The notes below the pieces were generated by a model. It searched no databases. It worked only from the letters and a program-made list of their open reading frames with translations, and was not told the DNA's origin. Positions 1 to 62,234 of a DNA stretch of 62,234 nucleotides are shown here, in pieces. The position numbers were made by a program, and so were the translations under genes. Numbering within the stretch: position 1 is the stretch's first letter; each line of letters opens with the position of its first letter. The stretch is from Photorhabdus khanii NC19 (GTDB lineage: Bacteria; Pseudomonadota; Gammaproteobacteria; Enterobacterales; Enterobacteriaceae): assembly GCF_000517265.1 (NCBI RefSeq), contig NZ_AYSJ01000015.1:51905-114138 (forward strand), read 5' to 3'.

Positions 1-26
1 CAGAGAAAGTGCAACCCATCGTTCAT
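1..26 (-). CDS. 5' end of an unidentified gene (partial)
   Basis: Eight codons (MNDGLHFL) are visible before the window edge. The ATG follows an AAGGAG ribosome binding site at a 5-nt spacing and lies just after the decayed lipoprotein copy, on the same strand as the lipase module. The short N-terminus resembles what one sees in some VgrG or phage-spike-type proteins, but eight residues cannot establish that. The strong ribosome binding site supports a real gene; its function cannot be read here. Confidence 0.4.
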
Positions 27-47
27 AGGGACTCCTTATTTCGGGTG

Positions 48-160
48 TTACTTTATGTATTGATAATCGACTTCTTGTATTCGTTTGGACTGCATCATTG
101 ATAACAACCTGATATTAATGTGGCTAACAAAACCAATAAGCCTTGCTTGATATTTTTCAT
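48..160 (-). pseudogene. decayed third copy of the tandem lipoprotein
   Basis: The first 19 codons repeat the signal peptide and lipobox of the two intact neighbours (MKNIKQGLLVLL...LISGC) and then reach a stop. Directly after this, in other frames, come a short INDAVQTN stretch and the C-terminal end QEVDYQYIK, both also present in the intact copies. The gene therefore keeps its two ends but has lost most of its middle, with a small frameshift near the 3' end. It is a relic of a third immunity-type lipoprotein. Confidence 0.75.
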
Positions 161-180
161 GGTCAGTTTCCCCGATAAAA

Positions 181-915
181 TTACTTTATATACCGATAAT
201 CGATTTCTTGGGTATTGGTTTCAATGTGCCCATTTGGATATTCAACCCACTCCTTTTCTTTAGTCACGGTGATTTTAGGCATTTTGGTTTCATCCAGTTT
301 AGGCTTAAAGGTGATTTTCCATTCCGCTCCCGGAACTAACGTTAATCGAAAAGGGCGCATTCTCACTTCGCCCTGTAAGAATATTCTGTTCGGATGTTTT
401 TCAACCATCTTCAAAACAGGGTAAATAATGGGACTGTAATGAATGGTATTCGATGCTGCCGTTTCGCTAAGATTTGTTTGGATTGCATCGTTGATAAAGG
501 CGGTTAGACCCGTTCCTCCACCTCCCTCATATATAACAACATCTTTCATCAGATGACTAACATCGGTATAACCCACCGATACAAAGGCCCGGTCAATTTT
601 CCATTTACACCAGCCTCCGCCATTGAAAGGTAATTTCGCCTGAAAGTAACCCGTTTTCGGATCGGCCTTCACACTCAGACGTAATCCGTGATAGGTCGGT
701 ACCTTATAAAGAGATATATCTGCATGCCATTGATATTTTAGACAATATTTTGATATATACACAGCAGACACATTCGGTTTTGTGTATTTCGGAGCGACGC
801 CTTCTACCGTGATCCACTGATTCTTTTTAGGGGGAGAAAGCGGCTCATTTGGGTCAGCACAACCTGATATTAATGTGATTAACAACACTAATAAGAATTG
901 ATTGATATTTTTCAT
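181..915 (-). CDS. lipoprotein, likely immunity protein of the neighbouring lipase (copy 2)
   Basis: A 244-residue protein with a lipoprotein signal peptide ending in LISGC; alanine follows the cysteine, so outer-membrane sorting and a periplasmic location are expected. It is a clear paralog of the protein at 979-1734, sharing the N-terminus after the lipobox (ADPNEPLSPPK), a central KLPFNGGG..CKWKIDRAFV block and a C-terminal KPKLDETKMPK stretch. No enzymatic motif is visible. Position downstream of a lipase on the same strand matches the known arrangement of phospholipase effectors with periplasmic immunity lipoproteins (Tle/Tli of type VI secretion). Immunity is an inference from context; the lipoprotein call is firm. 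Confidence 0.75.
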   Translation of the reverse strand: MKNINQFLLVLLITLISGCADPNEPLSPPKKNQWITVEGVAPKYTKPNVSAVYISKYCLKYQWHADISLYKVPTYHGLRLSVKADPKTGYFQAKLPFNGGGWCKWKIDRAFVSVGYTDVSHLMKDVVIYEGGGGTGLTAFINDAIQTNLSETAASNTIHYSPIIYPVLKMVEKHPNRIFLQGEVRMRPFRLTLVPGAEWKITFKPKLDETKMPKITVTKEKEWVEYPNGHIETNTQEIDYRYIK

Positions 916-978
916 GGTAAATCTTCCTCAATACCTACCCCGTTATCCGTATAGCGTATTAAGGCTATATTTCCCCAT

Positions 979-1734
979 TTATTTTTCTGGAAGCTTTGAT
1001 GACGTTATTTTCCAGTAATCTATTGATTGCCGATTGAGATCGATTCGGCCATTTGGATATTCAACCCATTCACCTTTCTTTGTCACCGTCACCTTCGGCA
1101 TTTTGGTCTCATCCAGTTTAGGCTTAAAGATGATTTTCCATTCTGCTCCTGGCGTTAATTTCAACCGGAAAGGATACATATTTACTTTGCCTTGTAAGAA
1201 TATGCGTTTCGGGAATCCCTCCACTAGGTCCAAAACAGGATAAATAACCGGGCTGAAATCAATGGTATTTAAGGCCGCGATTTCGCTAATATTCGTCTGA
1301 ACTGCGTCGTTGATAAAGGCAGTTAAACCTGTTCCCTCTGCTCTTGGATTCTGGATAGCATCTTCAACCAAGTGACGTACATCGGTATAGCCTACTGTCA
1401 CGAAAGCCCGGTCAATTTTCCATTTGCATCGACCGCCACCATTGAAAGGTAATTTTGCCTGAAAATAACCGGTTTGTGGATCGGCCTTTACTTTCAGACG
1501 AAGGCCATTATAAGTTGGCACCTTATAAGGCGACATATCGGCGTGCAGCTGATATTCAAGGCAATCTTTTGAAATATACTCTGCTGATACATAGGGCTTT
1601 GTATATTTAGGTGCTACACCTTCAACTGTAATCCATTGATTTTCTTTAGGAGGAGAAAGCGGCTCATTTGGGTCAGCGCAACCTGATATTAATGTGATTA
1701 ACAAAACCAATAAGCTTTTCTTGATATTTATCAT
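979..1734 (-). CDS. lipoprotein, likely immunity protein of the neighbouring lipase (copy 1)
   Basis: A 251-residue paralog of the 181-915 product, with the same lipobox (LISGC) and the same conserved blocks. Its start codon overlaps the stop of the lipase gene by 4 bp (ends at 1734 and 1731), so the two are translationally coupled. This tight pairing makes it the best candidate for the cognate immunity protein, with the other copies as orphan variants. The tail (after KGEWVEYPNG) differs from copy 2 and carries a few extra residues. No enzymatic motif is visible. Confidence 0.8.
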   Translation of the reverse strand: MINIKKSLLVLLITLISGCADPNEPLSPPKENQWITVEGVAPKYTKPYVSAEYISKDCLEYQLHADMSPYKVPTYNGLRLKVKADPQTGYFQAKLPFNGGGRCKWKIDRAFVTVGYTDVRHLVEDAIQNPRAEGTGLTAFINDAVQTNISEIAALNTIDFSPVIYPVLDLVEGFPKRIFLQGKVNMYPFRLKLTPGAEWKIIFKPKLDETKMPKVTVTKKGEWVEYPNGRIDLNRQSIDYWKITSSKLPEK

Positions 1735-3617
1735 GATAAATCATCCTCAATTCCTACAGCATTATCCGTATAGCGTGTTAAGGCCAAAGACCCTTGTTTA
1801 TCTTGTTGAGTGCAAATCAGTGCTTGTTTCAACTGATGATCCATTTGTAAAAATAATGCATCGCGCTGCCGAATACCTTGAACAATATCGATTCTTTCAT
1901 TCAGAGTTTTTTCAAATAATTGTTCCTGATCCCGGAAAAAATGGTATTTGTCCGGTGCAACCAGTTCAGCAAGTCTCGCACCAATATAACGAGCATATTT
2001 CAGAGAACTATGATCAGGAAAACCCAGCGCATCCTTTACGGTCGGATTCTCATTCGACGGAAACCATTTGGCCTTATCCGCATCATTTATCTGCTTAAAA
2101 AATCCTTTCTGAATCTCGCCAGCATCTTTCAGATTATTTTCTGTTTCACTGTTGAGTGACGGAATTAAATACAGTTTTGTTTTGGTGGGTAAGGTGGTCC
2201 TCAGCCGAACATGATTACTGGGGTTACGTTCTTCCAACCATTCAATAACCAAATTAATTTTACAAAAGTGTACTATTTTTCCGTGATGCAAGAAAATTTC
2301 ACCGCTGCTGGTAAAATCGAGCAATTCAACAGGGCTAAATAAATAGCCTAGTGGCCCCCAGCAATCATACAGCCAGTTATCCAGATTTTTCTCCGGCGGT
2401 AAAGAGGGGATAGGATCATCTTCATTCACATGGCGGTAATGGGTGATATCTACCAGTTCCCGTACCGCACTAAGGGTTAACACTCGCGGCATTCCGTAGC
2501 TGTAAAAACACGGATCATATTCTTTCAGTTGCGCGCAATGCAGTAATGCCAGTGCACCGCCCAGGCTGTGACCACAGACAAATAACCGTTTGCTTGTAAC
2601 CAGCCTGATAATATCAGGAAATACTTCTTGATTCTTATCACTGGGAACGCTTAGCTTACCAACCAGATTAAAGGCCTCCCAGAACCCTGCATGCACTTTG
2701 CCACTGTGAATAAACTCACTGCACAGTGTTTTCTCATCACAGCCCAACCCCAAAGGCTGGTACGTCGCATCCGTAATGGCATCCGTCATATTGGTTGTGC
2801 CCCGCCAGCTGACAATCACATCATGCTGACTGGCCGCATAAAACAGCTGAGTATTACCCTGTTTATTATCCTCTGTTTTTGAGTTAATAAACTCCACCCG
2901 GGTATAACGCTCACTAAACGGCACATCGTAAACAATGGGCGTTGCCGACAATTCCTCCACTTTATAGGGAAAGGTTGAAACATCCACCATTTGCCGGTTA
3001 AAAAAATGTTTAACAGAACCTTCAACATCAACATCCCCACCGGCATAAGCCAGCACACTCATTAAACACTGGTTATGTGCATTGACAATGGAATACTCTT
3101 TTTGATGATGTAGCTGTAATACCCAAGCCCGGAACGGGCATATTTCCAGAACATGCCGACAGTTTAGATGGCGGGAATAAAACCCTTTGGGTTCCGGATC
3201 TGGAAAATGATAGGGAGGTGGAATTTTTTTAGGATCATTCCAATCATCAATCACCGGCAGCCCATCACTGATCTGCCCGATAGTCACATAGTGATAGTAA
3301 TGGCCTTCCGCTTCCGCTTTCGGCTTCACCATCGACGCCGCTTCACCGCGTATTTCCCGCAACGGGCGCTGTTCCATTTCATCGGCCAACGATTGGGCGT
3401 GGATATACAAGGTCACTGGATAAGCTGACAGGTCTTCTTCCCTGAGCACCCCGAAACCATCCGTCGTCCCCTTGCGCACATGATCCGGTAGTCCCCGGCT
3501 TATCAGGCCATAAGGCACATTGATGAGCGGTTTTCCCTGCTCATCCACCAACTGAAATTCCACCCAGTGTTTCAAACGCCTGCAATCAAGACATTCACGC
3601 GGATCTAATTGACTCAT
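1731..3617 (-). CDS. class 3 lipase, probable secreted (type VI) effector
   Basis: A 628-residue protein. The central region (about 255-460) is a class 3 lipase alpha/beta-hydrolase fold: nucleophile elbow GHSLGG at 349-354 (Ser351), the following YSYGMPRV strand, an HVNEDDPIPSLPP segment near 396-408 with the likely catalytic Asp, and LHHGKIVHF further on with the likely His. The first 90 residues form a separate domain (HWVEFQLVDEQGKPL) of a kind seen at the front of T6SS cargo proteins. The C-terminal third is unassigned. There is no signal peptide, which fits export by a contact-dependent machine. Two and a half copies of a periplasmic lipoprotein follow it. A good AGAGGAAA ribosome binding site precedes the ATG. 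Effector status is inference. Confidence 0.8.
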   Translation of the reverse strand: MSQLDPRECLDCRRLKHWVEFQLVDEQGKPLINVPYGLISRGLPDHVRKGTTDGFGVLREEDLSAYPVTLYIHAQSLADEMEQRPLREIRGEAASMVKPKAEAEGHYYHYVTIGQISDGLPVIDDWNDPKKIPPPYHFPDPEPKGFYSRHLNCRHVLEICPFRAWVLQLHHQKEYSIVNAHNQCLMSVLAYAGGDVDVEGSVKHFFNRQMVDVSTFPYKVEELSATPIVYDVPFSERYTRVEFINSKTEDNKQGNTQLFYAASQHDVIVSWRGTTNMTDAITDATYQPLGLGCDEKTLCSEFIHSGKVHAGFWEAFNLVGKLSVPSDKNQEVFPDIIRLVTSKRLFVCGHSLGGALALLHCAQLKEYDPCFYSYGMPRVLTLSAVRELVDITHYRHVNEDDPIPSLPPEKNLDNWLYDCWGPLGYLFSPVELLDFTSSGEIFLHHGKIVHFCKINLVIEWLEERNPSNHVRLRTTLPTKTKLYLIPSLNSETENNLKDAGEIQKGFFKQINDADKAKWFPSNENPTVKDALGFPDHSSLKYARYIGARLAELVAPDKYHFFRDQEQLFEKTLNERIDIVQGIRQRDALFLQMDHQLKQALICTQQDKQGSLALTRYTDNAVGIEDDLS

Positions 3618-4735
3618 CAGTGTTGTTTCCTCTGCTTGCTATTAAAGGTAGCAAAAATCCTATTACCACAGACAGAAAACCCAGCTCTATGCGGTGAGTA
3701 ATAACAAATTGAACGACAGGAAGACAGCAATGTATTCCAATCGATTAATCCCTTTGAATAAAGGGAACAGAAGTTGAAATTCCCTTCATATTGTTCATAT
3801 GATGGAAATTAAAGTAATAGTTATTAAATTTTCATCAGATAGCAAGCGTTTTTTATAAATTTACAAAAATATAAATTTGTAAGGAAATGTTACAAACTCA
3901 GTACGGATTCAATTATTTTCAATCTAATAAGCTATAAAAAGGACAGTAATATACTATTTTATCAGAAAAATAATCCACGATAGATAAAACAGTTTCTCAT
4001 TCATTTAAATTCCGTCAAATTATCATTTTGGTAGAATAATACATTGATTTTTAATCAAAAAAATATACTTTCCCCAACCTGTTGTGATAACCAATAACGT
4101 TATCTATTTAATTGTTTCACTAATATCTCATTATTCATTAAATACCGGGGGTAAGTAAGGATATTACCCTTTGGTGATGACAGTAGAAACAGGAGTAAAA
4201 ATTATCCACCCTCTTGAAATAAAATAGCCGGCAGACGCCGAAAGTCATCCTGTCGGTAATAAGGATTCTGAGGTTATCTCATGTATTTTCGTGGAGAGAA
4301 ATACAGATAACCTGAGATTGGTTGCCGTGCATAGCACAATTTACGCTGAAAGCAATGGCGGCTTGTAAGAAAAGTCATCGATGAAGCAAAAACGGATGCC
4401 AATGAATTCTCATCCCCGTGGACGCGAGGAACAGTATTTGAAGTCAATCGAATTATCACATCATTTATGGTTCATCTCCGTTGATTCGGATAACATGTCA
4501 TTCATAATTCATATGGATTCCTTTATCGTAAATCTGATGAAGTATGAAAATGATAATAATAACCTATTAAGTAAAAAACAATCTGCGAGATATAAAAATC
4601 TTTTGTTGATCTAATGACGTCTCTTTCATGGTATTTTGATGAATCTGATTTATCTTTAATGATGATAGTAAAAACAATGAAAGTTATCGGCGATTTATAC
4701 ACTATTATTTAAGAAACTTTAACAATAGGTGAATT
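3618..4735. other. long intergenic region without a supported gene
   Basis: About 1.1 kb, mostly AT-rich. Two short open frames (minus 4274-4459 and plus 4381-4614) have no ribosome binding site and no recognisable protein character, so I do not call them. The only clear structure is the long imperfect hairpin at 4268-4316. The end near 3640 must hold the promoter of the lipase gene and the other end that of ynbA. Confidence 0.6.
4268..4316. repeat. long imperfect hairpin in intergenic DNA
   Basis: Two arms reading CTgAGGTTATCT-cat-GTATTT and AAATACAGATAACCTgAG can pair over about 17 positions with a 3-nt bulge, around a loop of about 10 nt. No run of T follows on either strand, so it is not an intrinsic terminator. 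It could be a mobile-element end, a processed RNA stem or a regulatory palindrome. No neighbour claims it. Confidence 0.6.
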
Positions 4736-5344
4736 ATGACATTATATGATATAAAACCAAAGTTTCAAAACTTACTCAGACCTTGGGTGATACGCCTTTA
4801 TCAACGTGGTGTTACTGCTAATCAGGTGACGCTGTGTGCAATGATAACCTCGGTGATTGTAGGTGGAATTCTGGCATTTTTTCCTTATCCACATCTTTTT
4901 CTTCTCTTACCTCTTTTTCTATTTTTCCGTATGGCGCTTAATGCTATTGATGGCATGTTGGCAAGAGAGTTTAATCAGCAATCCCGATTGGGTGCCGTAT
5001 TAAATGAAATAGGTGATATCGTGTCTGATTTTGCGTTATATTTACCTTTTGCTCTTTTAGCGAATACATCGCTTTGGTTAGTTATTTTTACTGTGATATT
5101 TGCCATATCTACTGAGTTTTGTGGTGTTGTTGCGCAGACCTTGACTGGTATACGCAGTTATAAAGGACCTCTAGGGAAAAGCGATCGGGCTTTCTTACTG
5201 GGTGTTTATGGGATATGTATCGCACTTTGGCCGCAATCATTGGTTCATTCCAATTATATTTTCATTGCAGCAATATTATTACTGTTCTGGACGTGCATTA
5301 ATCGTTGTCGGGATGCGATTGGGCAGCCTAAACAAGAGGAATGA
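4736..5344 (+). CDS. ynbA: CDP-alcohol phosphatidyltransferase family membrane protein YnbA
   Basis: A 202-residue integral membrane protein close in length and sequence to E. coli YnbA, including the start MTLYDIKP and the block TRIYLL-free RMALNAIDGMLARE. The family motif is D-x2-DG-x2-AR-x8-G-x3-D-x3-D. Here DG (72-73), AR (76-77), G86 and D94 are present, but the first Asp is Asn69 and the third is Asn90. The same substitutions occur in YnbA, so the catalytic metal site of this subfamily is unusual. In E. coli ynbA sits with ynbBCD; here it stands alone. A weak ribosome binding site (AATAGGTG) precedes the ATG. Its substrate is unknown. Confidence 0.85.
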   Translation: MTLYDIKPKFQNLLRPWVIRLYQRGVTANQVTLCAMITSVIVGGILAFFPYPHLFLLLPLFLFFRMALNAIDGMLAREFNQQSRLGAVLNEIGDIVSDFALYLPFALLANTSLWLVIFTVIFAISTEFCGVVAQTLTGIRSYKGPLGKSDRAFLLGVYGICIALWPQSLVHSNYIFIAAILLLFWTCINRCRDAIGQPKQEE

Positions 5345-5561
5345 CGATATATCTCTTTCACATCGCTATGGAAGGTATGACGCTGTGTAAAGTGCAGGTG
5401 CAGTTTGACTGGCAGTAATCTGAAAACACCACTGAAACTGCACTCGATACTGAATTATGTATCACCTATTCCGTGAGAAAAATAAGTTCAAATTAAGCAC
5501 CAGTGTCCGTAGTAGTGATTCATCTGAAATTTTTCTCTGTGATGATAGGTTTATCCTATGA

Positions 5562-6179
5562 TTAGGCTTCGTAGTTCCATAAGGGATAGTGACGGTCTCG
5601 TGACCAGCGATAATAGAGCGCTAAAAAGGCATTAATATTGTCCGGATAGAATTGCTCTGGGTCGAAATGTTCATTTTCAGGCAAACCAAGCGATTCATTT
5701 ATCCATTGTAGTGTTTCTTCATATTCTTCATGGTCAGGATCATTAAGTATTTCTATTTGGTTTTCATAGCCATAAATACCACCGGTATCTTCAAGAGGAC
5801 ATGCGCGGGCACCATCCAGACAGTAAAAAGGCAGCGGAAGATCATTCTCAGGATAATGACTGTTTTCTAAAACAATTTCATGTTCCCAGTTATCGCCAAA
5901 ATCATAGAGATAGGTAAACGCTCGACCTTTTTGTTTAATCAGATCAACCAAGCGATATAAACATTCTTCCTTGCTATCAGACGGGCTTTCTGGCATTTCT
6001 GTTAGTCGCAGTTTGCCAATACGAAATTCATGTAGATGGCTATCTTGCCATCCCATAACAATTTGTATCACATCATGCAGCCTGTCGAGTGAAATAGAGG
6101 CGGGAACGACAAATTGTCGCCAGATAGCGGGTTGTGAGTCTGTAAGCGTTATTTTTAACTGATAGAATTTCTCGTTCAT
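5562..6179 (-). CDS. plasmid pRiA4b ORF-3 family protein
   Basis: A 205-residue soluble acidic protein. The start (FYQLKITLTDSQPAIWRQFVVPASISLDRLHDVIQIVMGW) and the later YLYDFGDNWEHEI block are the hallmarks of the pRiA4b_ORF3 domain, whose biochemical role is unknown. The gene begins 24 bp after the hipA stop, with its own GGAGATTAGTAATG initiation site. It is therefore probably the third gene of the hipBA transcription unit and under the same autoregulation. No catalytic motif is evident. Confidence 0.85.
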   Translation of the reverse strand: MNEKFYQLKITLTDSQPAIWRQFVVPASISLDRLHDVIQIVMGWQDSHLHEFRIGKLRLTEMPESPSDSKEECLYRLVDLIKQKGRAFTYLYDFGDNWEHEIVLENSHYPENDLPLPFYCLDGARACPLEDTGGIYGYENQIEILNDPDHEEYEETLQWINESLGLPENEHFDPEQFYPDNINAFLALYYRWSRDRHYPLWNYEA

Positions 6180-6203
6180 TACTAATCTCCTATAGTTGTA
6201 GGA

Positions 6204-7451
6204 TTATTCTTTCAATGTGTTCCATCTGTTGTCAATATTTCGTTGAATTTCTCTGGCTAAAATTGCTGGAATACCAACATGTTCTGCTTCTGTATGAAAA
6301 TCTTTGGCTATGTCATAAATTTCAGCGGCTATATTCATAATCGCTTTTGCGCCTGCTAACCCGGCCTGACCTGCCATTAATCCCATTGTCTGTTTTGTTA
6401 TTGTCGAGCCATAGCCATTGAAAGCGGTCATATGTTCATTATAGCGTGATGGACTATACATAATGTCGTAGAAAGGGGAAATACGCCAGTTATCATTATC
6501 GTCGGCCAGGAAAGCGAAGTTCTTTGCATGGTCATCTTGGTTTATCATCAGATAGTTAAATATGGCTCTGTAGAGAAATTTCTTGGCTTCATTAGTGTTA
6601 CATAACATTCGGGTCGCTTTGATCAATTCGATATAATCCAGCGAAGGTTCTCTGAAAGGAGCATCCAGTAACCCGCAAGCAGAAATCATATGAAAACGCC
6701 TTTGTTCACCTATACAGTCAAAACGGGATTGCTGTAACCAATATTGCCCATTCCCGGCATCAAATAACTCAAAATCGGAAACTTCAATATTTACGCGTTC
6801 TGCTATTTTCATATAGATATATTCAACAAGGCTTTCATGATGCCCTAGCGCAAATTTTTCTGAGGTCAATTTGATAATCAGTTTTTCGCCAATAGCATCT
6901 TGTTTTGTGGTAAAAGTCCCATTTGCCAGTTTGGTTACATTAAGTTTTGGTCTTGCACCACCTGAACTCCCTGCGTTCATTAGGTGTGCTATTAGGTGAG
7001 ATTCCGTTCCTTCAAATTCTTTAACGGCTTCTGTACCTAATGTAATGAGTTCTATATCTTGATATTTGTCTCTGTTTTCAATTTGTATTTCAGGCTCATA
7101 GGATAAAGCGCCAGGGCCACGATTGCCGATAAACGCCAGTCTTTCCAATGCTGTGATATTTTGGGGAATATAACCATTTTGGCGGAAAACGCGATTCATC
7201 AAATATAATCCCCATCCATCGGGCAAGCTATCACCAAAAACGCCATGTAATCCGTAGTGAGGTTGATAGGGTGCTTTTTGCAATGAATCATCGTACTCAA
7301 GATTAAATGGAGCAATAGAGCTTTTATGTGCTGATAAATAATTATCATCGTATTGAAAGTAAACTCCGCTGCTGTTTTCAGCTAATTTACCGACGTTCTC
7401 CACGTTTCCATTACTGAATCTGCGCTTTACCAGTAAAGGGATATTAAGCAT
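6204..7451 (-). CDS. hipA: HipA-type serine/threonine kinase toxin
   Basis: A 415-residue HipA-family protein. It has the N-terminal HipA subdomain (residues 1-100), a Gly/Ser-rich loop SSGGARPK at 162-169, the kinase catalytic motif NQDDHAKN at 304-311 (HipA N-x-D-x-H-x-K-N) and the metal-binding FYDIMYSP with Asp329. All catalytic residues are in place, so it looks active. Known family members phosphorylate aminoacyl-tRNA synthetases and induce growth arrest; the target of this one is not readable. Its start overlaps the end of hipB by 8 bp. Length is slightly below E. coli HipA (440). Confidence 0.92.
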   Translation of the reverse strand: MLNIPLLVKRRFSNGNVENVGKLAENSSGVYFQYDDNYLSAHKSSIAPFNLEYDDSLQKAPYQPHYGLHGVFGDSLPDGWGLYLMNRVFRQNGYIPQNITALERLAFIGNRGPGALSYEPEIQIENRDKYQDIELITLGTEAVKEFEGTESHLIAHLMNAGSSGGARPKLNVTKLANGTFTTKQDAIGEKLIIKLTSEKFALGHHESLVEYIYMKIAERVNIEVSDFELFDAGNGQYWLQQSRFDCIGEQRRFHMISACGLLDAPFREPSLDYIELIKATRMLCNTNEAKKFLYRAIFNYLMINQDDHAKNFAFLADDNDNWRISPFYDIMYSPSRYNEHMTAFNGYGSTITKQTMGLMAGQAGLAGAKAIMNIAAEIYDIAKDFHTEAEHVGIPAILAREIQRNIDNRWNTLKE

Positions 7452-7716
7452 GTTTTAAAACCTCTTCGATACTTTGGGGATGGGGTTTTATTTTGGTTAT
7501 CTGATGAATATCATTGAGATTGCACAGTGCATCATAAAGCATTAAGAATTGTCTTAAAGAGATATTACCTGTTGCTTCAAACTTTCGAATCGTACTGTTA
7601 GGGACACCGGAATGTTGCGCTAGTGCCTCAATGGATAACTTACGGTTTTTGCGAACTTTCTTCAGATATGTCTTAAACGCAATCTGAGTGTCGTATGGGG
7701 TATTTAGTGATAGCAT
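7444..7716 (-). CDS. hipB: HipB-type antitoxin, HTH XRE family
   Basis: A 90-residue DNA-binding protein with an XRE helix-turn-helix (KLSIEALAQHSGVPNSTIRKFE). I chose the ATG at 7716 (MLSLNTPYDTQ), preceded by an AGGTG site, over the upstream in-frame ATG at 7779, because the longer version would start inside the paired operator. It neutralises HipA and should repress its own operon through the two palindromes just upstream. The 8-bp overlap with hipA enforces coupled synthesis. Confidence 0.88.
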   Translation of the reverse strand: MLSLNTPYDTQIAFKTYLKKVRKNRKLSIEALAQHSGVPNSTIRKFEATGNISLRQFLMLYDALCNLNDIHQITKIKPHPQSIEEVLKHA

Positions 7717-7741
7717 TTCAGCACCTATTGAATTGGAAATA

Positions 7742-7800
7742 TTGCTACTATGATAGCAAAAATAGGGTATTTTTGCCATTTTTTGCTATCATAGTGGCAA
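7742..7800. promoter_or_regulatory. twin palindromic operators of the hipBA operon
   Basis: Two 18-bp palindromes flank a 23-bp spacer: 7742-7759 (TTGCTACTATGATAGCAA) and 7783-7800 (TTGCTATCATAGTGGCAA). Each is TTGCTA-N6-TAGCAA with at most one change, and the two are also inverted relative to each other. Their centres are 41 bp apart, about four helical turns, so two dimers would sit on the same DNA face. This is the expected layout for cooperative HipB autorepression, though the word differs from the E. coli HipB site (TATCC-N8-GGATA). Confidence 0.8.
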
Positions 7801-8350
7801 TTTTGTGATGGTGAACGCCAGGGCTTTTAGATCTTATGGATTAAGTACATTATTTATCTTTGATTTTGACCCTTTTTTCTACTATTTGCAGCTGTTTTCA
7901 TAACACACTCCAGATCATAATTTATGTGCATAATTATAGCTCACAGATAATGAGCACAACCAGAAAATCCCAGAATTTTTGTTATTAATAGGAAAACGCA
8001 ATTTATTTACATATTTTTAATCAAATATTGCAGATCAATAACTAAAAATCTTATATCCTAACTGGCTAAAGAAGTTCTGAACTAAACGACAGCGAGATGA
8101 TAAAGTGTTTTTTAGGTATTCGTTTTACTATTTAGTATAAAAATCTGAGTGATGTCGTTTAAAGTTGCATAAAGAATAGATGATATGTGGAATATAATCG
8201 TGTTGAACAAAATATTAGCACAACGGATTGCATTCAAGCTGGGGATTGATCAACCATAGATATTTTAATTTTGCAAAATTATCCATATTGGTAAGAAAAA
8301 ATTATAAATTTTTGAGTATCTCTTCTATAAATTAAGGAAACGAGTTAGTT
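7801..8350. other. intergenic region between hipB and the PEtN transferase gene
   Basis: About 550 bp of AT-rich DNA between divergent genes. It contains a small palindrome (GCTCA-N7-TGAGC near 7939) but no convincing ORF, RNA gene or terminator. It should hold the promoter of the gene starting at 8351; I cannot pick a -35/-10 pair with confidence. Confidence 0.5.
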
Positions 8351-9931
8351 ATGTTATTAAGTAAAAAATTCCGAGAAGCGTTCACTTTGGTGTGCTTATT
8401 TAGCTTTCTCACCTTAGCCCATTTAAGTCTTGGGTATCAGTTAAAGTTTATATATGTATTCAGTGCTTTTTCGATTCTAATATTGTTATCTAATTTTAGC
8501 TTCTCTATATATTGTATCTTTATACTTGCTATTGGATTAACTGGTGTGGTTTATTCTCCAGTAGGGTTGACTTATGGTTATCCTGATATTAATTCAGTAG
8601 GATCTTTAATTTATACCAACAAAAATGAAGCTATTGAATTCATCAGTGGGCTTCCTTTGTTTACCTATTTAGTTGCGTTGGCAATCATTGTCTTAATGTT
8701 TTTTTCTTTCAAGCTAAAAATAACTTTTAAGCGAAATAGTGTCATATTTCTGTCTCTTTTTTTTGTATTGTCAGCTTTTTGGTCACCGGTGAGAGGATAT
8801 ATAAAGTCTGATTTTAATCCTGATTTTAGTATATTAGCTTCTGGTTTACCTGAAGTCAGGTTTTTTAGCGATCTGGTGGAGAGCTATAATGAAGTTAATT
8901 CTGAAAGGGTTAAATTTGCTGAAATAATAAAACAGAAGGATTCATGGCAGCCGGTGGTGGAAGAGGATAAATATGAAACATATATAATGGTAATTGGTGA
9001 AAGTGTTAGAAAAGATTTTATGAATACATATGGTTTTCCTTATAATAATACGCCGTGGCTGGACAAAGCCAATGGCAAGATATTTACAAATTATATTTCA
9101 TCATCGGCGTCTACCCAGCTGTCTTTGACGAACTCACTTGCTCTGAAAGACGACAATACTATCAATTTAAACAACAGTGTCATAACGTTGGCGAAAAAAG
9201 CAGGGTTTTATACTTATTGGATATCTAACCAAGGTATGAAGAGTGCTTTTGATTCTCCGGTCGCTTTAATTGGGCAGCAGGCAGATAGTTTTAATTTTCT
9301 GAAAAGCGGCAGTTCTGATGACAGGCTTTATTTACCTGATGATAAATTGATGCCTTATATTAAAAAGGCGTTAATGTCAGAAAAGAAGAAAAAGCTGATT
9401 GTTATTCATCTGATGGGGTCTCATCCACAGGCATGCGTCAGAACTAATGGAAAATATGATCTGTTTTTACAATCGAAAGAAATTTCCTGTTATATAAAAA
9501 GTATCGCTAATACAGACAAGCTTCTTTCTGAAATTGTGTCTGAGGCGAATGATAATCATTTAAAATGGACTATGATGTATTTTTCAGATCATGGTCTTTC
9601 TCATGTTGATGAAGGAACCGAGCAGGAAAATCTGACACATAATGACAAGAATAAACAGAGTTTTCAGGTGCCTTTTTTTATTACCGGAAACGATTATTTT
9701 CATCGTGAAAAAATAACAGCGCAAAGAAGTGGATTACATTTTCTAACTTTATTTTCTCAATGGATTGGAATAAAGGAAAAAAAGATCCCCGATGATTGCA
9801 ATATGATATCTAATAGCCAATGTAGTGGGCAAGGTAAGATTATTACATTTGAAAATGAAGTTAAAGATTATGATGAGTTGAATGAAGATTTCCTCGATAC
9901 ACAATTCGTCTCGGTGAAAAATAGTCATTAA
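8351..9931 (+). CDS. phosphoethanolamine transferase-like membrane sulfatase-fold protein
   Basis: A 526-residue protein. The first 150 residues are four or five membrane spans; the rest is a periplasmic alkaline-phosphatase/sulfatase domain. Visible family motifs are VIGESVRKDFMNTYG (metal-binding Glu), SSSASTQLSLT with the likely nucleophile Thr, LIVIHLMGSHPQA, and FSDHGLSHV (metal-binding Asp-His). This is the architecture of EptA/EptC/CptA enzymes that add phosphoethanolamine to lipid A or core sugars. The exact acceptor cannot be read. It is low in GC, has an AAGGAAACGAG ribosome binding site, and stands alone. In an insect pathogen such decoration would plausibly affect resistance to cationic peptides (inference). 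Confidence 0.85.
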   Translation: MLLSKKFREAFTLVCLFSFLTLAHLSLGYQLKFIYVFSAFSILILLSNFSFSIYCIFILAIGLTGVVYSPVGLTYGYPDINSVGSLIYTNKNEAIEFISGLPLFTYLVALAIIVLMFFSFKLKITFKRNSVIFLSLFFVLSAFWSPVRGYIKSDFNPDFSILASGLPEVRFFSDLVESYNEVNSERVKFAEIIKQKDSWQPVVEEDKYETYIMVIGESVRKDFMNTYGFPYNNTPWLDKANGKIFTNYISSSASTQLSLTNSLALKDDNTINLNNSVITLAKKAGFYTYWISNQGMKSAFDSPVALIGQQADSFNFLKSGSSDDRLYLPDDKLMPYIKKALMSEKKKKLIVIHLMGSHPQACVRTNGKYDLFLQSKEISCYIKSIANTDKLLSEIVSEANDNHLKWTMMYFSDHGLSHVDEGTEQENLTHNDKNKQSFQVPFFITGNDYFHREKITAQRSGLHFLTLFSQWIGIKEKKIPDDCNMISNSQCSGQGKIITFENEVKDYDELNEDFLDTQFVSVKNSH

Positions 9932-10006
9932 TCTATTTTTAATTATTTTAAATAATAATTTTATTGATTATTAAACTGTTGTGTAAAATTAAATGAGGTG
10001 AGCGGG

Positions 10007-10037
10007 TTTTCTCCTTGAATAAAATTCAGGGAGAAAA
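10007..10037. repeat. 14-bp stem hairpin between convergent genes
   Basis: The arms TTTTCTCCTTGAAT and ATTCAGGGAGAAAA pair with one G-T wobble around a loop of three A. It lies between the end of the PEtN transferase gene and the end of the recombinase gene, which converge. The T-rich side is 5' and the A-rich side 3', the reverse of a standard terminator, but a stem of this strength could still separate the two transcripts. Confidence 0.6.
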
Positions 10038-10107
10038 AGTCCTCTTACCATCATCCGCATTTTGTTAACACTATGACTTGAGCCAACTTTTCTTGCGTTA
10101 ATGGAGA

Positions 10108-10680
10108 TTAGTCGAGCCCTTTTGAAGGTGTTTCCCATATTCTGGAGAACCGTTTTACATTACTTGCTGTGTAAATAACGGTATGAGATATATTTCTGTG
10201 CCCGAGGTAATCTTGAATAAGGCGTGTATCTTTTCCCAAATCAGCGAGAGCATAACCGCAAGCATGTCTTAACATATGTGGGTGAGGTGAAATATTAACT
10301 AATGCTTGCTTGCCATAACGTTTTAATAAACCGTAAACTTGCTGGCGTGAAATCGCACCTGATTTTTGCGATAAAAAGACCCACGATGTATCTGATTCTC
10401 TCCACTGCTTCCTTATGTTAAGCCATTGATTTAACGCGCTGATTTCTTCTGGAACCAGTGGATGTGTTGTTGATAATCCTCCTTTTAGCCGCCTTACATG
10501 AATAATTTCCGAGTTAAGATCAAGATCGGATAGCATTAGATTACAGAGTTCACTGACTCTAAACCCATGAATGAAGCACATGAGTATCATGCAGTAATCT
10601 CTCTCAGCGTGACGACCTTGACGTGCTTTTTCTAAAATCGCATTAATTTCATGTCTTGTTAAGAATTTACGCTTCTTCAT
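10108..10680 (-). CDS. FimB/FimE/MrpI-type tyrosine recombinase for the fimbrial switch
   Basis: A 190-residue tyrosine site-specific recombinase of the short fimbrial class (no separate N-terminal arm domain). Catalytic residues are visible: Arg in HGFRVSELCNL, the HPHMLRHACGYALAD box with His-x-x-Arg, the GHRNISHTVIYT box with the second His, and the Tyr nucleophile in VIYT. It lies divergent from, and directly next to, the invertible segment at 10916-11234, so it almost certainly inverts it. In Proteus mirabilis the equivalent MrpI works in both directions. No second recombinase is present, so it presumably also catalyses both orientations. Confidence 0.92.
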   Translation of the reverse strand: MKKRKFLTRHEINAILEKARQGRHAERDYCMILMCFIHGFRVSELCNLMLSDLDLNSEIIHVRRLKGGLSTTHPLVPEEISALNQWLNIRKQWRESDTSWVFLSQKSGAISRQQVYGLLKRYGKQALVNISPHPHMLRHACGYALADLGKDTRLIQDYLGHRNISHTVIYTASNVKRFSRIWETPSKGLD

Positions 10681-10915
10681 GAAAATAGTTCCTGTGAAAT
10701 TTGAGCAGATAGTTATTGGTAGAAAATAATATTAATCTACCGGAATATATCAATTAATAGAGCTTTTATAAAATTATTGGCTGGTAATTCTATTTATTTT
10801 GGACAAAATCTATAAATACCTTTTTCAGATAGTTATAAATCGTCATTTTTTAATAGAAAATATCAGCTTGTAAACTTTGTAATTATATATTTGGAAACTA
10901 TTAGACAATAAAAAG

Positions 10916-10941
10916 AAACTAAACAGAATGCACCAAACTGT
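10916..10941. repeat. left inverted repeat of the invertible promoter segment
   Basis: A 26-bp arm around the core AATGCACCAAACTGT. It matches the reverse complement of 11209-11234 at 24 of 26 positions. It lies on the recombinase side of the segment and is the expected strand-exchange site. Confidence 0.9.
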
Positions 10942-11208
10942 AAATATGTTCCTACAAAACTACCTCTTAAGTCAAATTTAGTGTAATTCCAGATTGCCAA
11001 TATTTAACTATTTATAATATATATATTTTCTTAGATATTTTTTACTATTTTCAGTAAGTAATTTAAATTACATTGTAAAATATCAGTCAATTCATCTGAA
11101 TTCAGTCAGATATTAATTAATTACTTGGGTTATTAATTTTAAATAATATGAAATTTTGAATTTTTACTCTAAATTATTATGTCTTATTAGTATTTTTAAC
11201 CAAATAAA
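10942..11208. promoter_or_regulatory. invertible promoter segment (mad switch type)
   Basis: 267 bp of very AT-rich DNA between the two inverted repeats, upstream of the fimbrial major subunit gene and beside the recombinase gene. In Photorhabdus the mad fimbrial promoter is known to invert and to switch cells between pathogenic and nematode-colonising forms; the layout here fits that system. A promoter-like pair pointing to the fimbrial genes is TTACTT (11121-11126) with a 17-bp spacer to TAATAT (11144-11149). A TTGACT hexamer points the other way near 10970-10975, but its -10 is poor. I cannot tell from sequence alone whether this copy is ON or OFF. Confidence 0.85.
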
Positions 11209-11234
11209 ACAGTTTGGTGCATTTTGTTTGGTTT
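11209..11234. repeat. right inverted repeat of the invertible promoter segment
   Basis: A 26-bp arm containing ACAGTTTGGTGCATTTTG, inverted relative to 10916-10941 with two mismatches. It also has internal dyad character (AACCAAAT... to ...GTTTGGTT), as expected for two recombinase-binding elements around a crossover core. It lies about 130 bp upstream of the major subunit start. Confidence 0.9.
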
Positions 11235-11290
11235 TAAAAAATATTAATCCGAAATTTTGAAACCCTATTTTGTGCCGGATATCGGGTGCA

Positions 11291-11322
11291 TGGATCGGGA
11301 ATCCTGCGCTGCTATTTTTTTA
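11291..11322 (+). terminator. possible attenuator in the fimbrial leader
   Basis: Downstream of the switch, GCATGGAT and ATCCTGC can pair (one bulged T) around a CGGGA loop. After 7 nt comes a run of seven T. Stem quality is modest and the gap to the T run is long, so premature termination is only a possibility. It would add a second control layer after promoter inversion. Confidence 0.3.
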
Positions 11323-11365
11323 TGGTTATGGGTATTTTATCCTTAAATTCAAGGAATTAATTTAC

Positions 11366-11905
11366 ATGAAATTGAATAAATTGGTTATGGCTCTGGGATT
11401 GGGCATGGCTTTGGTCGCGGGTTCTGTAAATGCGGCTAATCCTAGCCAAGGTCATGGGACTGTGACTTTTACGGGTTCTATCATTGATGCGCCTTGTTCA
11501 ATCACCCCGGAAACGGTTGATCAGATTGTACCATTGGGTTCTATCTCTAACGCGTCTTTGAAAAACGGCGGTCGTTCTTCTTCTAAGTCGTTCAAAATTT
11601 CTTTAGAGAACTGCACGACTGAAACGATAAATACAGTAACAACCACGTTTACCGGTGCTAAATCCAGTATCACTGGCGGTGATGATCTGCTGGGTATTGA
11701 AGGATCGGCTAAAGGCGCAGGTATTGCGATCACTGATGGGGGTGGCAATAAGATTAAACTAGGTACCCCTTCTCCCGCAGTAGCACTGCATGATGGTAGT
11801 AATGATCTGAACTTCGCTGCTTATCTTCAGGGTGATACCGGGCCTGATGCAGTTGTTCCGGGTGATTTCACCGGCATTGCCAATTTCCAACTGACTTATC
11901 AATAA
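11366..11905 (+). CDS. madA: major fimbrial subunit
   Basis: A chaperone/usher pilin of 179 residues with a signal peptide ending around VNAANPSQ. Typical features are FTGSIIDAPCSI with the first disulfide Cys, the second Cys in LENCTTE, and the penultimate Tyr (LTYQ) used in donor-strand exchange. I chose the ATG at 11366 (MKLNKLVMALG), preceded by AAGGA, because upstream in-frame codons do not form a signal peptide. As the first gene after the switch it is transcribed only in the ON orientation. The mad name follows operon order and similarity to the Photorhabdus mad and Proteus mrp loci. Confidence 0.88.
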   Translation: MKLNKLVMALGLGMALVAGSVNAANPSQGHGTVTFTGSIIDAPCSITPETVDQIVPLGSISNASLKNGGRSSSKSFKISLENCTTETINTVTTTFTGAKSSITGGDDLLGIEGSAKGAGIAITDGGGNKIKLGTPSPAVALHDGSNDLNFAAYLQGDTGPDAVVPGDFTGIANFQLTYQ

Positions 11906-11918
11906 CTCTTTCATGCAT

Positions 11919-11948
11919 GGAAACGCCTACAGGGAGGCAGGTGTTTCC
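11919..11948 (+). terminator. stem-loop between major subunit and next gene
   Basis: GGAAACGCCT and AGGTGTTTCC form a 10-bp stem with one G-U pair and a 10-nt loop. No U tract follows. Such stem-loops after a pilin gene commonly reduce read-through or protect the upstream mRNA, giving excess major subunit over assembly proteins. Confidence 0.65.
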
Positions 11949-11960
11949 TAATCAAAAATT

Positions 11961-12539
11961 TTGAATAAATTTGGTCGGAGAGAAGTCATGAGCCGATATT
12001 CTGCCGTTGTGGTGGTGCCCTGCCTGCTAATGTTTTCCTGCATTGCTGTCGGCGCTGAAGCGACTGTACCACGAGGAACACAAGGGCATGGTCGCGTTAG
12101 CATGCAAGGTGCCATTATTGATTCGGCCTGTGCGATTGACGCAGGTAGTCGTGACCAGACGATTGAGTTAGCCACGGCCCCAGTAAGCCAGATGGTCCTT
12201 GATGGACAGGGACCAATGAGCCCTTTTTCCATCCACTTGATTAATTGCGTACTGACCTCTGCCACATTGGGTAAGTCTGACTGGCATCGCTTTCAGATGA
12301 CGTTTGACGGCATGCCGGATGGGAATAATTTTCGATTGGATGGTGTGGCACGAGGTGTCGCGTTGCAAATTACTGACATATACGGCAATCAGGCCTATCC
12401 GGGAACGCCATTACCTGTGGGGGATTTACAGGAAGGACATATGACTCTTAGTTACGCGATGCGATTGGTGGGTAATCACCAGTTATTGCAGGCGGGGCAG
12501 TATCGAACCACTGTCCGGTTCAAGCTGGATTATCACTAA
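11961..12539 (+). CDS. madB: fimbrial subunit, minor (MrpB-like position)
   Basis: A 192-residue pilin-family protein with a signal peptide (CLLMFSCIAVGAEA). It has the pilin Cys pair (DSACAI and LINCVL), a conserved G-x-x-L-x-I core and the C-terminal KLDYH with penultimate Tyr. It resembles the major subunit in the QGHGRVSMQGAIIDSACAI region. It lies between the major subunit and the usher, as mrpB does in Proteus, where that protein is thought to terminate or anchor the fibre. The ORF start may be at 11961 or at the ATG at 11988; the latter places the signal peptide normally. Confidence 0.82.
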   Translation: MNKFGRREVMSRYSAVVVVPCLLMFSCIAVGAEATVPRGTQGHGRVSMQGAIIDSACAIDAGSRDQTIELATAPVSQMVLDGQGPMSPFSIHLINCVLTSATLGKSDWHRFQMTFDGMPDGNNFRLDGVARGVALQITDIYGNQAYPGTPLPVGDLQEGHMTLSYAMRLVGNHQLLQAGQYRTTVRFKLDYH

Positions 12540-12558
12540 TCATCGATCAGAGAATGTT

Positions 12559-15114
12559 ATGGTTTTGTTTTTTGGTTTGACCGCCGAACATGACAGGGTG
12601 GTCCCGGTTCGGCGTGTCCTGAATTCTTTTACTGTTTTGGGATTGCTTGCCTTGGTTGGGACTCATGTTGCGTATGCGGAAGAAGAAATTGAATTTAATA
12701 CCGATGTATTGGATGTTCAGGATCGTTCGCGGATTGATTTAAAAGAGTTTTCCCGTGCTGGTTATATTATGCCGGGGGATTACCAGATGATGATACGCCT
12801 GAATAAAAACGAGCTGTCTGAGATGCCGGTGACTTTTATGGTGCCACCGGATGATCCGAAGGGCAGTGTGGCCTGTCTGCCGCCTGATATGGTGAAGCAG
12901 CTAGGACTGCGGGCGGAATGGGAATCAAAGATTACTTGGTGGAACAATAATCAGTGTCTGGAAATTAACACGCTGCCAGGAATGATGGTGCGCGGCGATT
13001 TGGGCAGCGATACGTTATATCTGAGTGTGCCGCAAGCTTATCTTGAATACAGCTCATCAGACTGGGATCCGCCATCACGTTGGGATGAAGGGATTTTGGG
13101 AATGATGTTTGATTATAACGTCAACGCTCAGGTATCTAAGCCGGCTAAGGGAAATGAGAATCATAATATCAGTGCCAACGGCACAACCGGGATAAACTTT
13201 GGGGCGTGGCGTCTGCGGGCAGATTGGCAGTCACAATATAACCACATCACTGGACGGGAAGGGAGTACAGAGAGAAATTGGGATTGGAGCCGTTACTATA
13301 TGTATCGGGCGATACCGCATTGGCAGGCCAAACTGACACTGGGTGAGGATTATCTCAATTCAGGTATTTTTGACAGCTTTCGTTTTACCGGGGCGAGTCT
13401 GGTGACGGATGACAATATGTTGCCGCCAAACCTGCGTGGTTATGCGCCGGAGGTGACTGGCGTGGCGAAAACCAATGCCAGAGTGACCATTCGTCAGCAG
13501 GGCCGGGTGTTATATGAGACTCAGGTTGCGCCTGGCCCATTCCGTATTCAGGACATCAATGATGCGGTCAGTGGCAAACTGGATGTCCGGGTGGAAGAAC
13601 AGGATGGTGGCATACAGGAATTTCAGGTCGATACAGCGAGCATTCCTTATCTGACCCGTCCGGGCCGGGTGCAGTACAAACTGGCGGCGGGTAAGCCGAC
13701 CAATTGGAAGCACCATAGTGAGGGGAACGGCTTTGGGTTGGGCGAATTTTCCTGGGGGATAAACAACGGTTGGTCACTGTATGGTGGGTTATTGGGGGCC
13801 GGAGATTATAACGCGCTGTCGTTGGGGGTAGGGCGTGATCTGATGGCCTTCGGTGCGTTGTCGTTTGATGTGACTGAATCCCGTGCCCGCTTACCGGATG
13901 AGGGTAAAACTTTGACCGGCGGCTCTTATCGTCTCAGTTATTCCAAGCGTTTTGAGGAATATGACAGTCAGGTGACGTTTGCGGGTTATCGCTTCTCGGA
14001 ACGTGACTTCATGAGCATGAGCCAGTATTTGGATCGCCGTTATCACGATGGGGATGCGGAGAGTAATAAAGAACTTTATACCATTATGTTGAATAAACAG
14101 TTCACGGATTTAGGGATCAGTACTTATCTGAACTACAGCCACCAGACTTACTGGAACCAGTCGAACAATGATCGCTACAACATATCGGTATCACGCTATT
14201 TCGGTATTGGAACCATTAAGAATATTAACCTGAACCTATCGGCTTATCGTAATAAATATGAAGGTAAGAATGACGATGGCATGTATATGACGTTATCCCT
14301 GCCGTGGGGGAATTCAGGAACGATCAGTTATAACGCGATGGTCAACCGCAAAGGTAATTCCAATACGGTAGGTTATTACGACCGGATTAATGAAAACAGC
14401 AGCTATCGTTTAGCGGCGGGTACCAGTATTGACGGTAAGGCAGCGGCTAACGGCTATTTAACCCATTATGGTGATCTTGCCCAACTGACGACAAGTGCGA
14501 GTTATCAGGATGGGCGTTATACCTCGGCGGCGCTTGCTGTTCAGGGGGGGGTGACTGTCACGTCAGAAGGTGCGGCATTGCATCGCATCAATACGCCGGG
14601 TACGACGCGTCTGATGGTAGATACCGATGGTGTCGGGGGTGTCCCGGTGAAAGGCTTCGGTGCGATTACCCATACCAATATGTTCGGTAAGGCGGTGATC
14701 TCTGATGTAAACAACTATTACCGCAACAGTGCGAGTATTGATTTGAATAAGCTACCGGACAATGTGGAAGCAATACGGTCGGTACAACAAGCGACGCTGA
14801 CGGAAGGGGCGATTGGCTACCGTAAATTTCAGGTGATATCCGGTGAGAAAGCGATGAGCATGATCCGTTTGTCGGACGGGAGTATACCTCCGTTTGGGGC
14901 CACCGTATTGAATCAGGATAAACGGGAGATTGGCATCGTCAATGATGGTGGGAATACCTACCTGAGCGGGATAAATCCGGGGGAGAAACTGGATGTACGC
15001 TGGGATGGGGAGTTGCAGTGTGTGATTGAACTGCCGCATGAATTATCAATAGTCGAAGAGATGGCCTCGTTATTACTGCCTTGCCAGTTGGCTGGCGGTA
15101 ATAAGCAGCCATAG
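12559..15114 (+). CDS. madC: fimbrial outer-membrane usher
   Basis: An 851-residue FimD/PapC-family usher. An N-terminal signal peptide precedes IEFNTDVLDVQDRSRIDLKEFSRAGYIMPGDY, the periplasmic domain that binds chaperone-subunit complexes. A long beta-barrel region follows, with the usher signatures GYAPEVTGVAKTNARVTI (plug) and PGPFRIQDINDAVSGKLDV. The C-terminal plate domains contain IRLSDGSIPPFGATV. It forms the secretion pore and assembles the fibre. The length is normal for ushers and no frameshift is seen. Confidence 0.95.
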   Translation: MVLFFGLTAEHDRVVPVRRVLNSFTVLGLLALVGTHVAYAEEEIEFNTDVLDVQDRSRIDLKEFSRAGYIMPGDYQMMIRLNKNELSEMPVTFMVPPDDPKGSVACLPPDMVKQLGLRAEWESKITWWNNNQCLEINTLPGMMVRGDLGSDTLYLSVPQAYLEYSSSDWDPPSRWDEGILGMMFDYNVNAQVSKPAKGNENHNISANGTTGINFGAWRLRADWQSQYNHITGREGSTERNWDWSRYYMYRAIPHWQAKLTLGEDYLNSGIFDSFRFTGASLVTDDNMLPPNLRGYAPEVTGVAKTNARVTIRQQGRVLYETQVAPGPFRIQDINDAVSGKLDVRVEEQDGGIQEFQVDTASIPYLTRPGRVQYKLAAGKPTNWKHHSEGNGFGLGEFSWGINNGWSLYGGLLGAGDYNALSLGVGRDLMAFGALSFDVTESRARLPDEGKTLTGGSYRLSYSKRFEEYDSQVTFAGYRFSERDFMSMSQYLDRRYHDGDAESNKELYTIMLNKQFTDLGISTYLNYSHQTYWNQSNNDRYNISVSRYFGIGTIKNINLNLSAYRNKYEGKNDDGMYMTLSLPWGNSGTISYNAMVNRKGNSNTVGYYDRINENSSYRLAAGTSIDGKAAANGYLTHYGDLAQLTTSASYQDGRYTSAALAVQGGVTVTSEGAALHRINTPGTTRLMVDTDGVGGVPVKGFGAITHTNMFGKAVISDVNNYYRNSASIDLNKLPDNVEAIRSVQQATLTEGAIGYRKFQVISGEKAMSMIRLSDGSIPPFGATVLNQDKREIGIVNDGGNTYLSGINPGEKLDVRWDGELQCVIELPHELSIVEEMASLLLPCQLAGGNKQP

Positions 15115-15219
15115 TTTCAACTAACAGGCAGCGTGAAAACCTTGTTGCTGTCACCAGAACTTATCGCGGTGACCCGTAATGACGCTGAAATGACATATTC
15201 TGAGAATGAGTAATTGAGC

Positions 15220-15969
15220 ATGAAATTGAAGAAAACAATGAATGCAGTAACGATCGCAGCCCTGAGTTTGTCAGTGGTCAGTGAGTCAATGGCGGCCATT
15301 GCACTGGATCGTACCCGGATAGTGTTTAACGGTGAGGATAAATCCACCAGTATGGATATCAGCAACCAGAACAAAGAGTTGCCGTACCTGGCTCAGGGCT
15401 GGATAGAAGATGAACAGGGTAACAAAATCAATGGTCCGTTAGTGGTGACACCGCCGGTGCAGCGAGTGGAGCCGGGGGCAAAGAGCCAGGTGAAAATACA
15501 GTCACTGCCGGCAATAGCACAGCTGCCACAGGACCGGGAAAGCCTGTTCTATTTTAATTTGCGTGAAATACCGCCGCGCAGCAAGAAACCGAACACATTG
15601 CAAATTGCGCTGCAAACTCGGATAAAATTGTTCTATCGGCCAAAGGCGATTTTTGCCAGTCGCACTGATCTGGATAACCCGTGGCAGGAGAAGATGACAC
15701 TGACACGTCAGGGGGATCAATATCAGGTGAACAACCCGACTCCGTATTACATCACCGTGGTGGATGCGTCGAATCAGCTTAAAGGGAAAACTGTGGCGGA
15801 TTTTAAGCCATTGATGGTGGCGCCAAAAAGCAGTGCGGTGCTGAGTGGGAGTGCGGGGGCTTTGGGAAGTGCGCCGGTACTGACCTACGTCAATGATTTT
15901 GGTGGCCGGCCACAACTGACTTTTAGCTGTGCAGGAAACCAGTGTCAGGTGGCTGAACGTTCGTCGTAA
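15220..15969 (+). CDS. madD: periplasmic fimbrial chaperone
   Basis: A 249-residue PapD-like chaperone with a signal peptide (ending ESMAA). Family marks are IALDRTRIVFNGEDKS at the mature N-terminus, the conserved YLAQGWIEDEQG, PPVQRVEPGAKSQVKI, and FYFNLREIPP..RSKKPNTLQIALQTRIKLFYRP, the classic chaperone signature. I placed the start at ATG 15220; an in-frame TTG two codons earlier is less likely. It caps pilins and delivers them to the usher encoded just upstream. Confidence 0.95.
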   Translation: MKLKKTMNAVTIAALSLSVVSESMAAIALDRTRIVFNGEDKSTSMDISNQNKELPYLAQGWIEDEQGNKINGPLVVTPPVQRVEPGAKSQVKIQSLPAIAQLPQDRESLFYFNLREIPPRSKKPNTLQIALQTRIKLFYRPKAIFASRTDLDNPWQEKMTLTRQGDQYQVNNPTPYYITVVDASNQLKGKTVADFKPLMVAPKSSAVLSGSAGALGSAPVLTYVNDFGGRPQLTFSCAGNQCQVAERSS

Positions 15970-15993
15970 CGGGCGAAGCCGCGAGGAGCGACG

Positions 15994-16587
15994 ATGAACA
16001 TAAAGCGGGCAGGTTGCGCACTGGTGTTGGCGATCTTACTGATACCGGTGACGGTGAGTCAGGCGGTGGAGAACCGGGTTGCGGATATAGATAGTCACCA
16101 CGGTGAACTGCATGTGTTTGGTATGTTAACTGAGGCGGCGTGCCGTCTGGATATGACTTCTGAGTGGCAGGAAGTGAGTTTGGGCACGACGCTGAACAGT
16201 GATTTACGCCAGCCGGGAGATAAAGGCACGCCGATACCGTTCACCCTGAAATTCCGCGACTGTTTACGGACCAAAGGGGCGGTGCGAGATACCCGGACAG
16301 GCAATCTGACGTGGAGTAACTTGCAGCCGGTGGTGACCGTCAGTTTTGTGGCTGCGGCGGATCGGGATTATCCCCATCTGGTACGGGTGGCGGGCATCAC
16401 CGGGTTGGGATTGCAGATCACAGATACTGCTAACAATGATGTCCGATTGGGAGAACGGGGACGCCCGCATTTTGTGACAGCGGGGCAGGATAGTCTGGTG
16501 TATTACGTGACGCCGGTGCGAACGTCGGGAGCATTGGAGGTCGGGCATTACTGGGCAGTGGTGGATTTTAGGGTGAATTATGACTAA
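15994..16587 (+). CDS. madE: minor fimbrial subunit
   Basis: A 197-residue pilin-family protein with a signal peptide (LVLAILLIPVTVSQA). The Cys pair lies in TEAACRLD and FRDCLRT, and the C-terminus is FRVNYD with penultimate Tyr. GLGLQITDTANNDVRLGE is the conserved pilin core. Its 3' end overlaps the next gene by 8 bp. Position after the chaperone corresponds to mrpE, an adaptor-type minor subunit. Confidence 0.85.
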   Translation: MNIKRAGCALVLAILLIPVTVSQAVENRVADIDSHHGELHVFGMLTEAACRLDMTSEWQEVSLGTTLNSDLRQPGDKGTPIPFTLKFRDCLRTKGAVRDTRTGNLTWSNLQPVVTVSFVAAADRDYPHLVRVAGITGLGLQITDTANNDVRLGERGRPHFVTAGQDSLVYYVTPVRTSGALEVGHYWAVVDFRVNYD

Positions 16588-17146
16588 GCCTCTGCGAATA
16601 AGAAAGCCATACCGCAGGCGAAAAAAATGGGTTGTATTACTGCTGGGTTGTTTGCTGAGTGCTGGTGTTCAGGCTGATTTACCGACAAAAAGGGTAAACG
16701 TCGCAGCAACGCCAGTGAGTAGTCTTTCGGGTAAAACGCCGGTCAATATTTATGGCGTTGTTATCGCGCCTCCACCTTGTGTGATTAATAATGGTAATAC
16801 TATTGATGTGGATTTTGGTGAAGTGATGATTACTCGTATTGATGGGGTTAATTACATGAAGCCGGTTAAGTACACGGTGAAATGTGAAAAAATGCCGGCC
16901 AATGCGATGAAAATGATGATATCGGGTAACACTGCCAGTTTTGACCGGGCAGTGTTACAAACCAATCACTCTGGGCTTGGTATCGCGGTTATTCATAACG
17001 GACAGAGATTACTCGTCAATGACTGGATGAAATTTACCTACCCGGATTTTCCTGAGTTACATGCGGTGCCGGTAAAAAATATGACGGCAGTATTGAAAGG
17101 TGGTGGTTTTGGCGCAGCTGCCACGATGATGGTTGAATACCAATGA
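16580..17146 (+). CDS. madF: minor fimbrial subunit
   Basis: A 188-residue pilin-family protein. A very basic N-terminus (KPLRIRKPYRRRKKW) precedes the signal peptide hydrophobic core. The motif VIAPPPCVINNGNTIDVDFGEV and the end MVEYQ with penultimate Tyr are typical of PapK/MrpF/G-type minor subunits. It is strongly similar to the next gene product, suggesting an old duplication. It overlaps the preceding gene by 8 bp. Confidence 0.85.
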   Translation: MTKPLRIRKPYRRRKKWVVLLLGCLLSAGVQADLPTKRVNVAATPVSSLSGKTPVNIYGVVIAPPPCVINNGNTIDVDFGEVMITRIDGVNYMKPVKYTVKCEKMPANAMKMMISGNTASFDRAVLQTNHSGLGIAVIHNGQRLLVNDWMKFTYPDFPELHAVPVKNMTAVLKGGGFGAAATMMVEYQ

Positions 17147-17159
17147 ACAGGAGACACTG

Positions 17160-17651
17160 ATGAAACATTTGATTTATCGTGCTTTCTGGACGGTTTTCCT
17201 GGGATTGATCAGCGTGATGCCGGGGCAGGCGGCAGAGAATATGTGGTTTCATGGCACACTGCTTGAACCGCCCCCTTGCATTATTAATGACGGTAATATG
17301 ATTGACATCTATTTCGGTCATAACGTTGGAATACATCAGGTGGATGGGGTGAATTATACCCAACCGGTGAATTATCAATTGGTGTGTGCGCCTAATGTTT
17401 CAGGCTGGAGTTTAGGATTGACGGTGATTGGCCCACAGACTTCATTTGATGCTGCTGCTTTGAAAACGAATATCACCAATTTGGGTATTCGTCTGACTTT
17501 GGATGGTAAAGCATTCACTCTTAACAAACGTGTTCCGGTGACATCACAGAAACTGCCGGTGATACAGGCTGTGCCGGTGAAAAAACCGGGAAGCACGTTA
17601 CCAGAAGGGGCATTTGAAGTGACGGCGACATTACTGGCGGAATACCAGTGA
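17160..17651 (+). CDS. madG: minor fimbrial subunit
   Basis: A 163-residue pilin-family protein starting at ATG 17160 with an AGGAGACACTG initiation site. Signal peptide ends near PGQAAE. The LEPPPCIINDGNMIDIYFG motif and final LAEYQ parallel the preceding subunit, including the shared HQVDGVNYTQPVNYQL-type block. Its stop codon overlaps an in-frame GTG of the next reading frame. Confidence 0.85.
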   Translation: MKHLIYRAFWTVFLGLISVMPGQAAENMWFHGTLLEPPPCIINDGNMIDIYFGHNVGIHQVDGVNYTQPVNYQLVCAPNVSGWSLGLTVIGPQTSFDAAALKTNITNLGIRLTLDGKAFTLNKRVPVTSQKLPVIQAVPVKKPGSTLPEGAFEVTATLLAEYQ

Positions 17652-17662
17652 AAGGAAAGCCA

Positions 17663-18208
17663 ATGAACTATTTCAAGTTATTCGTGTTGCGCGTTAGTTT
17701 TATGATTGTTACTACGGCGGTTTATGGCAATCAGCTGGTACAGGCTGCGGATAATATGCGTTTTTACGGCGCATTGGTTGAAGAACCCTGCACGATTAAA
17801 CCGGGTGATGAAGATACCCGGCTCGATTTGGGCACGATTGCTGAAAAATATTTGTATATGCATGGCAGGACCCATAGTGAGCCTTTTCAGCTAAAGCTGT
17901 CTGGCTGTGATATGAGTGTGGGGAAATCTATTAAACTGACATTCAATGGGGTGGAAAATACACAACTTCCGGGTTTATTAGCATTAGGCGCGGGTAGCCA
18001 GGCTTCCGGGATTGCCATTGGTATCGAAACGGCTGAAGGCAAACGGTTGCCGTTGAATAAAGACGGGGATGCCTATCCGCTAAAAGAGGGTGAAAACGTG
18101 ATTATCCTGAAAGCGTATGTGCAGGCTGAACCAACGGCGTTGGTTAACCAGACGATAAAACGGGGCGTGTTTCATGCTATTGTGACATTTAATCTCAACT
18201 ATGACTAA
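17663..18208 (+). CDS. madH: minor fimbrial subunit (tip-adaptor type)
   Basis: A 181-residue pilin-family protein. I chose ATG 17663 (MNYFKLF), preceded by AAGGAAAG, over the GTG at 17648. It has a signal peptide, the Cys pair in EEPCTIKPGDE and LSGCDMS, the GIAIGIETAEGKRLPLN core and FNLNYD at the end with penultimate Tyr. Placed just before the adhesin gene, it likely links the adhesin to the fibre. Confidence 0.85.
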   Translation: MNYFKLFVLRVSFMIVTTAVYGNQLVQAADNMRFYGALVEEPCTIKPGDEDTRLDLGTIAEKYLYMHGRTHSEPFQLKLSGCDMSVGKSIKLTFNGVENTQLPGLLALGAGSQASGIAIGIETAEGKRLPLNKDGDAYPLKEGENVIILKAYVQAEPTALVNQTIKRGVFHAIVTFNLNYD

Positions 18209-18244
18209 TCGCACAGTTTTGGTTTTATTTTATTAGGTAAGTAA

Positions 18245-19060
18245 ATGAAAAAATTATTCTCTGCTTGTCTGGTATTTTTATCGCTGTTCTCATCAGGTGC
18301 TGCGGCATCAATATTTTCATATATCACTAAATCTGAAGGTGTTCCGACAAATGCCTATTATACTTTTGTGATTGAACGTTGGGACGAAGAAAACGATTTT
18401 ACGCCAAATCCTTGTTATGGTTATTCTGCGTGTTGGGTGTCTGTTAACCATCGTCATAGTGTAGACGGTTATTCAGGGCAGCCATATAAACTATTCAATA
18501 TCCGTGTAGAGAGATACAGGACGATGAAACAAGTTCAGGCTCAGATATTGAAACAAACCAGTTTTCCAATTACCGGAATTGCAAAACATGTTGGCCCGGC
18601 TATTCAGTTTCATCAGGAATGTGTGGGGTTGTTTTATGAAACTGATCGAAATGGTTTTAGAGGGAGACTATTGCCGGGATCTTTATGTGGTGTTGCACCC
18701 CCTCCGATAGGTTTTTGTCAAGTAAGTGAGGGGTCAGTTGAACTTAATTACGGTAATATTGATGAAGCAGAATTGGAAGGCGCAAGCAGAACTGAGAATA
18801 TTAATGTGACCTGTAATAGAGATATAGAGATTGTTGTGACAGCGACGGGTCCTGATAGGGGATTCGTACCGTTGAGAAGTGATGGTAGTTTAAAAGCCCA
18901 GTTGTTATTAAATAATAGAAGAGGCGAAGAGGGTGTTTCTGTTTTTGTACCGGCTGGAGGAAGCGTACCAGTTATGGTGAAATCAGTTTTACAGAAAAAT
19001 GGCAAAGTAGAAGCCGGTCCTTTTTCTGGATCAGGGGCAATAATTTTGGCAATGCCATAA
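18245..19060 (+). CDS. madI: fimbrial tip adhesin (MrpH-like)
   Basis: A 271-residue two-domain protein with a signal peptide (SSGAAAS). The N-terminal half (about 20-155) has Trp, Cys and His residues (NPCYGYSACWVSVNHRHS) and no pilin fold, which is expected of a receptor-binding domain. The C-terminal half (GFCQVSEGSVELNYGNI...INVTCNRDIEI) is a pilin domain that lacks the donor-strand N-terminal extension, as in tip adhesins. In Proteus MrpH the binding site is zinc-dependent with conserved His; His150-type residues here would need checking. Receptor is unknown; nematode tissue is plausible. Confidence 0.82.
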   Translation: MKKLFSACLVFLSLFSSGAAASIFSYITKSEGVPTNAYYTFVIERWDEENDFTPNPCYGYSACWVSVNHRHSVDGYSGQPYKLFNIRVERYRTMKQVQAQILKQTSFPITGIAKHVGPAIQFHQECVGLFYETDRNGFRGRLLPGSLCGVAPPPIGFCQVSEGSVELNYGNIDEAELEGASRTENINVTCNRDIEIVVTATGPDRGFVPLRSDGSLKAQLLLNNRRGEEGVSVFVPAGGSVPVMVKSVLQKNGKVEAGPFSGSGAIILAMP

Positions 19061-19091
19061 AATAGGGTGTTATTTTAAGCTAAAGGTTGGG

Positions 19092-19397
19092 ATGAAAATG
19101 AGACAAGATCATCTATTAGTAGGGAAGCGTATTCAGAAAAGAAGGAAAGAATTAGGCATAACCGCAGTAAAATTGGCGGAGCAAATAGCTATCAGCCAAC
19201 AACAACTTTCACGCTATGAGAGAGGGATAAACCGCATTAATTTATCCCATTTGGTGCAGATTGCTTCAATATTGGATACACCGATAAACTGGTTTTTCCT
19301 TGATTGTTGTTATCCTGCAACCAATAACAGCGTCAGTAAATTAACAGACCAATATATTCCTATTGCGGAAGCGACATTGGGTAAATTTGGATGTTAA
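19092..19397 (+). CDS. madJ: MrpJ-like HTH regulator at the end of the fimbrial operon
   Basis: A 101-residue XRE-family protein. The helix-turn-helix covers about residues 9-62 (VGKRIQKRRKELGITAVKLAEQIAISQQQLSRYERG). The arrangement of a single HTH gene as the last gene of a fimbrial operon matches mrpJ of Proteus, which represses flagellar genes when fimbriae are expressed. The same attach-or-swim control is plausible here but is inference. It is co-transcribed with the pilins and therefore under the same switch. Confidence 0.85.
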   Translation: MKMRQDHLLVGKRIQKRRKELGITAVKLAEQIAISQQQLSRYERGINRINLSHLVQIASILDTPINWFFLDCCYPATNNSVSKLTDQYIPIAEATLGKFGC

Positions 19398-19450
19398 CTG
19401 ATTATGGCTTAAATAGGGGGAAGATATAAACCGGTTGATGGCTGAGTTTC

Positions 19451-19487
19451 GTGACCGACGGAACGGTCACTTTAATGGTTTTTTGTC
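19451..19487 (+). terminator. intrinsic terminator of the fimbrial operon
   Basis: GTGACCG and CGGTCAC form a perfect 7-bp GC-rich stem around ACGGAA (19451-19470). A T-rich tail (TTTAATGGTTTTTTG) follows. Confidence 0.75.
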
Positions 19488-19573
19488 AGTGATATCGCCA
19501 CAAGAAATGAATAGTTTATTCTTATCTATTTATTTTATTTTTTTAACAATCATTAATGCTATAACTGAAATAT

Positions 19574-19819
19574 TTATTGAAATTTTAGAATAAAGTCACC
19601 ACCAACGTGTAACTCTCTTGCGCCTTCCCATTCTGCTCCTTTTAACTCATGATCGAGATATTTTTCCGGTAACTCTTTATCTGAAAAAATCAGTTTCATA
19701 ACCTCAATCATATCGTTCATATTTCTACGACCAGCCCGATTATAACGTTCCCAAGACTTTGCAAAAGTACGTGTATACTCTATCCGTCGGGGTAATTTAC
19801 TCCGTTTGTTGTTTATCAT
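19574..19819 (-). CDS. YafQ/RelE-family toxin, C-terminally truncated
   Basis: An 81-residue protein with clear YafQ features: IEYTRTFAKSWERYNRAGR at the start, LPEKYLDHELKG, and WEGARELHVGGDFILKF. Full YafQ toxins run about 10-20 residues further, through a segment that carries the catalytic His and often an Arg. Here a stop follows ILKFQ, so the ribosome-dependent nuclease site is probably incomplete and the toxin likely inactive. It overlaps the antitoxin gene by 23 bp. Confidence 0.75.
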   Translation of the reverse strand: MINNKRSKLPRRIEYTRTFAKSWERYNRAGRRNMNDMIEVMKLIFSDKELPEKYLDHELKGAEWEGARELHVGGDFILKFQ

Positions 19820-20075
19820 TCAGTCCCTTGAGCATGGTTTCTACAGAGTGATAACGATGTTCTGCTTTTATTTCCAGTTCTTTGGCTTCTTGTAAGGCTG
19901 CCAGTGTCTTAGTAGAGGGGCGTCGTTTAACTTCAAAGGGTAACCCTTGAGATTGCACAACTTGTTCTAAGAATAGACGAATGGCACTGCTGACGGTGAG
20001 GCCACAATCATTCAGGACAGTCATAGCGTTGTTTTTCAGCTCTTCGGAGATCCGTGTCTTAATACTTGTTTGCAT
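19797..20075 (-). CDS. dinJ: DinJ/RelB-family antitoxin
   Basis: A 92-residue protein starting at ATG 20075 (MQTSIKTRISEEL) with a strong GGAGGATATC ribosome binding site. The N-terminal ribbon-helix-helix (KTRISEELKNNAMTVLNDCGLTVSSAIRLFLEQVV) and GLPFEVKRRPS are typical DinJ. The longer open frame upstream lacks a good start. It would bind the operon promoter and the toxin. It appears intact although the toxin is shortened. Confidence 0.82.
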   Translation of the reverse strand: MQTSIKTRISEELKNNAMTVLNDCGLTVSSAIRLFLEQVVQSQGLPFEVKRRPSTKTLAALQEAKELEIKAEHRYHSVETMLKGLNDKQQTE

Positions 20076-20106
20076 GATATCCTCCTCATTATGTTGTGAG
20101 TACATT

Positions 20107-20348
20107 GTGCCCACAAATAAACTTGAATTCAACTTTTTCTTACTTGCCAATGGTGAGGAAGCAGTTAAAGAGTATGATACGGATGTTGATTTATTTAATG
20201 ATATAACTGAAAGATTCATTGAGATTTTACGACACCCTCTTTACGGCGGGGAGCAGTCACAAGAGTGAAAAAATTAAGAGTATTATCAATTTTTTTTAAA
20301 TTCATAGAAGCAATTATTGGTTTTTTGTTGGTTGTTCTATTTTATTGA
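20107..20348 (+). pseudogene. possible remnants of two small coupled genes
   Basis: One open frame (GTG 20107 to stop 20268) reads a plausible acidic helical protein end, EEAVKEYDTDVDLFNDITERF. Its stop overlaps a GTG at 20265 that opens a 27-residue hydrophobic peptide (KKLRVLSIFFKFIEAIIGFL) ending at 20348. The overlap and the GGGGAG upstream suggest once-coupled genes of some mobile element. I recognise neither, and the overlap with the dinJ promoter region argues that they are relics. Confidence 0.25.
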
Positions 20349-20456
20349 AATTCCACGATAAAATTAGAAAGCTTTTAGTTTTAAAGGTTTTTTGTGATGA
20401 GTGATACTCAGCGTGTTTATCTGACATTCCCATCATTAAAAAATGTGTTCTCTGAC

Positions 20457-20493
20457 TACGGAAGCACCCATTTCAGATACAGGTGCTTCCGTA
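20457..20493. terminator. strong hairpin downstream of the NUDIX gene
   Basis: TACGGAAGCACC and GGTGCTTCCGTA form a perfect 12-bp stem with a 13-nt loop. It lies 50 bp after the last gene of the minus-strand nucleotide operon. T runs are short on both sides, so it may act as a weak terminator or an mRNA 3'-end stabiliser. Confidence 0.6.
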
Positions 20494-20545
20494 TTTGCAA
20501 CAGTATTAATTACATAAAATATACATTATACCAATAACACCGCAT

Positions 20546-20986
20546 CTAACCCCGCATTTCTGTTATTTCAATTTCTTTATCGAAACGTAAATGCTCATCG
20601 GCAGCCATTGGAATTAACCAACGTAAGTTATAGATAACATTATCGGGTAATGCATTTGTTTCATAGATATTGACGATCTCTTTTTCAATAGATTTTGCAG
20701 AATAAACCCGATCATCACACATAGAGAGAAAATTTACCCGATAAATGTCAGGGCGAGTTAAGATAGTAAATAGTCGCCATTCTTCAGGGCGTGTTTCAAT
20801 TCCTGCTTCTTCAGCGAATTCTCTTGCCATTGCCTGTTGAGGGTTTTCACCTGCCTCTATTTTACCGCCAATCCCGTTAAGTTTCCCTGTTTGCCAACTG
20901 GGTTGTAATTTTGAGATTAAAGCGACATGTTTTTTATCTTTAGAAAACATAAATCCAGTTACATAATGAATCATTATTTTTTCCAC
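20546..20986 (-). CDS. NUDIX hydrolase (last gene of nucleotide operon)
   Basis: A 146-residue protein with a full NUDIX box, GGKIEAGENPQQAMAREFAEEAG at about 40-62 (G-x5-E-x7-REx2EExG). These enzymes cleave nucleoside diphosphates linked to another moiety. The GTG start at 20986 lies 6 bp after the stop of the PurA-like gene; an ATG four codons in (20974) is an alternative. Tight spacing makes it part of that operon, where it may sanitise or release a nucleotide intermediate. Substrate is unknown. Confidence 0.85.
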   Translation of the reverse strand: MEKIMIHYVTGFMFSKDKKHVALISKLQPSWQTGKLNGIGGKIEAGENPQQAMAREFAEEAGIETRPEEWRLFTILTRPDIYRVNFLSMCDDRVYSAKSIEKEIVNIYETNALPDNVIYNLRWLIPMAADEHLRFDKEIEITEMRG

Positions 20987-20991
20987 TATTA

Positions 20992-22251
20992 TTATTGAAT
21001 GACTAATGTCTGATTTCTATCTGGTCCATATGAGACATACTTGATAGGAACTCCAGCATAGTCTTGAATAAAAGACAAGAAGTTAATCAATTCGGTGGGA
21101 AGCTCTGCCAAGTGTGTATATGATCCGTTAAGCTCTCCCCAGCATTTAAAGGTTTTATAGATAGGTTTTGCTCTGTCTAACTGTAATAATGCGTTATCAC
21201 AACTCACGATTTCATCGTCAATGTCATATGCAATAGCCGCTTTTATTTCGTGTAAGCCAGCAAGAACATCAACATTCGTGATTGCCAGTTCTGTTACCCC
21301 ATTGAGTTTTACCGCATGTTTAATCAGAGATAAATCCAACCAGCCACAACGTCTTGGCCTTTTTGAAACGGTACCATATTCGTTTCCACGCTCCCGAATA
21401 TAATCAACTTTTTCGTCAGATAATTCTGTGGGGAATGGCCCATTACCTACGCGGATCATATAGGATTTCATCACACCGACAATATGTATTTTCTGCGCCG
21501 GTATACCTATCATAGCAAAACAAGTTTGAACTAATGTTTGATACGCTACGGTATAAGGATAAGTACCGAAACTATTATCTAAGAAAGTGGCTTGTGATGT
21601 TTCAAGTAAAACATCTTCTCCAGCATTCAGTAAATCACCGATAACTTCATTGGTGAATGTGAAATAAGGCTCTATTCTCTTGCCATATTGATACGTTTTT
21701 TCTAGCATCTCCTCAAAATCTAATGTGGCTTCTTCATTAAAAACATGATTAATCTGTTTCTCCCTGATATCCCAAAGAAATTCTAATTTAGTTCTTAATT
21801 TCTCTTTATCTAAGGTATCAATAAGCCGGATACCATGACGATTAGATTTATCTTCAACACAGGCACCGACGCCGATACCAACCGAGCCTATTTTATTTTT
21901 ACCTTTATATTTCTCTGATGCTTTATTTAGCTCGGCATGTAATGGTAAAACAATATGGCAGCGGGGATCGATAAATATGTTAGAGTTAATGTTTTCTTTT
22001 TGTATGAAATCAATCTCTTTAATGAGTATCGGTAGGCTAATTAACGCTCCTTGACATATATATAAATTTTTTTCATTCAATGATGAGGGTAATTGGGAGA
22101 ATGATCCTCTTATGTTTCCACATTGTACACTATGGCCGGCATTTGCTCCGCCATTAAATCTGGCGACGTTATTAATATTAACGGATAAATAGTCAACAAA
22201 TTTTCCTTTCCCTTCATCTCCGAATTGGAGTCCAACGACAGAAATTAACAT
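20992..22251 (-). CDS. divergent adenylosuccinate synthetase (PurA) paralog
   Basis: A 419-residue PurA-fold protein. Kept: the P-loop GDEGKGK (11-17) with catalytic Asp12, GGANAGH with His40, FGTYPY, NVDVLAGL and the VGNGPFPTEL aspartate/GTP segment. Changed: the IMP loop of PurA (GTTGRGIGP) reads GSVGIGVGA; the LEGAQG motif reads LETSQA; and the aspartate loop TTGRRRR reads TVSKRPRR. Housekeeping PurA joins IMP and aspartate using GTP. The changes around the IMP pocket, together with its place in an operon with PriA-like, PRPP-type, HAD and NUDIX genes, suggest a different nucleotide substrate, or a drug-resistant target copy. It has lower GC than the three genes upstream. Confidence 0.85.
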   Translation of the reverse strand: MLISVVGLQFGDEGKGKFVDYLSVNINNVARFNGGANAGHSVQCGNIRGSFSQLPSSLNEKNLYICQGALISLPILIKEIDFIQKENINSNIFIDPRCHIVLPLHAELNKASEKYKGKNKIGSVGIGVGACVEDKSNRHGIRLIDTLDKEKLRTKLEFLWDIREKQINHVFNEEATLDFEEMLEKTYQYGKRIEPYFTFTNEVIGDLLNAGEDVLLETSQATFLDNSFGTYPYTVAYQTLVQTCFAMIGIPAQKIHIVGVMKSYMIRVGNGPFPTELSDEKVDYIRERGNEYGTVSKRPRRCGWLDLSLIKHAVKLNGVTELAITNVDVLAGLHEIKAAIAYDIDDEIVSCDNALLQLDRAKPIYKTFKCWGELNGSYTHLAELPTELINFLSFIQDYAGVPIKYVSYGPDRNQTLVIQ

Positions 22252-22386
22252 AAATTTATTCCTTTTATTTATGGAGTTAGCATAGATAATAGTTAAACTT
22301 TATCTTTAATCATTTATTTTTAAATGACCAAACAGATTTCTTTTTATTATGGTTATTTTGGGCAGTTATTTTTAATAAATCCCTTT

Positions 22387-23055
22387 TTATTGTTTATATA
22401 CCAGCGAATCGGCTATTAATAATGCTTCACTTAAGGTATCAACAATGGGGACACCTGCGGTTTCAAGACTTATACGGCTGTGGGTTCCCCCGGTATATAG
22501 AATGGCATGAGTACCTGCCGCTAATGCCGCAATGGCATCATCAGTAGCATCACCAATAACAACACTTTGCTCAGGGGAAATATTGAGGTTTTTTACGTGA
22601 TTAGCCAATTGCACTGATTTGCCGGTTGTCAATAATGGCGTATTTCTGCCATCTATACAGGTAAAGAATTTGCCAATGCCATGATTGTCAATCATAGGCA
22701 ACAATTCATCATGTTGCATCAGTGAGCATAATGATTGAGTAGCACCAGCTTGATAGCGGGAAGCAAGTAACTGGCTTACGCCTTCAGTTAAACTGGCTTT
22801 TTGCAGGCCCGGTCGATAGTGAAGATTAAATGTGTTTCCGATCACTGACCATTCAGAGGATGAGGGTTCACGCCCAATCACTTGTTTATAGAACGCTTGT
22901 ACCGGAACACAATAATATTCCCGATATTGTTCCAGCGTCAGTGGTCCAATGCCAATTTCAGCAAGTGCAAAATTCGTTGCATTTAACGCTGCGTTGACGT
23001 CATTAAGCAATGTTCCATTCCAATCCCAAATAATATGTGCTGTTGCCATAATCAA
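22387..23055 (-). CDS. HAD-superfamily hydrolase (DWNGT type)
   Basis: A 222-residue Gph-like HAD protein. Motif I is DWNGTLL (Asp11, Asn13) and motif IV is VVIGDATDDAIAA. The usual second Asp of DxD is Asn here, a variation common in one group of HAD proteins, so phosphatase activity is likely but not certain. A helical cap domain occupies about 20-85. Its start overlaps the stop of the PRPP-motif gene by 4 bp. In this operon it could dephosphorylate a nucleotide to a nucleoside. Confidence 0.82.
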   Translation of the reverse strand: MIMATAHIIWDWNGTLLNDVNAALNATNFALAEIGIGPLTLEQYREYYCVPVQAFYKQVIGREPSSSEWSVIGNTFNLHYRPGLQKASLTEGVSQLLASRYQAGATQSLCSLMQHDELLPMIDNHGIGKFFTCIDGRNTPLLTTGKSVQLANHVKNLNISPEQSVVIGDATDDAIAALAAGTHAILYTGGTHSRISLETAGVPIVDTLSEALLIADSLVYKQ

Positions 23056-24266
23056 TTATTTCCCTTTTCCAAACTAATTTTCCGAGCAGAACATTCAGGG
23101 CATTGATGTGCCAAGGTCTTAAATGCATCTATTGGTTGCTCACAATTCAGTGGTGTTTGTGATTCCAGATTCGATAGAAAACGCAATAATTTTGTTGCCC
23201 ATGTTGAGTCTGCCAGGGTGTCATGAAGGACAGATAACAAACTGTATGAATAGGCGACCCAATCCGCAGTGGTTGTATGAGCATATTTACCATCAGTTAA
23301 GAGCTGGGTAACCAAACTGTTTAGTACCCGATGATGTCTGAAACACCAAGGTGTCAATACATCTAAAGTTTCGGGGCTAAATATACGATCAGGATGCCCA
23401 TAAGTACGGGTACGTAATAGTTTTTCCCAGTGTAGTTCGATGGCTCGTGCTTTCGGACGTTGCCCGGTTTCCGTTATCACCAAGTCGATCGCCTGACGTA
23501 AGGTATCTCCTGTTCCACAATTATCATCAATAATCGTCACTGTTTGCCCAGACGGAATGTCATGTCCCCACAGACGATTGCTCTTATTAGATGCATCGTC
23601 GTAGCGTGAGATTTTCACTAAATTGAGATCGCTGCCCCATGCCGCTGCGGTGACTGCTGCTGCCGATGATCCTCCCAACATAATGCCAACAACCGAGGCG
23701 TTTGGGCATGCATCAATTTGTGCCGCGGCTAACGTTAACAGGTGATTATCCCCTTCAATATACGGTCTGGGCACTTTGTGTTCCGAAGAAAACGGCAATT
23801 TCAGGTCACGGATCGAGGAGGATGAAAAAGTGAATGCTGTGCCTGTCAGTGTTGAGCTGACGACTTTAGCGCACTCTTTGACCCCATCAATGAACGGCAC
23901 AATATCTTCGTTAACAGTTTGCGGAGAGCTTAATAAGCTATCAATAACTCTGAGCAACTTTGCCAGGATATGATCGGCTAATATATATTTTGATGGGGTG
24001 GCACACAGCTCATCTGTACACTGGAGTTGAGTGATGTGCTCCGCGTAATATTTCGCTGTCGCTAATAGGTCCTGGCAAGATTTTTGTTCGTAATAGGCAA
24101 CGCCGCGGGAACCGACGAATTCCGATGTCTCTGTGAGTAAGCCCGGAAGCGACACGACTTCTTTTGCTAAATAGCCTGCTTCAGGTATGCCGCGCAACTC
24201 ACCCAATAAACCAATAGCGCGAAGATTCAAAGCCGGAGATAAAGAGAATGTCCAGGACATATTCAA
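23052..24266 (-). CDS. phosphoribosyltransferase-domain protein of unknown substrate
   Basis: A 404-residue protein. The segment VTIIDDNCGTGDTLRQAI (243-260) is a PRPP-binding loop of the type I phosphoribosyltransferase fold, and IMLGGSSAAAVTAAAWG (about 195-211) is the preceding Gly-rich loop. The N-terminal 150 residues and the C-terminal 130 are not recognised; near the end, CPEC (389-392) may bind metal. Stop/start overlaps of 4 bp on both sides tie it to the PriA-like and HAD genes. It may attach or remove a base on a ribosyl phosphate; the base cannot be read. Confidence 0.7.
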   Translation of the reverse strand: MNMSWTFSLSPALNLRAIGLLGELRGIPEAGYLAKEVVSLPGLLTETSEFVGSRGVAYYEQKSCQDLLATAKYYAEHITQLQCTDELCATPSKYILADHILAKLLRVIDSLLSSPQTVNEDIVPFIDGVKECAKVVSSTLTGTAFTFSSSSIRDLKLPFSSEHKVPRPYIEGDNHLLTLAAAQIDACPNASVVGIMLGGSSAAAVTAAAWGSDLNLVKISRYDDASNKSNRLWGHDIPSGQTVTIIDDNCGTGDTLRQAIDLVITETGQRPKARAIELHWEKLLRTRTYGHPDRIFSPETLDVLTPWCFRHHRVLNSLVTQLLTDGKYAHTTTADWVAYSYSLLSVLHDTLADSTWATKLLRFLSNLESQTPLNCEQPIDAFKTLAHQCPECSARKISLEKGNN

Positions 24267-25048
24267 CTCCTCGGCGATTGCGTTGCGGCAAGGGCGTCTT
24301 CGAGAGAAACTTTACCGATATGTAAAGCCTGACCAAGAATTGCACCTTCAACACCCAGCGTGTACATGTCCGCTAAAGCACGCAGATCATCTATGCTTGA
24401 TACCCCGCCGCCGGCAATCACGGGTGATGAAGTTTGCGCACAGACTTCACGTAATAGGGTGAAATTTGGTGAACTCATCATGCCGCCCCGCTCAACATCG
24501 GTCACGACGTAGCGCTGACAACCTTGTCTATCAAGGCGTTCAAGTACATCCCAGAGATTGCCATTGTTGACATTCCATCCGTGGGTTGTCAGTTGATAAC
24601 CTTCTGATGTGCTTCTTACATCTAAGGCGATTGCGATTTTATCGCCATGCTCTGCAATAGCCCGGGCACACCAATCTGGTTTTTCTAATGCGGCGGTTCC
24701 CAAATTAACCCGCTGGCATCCGGTTGCTAATACTTTGCTCAAAATCGCTTCATCTCTGATCCCGCCACAGACCTGGACATGAATATCGACTGCGGCAATA
24801 ACATCAGCAATCAAATGGCTGTTTGAACCTCGCCCTGATGCCGCATCAAGATCAACAACATGTATCCATTTCGCCCCGGCATTTTGCCAGGCCAGTGCGA
24901 CCTCTACCGGGGTACCTAAAGGTCTCCGCAATGTTGAATTTTCACCACGGGTTAATCGAATCGCAGAATTCGATGTCATCGCTATGCCGTCAACAATATC
25001 AACAGAGGGAAAGACCTCAAATGTTTCCTTACTTATCATTAGATTCAC
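24263..25048 (-). CDS. HisA/PriA-like (beta-alpha)8 isomerase, actinobacterial type
   Basis: A 261-residue TIM barrel of the HisA/HisF family. It looks closer to the actinobacterial bifunctional PriA than to enterobacterial HisA: WIHVVDLDAASGRGSN, GGIRDEAILSKVLATGCQRVN, LGTAALEKPDWCARAI and LWDVLERLDRQGCQRYVVTD all follow PriA wording. The catalytic Asp pair is present (Asp17 and Asp143, with Asp184 in VTDVERGG), and both phosphate-binding Gly loops are intact. HisA isomerises ProFAR to PRFAR, and PriA also serves in tryptophan synthesis. A second copy outside the his operon, heading a nucleotide operon, suggests a dedicated biosynthetic role and transfer from an actinobacterium. Confidence 0.85.
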   Translation of the reverse strand: MNLMISKETFEVFPSVDIVDGIAMTSNSAIRLTRGENSTLRRPLGTPVEVALAWQNAGAKWIHVVDLDAASGRGSNSHLIADVIAAVDIHVQVCGGIRDEAILSKVLATGCQRVNLGTAALEKPDWCARAIAEHGDKIAIALDVRSTSEGYQLTTHGWNVNNGNLWDVLERLDRQGCQRYVVTDVERGGMMSSPNFTLLREVCAQTSSPVIAGGGVSSIDDLRALADMYTLGVEGAILGQALHIGKVSLEDALAATQSPRS

Positions 25049-25785
25049 CTAAATAATCCCAAATATATAATTTATAAACTAATAACAATATGTGATTAAT
25101 TCAATTATAGGTTGTAACTTAATTAACAGAGATTCTTCTTGGTTCTTTGAAAATGAACAGATTAATTAATGATTCAAGCTAATCGTTCATCAACTCATAG
25201 TAATGAAAAGAAAAAATTTCTCAACATAGTTATAACGAATTAAATAAATTATATGGTTTTATTCAGTTGCTGAATCTCATGTTTAATTAATAATTTACTT
25301 AATAAGAGTTAGTTTGTCATTGGAGAAATATAAGTTCGGTTGAAATGTGCTGAAAATCAACACTGACTTTATTTTAAATAGGAGGATTGATTACTCTTAA
25401 TCAATATGCTGATCACCTAACAATAAGTAATACTGTTTTTTTAGGTAAATGTTTTATATATTGTAGTCTGTATTAAATAAATGAATCATATTGACTGTAA
25501 GTGAATAAATTTAAATAATTTAATTCTGCTGGTTGCTTTGTCTGTTTATATTCATATATATTATGACAGGTGTCTATTTTATCATTAATATTAATATAAT
25601 TACGAATATGTAATTTCATTAATCACTTTGTTGGTGGTTTATATTTTTAATTTCATTAATTTGAAAACATATAATGTGAAATAATCTTATTGGAAAGATT
25701 AATTATAAAGGATTAAAACACAGGGTAATTGAGTAAACGCAGTCTGGTAACAGACTGCGATTCACCCAATTAATATTTTTTTAAT
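25049..25785. other. AT-rich intergenic region upstream of the nucleotide operon
   Basis: About 740 bp, very AT-rich, with no supported gene. It must contain the promoter of the minus-strand operon starting at 25048, but no distinctive -35/-10 pair or operator stands out. The permease terminator occupies its right end. Confidence 0.5.
25727..25771 (-). terminator. intrinsic terminator of the permease gene
   Basis: Core stem CGCAGTCTG/CAGACTGCG with a 4-nt loop (25738-25759). In the minus-strand RNA the flanks extend it to about 21 pairs with G-U wobbles. A short U-rich stretch follows the core on that strand. Confidence 0.7.
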
Positions 25786-27108
25786 TCAGGAAAATGCCAA
25801 CAATGGTGAGATACACAATAGGAATCCGGTAAAGATAATCAGGATCAGCGATATTCCTTTATATTTGTGCAACGCTGGCACTTTGTAGACCAAATAAGCC
25901 GGGATTAGGCAACCAACCATACCGAATATTGGGCTACAGATTGATGTAAAACTCAGTACCGGTGCATTCAGAATAATCGCTCCCCAAGCCAGCAGGATAG
26001 CGAAAATCATGATGCCTTTTTGTACCCAGTTTTTATTGATTCTTTCTGCTGGCATGATACGCGCCAGAATATTCATCACTATGCCTTGGGTTGCTTCACG
26101 GAAGCCAAGATAAACGCCAAAGAAGGCGGTCATCACAGCAAAGATATTCAGCAAGACACTGATAGCCGTTACCCAGCCCCCGGGAAAGAATTTTGCCGCA
26201 ATCGCCAAAGCAGAGATATTTTGTTCATAAGCTTGAACCGCTTCATCATGTCCCATTGCTAAGGTGAATGAAACTGCATAGAAGAAGACCGTACAGAACA
26301 GGACGCCAAAGGCGATATTCATCGCTCTTAATGCCTTATAGCGGGCGACTTCACGATTTTTCTGGTGATGGCGATAAGAGATAACCATTGGGCTTAAGGT
26401 TTGAATAAACAGAATGGAAGTCAGGGTAAATGGCAGCGTAATGATCGCCTGTTTTATCAGCGTTCCTGCTGGTGGCAGCGCGCCGATATTATATAAGTGC
26501 CACATACCTATCATGGATAAGCCAAGCGTCGCGACGACAAACAGTTTGGACAGCACCATAAAGCTGGATAATTTGAACAGGAATCGCTCACCACAGGATG
26601 AAAGCGCAACCAGAATACAAATCAGTACCAGTCCGTAGAGAGGATTGTCGGATAATAAACCTTCAGTGACGCCGAAAGTTTGCAGGTAGGAAGCGCTGTC
26701 ATTGGTGATGGCTGTTGAGTAAACAAACATCCAAATTACCAGCATAACAAAGTAGAGCGCACCCAGCAGAATGCCCCAGTTTTTACCGAGATAACCGCTG
26801 ATAACGCTAGGGTAATCTTTGCATTCGGGGGATTCCGCCAACGTATTGATAAACAGACGTTGGAACAGGTACATCGCCGGATAACCAATCACCGATGACA
26901 GCAGGAAAACCCACAATCCCATCAAACCAACCTGAACCGGCAGGAAGACAATACCGGCACCGATTGCCATGCCGATGCTCATGATGATCCAGCCAACATC
27001 AAGATTGTTGAATTTGATAGCTTCCCGCCATTCATTTTCAGTCATGTTTGCCCGCTTTGCCGCAGGAGAATCTGCGACCATGATAGGGTTATTTTTTGCC
27101 GTTTCCAA
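25786..27108 (-). CDS. HAAAP-family amino-acid permease (YhaO/SdaC type)
   Basis: A 440-residue inner-membrane protein with about eleven membrane spans. The start FNNLDVGWIIMSIGMAIGAGIVFLPVQVG is typical of the hydroxy/aromatic amino acid permease family, closest in memory to the serine/cysteine-related transporter YhaO. The cytoplasmic N-terminus is about 35 residues. It stands alone, without the desulfidase or dehydratase gene that often accompanies this family, so the substrate is uncertain; serine is most likely. Confidence 0.82.
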   Translation of the reverse strand: METAKNNPIMVADSPAAKRANMTENEWREAIKFNNLDVGWIIMSIGMAIGAGIVFLPVQVGLMGLWVFLLSSVIGYPAMYLFQRLFINTLAESPECKDYPSVISGYLGKNWGILLGALYFVMLVIWMFVYSTAITNDSASYLQTFGVTEGLLSDNPLYGLVLICILVALSSCGERFLFKLSSFMVLSKLFVVATLGLSMIGMWHLYNIGALPPAGTLIKQAIITLPFTLTSILFIQTLSPMVISYRHHQKNREVARYKALRAMNIAFGVLFCTVFFYAVSFTLAMGHDEAVQAYEQNISALAIAAKFFPGGWVTAISVLLNIFAVMTAFFGVYLGFREATQGIVMNILARIMPAERINKNWVQKGIMIFAILLAWGAIILNAPVLSFTSICSPIFGMVGCLIPAYLVYKVPALHKYKGISLILIIFTGFLLCISPLLAFS

Positions 27109-27634
27109 AATGGCTCTCGCTTATTATTTACGTTAAAAATGTAAGTGTTATAGGGAAGAGATGCAGCATGATGATGCCAACCCTATTTTTTGAGATTCGT
27201 ATATATCAGTGTATTTCACTATGCAGATTAGTCGTCAGTAAGAAGATAACGGGTGTACATTTTCGCGTTACAGAATAATCGATCAGGTATAAGTGAAAAA
27301 TAGAAATTATTTTTTAATGACATAAATTGATAGATCATAGTGAAGTATTTTAATTAACTGATTTTAGTTTCTTTTTATTCTGTTATAAACAGTGAAAAGA
27401 AGAAAATTGAGCAAAAAAAACCAACAATTATAAAAAATAATGGTAAGTGGCTTTCACATTAGATAGTTTAAACAGAGATAACAGAATAAGATAATGATTT
27501 ATGTCAATTAAATATAAAATATCAAAATGTTTCACTGCCGGTATCGGGTATTGTTGCAAATAAAGAACCATGCTGGAATATCTCTGTCAGTTATTCACAT
27601 GGCATGGTTCAGGTAAATTCAGCAGGAAAATGGG
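27109..27634. other. intergenic region between permease and fdo operon
   Basis: About 525 bp, AT-rich, no gene supported. It contains the permease promoter on the left and the likely fdo terminator at the right. Confidence 0.5.
27565..27610 (-). terminator. likely terminator of the fdoGHI operon
   Basis: GAACCATGC and GCATGGTTC can form a 9-bp stem around a 28-nt loop. On the minus strand the stem is followed by TTTATTTG. It lies 25 bp past the fdoI stop. Confidence 0.55.
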
Positions 27635-28276
27635 CTAAGAGTTTTTCTCTTCCTGCTGCTCTTTTTGACGAATTTCTCTATACCAGCGAGGATGATGTTT
27701 CTTCGCCCAGCCGCGGGTTACCCAGCCTTCCACCATCGATCGGATAGAGCCTTTCACCCAAAATGCGGCGTAGGCATGTATCATAATCAGCAGGATTAGG
27801 CCAACTCCGGCCAGAGAGTGCACCAGAAGCGCAAGCCGGATCAGCGGGATAGAGAAGAAATCGGCAAAATAGGGACGCCAGATAATCACGCCACTGATAG
27901 CCAGTAAGATCAGGCAGCCGCTGATAGACCAGTAAATGCCTTTTTGACCCAGGTTATATTGGCCGATATCGCCGGCTTCCTCATTTTTCAGGACCTTATG
28001 GATGTTTTTTAGCCAGACAATGTCTTCTTTGTCGATAAAGTTATGCTTGAAGTATCTGAAAAACATAAAGATAAACAAGAAAAACATCATGGAGCCGATA
28101 AACGGATGTAATATCCGTGCTAACTGAGGTGTGCCGAAAATATTCATTAACCAGTTAAAGGATGGGAAGAAGAAACCCAACCCACTGATCCCCGTAAACA
28201 GAAAACAGAGCACCACTGACCAGTGATTCACCCGTTCAATCGGTGAGTGGCGGAGAATCGTATCCTTCTTTTTCAT
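27635..28276 (-). CDS. fdoI: formate dehydrogenase-O cytochrome b556 (gamma) subunit
   Basis: A 213-residue inner-membrane cytochrome b with four membrane spans. The haem-ligand His residues lie in ERVNHWSVVL, LHPFIGSMMFF and VHSLAGVGLILLIMIHAYAAFWVKG. It passes electrons from the periplasmic formate oxidation site to quinone. Its start is contiguous with the fdoH stop, and the end WAKKHHPRWYREIR matches E. coli FdoI. In E. coli fdhE follows this gene; here it does not. Confidence 0.93.
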   Translation of the reverse strand: MKKKDTILRHSPIERVNHWSVVLCFLFTGISGLGFFFPSFNWLMNIFGTPQLARILHPFIGSMMFFLFIFMFFRYFKHNFIDKEDIVWLKNIHKVLKNEEAGDIGQYNLGQKGIYWSISGCLILLAISGVIIWRPYFADFFSIPLIRLALLVHSLAGVGLILLIMIHAYAAFWVKGSIRSMVEGWVTRGWAKKHHPRWYREIRQKEQQEEKNS

Positions 28277-29202
28277 TACAACTCCTCCCGATTAGCTGAT
28301 TTTGTCGGTACCTCATCATCTTGACGGGCATGTTCTTCGTCTTCTTCGCTGGTGCGGTTTGGACCAATGCCGACATAGTGGAAGAGGCTGGCGGCGAATG
28401 TTGCGGCAAAACCCACCGCTGCCAGTGGTTTCCAGATACCTTTCCAGAAAGTCACGGTTGGGCTGATGGTCGGATTATCCGGCAAACCGTGATAAAGCTG
28501 CGGTTTATCCGCATGATGCAAGACGTACATAACGTGCGTACCACCAACACCTGCGGGATCGTATAACCCGGCGTTCTGATAACCACGGCCTTGCAGTTCA
28601 GTTACCCGTTCGGACGCCAGATTTTTCATATCTTCTTTGGTGCCGAAATGGATTGCTCCGGTCGGACAGGTTTTCACGCAGGCAGGCTCTTGGCCAACGC
28701 CAACACGGTCAACACACAGGGTACATTTATATGCCCGGTTGTCTTCTTTATTGATCCGCGGTACGTTGAATGGACAACCCGCGATACAATAACCACAGCC
28801 GATACAGTGTTCTGACTGGAAGTCCACAATGCCGTTCGCATACTGGATAATCGCACCTTCTGACGGACAGGCTTTCAGACAGCCCGGATCCGCGCAGTGC
28901 ATACAGCCATCTTTGCGGATAAGCCACTCCAGTTTGCCGTGCTCTTCCACCTCAGAGAATCGCATCACGGTCCATGATTTAGCGGTCAGATCGGCTGGGT
29001 TATCATAAACACCGACATTAAAACCCACTTCGTCACGGATATCGTTCCATTCTGAACAGGCCACCTGACAGGCTTTACAGCCAATACAGGTGGTGACATC
29101 GATCAATTTTGCCACTTGTTCCTGATGATCACGCACACCAGGTGCTGGGGTAAAGGAATGGGTGGCAGATTTACGAATAATGTCTTGAGATTGCATTGCC
29201 AT
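28276..29202 (-). CDS. fdoH: formate dehydrogenase-O iron-sulfur (beta) subunit
   Basis: A 308-residue ferredoxin-type subunit with four 4Fe-4S Cys clusters, visible as [35 protein letters not shown] and [17 protein letters not shown]-terminal membrane anchor ([15 protein letters not shown]) near residues 255-275 fixes it to the inner membrane. It is nearly collinear with E. coli FdoH. It lies 12 bp after fdoG and abuts fdoI, forming one operon. Confidence 0.95.
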
Positions 29203-29214
29203 AATTCGCTCCTG

Positions 29215-32200
29215 TTAGACTTTTTCCACATTCACCAGAAACGCTTTGTATTCTGGTGTATACGCGTTGGCGTCACCCACGGAAGGTGTGAGAGTGTTTG
29301 CCAGAAAACCTTTCTGGGTTGCCCCGGCGAAACCCCAGTGGCAAGGAATACCAATGGTTTCAACTTGCTTACCGTTAATAGTCAGTTGCTGAATTCGTTT
29401 GGTGACAACGGCTTTGGCTTTGATAAACCCGCGTTTGGAAGAGACTTTGACTTCATCCCCCTGAATAATGCCTTTTTCTGCCGCCAGTTTTTCACCGATT
29501 TCAATAAATTGTTCGGGCTGAACCACGGCATTAAGCTGAGCGTGTTTTGTCCAGTGACGGAACAGTTCGGTAATGGAATAAGTCGTTGCGACATAAGGGA
29601 ATTCATTCGCGTCTCCCATATAAGCCACATCGGCATGAAAGATGCGGGCAACCGGATTGGAGATCACATTCGGATGGAGTGGATTGGTGCCGATAGGGGA
29701 TTCAATCGGCTCGTAATATTCAGGGAATGGCCCATCAGCCATTTTATCAATGGAGAATAAGCGAGCGACGCCTTCTGGCTGCATGATAAACGGCCCGACA
29801 TGGGTTCCCGGTGCGGCGTTGCTGTAATCAACAACATCAAAGCCATGCCATTTGCTGCCATCCCATTTGATCAGCTCACGGTTCGGATCCCACGGTTTGC
29901 CTTGTGGATCAACCGATGCGCGGTTGTAGAGCACCCGGCGGTTTTGTGGCCACGCCCACGCCCAGCCTGGAGTACAGCCCAAACCGGATGGATCTGAGTT
30001 ATCACGGCGGGCCATCTGGTTGCCTTGTTCGGTCCAGCAACCGGTGTAGACCCAGCAGAAACTGGATGTGGAACCATCATCTTTCAGTTGAGAGAAACTG
30101 GAAAGTTGCTGACCTTTTTTCAGCATGATATTGCCGTTTTCGTCTTTAATATCCGCTAATGCTTTACCGTTAGCTTCACGGGCAATCTCTTCTGGTGTCG
30201 GATCTTCAGGATTTTGGTAATCCCACGACAGATTCATAATAGGATCGGCATAAGCGCCGCCTTCTTCACGGTAGAGTTCACGCAGACGCATCAGCAACTT
30301 GCCAAGAATTTTACCATCGTGCAGGGCTTCTCCCGGTGGATGAGCTCCAGCCCAGTGCCATTGCAGCCAGCGACCTGAGTTAGCAATCGATCCATTTTCC
30401 TCGGCAAAACAGGAAGAGGGCAGGCGGAAAACTTCGGTTTGAATATCAGCCGGATTCACATCATTCATCTCACCGTGGTGTTGCCAGAAGTTAGATGATT
30501 CTGTGACCAGCGGATCGATCACCACCAGATATTTCAGTTTAGCTAATGCTCTGCTTGATTTATTTTTATCCGGGAATGCTGCCAGCGGATTAAAGCCCTG
30601 AACGATATAGCCGTTCATTTTGCCTTGAGTCATTAATTCGGCTTGAGTCAGGATATCGTAGCTTTTATCCCATTTAGGCAGCCAGTCGTAACCCCAGTCA
30701 TTTTCTGCTGTGGCGTGTTCACCCCAGAAACCTTTTAGCAAGCTGATAAAGAAGTTTGGTGTGTTTTTCCAGTAATTAACCTGATTTGGCACCAAGGCTT
30801 TCGGTGTGGTTTGCGCCAGATAGGTTGCCAGGTTCTGCTGTTTTTCACTCGGCAGAGGCAGATAACCGGGCAGATTAAGCGATAATAAACCAAGGTCACT
30901 GTAGCCCTGAATATTGGAGTGACCGCGCAATGCGTTAACACCGCCGCCCGGCATTCCCACGTTACCTAACAGTAACTGGACCATTGCGGCGGCACGGATA
31001 ATCTGAGCACCGCCAGTGTGGTGAGTCCAGCCCAGTGCATAGAGAATGGTTGCGGTGCGGTTGGTGACTGAGGTACTTGCCAGTTGGGAACAGATATAGA
31101 GGAAATCCTCTTTTGAAGTCCCACACAGGCTGGAAACTTGTTCCGGGGTATAACGTTCAACGTGATTTTTCAACAAGTTCCAGACACAGCGTGGATGAGA
31201 CAAGGTGTCATCCCGTTTGGCATAACCTTGTTCATCGGTTTCATAATGCCATGAAGATCGGTCATAGCTTTTGGTGGCTTGATCAAAACCGCTGAATAAA
31301 CCGTCTGTAAACTGATAATCTTCACGAACAATCAAACCCGCATTGGTGTAAGCCTTAACATACTCAGACTGGATTTTGTTGTTGAGTATCAAATAGCGGA
31401 TCACACCCAGTAAGAAAGCGGTATCTGAGCCGGCACGGATCGGCGCGTAAAAATCAGCTACGGCGGCACTGCGATTGAAACGCGGATCAACCACGATCAC
31501 TTGAGCATTGTTTTTGATTTTTGCTTCAATCACCCATTTAAAACCTACCGGGTGCGCTTCAGCGGCGTTTCCGCCCATGATCAAAACAACGTTAGCGTTT
31601 TTGATATCGACCCAGTTGTTGGTCATAGCACCACGGCCAAATGTTGGCCCCAGGGCCGATACCGTTGGACCGTGGCAGAGGCGTGCCTGACAATCAATGG
31701 CGATCATGCCCATGGAGCGGGTGAATTTCTGATCGAGAATACCGGTTTCGTTACTGGCAGCGGAGGAGCAGAGCATACCCGTAGTCAGCCAACGGTTGAC
31801 GGTGACATTGTTTTCATTCTTCTCAACAAAGTTGGCATCACGATCATCTTTCATCAGACGGGCAATACGTTCAATCGCTTGATCCCAACTGATACGCTGC
31901 CATTTATCAGAACCTGGAGCGCGGTATTCGGGGTAATGAAGGCGGTTTTTACTGCGAATATAATCGAGCACTCCAGCCCCTTTCGGGCAGAGAGAACCCC
32001 GGCTGACCGGATGATCCGGATCACCTTCGATATGAAAAATGCTTTCTTTGGCGTTTTTCGCACCATCGCCCAGGCTGTACATCAGAATGCCACAGCCAAC
32101 GGAACAATAAGTGCAGTTATTACGAATTTCACGTGAGCGCAGTAGTTTGTACTGACGAGTTTCAGCCAGCGCTACGGCTGGAGCAAATCCCAGCGCGGCA

Positions 32201-32262
32201 ATTGTTGTTCCCGCCATACCACCCGCGCAGATCTTGAAGAAAGCTCTTCTGCTGATCTGCAT
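29215..32262 (-). CDS. fdoG: formate dehydrogenase-O catalytic (alpha) subunit, cysteine form
   Basis: A 1015-residue molybdopterin enzyme that oxidises formate in the periplasm. I placed the start at ATG 32262 (GGAGAAGACCG upstream), which begins directly with the twin-arginine signal peptide MQISRRAFFKICAGG. The 4Fe-4S Cys residues are 50, 53, 57 and 92. Residue 196, selenocysteine in E. coli FdoG and FdnG, is encoded by TGC (31675-31677) and is therefore Cys; the adjacent His197 is kept. Sec-independent variants exist in the family but usually turn over more slowly. No TGA or SECIS element is needed, and the rest of the protein is full length. Confidence 0.95.
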   Translation of the reverse strand: MQISRRAFFKICAGGMAGTTIAALGFAPAVALAETRQYKLLRSREIRNNCTYCSVGCGILMYSLGDGAKNAKESIFHIEGDPDHPVSRGSLCPKGAGVLDYIRSKNRLHYPEYRAPGSDKWQRISWDQAIERIARLMKDDRDANFVEKNENNVTVNRWLTTGMLCSSAASNETGILDQKFTRSMGMIAIDCQARLCHGPTVSALGPTFGRGAMTNNWVDIKNANVVLIMGGNAAEAHPVGFKWVIEAKIKNNAQVIVVDPRFNRSAAVADFYAPIRAGSDTAFLLGVIRYLILNNKIQSEYVKAYTNAGLIVREDYQFTDGLFSGFDQATKSYDRSSWHYETDEQGYAKRDDTLSHPRCVWNLLKNHVERYTPEQVSSLCGTSKEDFLYICSQLASTSVTNRTATILYALGWTHHTGGAQIIRAAAMVQLLLGNVGMPGGGVNALRGHSNIQGYSDLGLLSLNLPGYLPLPSEKQQNLATYLAQTTPKALVPNQVNYWKNTPNFFISLLKGFWGEHATAENDWGYDWLPKWDKSYDILTQAELMTQGKMNGYIVQGFNPLAAFPDKNKSSRALAKLKYLVVIDPLVTESSNFWQHHGEMNDVNPADIQTEVFRLPSSCFAEENGSIANSGRWLQWHWAGAHPPGEALHDGKILGKLLMRLRELYREEGGAYADPIMNLSWDYQNPEDPTPEEIAREANGKALADIKDENGNIMLKKGQQLSSFSQLKDDGSTSSFCWVYTGCWTEQGNQMARRDNSDPSGLGCTPGWAWAWPQNRRVLYNRASVDPQGKPWDPNRELIKWDGSKWHGFDVVDYSNAAPGTHVGPFIMQPEGVARLFSIDKMADGPFPEYYEPIESPIGTNPLHPNVISNPVARIFHADVAYMGDANEFPYVATTYSITELFRHWTKHAQLNAVVQPEQFIEIGEKLAAEKGIIQGDEVKVSSKRGFIKAKAVVTKRIQQLTINGKQVETIGIPCHWGFAGATQKGFLANTLTPSVGDANAYTPEYKAFLVNVEKV

Positions 32263-32744
32263 CGGTCTTCTCCTTATTTTTTTGAATGACGACATTGCTT
32301 TACTTCTGATGCAATAACACCTTGACGAATCAGGCGAAATTGCTTTCATAGCCCGGCTCGTTTTTCATTCAAAACATTCCTGGGTATCGCGGAGAACCCA
32401 CTGCATTGATGAGTTATAAACTACCTGAGGTTATCATTATTCATAATATCATAAAGCGTATTATGTTGCTAAATATGGATAAAATAGTTTCAATATGAGC
32501 GATAATATTAACAGTATTTTATTATTATGTTATGAAGTTATTGGTGACAAGGTTGCGATATATTTGAGTTAGAAGCTCGTGTTCCAGCGTACGCCAAACC
32601 CCTTTTGTTTACTGGATCTTGGGGTAGTGACCGGGTAGCTGGTCACTACCCCATCTTAGCGCAACAGCTAGAAATGTAATAGCGTAAAAACTAATTTTGC
32701 ATTCTCATAACAGCTAATTATTAAGCATCTGGCGGGGAAAGAAT
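32263..32744. other. intergenic region upstream of fdoG
   Basis: About 480 bp holding the fdo promoter and, near its right end, the strong hairpin at 32620-32653. Otherwise AT-rich without a supported gene. Confidence 0.5.
32620..32653. terminator. strong hairpin upstream of the AbiEi remnant
   Basis: TGGGGTAGTGACC and GGTCACTACCCCA form a perfect 13-bp stem around an 8-nt loop. No long T run follows on either strand. No intact gene ends just before it, so it may be left from a lost gene or be a mobile-element end. Confidence 0.6.
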
Positions 32745-33050
32745 ATGGCAAAAACTGGAAACGAAAGGTTAGCAGAAGCACTGAAAGCGGCGAGTAATGC
32801 GGCTGTGGGTAACGTATTCAACTCCAGATCAATCACTGATAAGCAACGCACTTTTCTCGTCAAGAAAGGCTATCTTAAGCAAATTATCAGGGGATGGTAT
32901 CTCCTGGATGCAGACCTCACGACTGAAGAAAGCTGGCGATTCAGTGCTTACCCCTGGACGGTAATTAAGCTTAAAAATAGAACTCAGTATCTATCGGCGC
33001 TGGAATCGGCTTCGGTAGGAAAGAACGTAAGCCATTTTCGGAATTTGTGA
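32745..33050 (+). pseudogene. truncated AbiEi-type antitoxin/regulator remnant
   Basis: A 101-residue open frame. The first 65 residues read as the winged-helix N-terminus of AbiEi-like proteins (VFNSRSITDKQRTFLVKKGYLKQIIRGWYLLDADLTTEES). After that the reading wanders (SAYPWTVIKLKNRT) and stops, whereas family members run to 200 residues or more. No partner toxin gene follows; instead there are hairpins and another remnant. It is best read as a decayed gene. Confidence 0.65.
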
Positions 33051-33069
33051 AGCAATCCATGCAGGAGAT

Positions 33070-33127
33070 AGCCGGGTAGCACTTGCTCCCGGCTGTGGTG
33101 AACTGCCCCAAAAAAACTTGGGCAGTT
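33070..33127. repeat. two short hairpins between gene remnants
   Basis: AGCCGGG/CCCGGCT (33070-33094) and AACTGCCC/GGGCAGTT (33101-33127) are adjacent stem-loops. The second has a loop containing a run of A. They lie between two decayed genes and might be terminators or ends of the lost segment. Confidence 0.5.
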
Positions 33128-33194
33128 TAACTAAGTGAGTTGCCAGATGTTTATCGTCCAGTAAATTATTCTGACTATATCGAGAGAATTTGCA

Positions 33195-33467
33195 TTATAT
33201 ATCCGCTCCTGGAGCAAACCGGGCTACCGTTAATTCCACTATCGTTTTCACAACTTCGCTGGCTGCATGCAGGGATTTCACCGGCAAATATTCATAAATT
33301 GAATGGAAATTATGTGCGCCGGTAAAGAGATTCGGGCAAGGTAAACCTTTTTGGGAAAGAACGGTGCCATCATCGCCACCGCGCATCGGAATCGGGTGGG
33401 GGGTAAACGTGGTATTGATTTTGGTATAAGAAATAAAACGATCAACAATATTCATGTTTTTCTCCAT
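33195..33467 (-). pseudogene. pepT: internally deleted peptidase T remnant
   Basis: A 90-codon frame joins the very start of a PepT-like tripeptidase (MNIVDRFISYTKINTTF) to its C-terminal end (PIPMRGGDDGTVLSQKGLPCPNLFTGAHNFHS). Intact PepT is about 410 residues, so some 310 internal residues, including most zinc ligands and the catalytic Glu, are missing. The frame is preserved across the junction. It cannot be an active peptidase. Confidence 0.85.
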
Positions 33468-33847
33468 TTTGTTTGCTATATATAGAAATATTCCTGTTTT
33501 ACTTGTTTAGCTTAATTAATTGGTTATTTTTGAACGATATTTAATCATCAACAAATAGATTTTTTGATATCAAATACCAATAATTTCATTAACAGTATAA
33601 ATATTAATAAAATATTTAAATTATAATTTAAGTTAATGTGATTTTATTCGCTAGGGAAATAAAATTTAATAATGAAAGTGTGATATAACGAATGGTTTTT
33701 TATTTTTTTAGCATAAAATTCTGGTCACATAGCTCAGGCTTATTCATAATAATTTCTGATATAAATAGATTTTTAATGGAATATGTCATCTGCCTATTTT
33801 TGCATTTTAGGTGGATAGGCTAATAATTTTATGTAGGAATATGTTTT
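33468..33847. other. AT-rich intergenic region
   Basis: 380 bp without a supported gene, rich in A and T. It should hold the promoter of the three-lipoprotein operon that starts at 33848. Confidence 0.5.
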
Positions 33848-34519
33848 ATGCAGAGTAAGTTGATTTTATCTTCAATTTGTTTGGCTTCGGCAATATTAAC
33901 AGGGTGTGCAACTGAATCTTCCAATACCGTTCAGGTGCAAAAAGTGAATTCTTATAACACTGTATATCAAGGTGTGCGCAGTCCAATTGCTATCGGTAAG
34001 TTTGAAAACCGTTCCAGTTATCAAAACGGGATTTTCTCTGACGGCGTTGATCGTCTCGGTAATCAATCTAAAACGATTTTAATCACCCATTTACAGCAGA
34101 CCGGGCGCTTTACCGTTCTGGAACGTACCAACATGGCGGAACTGAAAGCGGAAGCGGGTTTACAGGGTAAATCACAGAAGCTGAAAGGTGCTACTTACGT
34201 CATTACCGGCGATGTGACTGAATTTGGCCGTAAAGAAGTCGGCGATCATCAGTTATGGGGCCTGCTTGGACGCGGTAAATCACAGGTGGCTTATTCAAAA
34301 GTCATGCTGAATGTGGTGAATGTGGAAACGTCCGAAGTGGTTTTCTCTGTGGCAGGCGCGGGTGAGTATAAATTATCCAACCGTGAAATTATCGGCTTCG
34401 GTGGCACTGCCAGCTATGATTCCACGCTGAATGGTAAAGTGCTGGATCTGGCAATTCGTGAAGCGGTAAATAGCTTGGTCGAAAATATTGAAACGGGTGC
34501 ATGGAAACCTTCTAACTAA
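33848..34519 (+). CDS. CsgG/HfaB-like lipoprotein
   Basis: A 223-residue lipoprotein (lipobox LTGCA at residue 20). The body has CsgG-family wording: SPIAIGKFENRSSY, TILITHLQQTGRFTVLERTNM, and YVITGDVTEFGRKEVG. CsgG forms an outer-membrane export pore for curli; this one lies with DUF4810 and DUF799 lipoproteins instead of curli genes, so it likely belongs to the separate envelope complex of those three families. It is first in the operon, 21 bp before the next gene. Confidence 0.85.
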   Translation: MQSKLILSSICLASAILTGCATESSNTVQVQKVNSYNTVYQGVRSPIAIGKFENRSSYQNGIFSDGVDRLGNQSKTILITHLQQTGRFTVLERTNMAELKAEAGLQGKSQKLKGATYVITGDVTEFGRKEVGDHQLWGLLGRGKSQVAYSKVMLNVVNVETSEVVFSVAGAGEYKLSNREIIGFGGTASYDSTLNGKVLDLAIREAVNSLVENIETGAWKPSN

Positions 34520-34540
34520 GAAATATAGGGATATATTCTC

Positions 34541-34900
34541 ATGGTATTAATGAAAAAAGCGGGCTTATTACTGGCTACGATGGTTTTGGCGGGTTGTATC
34601 AATCAGCCGAAAACGATTTATGAATGGGATGAATACGAACCTACAGTTTATCAGTATTATCAGCAGGATAAGATGGGGTTTGAAGAACAGCTACAGGCTT
34701 TGCAGAAAGTGATTGAAAAAGCGAAAGCGAAAGATAAATCTGTACCGCCTGGGTTGCATGCACAGATGGGTTTGCTGTATAGCAAAACGGGTCGTGTTTC
34801 AGACGCGTTCCATCAGTTTGAAGCAGAGAAAAAACTGTTTCCTGAATCAGCGCCATTTATGGACTTTTTATTAAGTAAAAATAAAGGAACTATGCAATGA
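34541..34900 (+). CDS. DUF4810 family small lipoprotein
   Basis: A 119-residue lipoprotein (LAGCINQPKTIYEWDEYEPTVYQY). The helical remainder (QLQALQKVIEKAKAKDKSVPPGLHAQMGLLYSKTGRVSDAFHQFEAEKKLFPES) looks like a short TPR-type repeat. It overlaps the following gene by 4 bp (ATGA). Its function is unknown; its fixed association with CsgG-like and DUF799 lipoproteins suggests a three-part complex. Confidence 0.82.
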   Translation: MVLMKKAGLLLATMVLAGCINQPKTIYEWDEYEPTVYQYYQQDKMGFEEQLQALQKVIEKAKAKDKSVPPGLHAQMGLLYSKTGRVSDAFHQFEAEKKLFPESAPFMDFLLSKNKGTMQ

Positions 34901-35571
34901 ACCGTATTCTTATGGCGTTAAGTTTATTAGCTACGCTTGTGCTGACTGGGTGTAGCAGTAAATCTGTTCCTTATGATTACACAGCATTTAAAGAGAGCAA
35001 GCCAAAATCCATTCTGGTATTGCCGGCGGTGAATAAATCTTTGGAAGTAAAAGCAGGTCACAGCCTGATATCTCAAGTGACTTATCCATTAGCAGAATCT
35101 GGCTATTATGTTTTTCCGGCTGCGGTGGTGGAAGAGACATTTCAGCAAAATGGCGTGACAGTGGCGCAGGATATTCAGAATATCAGTTATAAAAAACTGC
35201 ATGATATTTTTGGTGCAGATTCCGCGCTCTATCTGGATATTGAAGAGTACGGCACGCAATATCAGATTATCAACAGCGATACCCGCGTAACGGCTTCCGC
35301 GAAACTGGTGGATCTGCGTAGTGGTAAACAATTGTGGAATGGCCGGGCAGTTGCCTCATCGACTGAAAATCAAGATAACTCGAATAGTAGTCTTATTGGA
35401 ATCTTGGTGTCTGCGGTCGTTTCACAAATCGCGAATACCATTACGGATAAAGGCCATGAAATTGCCGGCATTACAAGTAATCGTTTACTGACAGCTGGCG
35501 GTAGTCGCGGTTTACTTTATGGTCCCCGTTCTGAGCATTATGGTAAAGAAGAGCATTTAATTTCGAAGTAA
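34897..35571 (+). CDS. DUF799 (GNA1162-like) lipoprotein
   Basis: A 224-residue lipoprotein (LTGCSSKSVPYDYTAFKESKPKSILVLPAVNKSLEVK). The body resembles the Neisseria GNA1162 family, with an alpha/beta fold like the TolB N-terminal domain (SALYLDIEEYGTQYQ, SAKLVDLRSGKQLWNGRAVA). It is the last gene of the lipoprotein operon and is followed by a good terminator. Function is not established. Confidence 0.82.
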   Translation: MNRILMALSLLATLVLTGCSSKSVPYDYTAFKESKPKSILVLPAVNKSLEVKAGHSLISQVTYPLAESGYYVFPAAVVEETFQQNGVTVAQDIQNISYKKLHDIFGADSALYLDIEEYGTQYQIINSDTRVTASAKLVDLRSGKQLWNGRAVASSTENQDNSNSSLIGILVSAVVSQIANTITDKGHEIAGITSNRLLTAGGSRGLLYGPRSEHYGKEEHLISK

Positions 35572-35584
35572 TGGGTACAAGGTG

Positions 35585-35627
35585 ATAATGGGCAGGTAAA
35601 TATCCTGCTCATTATTATGGTTGTATT
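35585..35627 (+). terminator. terminator of the three-lipoprotein operon
   Basis: ATAATGGGCAGG and CCTGCTCATTAT form a 12-bp stem with one wobble and a 7-nt loop (35585-35615), followed by a T-rich tract. Confidence 0.75.
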
Positions 35628-35819
35628 TTTACTATTTTTTGCTGTTATTTCGTTTAAGTTTTTTTACAGAAGTATCCTGTGCTTCTTTAATATAAGTCGT
35701 AAATAAGCTCGGTTAATAGATGTAGTTTTATCGCCTACCTGTAATTTCGTTATTTTTTTAAATTAACCATCGTTAAGACAGTTATTATTCATAAAACCAT
35801 GCGATACGAGAGAATTATT

Positions 35820-36395
35820 TTAAAACGTATACTTATAACCTTCCAAGACTTTAGCCGTCATAGGCAGCCCTTGTTTAAAGAGCATATTCAGAAACTCGTC
35901 GGCATCCATTGGGGGATGCTTCAACGACTTACGCTGTCTTCTGACTGCTTCTAGAGCAAACGCAGGATTTAAATCGAATAGATCAGAAATGAAGGCATCA
36001 GGATGCAAGGCTTCAATGTCAAAAGCAGCTAATACCTCTGCCGGGAAGTCTTTCAGATTTACCGTTACAATCACTTCGGCTTTAGCTCGGATCGCAGCAG
36101 CTAGCACATGGCGGTCATCCATGTCAGGAAGTGTCAGACCCGTAATCAAAGGCTCGTATCCCGCCACGTTGGCATCGGGCAGTGCCCTATTCATCAATTG
36201 AATAGTTCGGGTTAAAGCTTCCGCTGTAATTTCAGGCCGTTGTTTTAAAAGGTTTCGTTGCCATTCATCGTGGATTTGAGCACTCCATTTAGGTTGATAA
36301 AGGCCGATTATCCCCAGATGCATTAACAGATCACGCAGTCTGGCCGGATACAAAACACAGGCGTCTAGAAGGACAGGATAGGGCGAATGTCTCAT
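35820..36395 (-). CDS. PIN-domain ribonuclease toxin
   Basis: A 191-residue PIN-fold protein. Acidic site residues are visible in VLLDACVLYP, LPDMDDRHVLAAAI and VTVNLKDFP, the order expected for a metal-dependent RNase. A C-terminal extension of about 50 residues follows. It abuts the antitoxin gene (1-bp overlap at 36395). The target RNA is unknown. Confidence 0.85.
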   Translation of the reverse strand: MRHSPYPVLLDACVLYPARLRDLLMHLGIIGLYQPKWSAQIHDEWQRNLLKQRPEITAEALTRTIQLMNRALPDANVAGYEPLITGLTLPDMDDRHVLAAAIRAKAEVIVTVNLKDFPAEVLAAFDIEALHPDAFISDLFDLNPAFALEAVRRQRKSLKHPPMDADEFLNMLFKQGLPMTAKVLEGYKYTF

Positions 36396-36859
36396 TAGTA
36401 ACCCATCCCCAGTTCTTGAGCTTGCTCTGCTAACGCTTGCATAGCTTCTAGGCTGTTCTGATCACGTTGACGCTTGTAAGCCATTAGATCGGCAAACAAT
36501 ACGCGACGATGCCGGCCTGTTTTATGAAAAGGCAGCAATCCTTCTTCCAGTAATTTCACCATATGTGGACGTGACACATTCAAGATATTTGCCGCCTCTT
36601 GCGTCGTCAGTTCTGCATGAACTGGCACGATCTGAACCGCATTGCCAGCAGCTAGCTCACCTAAAATTTCCATCAGCAACATCATCGCTGAGGTTGGAAG
36701 CTCGATTGTATGAGATTGCTGGTCTTCGCCCATAATCTCGATTTTCTGGGTTTCCAGTTTCGTTGACAGATAGGCCGCTAATTCGCGTTGGCTTTGCTGG
36801 GCTAATTCCGTTTCGAATTTGTCCGGCAGATTAACATTGGTCAGTTGCTTGGTTGTCAT
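36395..36859 (-). CDS. antitoxin with excisionase-type DNA-binding domain
   Basis: A 154-residue protein. The C-terminal part has a MerR/excisionase-like helix-turn-helix (LTTQEAANILNVSRPHMVKLLEEGLLPFHKTGRHRRVLFADLMAYKRQ), common in antitoxins of PIN toxins. The N-terminal half is a helical region that likely contacts the toxin or dimerises. Upstream lies a partly repeated AACGAAATAATCGAAA (36897-36936), possibly its operator. Confidence 0.8.
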   Translation of the reverse strand: MTTKQLTNVNLPDKFETELAQQSQRELAAYLSTKLETQKIEIMGEDQQSHTIELPTSAMMLLMEILGELAAGNAVQIVPVHAELTTQEAANILNVSRPHMVKLLEEGLLPFHKTGRHRRVLFADLMAYKRQRDQNSLEAMQALAEQAQELGMGY

Positions 36860-36895
36860 CGTTATCTCCTAATTAATTGTGTTGCCTTGATTGTA

Positions 36896-36938
36896 AACGA
36901 AATAATCGAAATATACAATAAACGAAATAATCGAAAAT
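36896..36938. promoter_or_regulatory. direct repeat upstream of the PIN toxin-antitoxin pair
   Basis: The word AACGAAATAATCGAAA occurs twice, about 25 bp apart, just upstream of the antitoxin start. ATCGAAAT-type words around ATTTCG dyads suggest binding sites for the antitoxin. The location fits autoregulation. Confidence 0.5.
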
Positions 36939-37153
36939 CAATGCATTTGAGATGTATTAGGTTTTACTCCTAGACCATCTAATCCTCGACTTTCTGCTTG
37001 CCTCGTTGATATTAAAAACAAAGGTGTCTTCCATTGTAGAGGGTAGTGGAATTATAAAATCATCAATTGGGAAGGATACAACATTGGGGCTCCCGATGAA
37101 GGGGACCCCAGGAGTGGGGGTTATATGGTGACTTCAATCACCAATAATCTGTA

Positions 37154-38494
37154 TTAAATATCTAATCGCTTGGTTTGCCATCTTTTAGATTTCCAACGCC
37201 AGGTATTAACGAATCCACGCAGCCATTCATCACAGAAGAAACCGATCCAAATACCTAAGATCCCCATTTCCATCTTGATGCCTAGAAAGTATCCCACAGG
37301 AATAGCAACACACCACATAAAGAACATAGCGGTATATAACGGGAAACGGGCATCACCGGATGCTCGTAATGCGTTCACCATAACGATATTAGCGGTACGA
37401 ATTGGCTCCATAAAAACGGACAGCAAGAATAATGGCAATAGGAGTTTAATAATGGCTTCATCTTGCGTCAGGAAATGCAGAATCGGTATTCTGAACAGCC
37501 AGAAGATGGCGACAACACCAATGGTTACGACACAACCAATTTTCAAGCTGTTAAAGCCGCGAATATAGGCATCTTCAAATCGTTTGGCCCCGACCAGATG
37601 GCCAACCATAATTTCGTTACCAATACTGATAGAAATTCCAAACAACATCACAAACAGTGACAACTGGAAATAGAGGGTTTGTGCTGCCAGTGAGGTTTCA
37701 CCCATCAGTCCAATAAATGCTATGGCAGTCATATATTGCAGGACCCACACCACGTTTTCACCCGCGGCGGGTAATCCAATATGTAAGATTTTGCCCAACA
37801 TATTCTTCGACCAGCGCAGGAAACCTGACAACTTAAATTTAATCCGCAGGCCATAACTGAGCAGACAGAATAACAGGATAACGGCAACAATCCGGCCAAA
37901 GACGGTAGACCAGGCAACACCTTCCAGACCATATTGAGGTAATCCGAAGAAACCATACAGGACAATCATATTACCTAATATCGTCAGCAAGTTAGCAATC
38001 AGCGTGACATACATTGCCGGCTTGGATTTTCCGTAAACCCGTAAACAAGTCGCCAGGATAAGCGACATGGCTTCCGGGATCAGACAGATCCCCAGAATGT
38101 GCAGATAGCTGAAACCGTCTTCCATCAGGTGTTCTGGCATGTTCATGATATGTAATATCTTATAGCCGAAGAAGAGGGTAATCAGTGCACAGCTAAGCCC
38201 AAGTAAGAAGTTGAATGCGATAGAAATATGGATTGCCTGACTGGCCTTATTCTGTTTGCCAGCACCAATGTATTGCGCAATAACAACACTGCAACCGACA
38301 CTGATAAAGCTGAAAATAGTGATAAACAGGTCAAAGACCTGATTACCTACTGCCATGGCAGCCAGATAAGAAGTAGAAACATGGCTCACCATATAGGTGT
38401 TAATTAATAAAGTGGCCAGATGGAGGAGAATATCAATAAAAATCGGCCAGCTTAATGAAAAGAGCGAACGCTCAGTAACATCAGTTTGATGCAT
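37154..38494 (-). CDS. MATE-family multidrug efflux transporter
   Basis: A 446-residue membrane protein with about twelve spans in two homologous halves. MATE features include LSWPIFIDILLHLATLLINTYMVSH near the start, AVGNQVFDLF, and the second-half repeat GLPAAGENVVWVLQYMTAIAFIGLMGE. Such pumps exchange Na+ or H+ for cationic compounds. It stands alone with no adjacent regulator. Close relatives in entomopathogens may export self-made metabolites, but nothing here names the substrate. Confidence 0.88.
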   Translation of the reverse strand: MHQTDVTERSLFSLSWPIFIDILLHLATLLINTYMVSHVSTSYLAAMAVGNQVFDLFITIFSFISVGCSVVIAQYIGAGKQNKASQAIHISIAFNFLLGLSCALITLFFGYKILHIMNMPEHLMEDGFSYLHILGICLIPEAMSLILATCLRVYGKSKPAMYVTLIANLLTILGNMIVLYGFFGLPQYGLEGVAWSTVFGRIVAVILLFCLLSYGLRIKFKLSGFLRWSKNMLGKILHIGLPAAGENVVWVLQYMTAIAFIGLMGETSLAAQTLYFQLSLFVMLFGISISIGNEIMVGHLVGAKRFEDAYIRGFNSLKIGCVVTIGVVAIFWLFRIPILHFLTQDEAIIKLLLPLFLLSVFMEPIRTANIVMVNALRASGDARFPLYTAMFFMWCVAIPVGYFLGIKMEMGILGIWIGFFCDEWLRGFVNTWRWKSKRWQTKRLDI

Positions 38495-39036
38495 TTGAAA
38501 AACCTGCTTATTGAAAAAGGTAAAATAAGTAATTTCTTGAGATGCAGCGTACTCAGAAAATATTCATACATTGTACATGGTTTATTCATCTGTTAACAGC
38601 GAGAGGATAAGAATAAAAAGGTGAATGCTATTTTTCAATTTGTCTGTATCTGACTGTTGAGATACCAGGTAGATTTGTGAATAATTTCAGATCTATATCA
38701 AGTAGATTGTTGTCTGATAACAGTAGAAAGTAAAAAAATTTATATGTTTTATTTGATTGTTTTGGTAACGTTTTCATATGATTAACACTGATATAGAAGT
38801 TGGTACAATTAGAGATTGTTATTTTTATGTTTGATAAATTTCCCAAATAATATCTGTATTTTTGTGTTTGGGTAATATTTAAAGTTTAACTTATCTAAAT
38901 AATTTTATTTCTTCATTAAAACTTAAACGCTTCATCAACGAAAAGATAAAAAAATTTACCTGGTTAAATTTTGTTCTATAATCAGTTGCAGGAGTAAAAT
39001 ATATGGAAATAAAAATATACCATTTAACGAGGTGAT
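38495..39036. other. AT-rich intergenic region
   Basis: 540 bp without a supported gene. A 72-codon minus-strand frame (38628-38846) has no ribosome binding site or protein-like composition and is not called. It should contain the promoters of the MATE gene and the small secreted protein. Confidence 0.5.
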
Positions 39037-39267
39037 ATGATGATAAATAGACTACAGCGTCGATTAATAATGACTATTTTGATGTTGACTTTTTTTTCTA
39101 CTTTTTCTGCATCTACCTATGCTTGTGTATTAAAGCCACATTTCCCTATATGCGCAATAAAATGTGTTATTTTTTCATCCCATACGGCGACATGTATTAT
39201 CGGTTCTGATAGTCCTAATAATTCAACTCCTGAACAATCAACCCCTGTTGTATTTAAGAATAAATAA
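39037..39267 (+). CDS. small secreted Cys-containing peptide, unknown
   Basis: A 76-residue protein with a basic start and signal peptide (LIMTILMLTFFSTFSASTYA). The mature part of about 47 residues has four Cys spaced C-x10-C-x3-C-x9-C, suggesting two disulfides, and a Ser/Pro/Asn-rich tail. The ATG follows AGGTGAT, and a strong terminator lies 80 bp downstream, so it is a single-gene unit. I do not recognise the family. It might be a toxin-like or host-acting peptide; that is speculation. Confidence 0.6.
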   Translation: MMINRLQRRLIMTILMLTFFSTFSASTYACVLKPHFPICAIKCVIFSSHTATCIIGSDSPNNSTPEQSTPVVFKNK

Positions 39268-39347
39268 TTAATCGAGACTGGAATTAATTAATTTTCAGAT
39301 AGCACAGTTATTGTGCTATACAGAATTCTATTTCTGTTATTTCTATT

Positions 39348-39374
39348 CCGCCCTTTAATAAGGGCGGGTTTTAT
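39348..39374 (+). terminator. intrinsic terminator of the small secreted peptide gene
   Basis: CCGCCCTT and AAGGGCGG form a perfect 8-bp GC-rich stem with a 4-nt loop, followed by GTTTTATAA. It is preceded by a weaker stem, TAGCACA/TGTGCTA, near 39300-39318. Confidence 0.85.
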
Positions 39375-39479
39375 AAATAAATCAGACTCTAAGGTGTTCT
39401 ATTTAAGCTAATGAAAATAATCTAAATGAGTTTGTTTTAGATTTAAGTAATTAGAACAATTTATTAAACTGAAATATAA

Positions 39480-39938
39480 TTAATCAATAACAAGTAATGT
39501 GTTTATTGGTATATTGTTTATGTTTTCTATGAATTGGCTGAAACGTAGCAGATAGCCATCGGGATCTTGCACCAGGAATTCTCTTTGGCAGGCCAGTATT
39601 TCATCAACACGGTAATGATTGTCTTTAACTTCTCGATATAGTTTTATGCCATTAGCTTTTAAGTTGTTAAGTAGAGGAGTTAAATCATCAACTTCAATTT
39701 GAAAATTCACACCTCTTCCCAGAGGATAATTTAGTGAGGCAGTATTCCAGCCATCATCATGTAGTGCTTCAAGCATTAGTTGTGCTTCGCCCAATTCTAG
39801 ATACGCGAAATCTGGGGTATCTCGGCGAATAAGTAATTGGAAGCCGAGGATTCTTTGATAAAAATCCAGAGATCGAGAAAAATCAGTGACGGTCAGTTCT
39901 GGGACCATACGATTCCAATAGGGTTTATGTTGGCTCAT
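39480..39938 (-). CDS. glyoxalase/bleomycin-resistance (VOC) family protein
   Basis: A 152-residue VOC-fold protein. It has VPELTVTDFSRSLDFYQRILGFQ at the start, AYLELGEAQLMLEAL, GRGVNFQIEVDDL and REFLVQDPDGYLLRFSQ at the end, closely following the bleomycin-binding protein pattern. These proteins either bind an antibiotic or act as metal-dependent enzymes. It is a single gene; no neighbour hints at its ligand. Confidence 0.85.
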   Translation of the reverse strand: MSQHKPYWNRMVPELTVTDFSRSLDFYQRILGFQLLIRRDTPDFAYLELGEAQLMLEALHDDGWNTASLNYPLGRGVNFQIEVDDLTPLLNNLKANGIKLYREVKDNHYRVDEILACQREFLVQDPDGYLLRFSQFIENINNIPINTLLVID

Positions 39939-40284
39939 ACGTTATTCTTTAGCTCTGTGATATTATAAGTATTTTTCACTCTATGAACAGCTCTGTTTTT
40001 CGTAGTAATTGCTATACTATATAGGAAAATGCAGAAATTAAAAATATTCTTATTGTGTTAACTTTTAGTTTTATTGATTTAGTTTAATTGTGTTGTTATA
40101 TTTTTTTCATTGGTTTTTATACGATGTTTATTAACTGTTTTTTCTTGAGTATATAATCGATTTACTGAGGTGTATATAAATTTCTATTTTTTATAATTTT
40201 TGTTTTTTGCGTGATTGGTCACGGATAATTTAAATATTATCTATATCTTATTGAACAGTTTTAACTGGGGGATAAGTTCATTTT
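39939..40284. promoter_or_regulatory. promoter region of the tna operon
   Basis: About 345 bp, AT-rich. A perfect palindrome GTGATTGGTCAC lies near 40211-40222. It resembles a CRP half-site pair, but the spacer is 4 rather than 6, so CRP binding is doubtful. E. coli tna is CRP-dependent, so a CRP site is expected somewhere here, but I cannot locate one with confidence. Confidence 0.4.
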
Positions 40285-40383
40285 ATGATTTCTATATTTT
40301 TACATTATCATTTTATTTATTCTTGTAATATACAGGCATGGTTTAATGTCGATCACCGTATTTCTAACTATTTCCCTAATTAA
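40285..40383 (+). CDS. tnaC: TnaC tryptophan-sensing leader peptide
   Basis: A 32-residue reading frame upstream of tnaA. Residues 19-31 read WFNVDHRISNYFP. In E. coli TnaC the functional residues are Trp12, Asp16 and Pro24 (WFNIDNKIVDHRP). Here Trp19, Asp23 and Pro31 keep exactly the same spacing, and WFN-[IV]-D is conserved. As in Proteus, the stop does not follow Pro directly; one Asn codon intervenes, then TAA. A GGGGGATAA segment upstream can act as ribosome binding site. Known role: free tryptophan stalls the ribosome on TnaC and prevents Rho termination before tnaA. Confidence 0.85.
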   Translation: MISIFLHYHFIYSCNIQAWFNVDHRISNYFPN

Positions 40384-40510
40384 TTCCTCTAATTGTATCT
40401 TTAATTAAATCTTTATTTTTAATCACTGCATTTATTGTGGCGTATTTCTGTGTGTTTTTCAGGGGCTTTCCTGAATTATGCAGTATAGACAATTATTGGA
40501 TAAAATATTT

Positions 40511-41911
40511 ATGAAACGTATTCCAGAGCCTTTCCGTATTAAAATGGTAGAAAATATCCGCATGACTACGCGTGCGGAACGTGAAAAAGCATTAGAAGAG
40601 GCTGGATATAATCCATTCCTGTTGCCAAGTGATGCTGTTTATATTGATTTGCTGACAGATTCCGGTACCGGTGCAATGAGTGATCGCCAGTGGGCGGGAA
40701 TGATGATGGGTGATGAGGCTTATGCGGGTTCCCGCAACTATTATCATTTGTGTGATAAAGTTAATGCGCTGATTGGCTATCAATATACTATTCCAACCCA
40801 TCAAGGCCGTGGCGCAGAGCAAATTTTATTCCCATCATTGATTGCCCGCAAAAAAGCGCAAGGGGGCGCAACACATCCGGTCTTTATTTCTAATTTCCAT
40901 TTTGATACCACGGCTGCCCATGTTGAATTAAATGGCGCAAAAGCGATTAATGTTGTTACGCCAAAAGCCTTTGATACAACCACCTATTACGACTGGAAAG
41001 GTAATTTTGATATTGATGAATTGAAAAAAACGATTGCGGAACAGGGTGCTGATAATATTGTAGCGATTATCACAACTGTGACTTGTAATAGTTCTGGTGG
41101 TCAACCTGTCTCTATCGCTAATATGAAATCTGTGTATGAGATTGCGAAGCAATACGATATTCCTGTAGTGATTGATTCGGCTCGTTTCTGTGAAAATGCC
41201 TGGTTTATTAAGCAAAGAGAAAAAGGTTACGAGAATAAATCAGTCAAAGAAATTGTCAGGGAGATGTATCAATATGGTGATATGCTGACAATGTCAGCTA
41301 AAAAAGACCCGATGGTCAATATTGGTGGTCTTTGCTGTTTCCGTGACGATGAAGATCTATTTAACGAAGTGCGTACCCGCTGTGTGCCAATGGAAGGGTT
41401 TGTTACTTACGGCGGCCTTGCCGGGCGTGATATGGAAGCTCTGGCAATTGGCCTTGAAGAGGGTATGAATGAAGATTATCTGGCATATCGTATTAATCAG
41501 GTGGCTTATTTAGGCAACAGATTAAGAGATGAGGGTATTCCTATTCAGTATCCTACCGGTGGTCATGCTGTATTCGTTGATGCTAAATTATTATTGCCAC
41601 ATATTCCAGGAGAGCAATTTCCTGCTCATGCATTGAATAATGAACTGTATCTGGATGCAGGAATAAGGAGTGTCGAAATTGGCTCTTTATTGTTAGGTCG
41701 TGATCCGAAAACAGGAAAGCAAAAAGAATCACCAATGGAACTTTTGCGTTTAACTATTCCTCGCCGGGTGTATACCAATGATCATATGGATTATATTGCA
41801 GAGGCTTTTATTTCCCTGAAAGAGAGAGCGACTCAAATTAGAGGATTAACATTTACTTATGAGCCTTCAGTATTACGGCATTTTGTTGCAAGATTAAAGC
41901 CAATTAAATAA
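40511..41911 (+). CDS. tnaA: tryptophanase (tryptophan indole-lyase)
   Basis: A 466-residue PLP enzyme that splits tryptophan to indole, pyruvate and ammonia. It is closer to TnaA than to tyrosine phenol-lyase: [51 protein letters not shown], and the PLP-lysine box [14 protein letters not shown]. The end [19 protein letters not shown] matches E. coli. I chose the ATG at 40511 ([11 protein letters not shown]) by family length; an in-frame ATG at 40478 is possible. Expression should depend on the upstream tnaC leader. Indole produced here can act as a signal. Confidence 0.92.
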
Positions 41912-41919
41912 TAAAAAAC

Positions 41920-41955
41920 GGGGTGCTTCTATCTGCAAGCATCCCAAATTTTATT
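41920..41955 (+). terminator. stem-loop between tnaA and mtr
   Basis: GGGGTGCTT and AAGCATCCC form a 9-bp stem with one G-U pair and an 8-nt loop, then AAATTTTATTT. It can terminate part of the transcripts, lowering permease relative to tryptophanase. Confidence 0.7.
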
Positions 41956-41989
41956 TCGTATATCATAAAGCCACGCTAGGATTACGCAC

Positions 41990-43234
41990 ATGGCTACTTT
42001 ACTAATAAAAAAATCGTCTCCCTCTTTACTTGGCGGCGCAATGATCATTGGCGGAACGATTATTGGCGCAGGCATGTTTTCTTTACCCGTTGTCATGTCA
42101 GGAGCATGGTTTTACTGGTCAATCGCTGCTTTGGTCTTTACCTGGTTTTGCATGTTGCATTCAGGATTAATGATATTGGAGGCCAACCTTAATTATCGGA
42201 TTGGCTCAAGTTTCGGAACGATAACAAAAGATCTTTTAGGCAACGGATGGAATATCATTAATGGTATTACGATTGCGTTTGTCTTATATATTCTAACTTA
42301 TGCTTATATTTCTGCCAGTGGATCGATTATTCAGCATGTCATAGGGGATATGGAGATAGATTTTTCGCCGCGACTGGCTGGTTTTTTGTTTGCTTTTGCT
42401 GTTGCGTTTGTTGTCTGGCTAAGTACAAAAGCGGTTAGCCGGATAACCTCTATTATTCTTGGTGCCAAAGTATTAACTTTCTTTATGACTTTTGGTGGCT
42501 TGATTTATAACGTTGAACCTGCGGTTTTATTTAATACTGTTGAGATTAATCCGACTTATTGGCCTTATGTATTAGCAACTTTGCCTTTCTGTCTGGCTTC
42601 TTTTGGATATCATGGCAATGTTCCTAGTCTGATGAAATATTATGGAAAAGAACCTCAGAAAATAAAGAAATGTCTGTTTATTGGGACGTTAATGGCGTTA
42701 GTTCTTTATCTAGTCTGGTTGATTGGAACAATGGGAAATATTCCCCGGTCAGATTTTATTAAAGTTGCGGAACAAGGGGGAAATATTGATGTTCTGGTCC
42801 AGTCATTAAGTGGAGGCTTAAACAGTTCAACATTGAACTTATTGTTGACCCTTTTTTCTAACTTTGCTGTTGCCAGCTCATTTCTTGGTGTCACGCTGGG
42901 ACTGTTCGATTATTTGGCCGACTTGTTTAAATTTGATGATACCAAACTGGGGCGTTTTAAAACCGCATTGGTAACGTTTCTTCCGCCAATGGTTGGAGGG
43001 ATGATTTACCCGAATGGTTTTATTTATGCGATTGGCTTCGCCGGCCTTGCTGCGACAGTTTGGGCTGCTATCGTTCCCGCTTTACTCGCCAGAGCATCCC
43101 GTAAACGGTTTGGTAGCCCAGCCTATCGGGTTTGGGGCGGCAATGCGATGATCGGCTTGATTTTGCTGTTTGGCGTATTGAATGTCACTGCTCATATCTT
43201 ATCAAGTTTTAATCTACTGCCCGTTTATTCATAA
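41990..43234 (+). CDS. mtr: tryptophan permease Mtr, in the tnaB position
   Basis: A 414-residue HAAAP-family permease with eleven membrane spans. It follows E. coli Mtr nearly throughout: [80 protein letters not shown] and the end [10 protein letters not shown]. In E. coli tnaA is followed by the low-affinity tnaB, and mtr is separate. Here the Mtr-type gene takes tnaB's place, 78 bp after tnaA, so import and breakdown of tryptophan are co-regulated. Confidence 0.92.
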
Positions 43235-43263
43235 AAAAACTCCTGCGGTGGGTGCCGCAGGAG
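43233..43263 (-). terminator. bidirectional-type terminator between mtr and the UPF0261 gene
   Basis: CTCCTGCGG and CCGCAGGAG form a perfect 9-bp stem with a 6-nt loop. On the minus strand it is followed by seven T, making it a good terminator for the UPF0261 transcript; it may also block mtr read-through. Confidence 0.8.
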
Positions 43264-43633
43264 CCTGGTGTTGACGGAGATAAGCTCCGAAAAGGAAGAA
43301 AACAAAGCAGGTGTATTTATGTTTTAATTTAGTTTGTTAACTCCCAACATCTTACAGCAAGGTTATTAACAGGAAGTTCTTATGGCTTCCCTTTAGAACA
43401 TGAGCACCTGACTGCTTTATTTAGTACAACTCCTGACAGACATATCGTAAGAAGCTGTGACTAATAGAACAATAGCATCAGAATGCACTATTTTGACAAC
43501 TTTTTGCTTAGTCATTAATTAGTTGTATACAATCTTTCAGTGTAAGTACTGCTTCTGAACCGGTATTATCGTTGCTGGTCAGGCCCATTAATGTTTACTC
43601 CTGTTTCAGTGGTTGTTCGTGTTGAGTCACAAC
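43235..43633. other. intergenic region between mtr and the UPF0261 gene
   Basis: About 400 bp between converging genes, with a terminator at the left end and no supported gene in the rest. Confidence 0.5.
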
Positions 43634-44848
43634 TTAAGTCATCATCATCTGTTGGTATTCGCTAATCACCTGTTGGCAGAATTCAGGTGAATTCACATGA
43701 TGAGAGTTTTTAATTAGTTGTCTGTTTTCCGTTTCTATAAATGTAGACTCAAAAGCGTTGATAAAGGCTTGAGTCGCATCAGGATTCCAGAAGGGGCCAC
43801 CTTCAATGTCCAGAGCGGAAAAACCGCCTTCAGGAATAATAAATTTTAATTTTCCTTCGCACCGATTAAGTTTTTCCGCAATCCAAATTCCCATTTGGCG
43901 GTTCTCTTCTGGTACGGTGCGCATTAATGTTACCTGAGAGTTGTGGCGGTAAAATTGCCGGTATTTGTAGCGTTCCGGGATAGTATTCAGATGCCCGAAA
44001 TTTACCATATCCAATGCGCCGCAAGAGCCAATATAAGGTATTTGTGTGCGTGCTATCGCCCCCAAACGGTCTGCATCACAGGGTAGAGCACCACCAAACA
44101 GATAGTCACAGACTTCAGTTGTGGTGATATCCAGCAGGCTATTTAGCAGACGGCTTTCGGCCAGTTTTTCCATTGTTTTGCCGCCGCTGCCGGTTGCATG
44201 GAAAACCAGACAGTCATACTGTTGCTCTAACTCTTTGGTCAGTAATTGTATGCAAGGTGTTGTGACGCCAAACATTGTCAGACCGATAGCCGGCTTATCT
44301 TCAACATTGTTCTCCTGGTAGAAATAAACTGCGCCTGCAATTTGATTGGCCGCGTTTTTCAATACCTGACGGGAGATACGGTTAAGGCCGGACACATCAG
44401 TGACTGAATAGAGCATGGCGATATCACTGACACCGACATAACCTGAAACATCACCGGAAGCCATAGTAGAAACCATCAGTTTTGGTATACCGACAGGCAA
44501 AGATTGCATCGCGGGTGTAATCAGTGCTGTCCCGCAGGAACCCCCCAGACCTAGAATCGCTAAAACATCAGTTTGTCTTGATAAAAAAATATTAAAAGCG
44601 ACTGACATTGCGGATATCGCTTTCCCCCTATCACCACAGAAAACGGCATCTTTGCCTTGTGGATGATGCTCTGCTACTGTTAATGCAGTGATGTCCGCAC
44701 CTCTTTCGAGCGGGCCAGATTTAGTAGTTAAATCCACAGTACGAACGGCAAGGCCAGCTTTTTCTATCAGATCCCTGACGTAGAAGATTTCTGCGCTCTT
44801 GGTATCAAAAATAGTGGCGATATAAACACAGCCTTGGCTTTTTTTCAT
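43634..44848 (-). CDS. Tm-1-like ATP-binding protein (UPF0261)
   Basis: A 404-residue cytosolic protein of the UPF0261/Tm-1 family: [26 protein letters not shown] at the start, [41 protein letters not shown] in the first domain, and [14 protein letters not shown] in the second. The family typically sits beside, or is fused to, a phosphoenolpyruvate-hydrolase-like TIM-barrel protein; no such partner is seen here. The divergent TetR gene and the twin operator between them suggest inducible control by a small molecule. Reaction is unknown. Confidence 0.85.
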
Positions 44849-44908
44849 TATAATTATGAATACTTCCCTGGTGCTGACTACTAATTCATGGACAGATTAT
44901 AGACAAGA

Positions 44909-44957
44909 TGAGACTCTAGTATCACTATTATATTACCAAATTGAGACTATCATCTCA
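44909..44957. promoter_or_regulatory. twin operator between UPF0261 gene and TetR gene
   Basis: Two 16-bp related words, TGAGACTCTAGTATCA (44909-44924) and TGAGACTATCATCTCA (44942-44957), begin 33 bp apart, about three helical turns. The second is a perfect dyad TGAGA-N6-TCTCA. They lie in the shared control region of the divergent pair and fit a TetR-family repressor. Confidence 0.7.
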
Positions 44958-45083
44958 TTTTACCCATAAATAAACTGAATCAATTTGGGTGTTTTGTAGA
45001 TAGTTAAGTAGAGTGATGATAGCGAAGAAGAATTTTAACCATAAGCTTTATCTAGAGATTTTTATTGTGAAAGAGTTGTGGCA

Positions 45084-45707
45084 ATGATGGATTCGAATAC
45101 TAAACCTCACTTTACCGGGACCCGGAAAAAAACGTATGCATTGCTGATAAATGCTGCACTGGAACTTTTTGAGCAGAGAGCGATACCTTCGGTTTCCGAA
45201 TTGGCACTGTATGCTGGTGTTTCCAGAGCAACGGCGTACCGCTATTTTCCGACCCAAAGCGATTTAATTGACGCAATTGTTGGTGCCAGCCTTGGGCCGA
45301 TTCTCACCTGGAAGCCTTCCGGTGAAAAAACTGAAGAGCGGATTATTGAGCTATTGGATTTTGCCTATCCCCGTATGTTTCAACATGAAGGCGCATTGCG
45401 GGCGGCTCTGTTGGTTTCCTTACAGCAATGGGCTCAGGGGAGTGATTTGTCTGCGCATAAACAGGAGAAGAAACTGGTACGCGGGCATCGTAAGGAGGTC
45501 CTTGCAACGGTTGTTGAACCATTAAAAGGGCATTTCCCACCGGAGACTTTGGAAAATGTCATTCGTTCTTTTTCCCTGATTTATGGCTCTGAAGTCTTTC
45601 TGGTAATGAAAGATATTTGGAATATGGATAACGAGAAGGTTATTGAAATCACTAAATGGATGGCAAAAGCCATTATTAATCAGGCGTATAGAGATTTTGA
45701 GTTATAG
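45084..45707 (+). CDS. TetR-family transcriptional regulator
   Basis: A 207-residue protein. The N-terminal HTH (LELFEQRAIPSVSELALYAGVSRATAYRYFPTQSDLIDAIV) is typical TetR; the C-terminal ligand domain is specific to this branch. I chose ATG 45084 over an upstream GTG, with AAGAG at the right distance. It most likely represses the divergent UPF0261 gene and itself through the twin operator. Confidence 0.88.
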   Translation: MMDSNTKPHFTGTRKKTYALLINAALELFEQRAIPSVSELALYAGVSRATAYRYFPTQSDLIDAIVGASLGPILTWKPSGEKTEERIIELLDFAYPRMFQHEGALRAALLVSLQQWAQGSDLSAHKQEKKLVRGHRKEVLATVVEPLKGHFPPETLENVIRSFSLIYGSEVFLVMKDIWNMDNEKVIEITKWMAKAIINQAYRDFEL

Positions 45708-47098
45708 TTGTTTCAGATAAGCCATTTAATAACTCAGTGTTAATTGGCGAATTTCACAGGGCGGATATTTTGCATAGATTTCATATAACTTATGATTATT
45801 CTTATGCAAAATATTCCTATTAAATACTTTAAAATCTAACAAATCGATTATCAATATAACTATTTCTGGTTGATCATGATGGAAGTCATAATTAATCATT
45901 TAATTACACCTATATTTTTGTTTTTCTGACTAATCAGAACCTTACGGCTAAAAATAATATTTTGAAAAATAGGACAAGTATGAAAACACAGTTTAATTAC
46001 AATGTGTTATTTTTAATTTAACCTTTAAATACAATCAGTTAGATTAATTTAAATGGTTTTCGATATTATATTTAATCCCGTAAAATGTTGCATTAAATTA
46101 ATATGTGTGAGAACTTATTTACCAGCCGACCCCTGGTGGTTTTTAAATATCATTAAATGTGTCACAGCATATTAGATTGCTATAAATAGACGTTAATTTT
46201 TCTCTTCGTTTATTTCATCTTATTCGGTTATTTAATCAGGCTTGGTGTGGTTTAACGTAAATTTGACACTTTCATTGGAATTTCAAGTTGAAAGTGCGCT
46301 GCCTGGGCTGCACGGATCAAAAGCTAACTCGACCAGTTTCTGGCCGAAGTGACCTCAGGTTTGCTGGTGGTTTACAATATTAATCATAATAAAACAAATA
46401 TTAACATTTTGTTAAAGTTAAAAAATAAATATATGTAATAATTAAACTAAAATAACAATTTATTAAACCGAATATATTTATTTGTTTTAAAATGATTTAA
46501 TGAAAAAAACAGCATCAAAATCAAAAAATATTTCAATTTAAATTGACAAGCTACATATTTAACATTAATAAGTTACGATGATTTTTTAATTTATTATGTT
46601 ATTGAATTTTTTTAATTTTAATCTTGATCTTGATAAGGTTTATCCTAAAAAACCAGGGGGGCGGTAGCATGGTAAATAACTATACGCGACACAACATCAC
46701 CAAATGAAAAAGGAGATTTCAACTGTTTACCAGACGATTTTAGAAAAGAAAAGTATAACGAGTAGTAAACAAAAGAAATAGTTTTAATAAGGACGTAAAT
46801 CGGATTTTTTACAGAATAAGGAAATTATAAAGGCAGGAAAAGTTTATTCTGAAAACTGCAAAAACTTTGGCAATCATTTTTCTCTGCCGGAGTCTTTTCT
46901 GATCACGATCGAACAGATCGCCCAATTAGGATTAAATTCCTTTAAGTAATCTATTATTTGTAACAGTTATTCAGAGGTTACATTATATCAGACAGAAATA
47001 TTATCAGCTATTTTTCAACTAGACTTAATCACAAATATTGAATTTGAATTATAGTTTACAATCACTTTTTAATTTTCTTTATATTTAAAGGTAAAAAC
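45708..47098. other. long AT-rich region upstream of the NRPS genes
   Basis: About 1.4 kb. Most of it is AT-rich without structure. A short patch near 46285-46375 has higher GC and looks like a foreign fragment. At 46669 and 46704 two tiny overlapping ORFs follow a strong purine-rich site. From about 46796 to 46949 an open stretch without start codon reads protein-like (NHFSLPESFLITIEQIAQLGLN). A promoter-like pair, TTGATC (46624) and TAAAAA (46646), lies before the tiny ORFs. The region probably holds the NRPS leader and a decayed small gene. Confidence 0.5.
46669..46781 (+). CDS. two tiny coupled ORFs in the NRPS leader
   Basis: ORF 1 (46669-46707, 12 codons, MVNNYTRHNITK) follows AGGGGGGCGG, an unusually strong ribosome binding site. 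ORF 2 (46704-46781, 25 codons, start MKKEISTVYQTILEKK) begins on the overlapping ATGA. They may be leader peptides or the start of a broken gene. I recognise neither. Confidence 0.25.
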
Positions 47099-50000
47099 AT
47101 GTCAGATGAATATTTAAGTGCTCTTGATGGGAGTGAAAGGGAGTTGTTTTATTCTTTGGTGAAAAATAAAGAGGGGCAACAAGTTATTCATAAGAAATTT
47201 GAAGCAGAGATATTCCCATTATCATTTTCGCAAAATAGATTATGGATGATTAGTCAGCTTGAAGAAGGGGGAGGCGCTTATCATATACCCATTATATATA
47301 AAATAACGGGGGCGTTAGATATTGATCTATTTGAGGAAGCAATAAATTTTATCTTCAAGCGGCATGATTCTTTGCGTTCTACGTTTGTTTTAAACGATGG
47401 GGTACCTAATGTGCGTCTTTTGCCTGTGGATACCCATGTGCCGCTGGTTGTTAGCGATTTGCGCAATTCAACCCTGCGAGATGAGGATATTTTAAGAATT
47501 ATCGATAAGATAATTAATTTGGACTTTGATCTGAGTCTCGGCCCTTTAATTCGTCCTGAATTGCTCCATATCGATGAAAATAAATATATATTCATTTTAG
47601 ATCAACACCATATTATTACTGATGGTTGGTCTATCGCCATTTTTCTCAAAGAAATGGAACATGTTTATAATAAGCTTATTAATAAGCAGTTAATTTCACT
47701 GGAACCTTTGCCATTGCAGTATTCAGACTATGCTGTTTGGCAGCGGGAGAGTATTACAGAAGAGAAGTTATCTACACAATTAGACTATTGGAAAGAACAG
47801 CTTGTTGATCTACCACCATTATTAGCGTTGCCAACGGATAGACCAAGAGCAAAACAGAAATCGTCAGAAGGAGAGATTGTTTCGATTACAATTGACAGTA
47901 ATACGACAAAAAAACTTGAACAACTTAGCCAACAGCAAGGCGTTACGCTTTTTATGATGTTGATGTCTGTTTGGGGGATCGTCCTCAGCCGGCTTTCAGG
48001 GCAAAACAGTATTGTGATTGGGATCCCTTCGGCTAACCGGGGAATGGCCGAAGTTGAGAAGATGATAGGTTTTTTTGTCAACACGTTACCTATACGGATT
48101 GATGTTAACAATGATACTCAAATTACAGATTTATTCTTACAGGTGAAAGATAAAATCATTACGGCTCAGGATAATCAGGATGTGCCGTTTGAACGTATTG
48201 TTGAAGCGGTTAATCCACAGCGTAGTTCTGCCTATACGCCTGTTTTTCAGGTTATGTTTTCCTGGGAGTCACATAATGGAGAGCCTGTTTCTTTTGCTGA
48301 TGTTGTTTTGGAACCGATACAGCCTGATAACGTTAAGTCCAAATTTGATTTGGAATTTGCGTTGCAGAAAAAGGACAACACGCTTGTTGGTGCAATTAAT
48401 TACGCTACAGACTTATTTGATAAAGAGACCATAGAGCGACATTTAGGCTATTACTTAATGGCGCTTGAATCCATAGCGAATAACGTATCGCAATGTATTA
48501 AAGATATCGATATCTTGCCTATTGCAGAGCGTGAGCTGCTTTTGAATCATTGGAACTCAACCCGTAGTGACTTTCCAACTGAGTGTTTGATTCATGAAAC
48601 ATTTGAGCGGCAGGTGATCAAGACTCCGAATGCGCCGGCACTGGTGTTTAACCAGCAGATAATCTGTTATGACGAACTGAATCGTAAAGCGAACCGATTG
48701 GCACATCGTCTTATCGATCTTGGTGTTGTACCTGATAGCCGGGTCGTAATTTGTGTAAGCAGAACGCCTAATATGGTCATTGGCTTATTGGCGATTTTAA
48801 AAGCTGGCGGCGCTTACGTTCCCCTTGATCCGGCGTATCCGAAGGAGCGATTAGGTTATATCCTTAAAGATACTGAACCAGTGCTGATCCTGCACGATGA
48901 AATAGGAAAGCAGGCACTGGAAGATGTTTTAGTCGGATATCAGTGTGTAGATTTGAACAAAGCGTCATTTGGTGATTGTTTAGAGGTCAACCCGCACGTT
49001 CTTGGGATGAATTCGCGTCATCTTGCCTATGTTATTTATACCTCGGGTTCTACCGGTAACCCCAAAGGTGTTCAGAACGAACATCGTGGCGTCATAAACC
49101 GACTGCATTGGATGCAGCAAACCTATTTATTGACACAAAATGATGTCGTATTACAAAAGACAACGTTTAGTTTTGACGTTTCGGTGTGGGAGTTTTTCTG
49201 GGGGTTTATGGTTGGGGCGAGTATGGTGCTGGCAACTGAACATCAGCAAAAAAATCTTTCGCAGCTAGCCGATATTATCCGTCAAAATGGGGTAACGACG
49301 CTGCATTTTGTTCCTTCTGTATTCAATGCCTTCTTAAAACAGCCTAACCTTTCTGGTTGTGTAACGTTAAAACATCTGTTCTGTAGTGGCGAAGTATTAC
49401 ATCCCAGTACGGTTAAACAATGTCAGGCTTTGTTGCCCTGGACCAGGTTATATAACTTATATGGCCCAACAGAGGCTGCAATCGATGTGACCTACTGGCA
49501 TTGTCCTGAAAATTTTAACGGCCAAACCGTTCCGATCGGAAAACCGATTGCGAATACGCGTATTTATTTGTTGGACGACCGTCAACAACCTGTACCGTTA
49601 GGTGGCGTGGGTGAGCTGTATATTGGTGGGGTGGGGGTGGCCCGCGGTTATTTAAATCGCTTTGATCTGACAGAACAACGTTTTGTTGCCGACCCTTTTA
49701 GCGCCCAACCCAACGCCAGAATGTACCGAACTGGCGATCTGGCTCGTTATCACTATGACGGTAATTATGACGGTAATATCGAATATATTGGTCGTAATGA
49801 TCACCAGGTAAAAATCCGTGGTTTTCGTATTGAACTGGGTGAAATTGAAGCTCATCTTGAATCGCATCCTGCGGTGCAGGAATCGGTTGTGATTGCTTGT
49901 GAAGGTGCAGGAGGAGACAAACGTTTAGTTGCTTATCTGGTGCTGACAGCTGAATTGAATGCCGATGATGCAGCGGTAGTTTTACGCCAGTATCTGCTGT

Positions 50001-53000
50001 CTGGTTTGCCGGAGTACATGGTTCCCGTTGCTTTTGTGACATTAGCTCATTTTCCATTGACACCAAACGGTAAGCTTGACCGTCGGGCATTGCCGGCGCC
50101 GGATGCTTTGGCTTACCAGCATCAGTATTACGAAGCACCTGAGAATGATATGGAAATGTTATTGGCCGAAATTTGGGGGGAGCTGCTTGGAACGGATAAA
50201 ATTGGTCGGCATGATAACTTTTTTGCTTTGGGTGGTCACTCTTTGCTGGTCATACAACTTATGGGCTTACTCAGAAAACACGCTTATACGGTGTCGGCTG
50301 GTGCTCTATTTTCTACGCCAAGATTGTTTGAACAGGCAGCGCTCATTAAGAAGAATGATAATTTACCCGTGATCCCGGCGAACCAAATTACCGGGGATAT
50401 CGAATGCATTACACCAGAAATGCTGCCACTGGCTGAAATAAATCAGTCTGACATTGATAGGCTTATCAACCAGATAACGGGAGGGCTCCAGAACGTTCAG
50501 GATATTTATGGACTTTCGCCGTTGCAGGATGGAATTATGTTTCATCACTTGTTGGAAAATCAGGGTGATTCATATCAAGTGATATTCCGTCTGGCATTTA
50601 ACGATCGGGCGGGTTTGGATGCTTATATTGATGCGCTGCAACAAGTCATCAATCGTCACGATATTTTGCGAACGGCTTTCTTTAGTGAAGGGTTATCCGG
50701 TGGCCCAGTACAGATTGTGTTAAAGAAGGCGTTATTGCCGGTCAATGAAATAACACTCTCAACCGATAAATCTAAACCGTTTATCGAACAGTTAGCTGCG
50801 CATCATACGCTGTCAGATCATCGTCTGACGCTTTCCGATGCACCATTACTGCGTTTATTCGTGGCACAGGAACCGGGCAGTGAACGCTGGCTGGCGCTGG
50901 AAGTTATGCACCATCTCATCGGCGACCATACCACTTTGGACGTTATGCATCATGAGATAGGGTACATTTTATCAGGCCGTGCAGAACAACTTCTCCCTGC
51001 GGTGCCTTACCGTAATCTCATTGCTTATGTGCGTAGGGCTAACCAGCATAAAACCTATGAATCTTATTTTCGGCGTATGTTGGCGGATATAGATGAACCT
51101 ACAGCACCGTTTGGTCTTTATAACGTCGTGCAGGCGAATAGTCAGATTGATGAGTATCATCTTGCGCTTTCCGAAGAATGTAATACTGAGCTGCGTGGGT
51201 TGGCACGTCGTTATGGCGTTAGCTTGGCAAGCCTGATTCATTTAGGTTGGGGAGTGGTATTGGCGAAAAGCAGTGGGCGAACCAACGTGGTGACCGGGAC
51301 GGTAATGTTTGGGCGTTTAAACGGTGAGAGTGGCGCTGAACAAGGAATGGGGCTGTTTATCAATACGTTGCCGCTGCGGTTGGACATTGACAATAGCAGT
51401 GTGGTGAAAGTGTTAGAACAAACCCACCAGCGTTTGTCGGAATTACTTAACTATGAACATACTCCTCTGGCCGCTGCCCAGCGATGCAGTAGTGTAGCAG
51501 CGCCGGCACCACTGTTTACGGCCTTGCTCAATTATCGCCATAACCGGGCAATCAACACCGAAGATACCGCGTCTGAAGGATGGAAGAATATTGAAATGCT
51601 GGAAGGTGGAGAGGAGAAGTGTAATTATCCTGTCGGGCTTTCCGTTGATGATGATGGTCAGAGTTTGGCATTGACTGCTCAAGTGATAGCGCCGCTTTCG
51701 GCTTCTCGTTTATGTGGTTATTTACAGCAATCTTTAGCACAGTTAGCGTGGGCGTTAAGAGAGCAGCCGGATAAGCCGGTTTGTCTGATCGATGTGTTAC
51801 CGCCTGTGGAACAGACGTTATTGCTGGAGACGTGGAATCCGCCGGTGACCAATGATTATCGCAAATGTGGTATTCATTTCCTGTTTGAACAGCAAGCCGC
51901 TGCTGTGCCGGATGCTGTCGCTCTTGCTTTTAAAGATCGGGTCATCACTTATGAAGAACTGAATCGCCGGGCAAACAGGCTGGCACATCAACTCGTTGCC
52001 CGAGGCGTCAAGGCTGATAGCCGGATAGCGATTTGCGCTGACAGAAATCCGCAAATGGTGATGGGTTTATTAGCTATTTTGAAAGCAGGTGGAGCGTATG
52101 TTCCCCTTGATCCTGATTATCCACAGGATCGACTCAATTTTATCGTTAAGGATGCGGCTCCAGTACTGATACTGCACGATAAAGTCGGTAAAAGCGCGTT
52201 ACAGTTGCTGGAACATGGATTGCCAATGCAGTCGCTTGATGATCATGCAGAAACCACCGAATTAGAACATAACCCTCAGATTGCTTCATTTTTGCCGCAT
52301 CATCTGGCTTATGTTATTTACACTTCGGGCTCGACCGGACGGCCTAAAGGCGTCATGGTTGAACATTCGTCTATAGTGCCAAAGTTGCTGACGTTGAGTC
52401 ACACGTTGGGTATCAACCGGGCCAGTCATATCCTACAGTTTTGTCATTTTTCGTTTGATGTATCCGTTTCTGAGCTGTTTTGTCCGTTAATCAGTGGTGC
52501 GACGCTTCACCTGATTGATAACGAGTCGCGTCAGAATGTGACACAATTTTGGGCGTTGTGTAAGCAACAGGGAATTACTCATATGTCGTTGCCGTTTCAG
52601 TATTGGAATAGTCTTACTGAGATCGGGTTCCCTGATCATAACTCAAGCTTATTATCTATTTGTATTGGTGGTGAAAAAATTCCGGCTGATGCCATCAACA
52701 GGTGGATGGAGAGTCGTGCCGGCAGTATTAAATTGGTTAACTGTTATGGGCCGACTGAAACGACGATTACAGCAACATTATATTGCCCTGAGCGACACGA
52801 TAAATATATCGACAGTATTGGCAGGCCCCTTGATGATACCCGTATCTATCTGTTAGACAAATATCAGCGACCAGTGCCATTGGGGGCGATCGGGGAAATC
52901 TATATTGGTGGAAACGGCGTCAGCCGGGGATATCTAAACCAGCCACAAATGACGGCTGAACATTTTATGGCAGATCCTTTCAGCTCTCAACCGGGGGCCC

Positions 53001-53653
53001 GCATGTATAAGAGTGGTGATTTAGCCCGTTATTATCCGGATGGTGGTATAGAGTATATTGGGCGTAATGATCACCAGGTAAAAATACGTGGCTTTAGGAT
53101 CGAGTTAGGTGAAATCGAACAACTGTTAACTTCACATCCCGTTGTTTATGAAACTGCTGTTATTGCCCGTCGTGATATTGATGATATTCCTCGACTTGTC
53201 GCTTATCTTACGCTTAAGCAAGGAGAAGAAATACCACAACTTGCCGAAATATTGCGTCAATATTTGTCTGCATCATTACCGGATTATATGGTTCCATCGG
53301 CGTTTGTCGTCCTGGCGCATTTACCATTGACACCGAATGGTAAATTAGACCGTCAAGCGTTGCCGATACCCATTGATACTGATTATGAACAACAAGTTTA
53401 CGCGGCACCGCAAAACGAATTAGAAGAAATATTGGCTGAAATATGGAGTGCACTGCTTAATATAGAAAGAATTGGACGTAATGATGATTTCTTTGTACTA
53501 GGTGGTCATTCCTTAAGTATGGTAAAACTGATATCTATTTTACAAAGTGAAATTGGATATAAAATTCCAATGAGTAATTTATTTAAATATTCCACGCTGA
53601 AAAGCATGTCTGAATATCTATATCGGTTGTCAATTGTTCATGGTGGTGAATAA
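47099..53653 (+). CDS. non-ribosomal peptide synthetase, modules 1-2 (C-A-T-C/E-A-T)
   Basis: A 2184-residue, two-module NRPS. Condensation domain 1 has HHIITDG at 170-176. Adenylation domain 1 (about 490-1010, YTSGSTGNPKG near 647) reads the ten-residue code DVWHFSLIDK, matching serine. Carrier 1 has LGGHSLL with Ser1048. The second condensation domain has HHLLENQGD (1149-1157) plus HHLIGDH (1271-1277), the mark of a dual epimerisation/condensation domain, so residue 1 should become D. Adenylation domain 2 (YTSGSTGRPKG near 1741) reads DVSSCGCITK, which I cannot match. Carrier 2 is at Ser2138, and there is no thioesterase, so the chain passes to the next protein. Adenylation domain 1 carries a 4-residue tandem insertion. 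A first condensation domain suggests N-acylation. Confidence 0.93.
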   Translation: MSDEYLSALDGSERELFYSLVKNKEGQQVIHKKFEAEIFPLSFSQNRLWMISQLEEGGGAYHIPIIYKITGALDIDLFEEAINFIFKRHDSLRSTFVLNDGVPNVRLLPVDTHVPLVVSDLRNSTLRDEDILRIIDKIINLDFDLSLGPLIRPELLHIDENKYIFILDQHHIITDGWSIAIFLKEMEHVYNKLINKQLISLEPLPLQYSDYAVWQRESITEEKLSTQLDYWKEQLVDLPPLLALPTDRPRAKQKSSEGEIVSITIDSNTTKKLEQLSQQQGVTLFMMLMSVWGIVLSRLSGQNSIVIGIPSANRGMAEVEKMIGFFVNTLPIRIDVNNDTQITDLFLQVKDKIITAQDNQDVPFERIVEAVNPQRSSAYTPVFQVMFSWESHNGEPVSFADVVLEPIQPDNVKSKFDLEFALQKKDNTLVGAINYATDLFDKETIERHLGYYLMALESIANNVSQCIKDIDILPIAERELLLNHWNSTRSDFPTECLIHETFERQVIKTPNAPALVFNQQIICYDELNRKANRLAHRLIDLGVVPDSRVVICVSRTPNMVIGLLAILKAGGAYVPLDPAYPKERLGYILKDTEPVLILHDEIGKQALEDVLVGYQCVDLNKASFGDCLEVNPHVLGMNSRHLAYVIYTSGSTGNPKGVQNEHRGVINRLHWMQQTYLLTQNDVVLQKTTFSFDVSVWEFFWGFMVGASMVLATEHQQKNLSQLADIIRQNGVTTLHFVPSVFNAFLKQPNLSGCVTLKHLFCSGEVLHPSTVKQCQALLPWTRLYNLYGPTEAAIDVTYWHCPENFNGQTVPIGKPIANTRIYLLDDRQQPVPLGGVGELYIGGVGVARGYLNRFDLTEQRFVADPFSAQPNARMYRTGDLARYHYDGNYDGNIEYIGRNDHQVKIRGFRIELGEIEAHLESHPAVQESVVIACEGAGGDKRLVAYLVLTAELNADDAAVVLRQYLLSGLPEYMVPVAFVTLAHFPLTPNGKLDRRALPAPDALAYQHQYYEAPENDMEMLLAEIWGELLGTDKIGRHDNFFALGGHSLLVIQLMGLLRKHAYTVSAGALFSTPRLFEQAALIKKNDNLPVIPANQITGDIECITPEMLPLAEINQSDIDRLINQITGGLQNVQDIYGLSPLQDGIMFHHLLENQGDSYQVIFRLAFNDRAGLDAYIDALQQVINRHDILRTAFFSEGLSGGPVQIVLKKALLPVNEITLSTDKSKPFIEQLAAHHTLSDHRLTLSDAPLLRLFVAQEPGSERWLALEVMHHLIGDHTTLDVMHHEIGYILSGRAEQLLPAVPYRNLIAYVRRANQHKTYESYFRRMLADIDEPTAPFGLYNVVQANSQIDEYHLALSEECNTELRGLARRYGVSLASLIHLGWGVVLAKSSGRTNVVTGTVMFGRLNGESGAEQGMGLFINTLPLRLDIDNSSVVKVLEQTHQRLSELLNYEHTPLAAAQRCSSVAAPAPLFTALLNYRHNRAINTEDTASEGWKNIEMLEGGEEKCNYPVGLSVDDDGQSLALTAQVIAPLSASRLCGYLQQSLAQLAWALREQPDKPVCLIDVLPPVEQTLLLETWNPPVTNDYRKCGIHFLFEQQAAAVPDAVALAFKDRVITYEELNRRANRLAHQLVARGVKADSRIAICADRNPQMVMGLLAILKAGGAYVPLDPDYPQDRLNFIVKDAAPVLILHDKVGKSALQLLEHGLPMQSLDDHAETTELEHNPQIASFLPHHLAYVIYTSGSTGRPKGVMVEHSSIVPKLLTLSHTLGINRASHILQFCHFSFDVSVSELFCPLISGATLHLIDNESRQNVTQFWALCKQQGITHMSLPFQYWNSLTEIGFPDHNSSLLSICIGGEKIPADAINRWMESRAGSIKLVNCYGPTETTITATLYCPERHDKYIDSIGRPLDDTRIYLLDKYQRPVPLGAIGEIYIGGNGVSRGYLNQPQMTAEHFMADPFSSQPGARMYKSGDLARYYPDGGIEYIGRNDHQVKIRGFRIELGEIEQLLTSHPVVYETAVIARRDIDDIPRLVAYLTLKQGEEIPQLAEILRQYLSASLPDYMVPSAFVVLAHLPLTPNGKLDRQALPIPIDTDYEQQVYAAPQNELEEILAEIWSALLNIERIGRNDDFFVLGGHSLSMVKLISILQSEIGYKIPMSNLFKYSTLKSMSEYLYRLSIVHGGE
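49754..49777 (+). repeat. 12-bp perfect tandem repeat inside adenylation domain 1
   Basis: TATGACGGTAAT occurs twice in a row, adding Tyr-Asp-Gly-Asn before IEYIGRND. Other adenylation domains here have one DGN or DGG at this place. It is in frame and lies in the loop between core motifs A7 and A8. Confidence 0.9.
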
Positions 53654-53698
53654 GTTTTAATTATTAATTCATCGCACTCTTTAATTTGAAAAATAAAT

Positions 53699-53727
53699 TA
53701 TCCATTGGGTAAATGGATATTTATTAC
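53699..53727 (+). terminator. small hairpin between the two NRPS genes
   Basis: TATCCATT and AATGGATA pair over 8 bp with a 5-nt loop, followed by TTTATTAC. It is a weak terminator at best; the NRPS genes are 112 bp apart and probably still co-transcribed. Confidence 0.4.
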
Positions 53728-53765
53728 TATGTCAATTATGTTCTATAAGTAAGGTGTTTAATATT

Positions 53766-56700
53766 ATGCAGAATGACGGAGTGAAGAAATTTAAACTTGG
53801 TGCGCTATTGAAAAAAGTACAGCAAGATCGCATTGAACTTTACGATGATAAAACCGATTTCAATATTGAACGTAATGAAATAAATATAATAAATAAAACA
53901 AATGTGGTCACTAATATTCCCTTGAGTTTTGTTCAAAAAAGGTTGTGGTTACTTTATGAAATGGATAAGCATTCAGTCGCTTACCATGTACCTTCAATCT
54001 ATAAATTTGGTGGTAATCTGAACGTTGATGTTTTTAGGCGATCACTTGACGAACTTATTAAAAGGCATGATTCGCTACGATCTTACTTTAAGGTAGAAAA
54101 AGGTGTTCCGTTTGTTAACCTGTTAAATGAGAATATCTGTTTTCCTCTGGCGTTTACAGATCTAAGCCATGAAGAAAACAGACAGATGTTAGTAGAGGGA
54201 ATTATTGAGAGGACGATATCAGAGTCATTTGATTTTACACAAGGGCCTTTAATCAGGACTCATCTTATTAAAGAGTCTGATGAGAATTTTCTATTTATAT
54301 TAAACCAGCACCATATTATTACAGACGGCTGGTCTATCGGTATCTTCTTCAACGAACTTAGTATTCTTTATGATGATCTTATTCACCATAAAGAAATTTC
54401 ACTGGCTCCGGTAGAATTACAGTATACAGATTATGCAATTTGGCAAAACCGTTATTTGACTGATGAACGATTATCAAGCCAACTGGAATATTGGCAGTCT
54501 CAACTTGCTGATATTCCTCCATTATTGACTTTACCTACTCACTCAGACCGGCCGGAGAAGCCTTCACAGCAGGGGGAAACACTTTCTTTTACTCTCGATA
54601 AGCACTTGAGCGAAGAATTATTGCAGCTTGGTCAGCGGCAGGGAATGACATTATTTATGATCATGATGGCTGCCTGGTCGGTTGTTCTTCATCGTCTTTC
54701 TGGTTTGGATAGTATTGTTATTGGCACGCCTTCCGCTAATCGGGGAATGAGTGAAGTTGAGAATATGATCGGCTTTTTTGTCAATTCTTTGCCAGTCCGT
54801 ATTGATTTCAGTCAGGAAATGACGATAGGCACGCTTTTGCAGCAAGTGAAGGCTCGCATTATTAGTGCGCAGGATAATCAGGATGTTCCTTTCGATCGTA
54901 TCGTAGAATTGATTAATCCTGAACGGAGCTTGTCTTTTTCACCATTATTTCAAGTACTGTTTTCCTGGCAGGAGTTTGACGAAGGCAAAATTACTTTTAG
55001 TGATATTGATGTCGTCGCGTGTGAAGATCGCGCTGAAAGCATCAAGTTTGATATGGAACTGTTTTTATCTCATCAGGCTGGTAGCATCAGCGGCGGCGTC
55101 AATTATGCTGTTGATCTTTTTGATAAGGGGATAATTGCCAGACATCTTGATTATTATTATGCGGTACTTAAGGCGATTACGCAGGATAGTCAGCAATATA
55201 TCGAAAATATCAATCTTCTTTCCGATAAAGAACGCAATCTATTGTTAAACGAATGGAATCATGTGGTGAGCCATTCGAATGAACAGACTATTCATTCTTT
55301 ATTTGAACAGCGTGTTGCTATTGAACCGGATGCAACCGCTTTAGTATTTAATGACACAACGTTAACCTATGCGGAATTAAATGATAGAGCTAATAAGCTG
55401 GCTTATATTCTGATTTCTCAGGGTATAAGGCCGGATGATCGGGTAGCGATTTGCGCTGACAGAAGTCCGGAAATGGTGGCAGGTCTGTTGGCGGTTTTGA
55501 AAGCGGGAGGGGCTTATGTCCCTTTGGAGCCGGAATCTCCCCAGGAACGGCTGGATTGTATTATCCAGGATGCGGCCCCGCGATGGGTGTTACATGACGA
55601 TGCAGGCGCAAAAGCGCTGACATTAACTTGTGGGCGAGAGTTGCCCATGCTGGATCTGTGTCATTTTCCCGCAATACAAACGCCAACGAAAAACCCGGAT
55701 ATCAGCTTATTGACCCCACGCCATCTGGCCTATGTTATCTACACTTCTGGATCGACCGGGCAACCTAAAGGGGTGATGGTTGAGCATGTCTCTGCGGCGC
55801 AAAAATTGCTGACACTAGGAAAAGCATTAGCCATTAATCACTCTAGCAGCGTGCTGCAATTCTGTAATTTCTCATTTGATGTGTCTGTATCAGAGTTCTT
55901 TGGTCCGTTGATTGCTGGTGGCACACTTCACCTGATTGATAATCAGAATAGACGTGATTTGACACAATTCTGGCAGGAGTGTGAAAAATACGCTATTACC
56001 CATGTTTCACTGCCATTTCAATTTTGGAGAAAGCTGATTGAAACAGGATTTCCTCAAGAACACTCAAGTTTGCAGTGTGTCTGTATCGGCGGAGAGAAAG
56101 TTTCAGCCAGTGCGATCAAAGCCTGGCTGAGTAGCCGTGCCAGCCGGATAAAACTGGTCAACTGCTATGGGCCGACGGAAACAACAATTACAGCAACATT
56201 ACACTTTCCCAAATCACAGGATAGACATATTGACTGTATTGGCAGGCCGCTTGCTGATACGCGTATTTATTTACTGGATAAACAGGAACGTCCAGTGCCT
56301 TTCGGGGTGATAGGAGAACTGTATATTGGTGGTAGTGGTGTTAGCCGGGGATATTTGAACCAGCCTGAGATGACAGCGGCAGGTTTTATGCCTGATCCTT
56401 TTAATCCGCAGCCAGGTGCCAGGATGTTTAAAAGTGGTGATTTGGCGCGTTACTGTCAGGATGGGGGTATTGAATACATTGGGCGTAACGATTATCAGGT
56501 AAAAGTACGGGGTTTTCGGATTGAATTGGGGGAGATTGAACATCGGCTGGTTACCCATCCGGCTATTCGTGAAGCGGCAGTTGTTACGCTTGCAAATGAT
56601 AATATCCCTCGTTTAATTGCCTATATTACGCTTAAATCTCCTGAAGAAAGGGGGCCGATAGCGGGACTGATGCGCAATTACCTGTCAGCGACGTTACCTG

Positions 56701-59700
56701 ATTATATGCTGCCGTCGGCGTTTGTGGTGCTGGAGAATTTGCCTCTGACGTCGAATGGCAAGTTGGATCGCCATGCATTACCCGCGCCAGCAGATACGGA
56801 CTATGAACATCAAACGTATGAAGAACCGATCAATGATACCGAGCGCATGCTGGCAACGATTTGGAGCCAGTTGCTAAAAATACAGAATATTGGCCGGCAC
56901 GATAACTTTTTCACGCTGGGCGGGCATTCCCTGTTGGTTGTGCAACTCATGAGCATGTTGAAGCAGCGGCACTATACTATCAATGCAGGCGATCTCTTTT
57001 TAACGCCGGTCTTGTTCCAGCAAGCTGCATTACTCAGGAAAGCGCAGCAGATATCCACCCCTCCGAATCAGATCGGGCCAGAGACCACGCATATCACACC
57101 GGAATTGTTGCCGTTAGTTCAGGTGACTCAAGCTGATATCGACACGGTTGTTTCTCTGGTGGATAACGGAATTAACAATATTCAGGATATCTATTCACTC
57201 TCTCCATTGCAGGATGGAATTCTATTTCATCATCTCTTAGCTAAACAGGGTGATCCTTATCAGGTCATCTTTAAAATGGAATTCAGTGATCGTCAGCGCC
57301 TGACCGCATATTTACAAGCAATTCAGCAGGTTGTCGATCGGCATGATATTTTACGTACCGGCTTTTTTTGGGAAAATTTAACGTGCGGGTCATTGCAGGT
57401 AGTACAAAGGACGGCGATTTTGTCGGTGACAGAAGTGACGCTTGATCCTGATGGTACTGAACCTTACATTGACCAATTAGCTGAACATTATGATTTGAAC
57501 CGGCATCGAATGGATTTATCCCAACCGCCGCTGTTACGTTTTTTTATTGCTCGAGATCCCAAAAGCCAATGTTGGTTTGCATTGGAAATTTTGCACCATT
57601 TAATTGGTGACCATACGACGCTGGCGGTAATGCATAAGGAAATTAGCCTTATCTTGTCAGGAAAGACCGAAGCGCTGCCTCCAGTTATCCCTTTTCGCCA
57701 TTTTATTGCTTATGTCAATCAGGCTAATGCAGAAAAAGCTTATCAGCCCTATTTTCAGCGTATGCTCGGTGATATTGATGAGCCGACAGCGCCATTCAAT
57801 ATCTATGATGAAAAAGGCGATATGGGAAAAGTTAATGAAGATCGTATTGCCCTATCTGAAGAGGTGAACCAGCAGTTACGCAATCAAGCGCGTCAATTAG
57901 GTGTCAGTCTGGCCTGTTTATGTCATTTAGCTTGGGGAGTCGTATTAGCTAAATGCAGTGCACGGGAGGCCGTAGTCACGGGGACCGTTTTATTTGGTCG
58001 TCTGTTTGGTGAAGATGGGAATGGACAGGGAATGGGGCTGTTTATTAACACGCTTCCCCTGCGTTTGGATATTGATGATATGACCGTCATTGATGCGGTT
58101 TACCGAACTCATGAACGGTTATCTGAGTTACTTTCCTATGAACATACGCCGTTATTAGAAGCCCAGCGTTGCAGTGGTGTCAGTGCATCAACACCACTAT
58201 TCACGGCGTTGTTGAATTATCGCAATAATCGAAGTGACAGCGAGTTGGATGCTCAATCTTTACAGGGAATTGATATTATCGATGGTGAGGATAAAACTAA
58301 TTACCCCATTATTCTTTCCATTGATGATGATGGCGATACGCTGGCGCTAACGGCACAAACAGTGAATTCTCTCAGTGCACAGAGAATTTGTCGCTATATG
58401 CAGCAGGCATTGACTCAGCTTGCCTTATGGTTAAACAGGGAACCTGCACGAGCAGTAAATACGCTGGATATTTTACCTCATGCAGAACGCCAGTTTCTGT
58501 TGGAAACACAAAATGTGACCTGTTTTGATAATGATTACGATGGCTGTGTACATCACTTATTTGAGCAACAGGCTGTTAAAACACCACAGGCGATCGCGGT
58601 TGTCTATAACGATGAGCGGTTGACTTACGCTGAATTAAATCAACAGGCTAATCGACTGGCCCATTATTTAATTGCACAGGGTGTGAAGCCAGAAGAGCGG
58701 ATCGCGATTTGCGTTGATCGCAATGTAACAATGGTGATTGGTCTATTGGCGATATTAAAAGCCGGAGCAGGCTATATCCCTCTCGATCCGACTTATCCGC
58801 AAGAACGCTTACATTATATTCTTCATGATGTAGAACCGGTTTTGGTGCTATACGATGCACTGGGCAAAGAGGTTTTGGGGGAAGCTATTGATGATGTCGT
58901 GGCAGGTCTGGCGATCAACAGTCCGGCTATTGCAGACATGGCGGAGAGTAATCCGGTTTTGGCTGCGTTAACATCACAAAATCTGGCCTATGTGATTTAC
59001 ACGTCAGGATCAACTGGGCAGCCGAAAGGTGTCATGGTACACCATCAGGTCTTGAGTAATCTGGTGCAGTGGCAGCACCGGCACTATCAGAAAGTGAAAT
59101 CCTCATCGCAATTTGCGGCTCAGGGATTTGATGTCTCTTTGCAGGAAGTCCTGACTGCACTTTCTTTTGGTTTGACGTTAGTCATGATCCCCTCTGAGAT
59201 AAAACTGAATATCAAAACGCTGTTTGATTATTTAAATAAACATGCTGTTGAACGTGTTTATTTACCGGCTGGTTTTCTCAGTACATTTATTGACGCGCAG
59301 ATCTCAATCCCAAGCCTGAAAGAGCTGATTGCTGCCGGCGAACAATTAATCATTTCGCCGGAAATCAAATCATTTGTTTTGCAGCACCAATGTTATTTAT
59401 ACAACCAATATGGACCTTCAGAAACACATGTTGCGACAGATTATCGATTGGCTGGGACTTTGACACATTGGCGTCATACACCGCCAATTGGCAGGCCGAT
59501 AGACAATATGCGGGTCTACCTGCTTGATGTACAGGGGCAGCCCGTGCCGCTGGGTGCGGTGGGTGAGTTATATCTCGGTGGAACGGGTGTCGCCCGTGGT
59601 TATCTGAACAGGCCGGATCTGACCGCAGAACGTTTCCTGGATGACCCATTCTCAGCGATCCCGGGTGCTCGCATGTATCGGACAGGCGACCTTGCCCGTT

Positions 59701-62234
59701 ATCTGCCTGATGGTAACCTGGTTTATGTTGGGCGCAATGATCAGCAAGTGAAAATTCGTGGATTTCGTATAGAGCCGGGAGAGATAGAAGCCTGTTTGAT
59801 GGGATATCCTTCGGTTCGGGAGTCACTGGTTATCCTCCTCGGTGAAGGAGAGGATAAACACCTGGTGGCCTATGTGGTCGTGGAGGCTGAGGAAGAGCTT
59901 GCTCAACACTTGCGTCTGTATCTGTCAGCCCGATTACCCGAATATATGATACCGTCAGCGTTTGTCAGGTTGGATGCTTTCCCGTTGACCCGGAACGGCA
60001 AGTTGGATCGCCGGGCGCTGCCGGCTCCTGAGCAGACTGCCCTGACTCATAAGGTTTATGAGGCGCCACAGGGGGAAATCGAGTGCACATTGGCCGCTAT
60101 CTGGCGTGAGTTACTGGGGGTAGAACAGATAAGCCGGCATGATAACTTCTTTGTGCTGGGAGGCCATTCATTACTTGCAGTCAGAATGTTGAATCGTGCC
60201 AATGCGCTGGGCATGGAATTACCATTAGCCTCATTATTTTCAGCGCCTTCTTTGGCTATGTTTGCTGAACTCTTTAGAAAACAACAGCAACCGACAGAAG
60301 GGATATTACCACCGATTAAGCCGGTTAAGCGAAGCGGCGTATTACCACTCTCATTTGCCCAACAGCGGTTATGGTTTCTGGCTCAACTTGAAGGAGGCAG
60401 CGGAGCTTACCATATTCCTCTGGCTTTGCGTTTACAGGGAAATATTGATGTTGAGGCTGTACAGTGGGCTTTAGATACTTTGTTTGCCCGGCATGAAAGT
60501 TTGCGTACTGTATTCGTCAGTGTTGGGGGGGAGCCGCAGGTTCAGATTCTGTCGCCGGATAGGGGTTTTCTTCTGCACCTGCATGATTTGCGGGGGGTAA
60601 AAGATACTGCAACTAAAATAACACATTTCATTGATGAAGAAGCCCATGCACCGTTTGATCTATGCCATGGCCCGCTTATTCGGGGCCGGTTAATCCTTGA
60701 GCATCAGAAAGAAAGTGTCCTTTTACTGACTCAGCATCACATTGTGTCGGATGGTTGGTCGTATGGGATATTGCTGCGGGAATTTAGCGTACTTTACACG
60801 GCTTTCTTACAGAGGGAACCTGATCCACTGCCATTATTGAATATTCAGTATCCGGACTATGCGGTTTGGCAGCGTGAATGGCTCTCGGTTGAACGTGGAA
60901 AACAACTGTCAGACTACTGGCGCAGTGAGCTGTCAGAGGTTCCTGCATTATTGGATTTACCAACGGACAGGGAACGTACTGTTGAGCAGTCATTTACCGG
61001 GAATATGGTTCCGATCAATTTGGACAGGGAACTGACTCAAGCGTTAAAACACCTGAGTGTAGAGCATGGATGCACATTATTTATGACACTATTGGCGGCA
61101 TGGGGTGCAGTTCTCTCTCGTTTGTCAGGACAAGAGGCTTTGATTATTGGCACGCCGAGTGCGAACCGGTCTCGGCTGGAAACTGAGTCATTGATAGGTT
61201 TCTTTGTCAATATGTTGCCATTACATATAGATTTAACAGGTTCCCCAAGTTTCTCTGAGTTACTGAATCGGGTGCGGTGTACTGTGCTGGCGGCGCAGGA
61301 TAATCAAATGCTGCCGTTTGAACAAATTGTAGAGGTGGTGCAACCCGTAAGAAGTCTGGCGCATACCCCGTTGTTTCAAGTTATGTTTGTCTTACAGAAC
61401 AATGAGAGTGCGGAATTGCATCTTCCTGGTATCGCTATTTCTCCGATGGAGCAAGTGCATGATACTGCCAAATTCGATATTGAATTGGCTTTATCCGAGG
61501 AGGATGGTCGGATTGTTGGCGGTATGGGATATGCAACAGCATTGTTTGATCGCACAACAATAGAGCGGCATACCGGGTATTTGCAGACAATGCTGAAAGC
61601 GATGGTAGCAGAGCACGATCAACGGGTAGATGAAGTGGATCTTCTGACATCAGAAGAGCGCAGGTTGCAGCTGGAAACGTGGAATGCAACGGAGCACACC
61701 TATCCGGAACAGTTATGTATTCATCAGTTATTTGAACAGCAAGTGCAAAGGACACCGAATGCGACAGCACTTGTGTGTGGGGCTGAGACACTGAGCTATG
61801 CTGAACTGAACCGACGGGCAAACCGGTTGGCCCATGAGCTTATTGCACAGGGGGTGATACCGGAGCAACGTGTTGCGCTGTGTGTCTCCCGTTCTGCATC
61901 AATGATGATAGGGTTGCTGGCTATATTGAAGGCCGGAGGTGCTTATGTTCCACTGGATCCTGCGTATTCGGGTGACCGTTTGAGGGGTATTTTAAGTGAT
62001 GCGACTCCTGTCATGGTGGTGGCGGATGCGATGGGGCGTACGGCTTTGGATCAGGATGCACTGAAAGGGTTGACGGTATTAGAACCGGATACTGATTGGG
62101 GACAACCGGACAGCAACCCTCAAGTGTTATCACTGAATTCAAGACAACTGGCTTATGTGATTTATACCTCGGGTACCACCGGTGTGCCCAAAGGGGTGAT
62201 GGTGGAACATCGTGGCGTAATAAATTTGGCAGCA
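53766..62234 (+). CDS. non-ribosomal peptide synthetase, modules 3-5 (partial, runs off the window)
   Basis: The frame is open from ATG 53766 to the window end (2823 codons). Residues 1-45 look like a docking helix ([22 protein letters not shown]). Module 3: condensation (HHIITDG 182-188), adenylation ([11 protein letters not shown] near 659) with code DVSSCGCITK, identical to module 2, and carrier Ser1055. Next is a dual epimerisation/condensation domain (HHLLAKQGD 1155-1163, HHLIGDH 1277-1283). Module 4: adenylation (near 1745) with code DVQYIAQVAK, closest in memory to proline, and carrier Ser2135. Module 5: condensation (HHIVSDG 2324-2330) and the start of an adenylation domain ([11 protein letters not shown] near 2800), cut by the edge. 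Predicted chain so far: D-Ser, X, D-X, Pro-like, and more. Confidence 0.93.

Follow-up and report, generated by a model that had tools for sequence, protein, structure and literature searches.

A conserved five-gene cassette of Photorhabdus, Xenorhabdus and Vibrionaceae that may make a specialised nucleoside- or nucleotide-like metabolite

Introduction

What might a bacterium make with a PriA-like isomerase, a phosphoribosyltransferase (PRT), a HAD hydrolase, a second adenylosuccinate synthetase (PurA) and a NUDIX hydrolase that are encoded side by side? The question is raised by a locus in the window, as we call the whole 62,234-nucleotide stretch of Photorhabdus khanii NC19 DNA analysed here. 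A preliminary description had named five minus-strand genes of these families, and all five open reading frames were confirmed at the positions listed below. We consider it reasonably probable that the five enzymes make up a dedicated cassette, spread by horizontal transfer, whose product is a specialised metabolite resembling a nucleoside or nucleotide.

Results and discussion

Layout and composition of the locus

20546-25048, minus strand: five-gene cassette
24263..25048, minus strand: PriA/HisA-like isomerase paralog, a (beta-alpha)8 barrel (possible starts GTG, 25048, and ATG, 25039)
23052..24266, minus strand: predicted type I PRT with the PRPP-loop motif IIDDNCGTGDT (Pfam and motif)
22387..23055, minus strand: HAD hydrolase with the nucleophile motif DWNGT (Pfam HAD_2 and motif)
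22252..22386, minus strand: AT-rich HAD/PurA gap of 135 bp, no Rfam match
20992..22251, minus strand: PurA paralog, GTP loop kept (Pfam Adenylsucc_synt)
20546..20986, minus strand: NUDIX hydrolase with a full Nudix box (Pfam NUDIX and motif)
25049..25785, no strand assigned: AT-rich stretch upstream of the cassette, presumed promoter region (GC of its mid-part 0.24-0.25)

The 4-bp overlaps described previously hold, given GTG and TTG start codons, but tight packing breaks down at the HAD/PurA gap, and the spacing ahead of the NUDIX gene measures 5 bp rather than 6 bp. ATG codons found a little further into each gene (hisA, 25039; prt, 24260) would give a hisA/prt spacing of 2 bp, comparable to that in some relatives; the true NUDIX start is probably an internal Met (MIHYVTG), the start position in relatives. 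The HAD/PurA gap recurs in other Photorhabdus/Xenorhabdus-type records, at 133 bp in L031, 188 bp in L030 and 173-319 bp across 12 records (a range from which L018 and L020, with damaged genes, are excluded), and the two genes overlap, without a gap, in 3/3 Vibrionaceae. Scans for consensus promoters (20 found, 20.0 in shuffled sequences) and terminators (3 found, 4.5 in shuffles) gave no excess, and no Rfam RNA matched between 19000 and 27500. No other his or pur genes adjoin the cassette, as had been claimed; the genome retains its canonical HisA and PurA on other contigs.

It had also been remarked, correctly, that the first three genes are richer in GC than the last two: from the isomerase to the NUDIX gene, the values are 48.9, 45.8, 42.6, 36.8 and 36.8%. 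We have dropped this difference as a mark of transfer. At 0.41-0.42, the GC3 of the first two genes is the same as the average over 18 long window ORFs (0.41, sd 0.075), and the gradient is not seen in the Vibrionaceae copies; composition thus gives no sign of recent transfer.

Distribution and conservation

A search for the same neighbourhood in other genomes, which had been proposed as a check, found the set conserved together, beyond chance: the same five genes occur in the same order in 11 further Photorhabdus records, four Xenorhabdus species, one Xenorhabdus-like MAG and three Vibrionaceae, marine vibrios (32-61% identity). Counting the window, this makes 12 records from Photorhabdus, 5 of Xenorhabdus type and 3 from Vibrionaceae. 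Of 30 genomes sampled for the genus Xenorhabdus, 6 carry the cassette, as do 3/247 Vibrionaceae, and the cassette's neighbours differ between records; the same gene set beside different neighbours points to a transferable cassette. The suggested lateral acquisition therefore stands for the cassette as a whole, but composition shows no trace of it, and PRT is present in 12/12 same-genus genomes, which argues that it is ancient, or has been stably retained, in Photorhabdus. In this respect it resembles a core function more than a patchy antibiotic cluster.

All five genes are under purifying selection (dN/dS 0.05-0.16 in 15 comparisons, five genes with three relatives each). Some copies look broken, namely purA of P. 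luminescens, the HAD gene of P. caribbeanensis, and hisA plus prt of X. budapestensis; these three damaged copies are either truly broken or assembly errors. A third PurA of A. sifiae was ruled out as a cassette part, since no other cassette gene adjoins it, and two weak phylum matches (G1070 and G1111; 22 and 19 bits), which cover fewer than 90 positions of the PRT core, were not counted as cassettes. Relatives of PRT were found neither among 72,556 plasmid records nor among 50,697 phage records, nor in viral contigs by peptide-pattern search, which leaves the idea of a phage or plasmid element unsupported. We also rejected a defence system: the single PADLOC match was to the NUDIX protein, at 31 bits.

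A rival reading is that the product is an intracellular signal or a cofactor-like nucleotide linked to a luminous, animal-associated life style. Although luxA is carried by 29/247 Vibrionaceae genomes and by 3/3 of those with the cassette (hypergeometric 0.0015, rising to 0.0125 once the prompting genome is left out, for genomes that are not independent), 26 of these 29 luxA-bearing genomes lack the cassette. Likewise, luxA was present in 3/3 Photorhabdus genomes tested but in 0/3 from other cassette lineages (two Xenorhabdus and a Xenorhabdus-like MAG). The luxCDABE genes follow the cassette in one of the three Vibrionaceae carriers; the lux test was conceived after one case had been noticed, and among non-independent genomes. 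Taken together, we judge such a signal or cofactor-like product quite improbable.

The PriA-like isomerase

The isomerase had been described as PriA-like rather than as an enterobacterial HisA, and the comparisons made here place it closest to actinobacterial PriA. It belongs to the Pfam family His_biosynth, scores 296 bits with TIGR01919 (hisA-trpF; slightly below the 306-bit cut-off) and 185 bits with TIGR00007, and is 53-56% identical to two PriAs. Its best 11 PDB sequences score 242-263 bits, 8 of these 11 being named phosphoribosyl isomerase A, and the next HisA entries reach at most 119 bits. In the tree, the eight operon isomerases form one clade with support 90/90 (13 rows with only two PriA and two HisA sequences, and a long-branch warning). 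Neither of the two findings named beforehand as counting against a dedicated transferred pathway, an isomerase falling among enterobacterial HisA or a gene set conserved nowhere else, was thus made. A 2015 paper had dropped a P. luminescens HisA from a PriA profile as an outlier.

In the alignments (including one to 2y85; M. tuberculosis numbering) the active site is only partly preserved. The equivalents of catalytic Asp11 and of Asp130 are invariant (D17 and D143) and that of Trp145 is kept; Asp175, marked as catalytic in PriA (PMC13055916), is replaced by Gly188, with Gly in 8/8 isomerases compared. Ser81 and Arg143 are the PRA-binding residues for TrpF activity (PMC13055916): the equivalent of the former is Cys94 (Cys in 8/8), and that of the latter is His in six of the eight, Gln in one and Arg in one. 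The first loop carries a 6-residue insert.

The PurA paralog

The PurA paralog matches PF00709 (Adenylsucc_synt) at 434.7 bits, over its full length, and is 33% identical to the host's own PurA; it scores 98 bits with the NCBIfam PurZ model, against a cut-off of 300 bits. A canonical PurA exists in addition to the cassette paralog in 7/7 genomes. Alignment to H. pylori PurA (6zxq) indicates that the GTP loop and the equivalents of Asp12, Asn37, Arg135 and Arg294 are kept. The equivalents of Thr121 and Thr230, whose side chains bind the IMP 5'-phosphate in H. pylori (PMC11571797, Table 3), are Val124 and Val235, Val being found in 8/8 paralogs. Asn37 and Arg135 are two other phosphate ligands, and since these are kept, the substrate may still be phosphorylated. 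An unusual aspartate loop was considered and dropped: Val, and Lys, also occur at the changed places in solved PurAs.

PRT, HAD and NUDIX

The PRPP-binding loop of type I phosphoribosyltransferases has the motif DDxxxTGxT, and DDNCGTG(D/K)T is present in 8/8 PRTs. Assignment as a PRT, with its predicted activity, rests on a weak Pfam match (Pribosyltran, 26.8 bits; cut-off 26.3) and a structure model of pLDDT 66.8. The part N-terminal to the loop is largely helical, and sequence searches gave no close solved relative. A fold search with the model retrieved nothing more specific than PRPP-binding folds in general, at low TM-scores, which gives no hint of the substrate. HAD phosphatases typically have the nucleophile motif DxD; in the cassette enzyme, the second Asp is Asn (DWN) in 8/8. 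The NUDIX protein has a complete Nudix box, GX5EX7REUXEEXGU, in the form printed in PMC6112128.

Interpretation of the cassette

The cassette, its conservation, the selection upon it and the residue changes are what the analysis shows. New here are isomerases with Gly for Asp175 and Cys for Ser81, a PurA with Val for Thr, and a HAD enzyme with DxN, each in 8/8. With Asp175, the phosphate threonines and the second HAD aspartate lost, the textbook reactions are probably not run by these enzymes, and the names of the isomerase and PurA families overstate what is known of their chemistry. A redundant backup, in which surplus copies of HisA and PurA retain those reactions alongside phosphatases, would account for the residue equivalents still in place in both proteins (Asp11, Asp130 and Trp145; Asp12, Asn37, Arg135 and Arg294), but the losses are universal among the copies compared and occur under purifying selection, and unlinked housekeeping functions would have no reason to stay together in distant bacteria. 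We find such a backup hardly credible.

PRT, PurA, HAD and NUDIX, all identified here by profile, are families typical of salvage or house-cleaning. The cassette might accordingly serve in salvage or repair, taking up or detoxifying a damaged nucleotide or some uncommon purine-like base, with no secreted product: PRT would ribosylate, PurA would aminate, and HAD and NUDIX would clean up. Presence throughout the genus is to be expected of such a general function, whereas absence of PRT from nearly all sampled relatives is not. There is no constant exporter, or other constant transporter, beside the cassette across 18 records compared; one MFS family adjoins it in 2/18 (L028 and L029), and our reading of ORFs suggests transporters of other kinds in L027 and L030. 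We are aware of no PriA-type isomerase that acts in salvage, and the lost IMP phosphate threonines suit ordinary nucleotides poorly. Salvage thus seems to us unlikely.

In the favoured specialised pathway, what each enzyme acts on, the sequence of reactions and the final metabolite are all inferred. PRT would link an unusual base or amine with PRPP; none of the five genes encodes a base-making enzyme, which, like the lack of a constant transporter, counts against this reading. The PriA-like barrel might then rearrange the phosphoribosyl moiety, enolising or isomerising it with no help from the usual general acid; its substrate may already be open-chain. With GTP, the PurA-like enzyme could join the oxo group of a purine-like ring to aspartate or a comparable amine, the 5' end of the purine-like substrate being held otherwise than that of IMP. 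The HAD enzyme, followed by NUDIX, would strip phosphates, either as last steps or as producer protection. Possible, though somewhat doubtful, is the bolder proposal that the pathway is of a new type: the PriA-derived barrel, lacking Asp175, performs a sugar rearrangement not known for HisA or PriA, and feeds a PurA-derived ligase that has largely abandoned its IMP phosphate site, to yield a metabolite common to luminous and nematode-symbiotic bacteria.

Comparison with known systems

Literature searches found no described system with this five-gene set, in agreement with the preliminary description; the excerpts of PMC6136348 hold nothing bearing on the cassette, and those of PMC4706420 concern canonical purA only. 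In our best reading, the cassette would be alike in logic to the clusters for tubercidin and adechlorin and to the adg and thm clusters of Photorhabdus, and belong to none of them. Set beside canonical PurA and phage PurZ, its PurA belongs to the PurA family over the full length but has Val for the IMP phosphate threonines.

AdeK is a copy of PriA recruited to the adechlorin / 2'-amino-2'-deoxyadenosine cluster, and it shares with the cassette isomerases both Cys for Ser81 (8/8) and His for Arg143 (6/8) (PMC13055916). In contrast to PriA and AdeK, the cassette isomerase has Gly for Asp175 and the 6-residue insert, and the cassette has no hisG-like or SAICAR synthetase gene. If our interpretation is correct, a PriA-type enzyme has been recruited to specialised metabolism outside Actinomycetota, minus its acid catalyst. 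For tubercidin of Streptomyces, a PRPP-dependent transferase builds the nucleotide, a Nudix enzyme takes off phosphate, and PurA/PurB chemistry is proposed with borrowed enzymes (PMC6112128). PRT, Nudix and PurA chemistry would thus be common to both; the cassette differs in that its PurA is dedicated, the PriA-like and HAD enzymes are extra, and genes for radical SAM, CPH4 synthase, UbiD and reductase enzymes are absent.

Two nucleoside antibiotic clusters of Photorhabdus have been confirmed by heterologous expression (PMC9239236, PMC12691670). The adg cluster of P. luminescens, a small operon like the cassette, makes 3'-amino-3'-deoxyguanosine, and removal of phosphate has been proposed for its enzymes AdgD and AdgE, as it is here for HAD and NUDIX. 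Its adgB and adgC genes are homologous to pur10 and pur4, with proposed roles in oxidation and amination (PMC9239236), whereas the cassette has no genes of that type (a distinction by family content, not by direct sequence comparison). The three-gene thm cluster of P. asymbiotica, which includes a radical SAM enzyme, makes 4'-thiothymidine; its gene set is reported in Enterobacterales and Vibrio, and its nucleotide triphosphatase gives self-resistance (PMC12691670). The cassette has a similar spread and a NUDIX enzyme that may likewise protect, but no radical SAM enzyme. On our interpretation, it would represent a third, chemically different nucleoside-type pathway in an insect-killing genus already mined for anti-Gram-negative antibiotics. 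With five genes in 4.5 kb, it is compact, a size suited to heterologous expression.

Organisation and distribution of the cassette

The window derives from a 5.23-Mb genome whose nearest relatives place it in Photorhabdus. A preliminary description, made from the sequence alone, had named five protein families in a supposed laterally acquired nucleotide-modifying operon; ORF calls and family searches recovered these same families, in the order PriA/HisA-like isomerase (hisA), type I phosphoribosyltransferase (PRT; prt), HAD hydrolase, PurA paralog and NUDIX protein. The locus is laid out as follows:

19574–20219: RelB-type antitoxin and YafQ-type toxin genes, downstream of the NUDIX gene
20546–25048, minus strand: the five-gene cassette
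25049–25785: 0.7-kb stretch 5' of the cassette, GC down to about 0.24

The listed start is GTG or TTG in four of the five cassette ORFs, and the conserved protein starts of relatives fit downstream ATG codons better, so the exact gene overlaps are uncertain. HAD and PurA genes are separated by 135 bp, a gap in which no Rfam match was found. The AT-richness of the upstream stretch is common to the five other Photorhabdus aligned, and it contains short conserved blocks, one of which, TATTAAGTAAAT, is exact in four of six Photorhabdus and carries one change in the other two. Partial matches to the antitoxin persist near the cassette in four locus records of relatives (L016, L024, L025 and L031), and to the toxin in L031 only.

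As a search probe we used the PRT, the most specific cassette member. It is present in 12/12 genomes of the same genus and 0/85 of the remainder of 97 relatives; wider samples at the order (1/394) and class (1/321) levels returned only the window's own genome, to which the phylum sample (3/299) added two genomes that match the PRT core weakly. The genus sample of X. szentirmaii, including a Xenorhabdus-like metagenome genome (MAG), gave matches in 6/30 genomes, the neighbours being examined in the three other than G1013, G1027 and G1031; the Vibrionaceae sample of A. sifiae gave 3/247. A peptide-pattern scan with the window PRT across 84,980 species genomes, which alone covers the Actinomycetota, yielded 17 loci (11 Photorhabdus, 4 Xenorhabdus, one MAG and one Aliivibrio), and the ordered five-gene set is present in all 17, some copies being damaged. 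All five genes also occur in the Vibrionaceae genomes G665 and G677, the latter detected by profile only, since distant relatives can escape peptide patterns. The sequence retrieved for Photorhabdus genome G008 contained only the first four genes. The neighbourhood search proposed in the preliminary description reveals a set conserved across Photorhabdus, Xenorhabdus and Vibrionaceae.

Three cassette copies are damaged, possibly through sequencing error: X. budapestensis (L026; shortened hisA, split prt), P. luminescens DSM 3368 (L018; purA in two pieces) and P. caribbeanensis (L020; early stop in HAD).

A PriA-type isomerase with altered active-site residues

The suggestion that the isomerase is PriA-like rather than HisA was borne out by profile comparison with solved structures: the best 11 sequences, of which 8 bear the name phosphoribosyl isomerase A, scored 242–263 bits, and the HisA entries that follow scored 119 bits. 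The window isomerase is 53–56% identical to two PriAs, 46% to the Aliivibrio copy and 33% to the host HisA. In a HisA/PriA tree (13 rows; long-branch warnings) the eight operon isomerases form one clade (90/90), and they share a 6-residue insert; together these features make a single origin likely.

We mapped residues on M. tuberculosis PriA. Asp11, Asp130, Thr170 and Trp145 are retained; Asp175 is Gly and Ser81 is Cys in 8/8 operon isomerases, and the Arg143 position holds His in six, Gln in one and Arg in one. In the HisA of the host itself, Asp occupies the place equivalent to 175, a PriA residue termed catalytic in PMC13055916. The same paper reports the Ser81-to-Cys and Arg143-to-His substitutions in AdeK, the PriA copy of a nucleoside antibiotic cluster, which rescued hisA but not trpF mutants.

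We found no description of the cassette in the titles or abstract starts of the papers listed by searches of the open full-text literature (subscription papers and supplements fell outside this scope). PMC4462073 describes P. luminescens Q7N8D1 as taken for HisA and excluded from a PriA profile for being an outlier, and remarks that such outliers may be interesting candidates; Q7N8D1 is likely to be the cassette isomerase.

The PurA paralog and the remaining enzymes

The phosphate of IMP bound to H. pylori AdSS touches Thr121, Thr230, Asn37 and Arg135 of the neighbouring subunit (PMC11571797, Table 3). Alignment to this enzyme showed that the operon PurA proteins retain the equivalents of Asn37 and Arg135, whereas Thr121 and Thr230 are both replaced by Val in 8/8; Thr occupies both positions in all four canonical PurAs used for comparison. 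Asp12, Arg294 and the active-site His are also kept. Given the residues kept and both threonines lost, the operon PurA has probably retained the use of GTP and of an aspartate-like amine, but probably does not use IMP in its usual pose. A canonical PurA is present in addition to the cassette copy in 7/7 genomes searched, and A. sifiae has a third. This third PurA-like gene (L052:7077-8333) lies outside the cassette and has altered motifs (STRQGIAPAYGD); the adjoining ORFs are presumably LysR-like and glutamate decarboxylase-like.

All eight HAD proteins have DWNGT as their nucleophile motif, with Asn replacing the usual second Asp. The Nudix box is complete, and the PRPP loop of the PRT is intact in 8/8. 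A structure model of the PRT (pLDDT 66.8, pTM 0.73) matches the folds of phosphoribosyltransferases and PRPP synthetases in general.

Likely role

The cassette most likely serves to make a nucleoside-like product, a role that would suit the combination of transfer from PRPP, one step of PriA type, an amination of PurA type and the removal of phosphates. Comparable logic has been described for tubercidin (PMC6112128) and, where the recruitment of a PriA is concerned, for adechlorin (PMC13055916). Small Photorhabdus operons yield 3'-amino-3'-deoxyguanosine (PMC9239236) and 4'-thiothymidine (PMC12691670); judged by family content, the cassette contains the gene set of neither. Alternatively, given its presence throughout the Photorhabdus tested, the cassette may have a role in salvage or as an internal signal.

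Transfer, selection and genomic neighbours

The cassette is one unit and has moved as a unit; its flanking genes differ between records. An upstream 440-residue ORF, given no Pfam family and called sdaC-like here, is common to the window, P. thracensis, P. australis and P. asymbiotica. The ORFs that adjoin the cassette in two Xenorhabdus records and the MAG are presumably frmA/frmB-like; X. szentirmaii has other neighbours. We take the ORFs flanking the Aliivibrio cassette on both sides to be transposase-like. The three Vibrionaceae cassettes share with that of the window an identity of 59–61% for PurA, 51–56% for NUDIX, 46–47% for HAD, 42–47% for the isomerase and 32–37% for the PRT. Across 15 comparisons of the window with P. 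australis, X. innexi and the MAG, dN/dS is 0.05–0.16, the PRT having the highest value of the five genes in each relative.

Just downstream of the cassette, two locus records (L028:8352-10268 and L029:10140-11387) carry an MFS transporter gene (mutual identity 72%), adjoined in L028 by a TetR-type regulator.

The G665 cassette is followed directly downstream, in the same direction, by a gene with a match to the Vibrio TDH family and then by luxCDABE (L055:12831-19248, G665:C2). We treat a link with luminescence as a lead only. The luxA gene is absent from two Xenorhabdus and the MAG (0/3), and is found in 29/247 Vibrionaceae and in 3/3 cassette carriers among them, with a hypergeometric value of 0.0015, or 0.0125 without the genome that prompted the idea.
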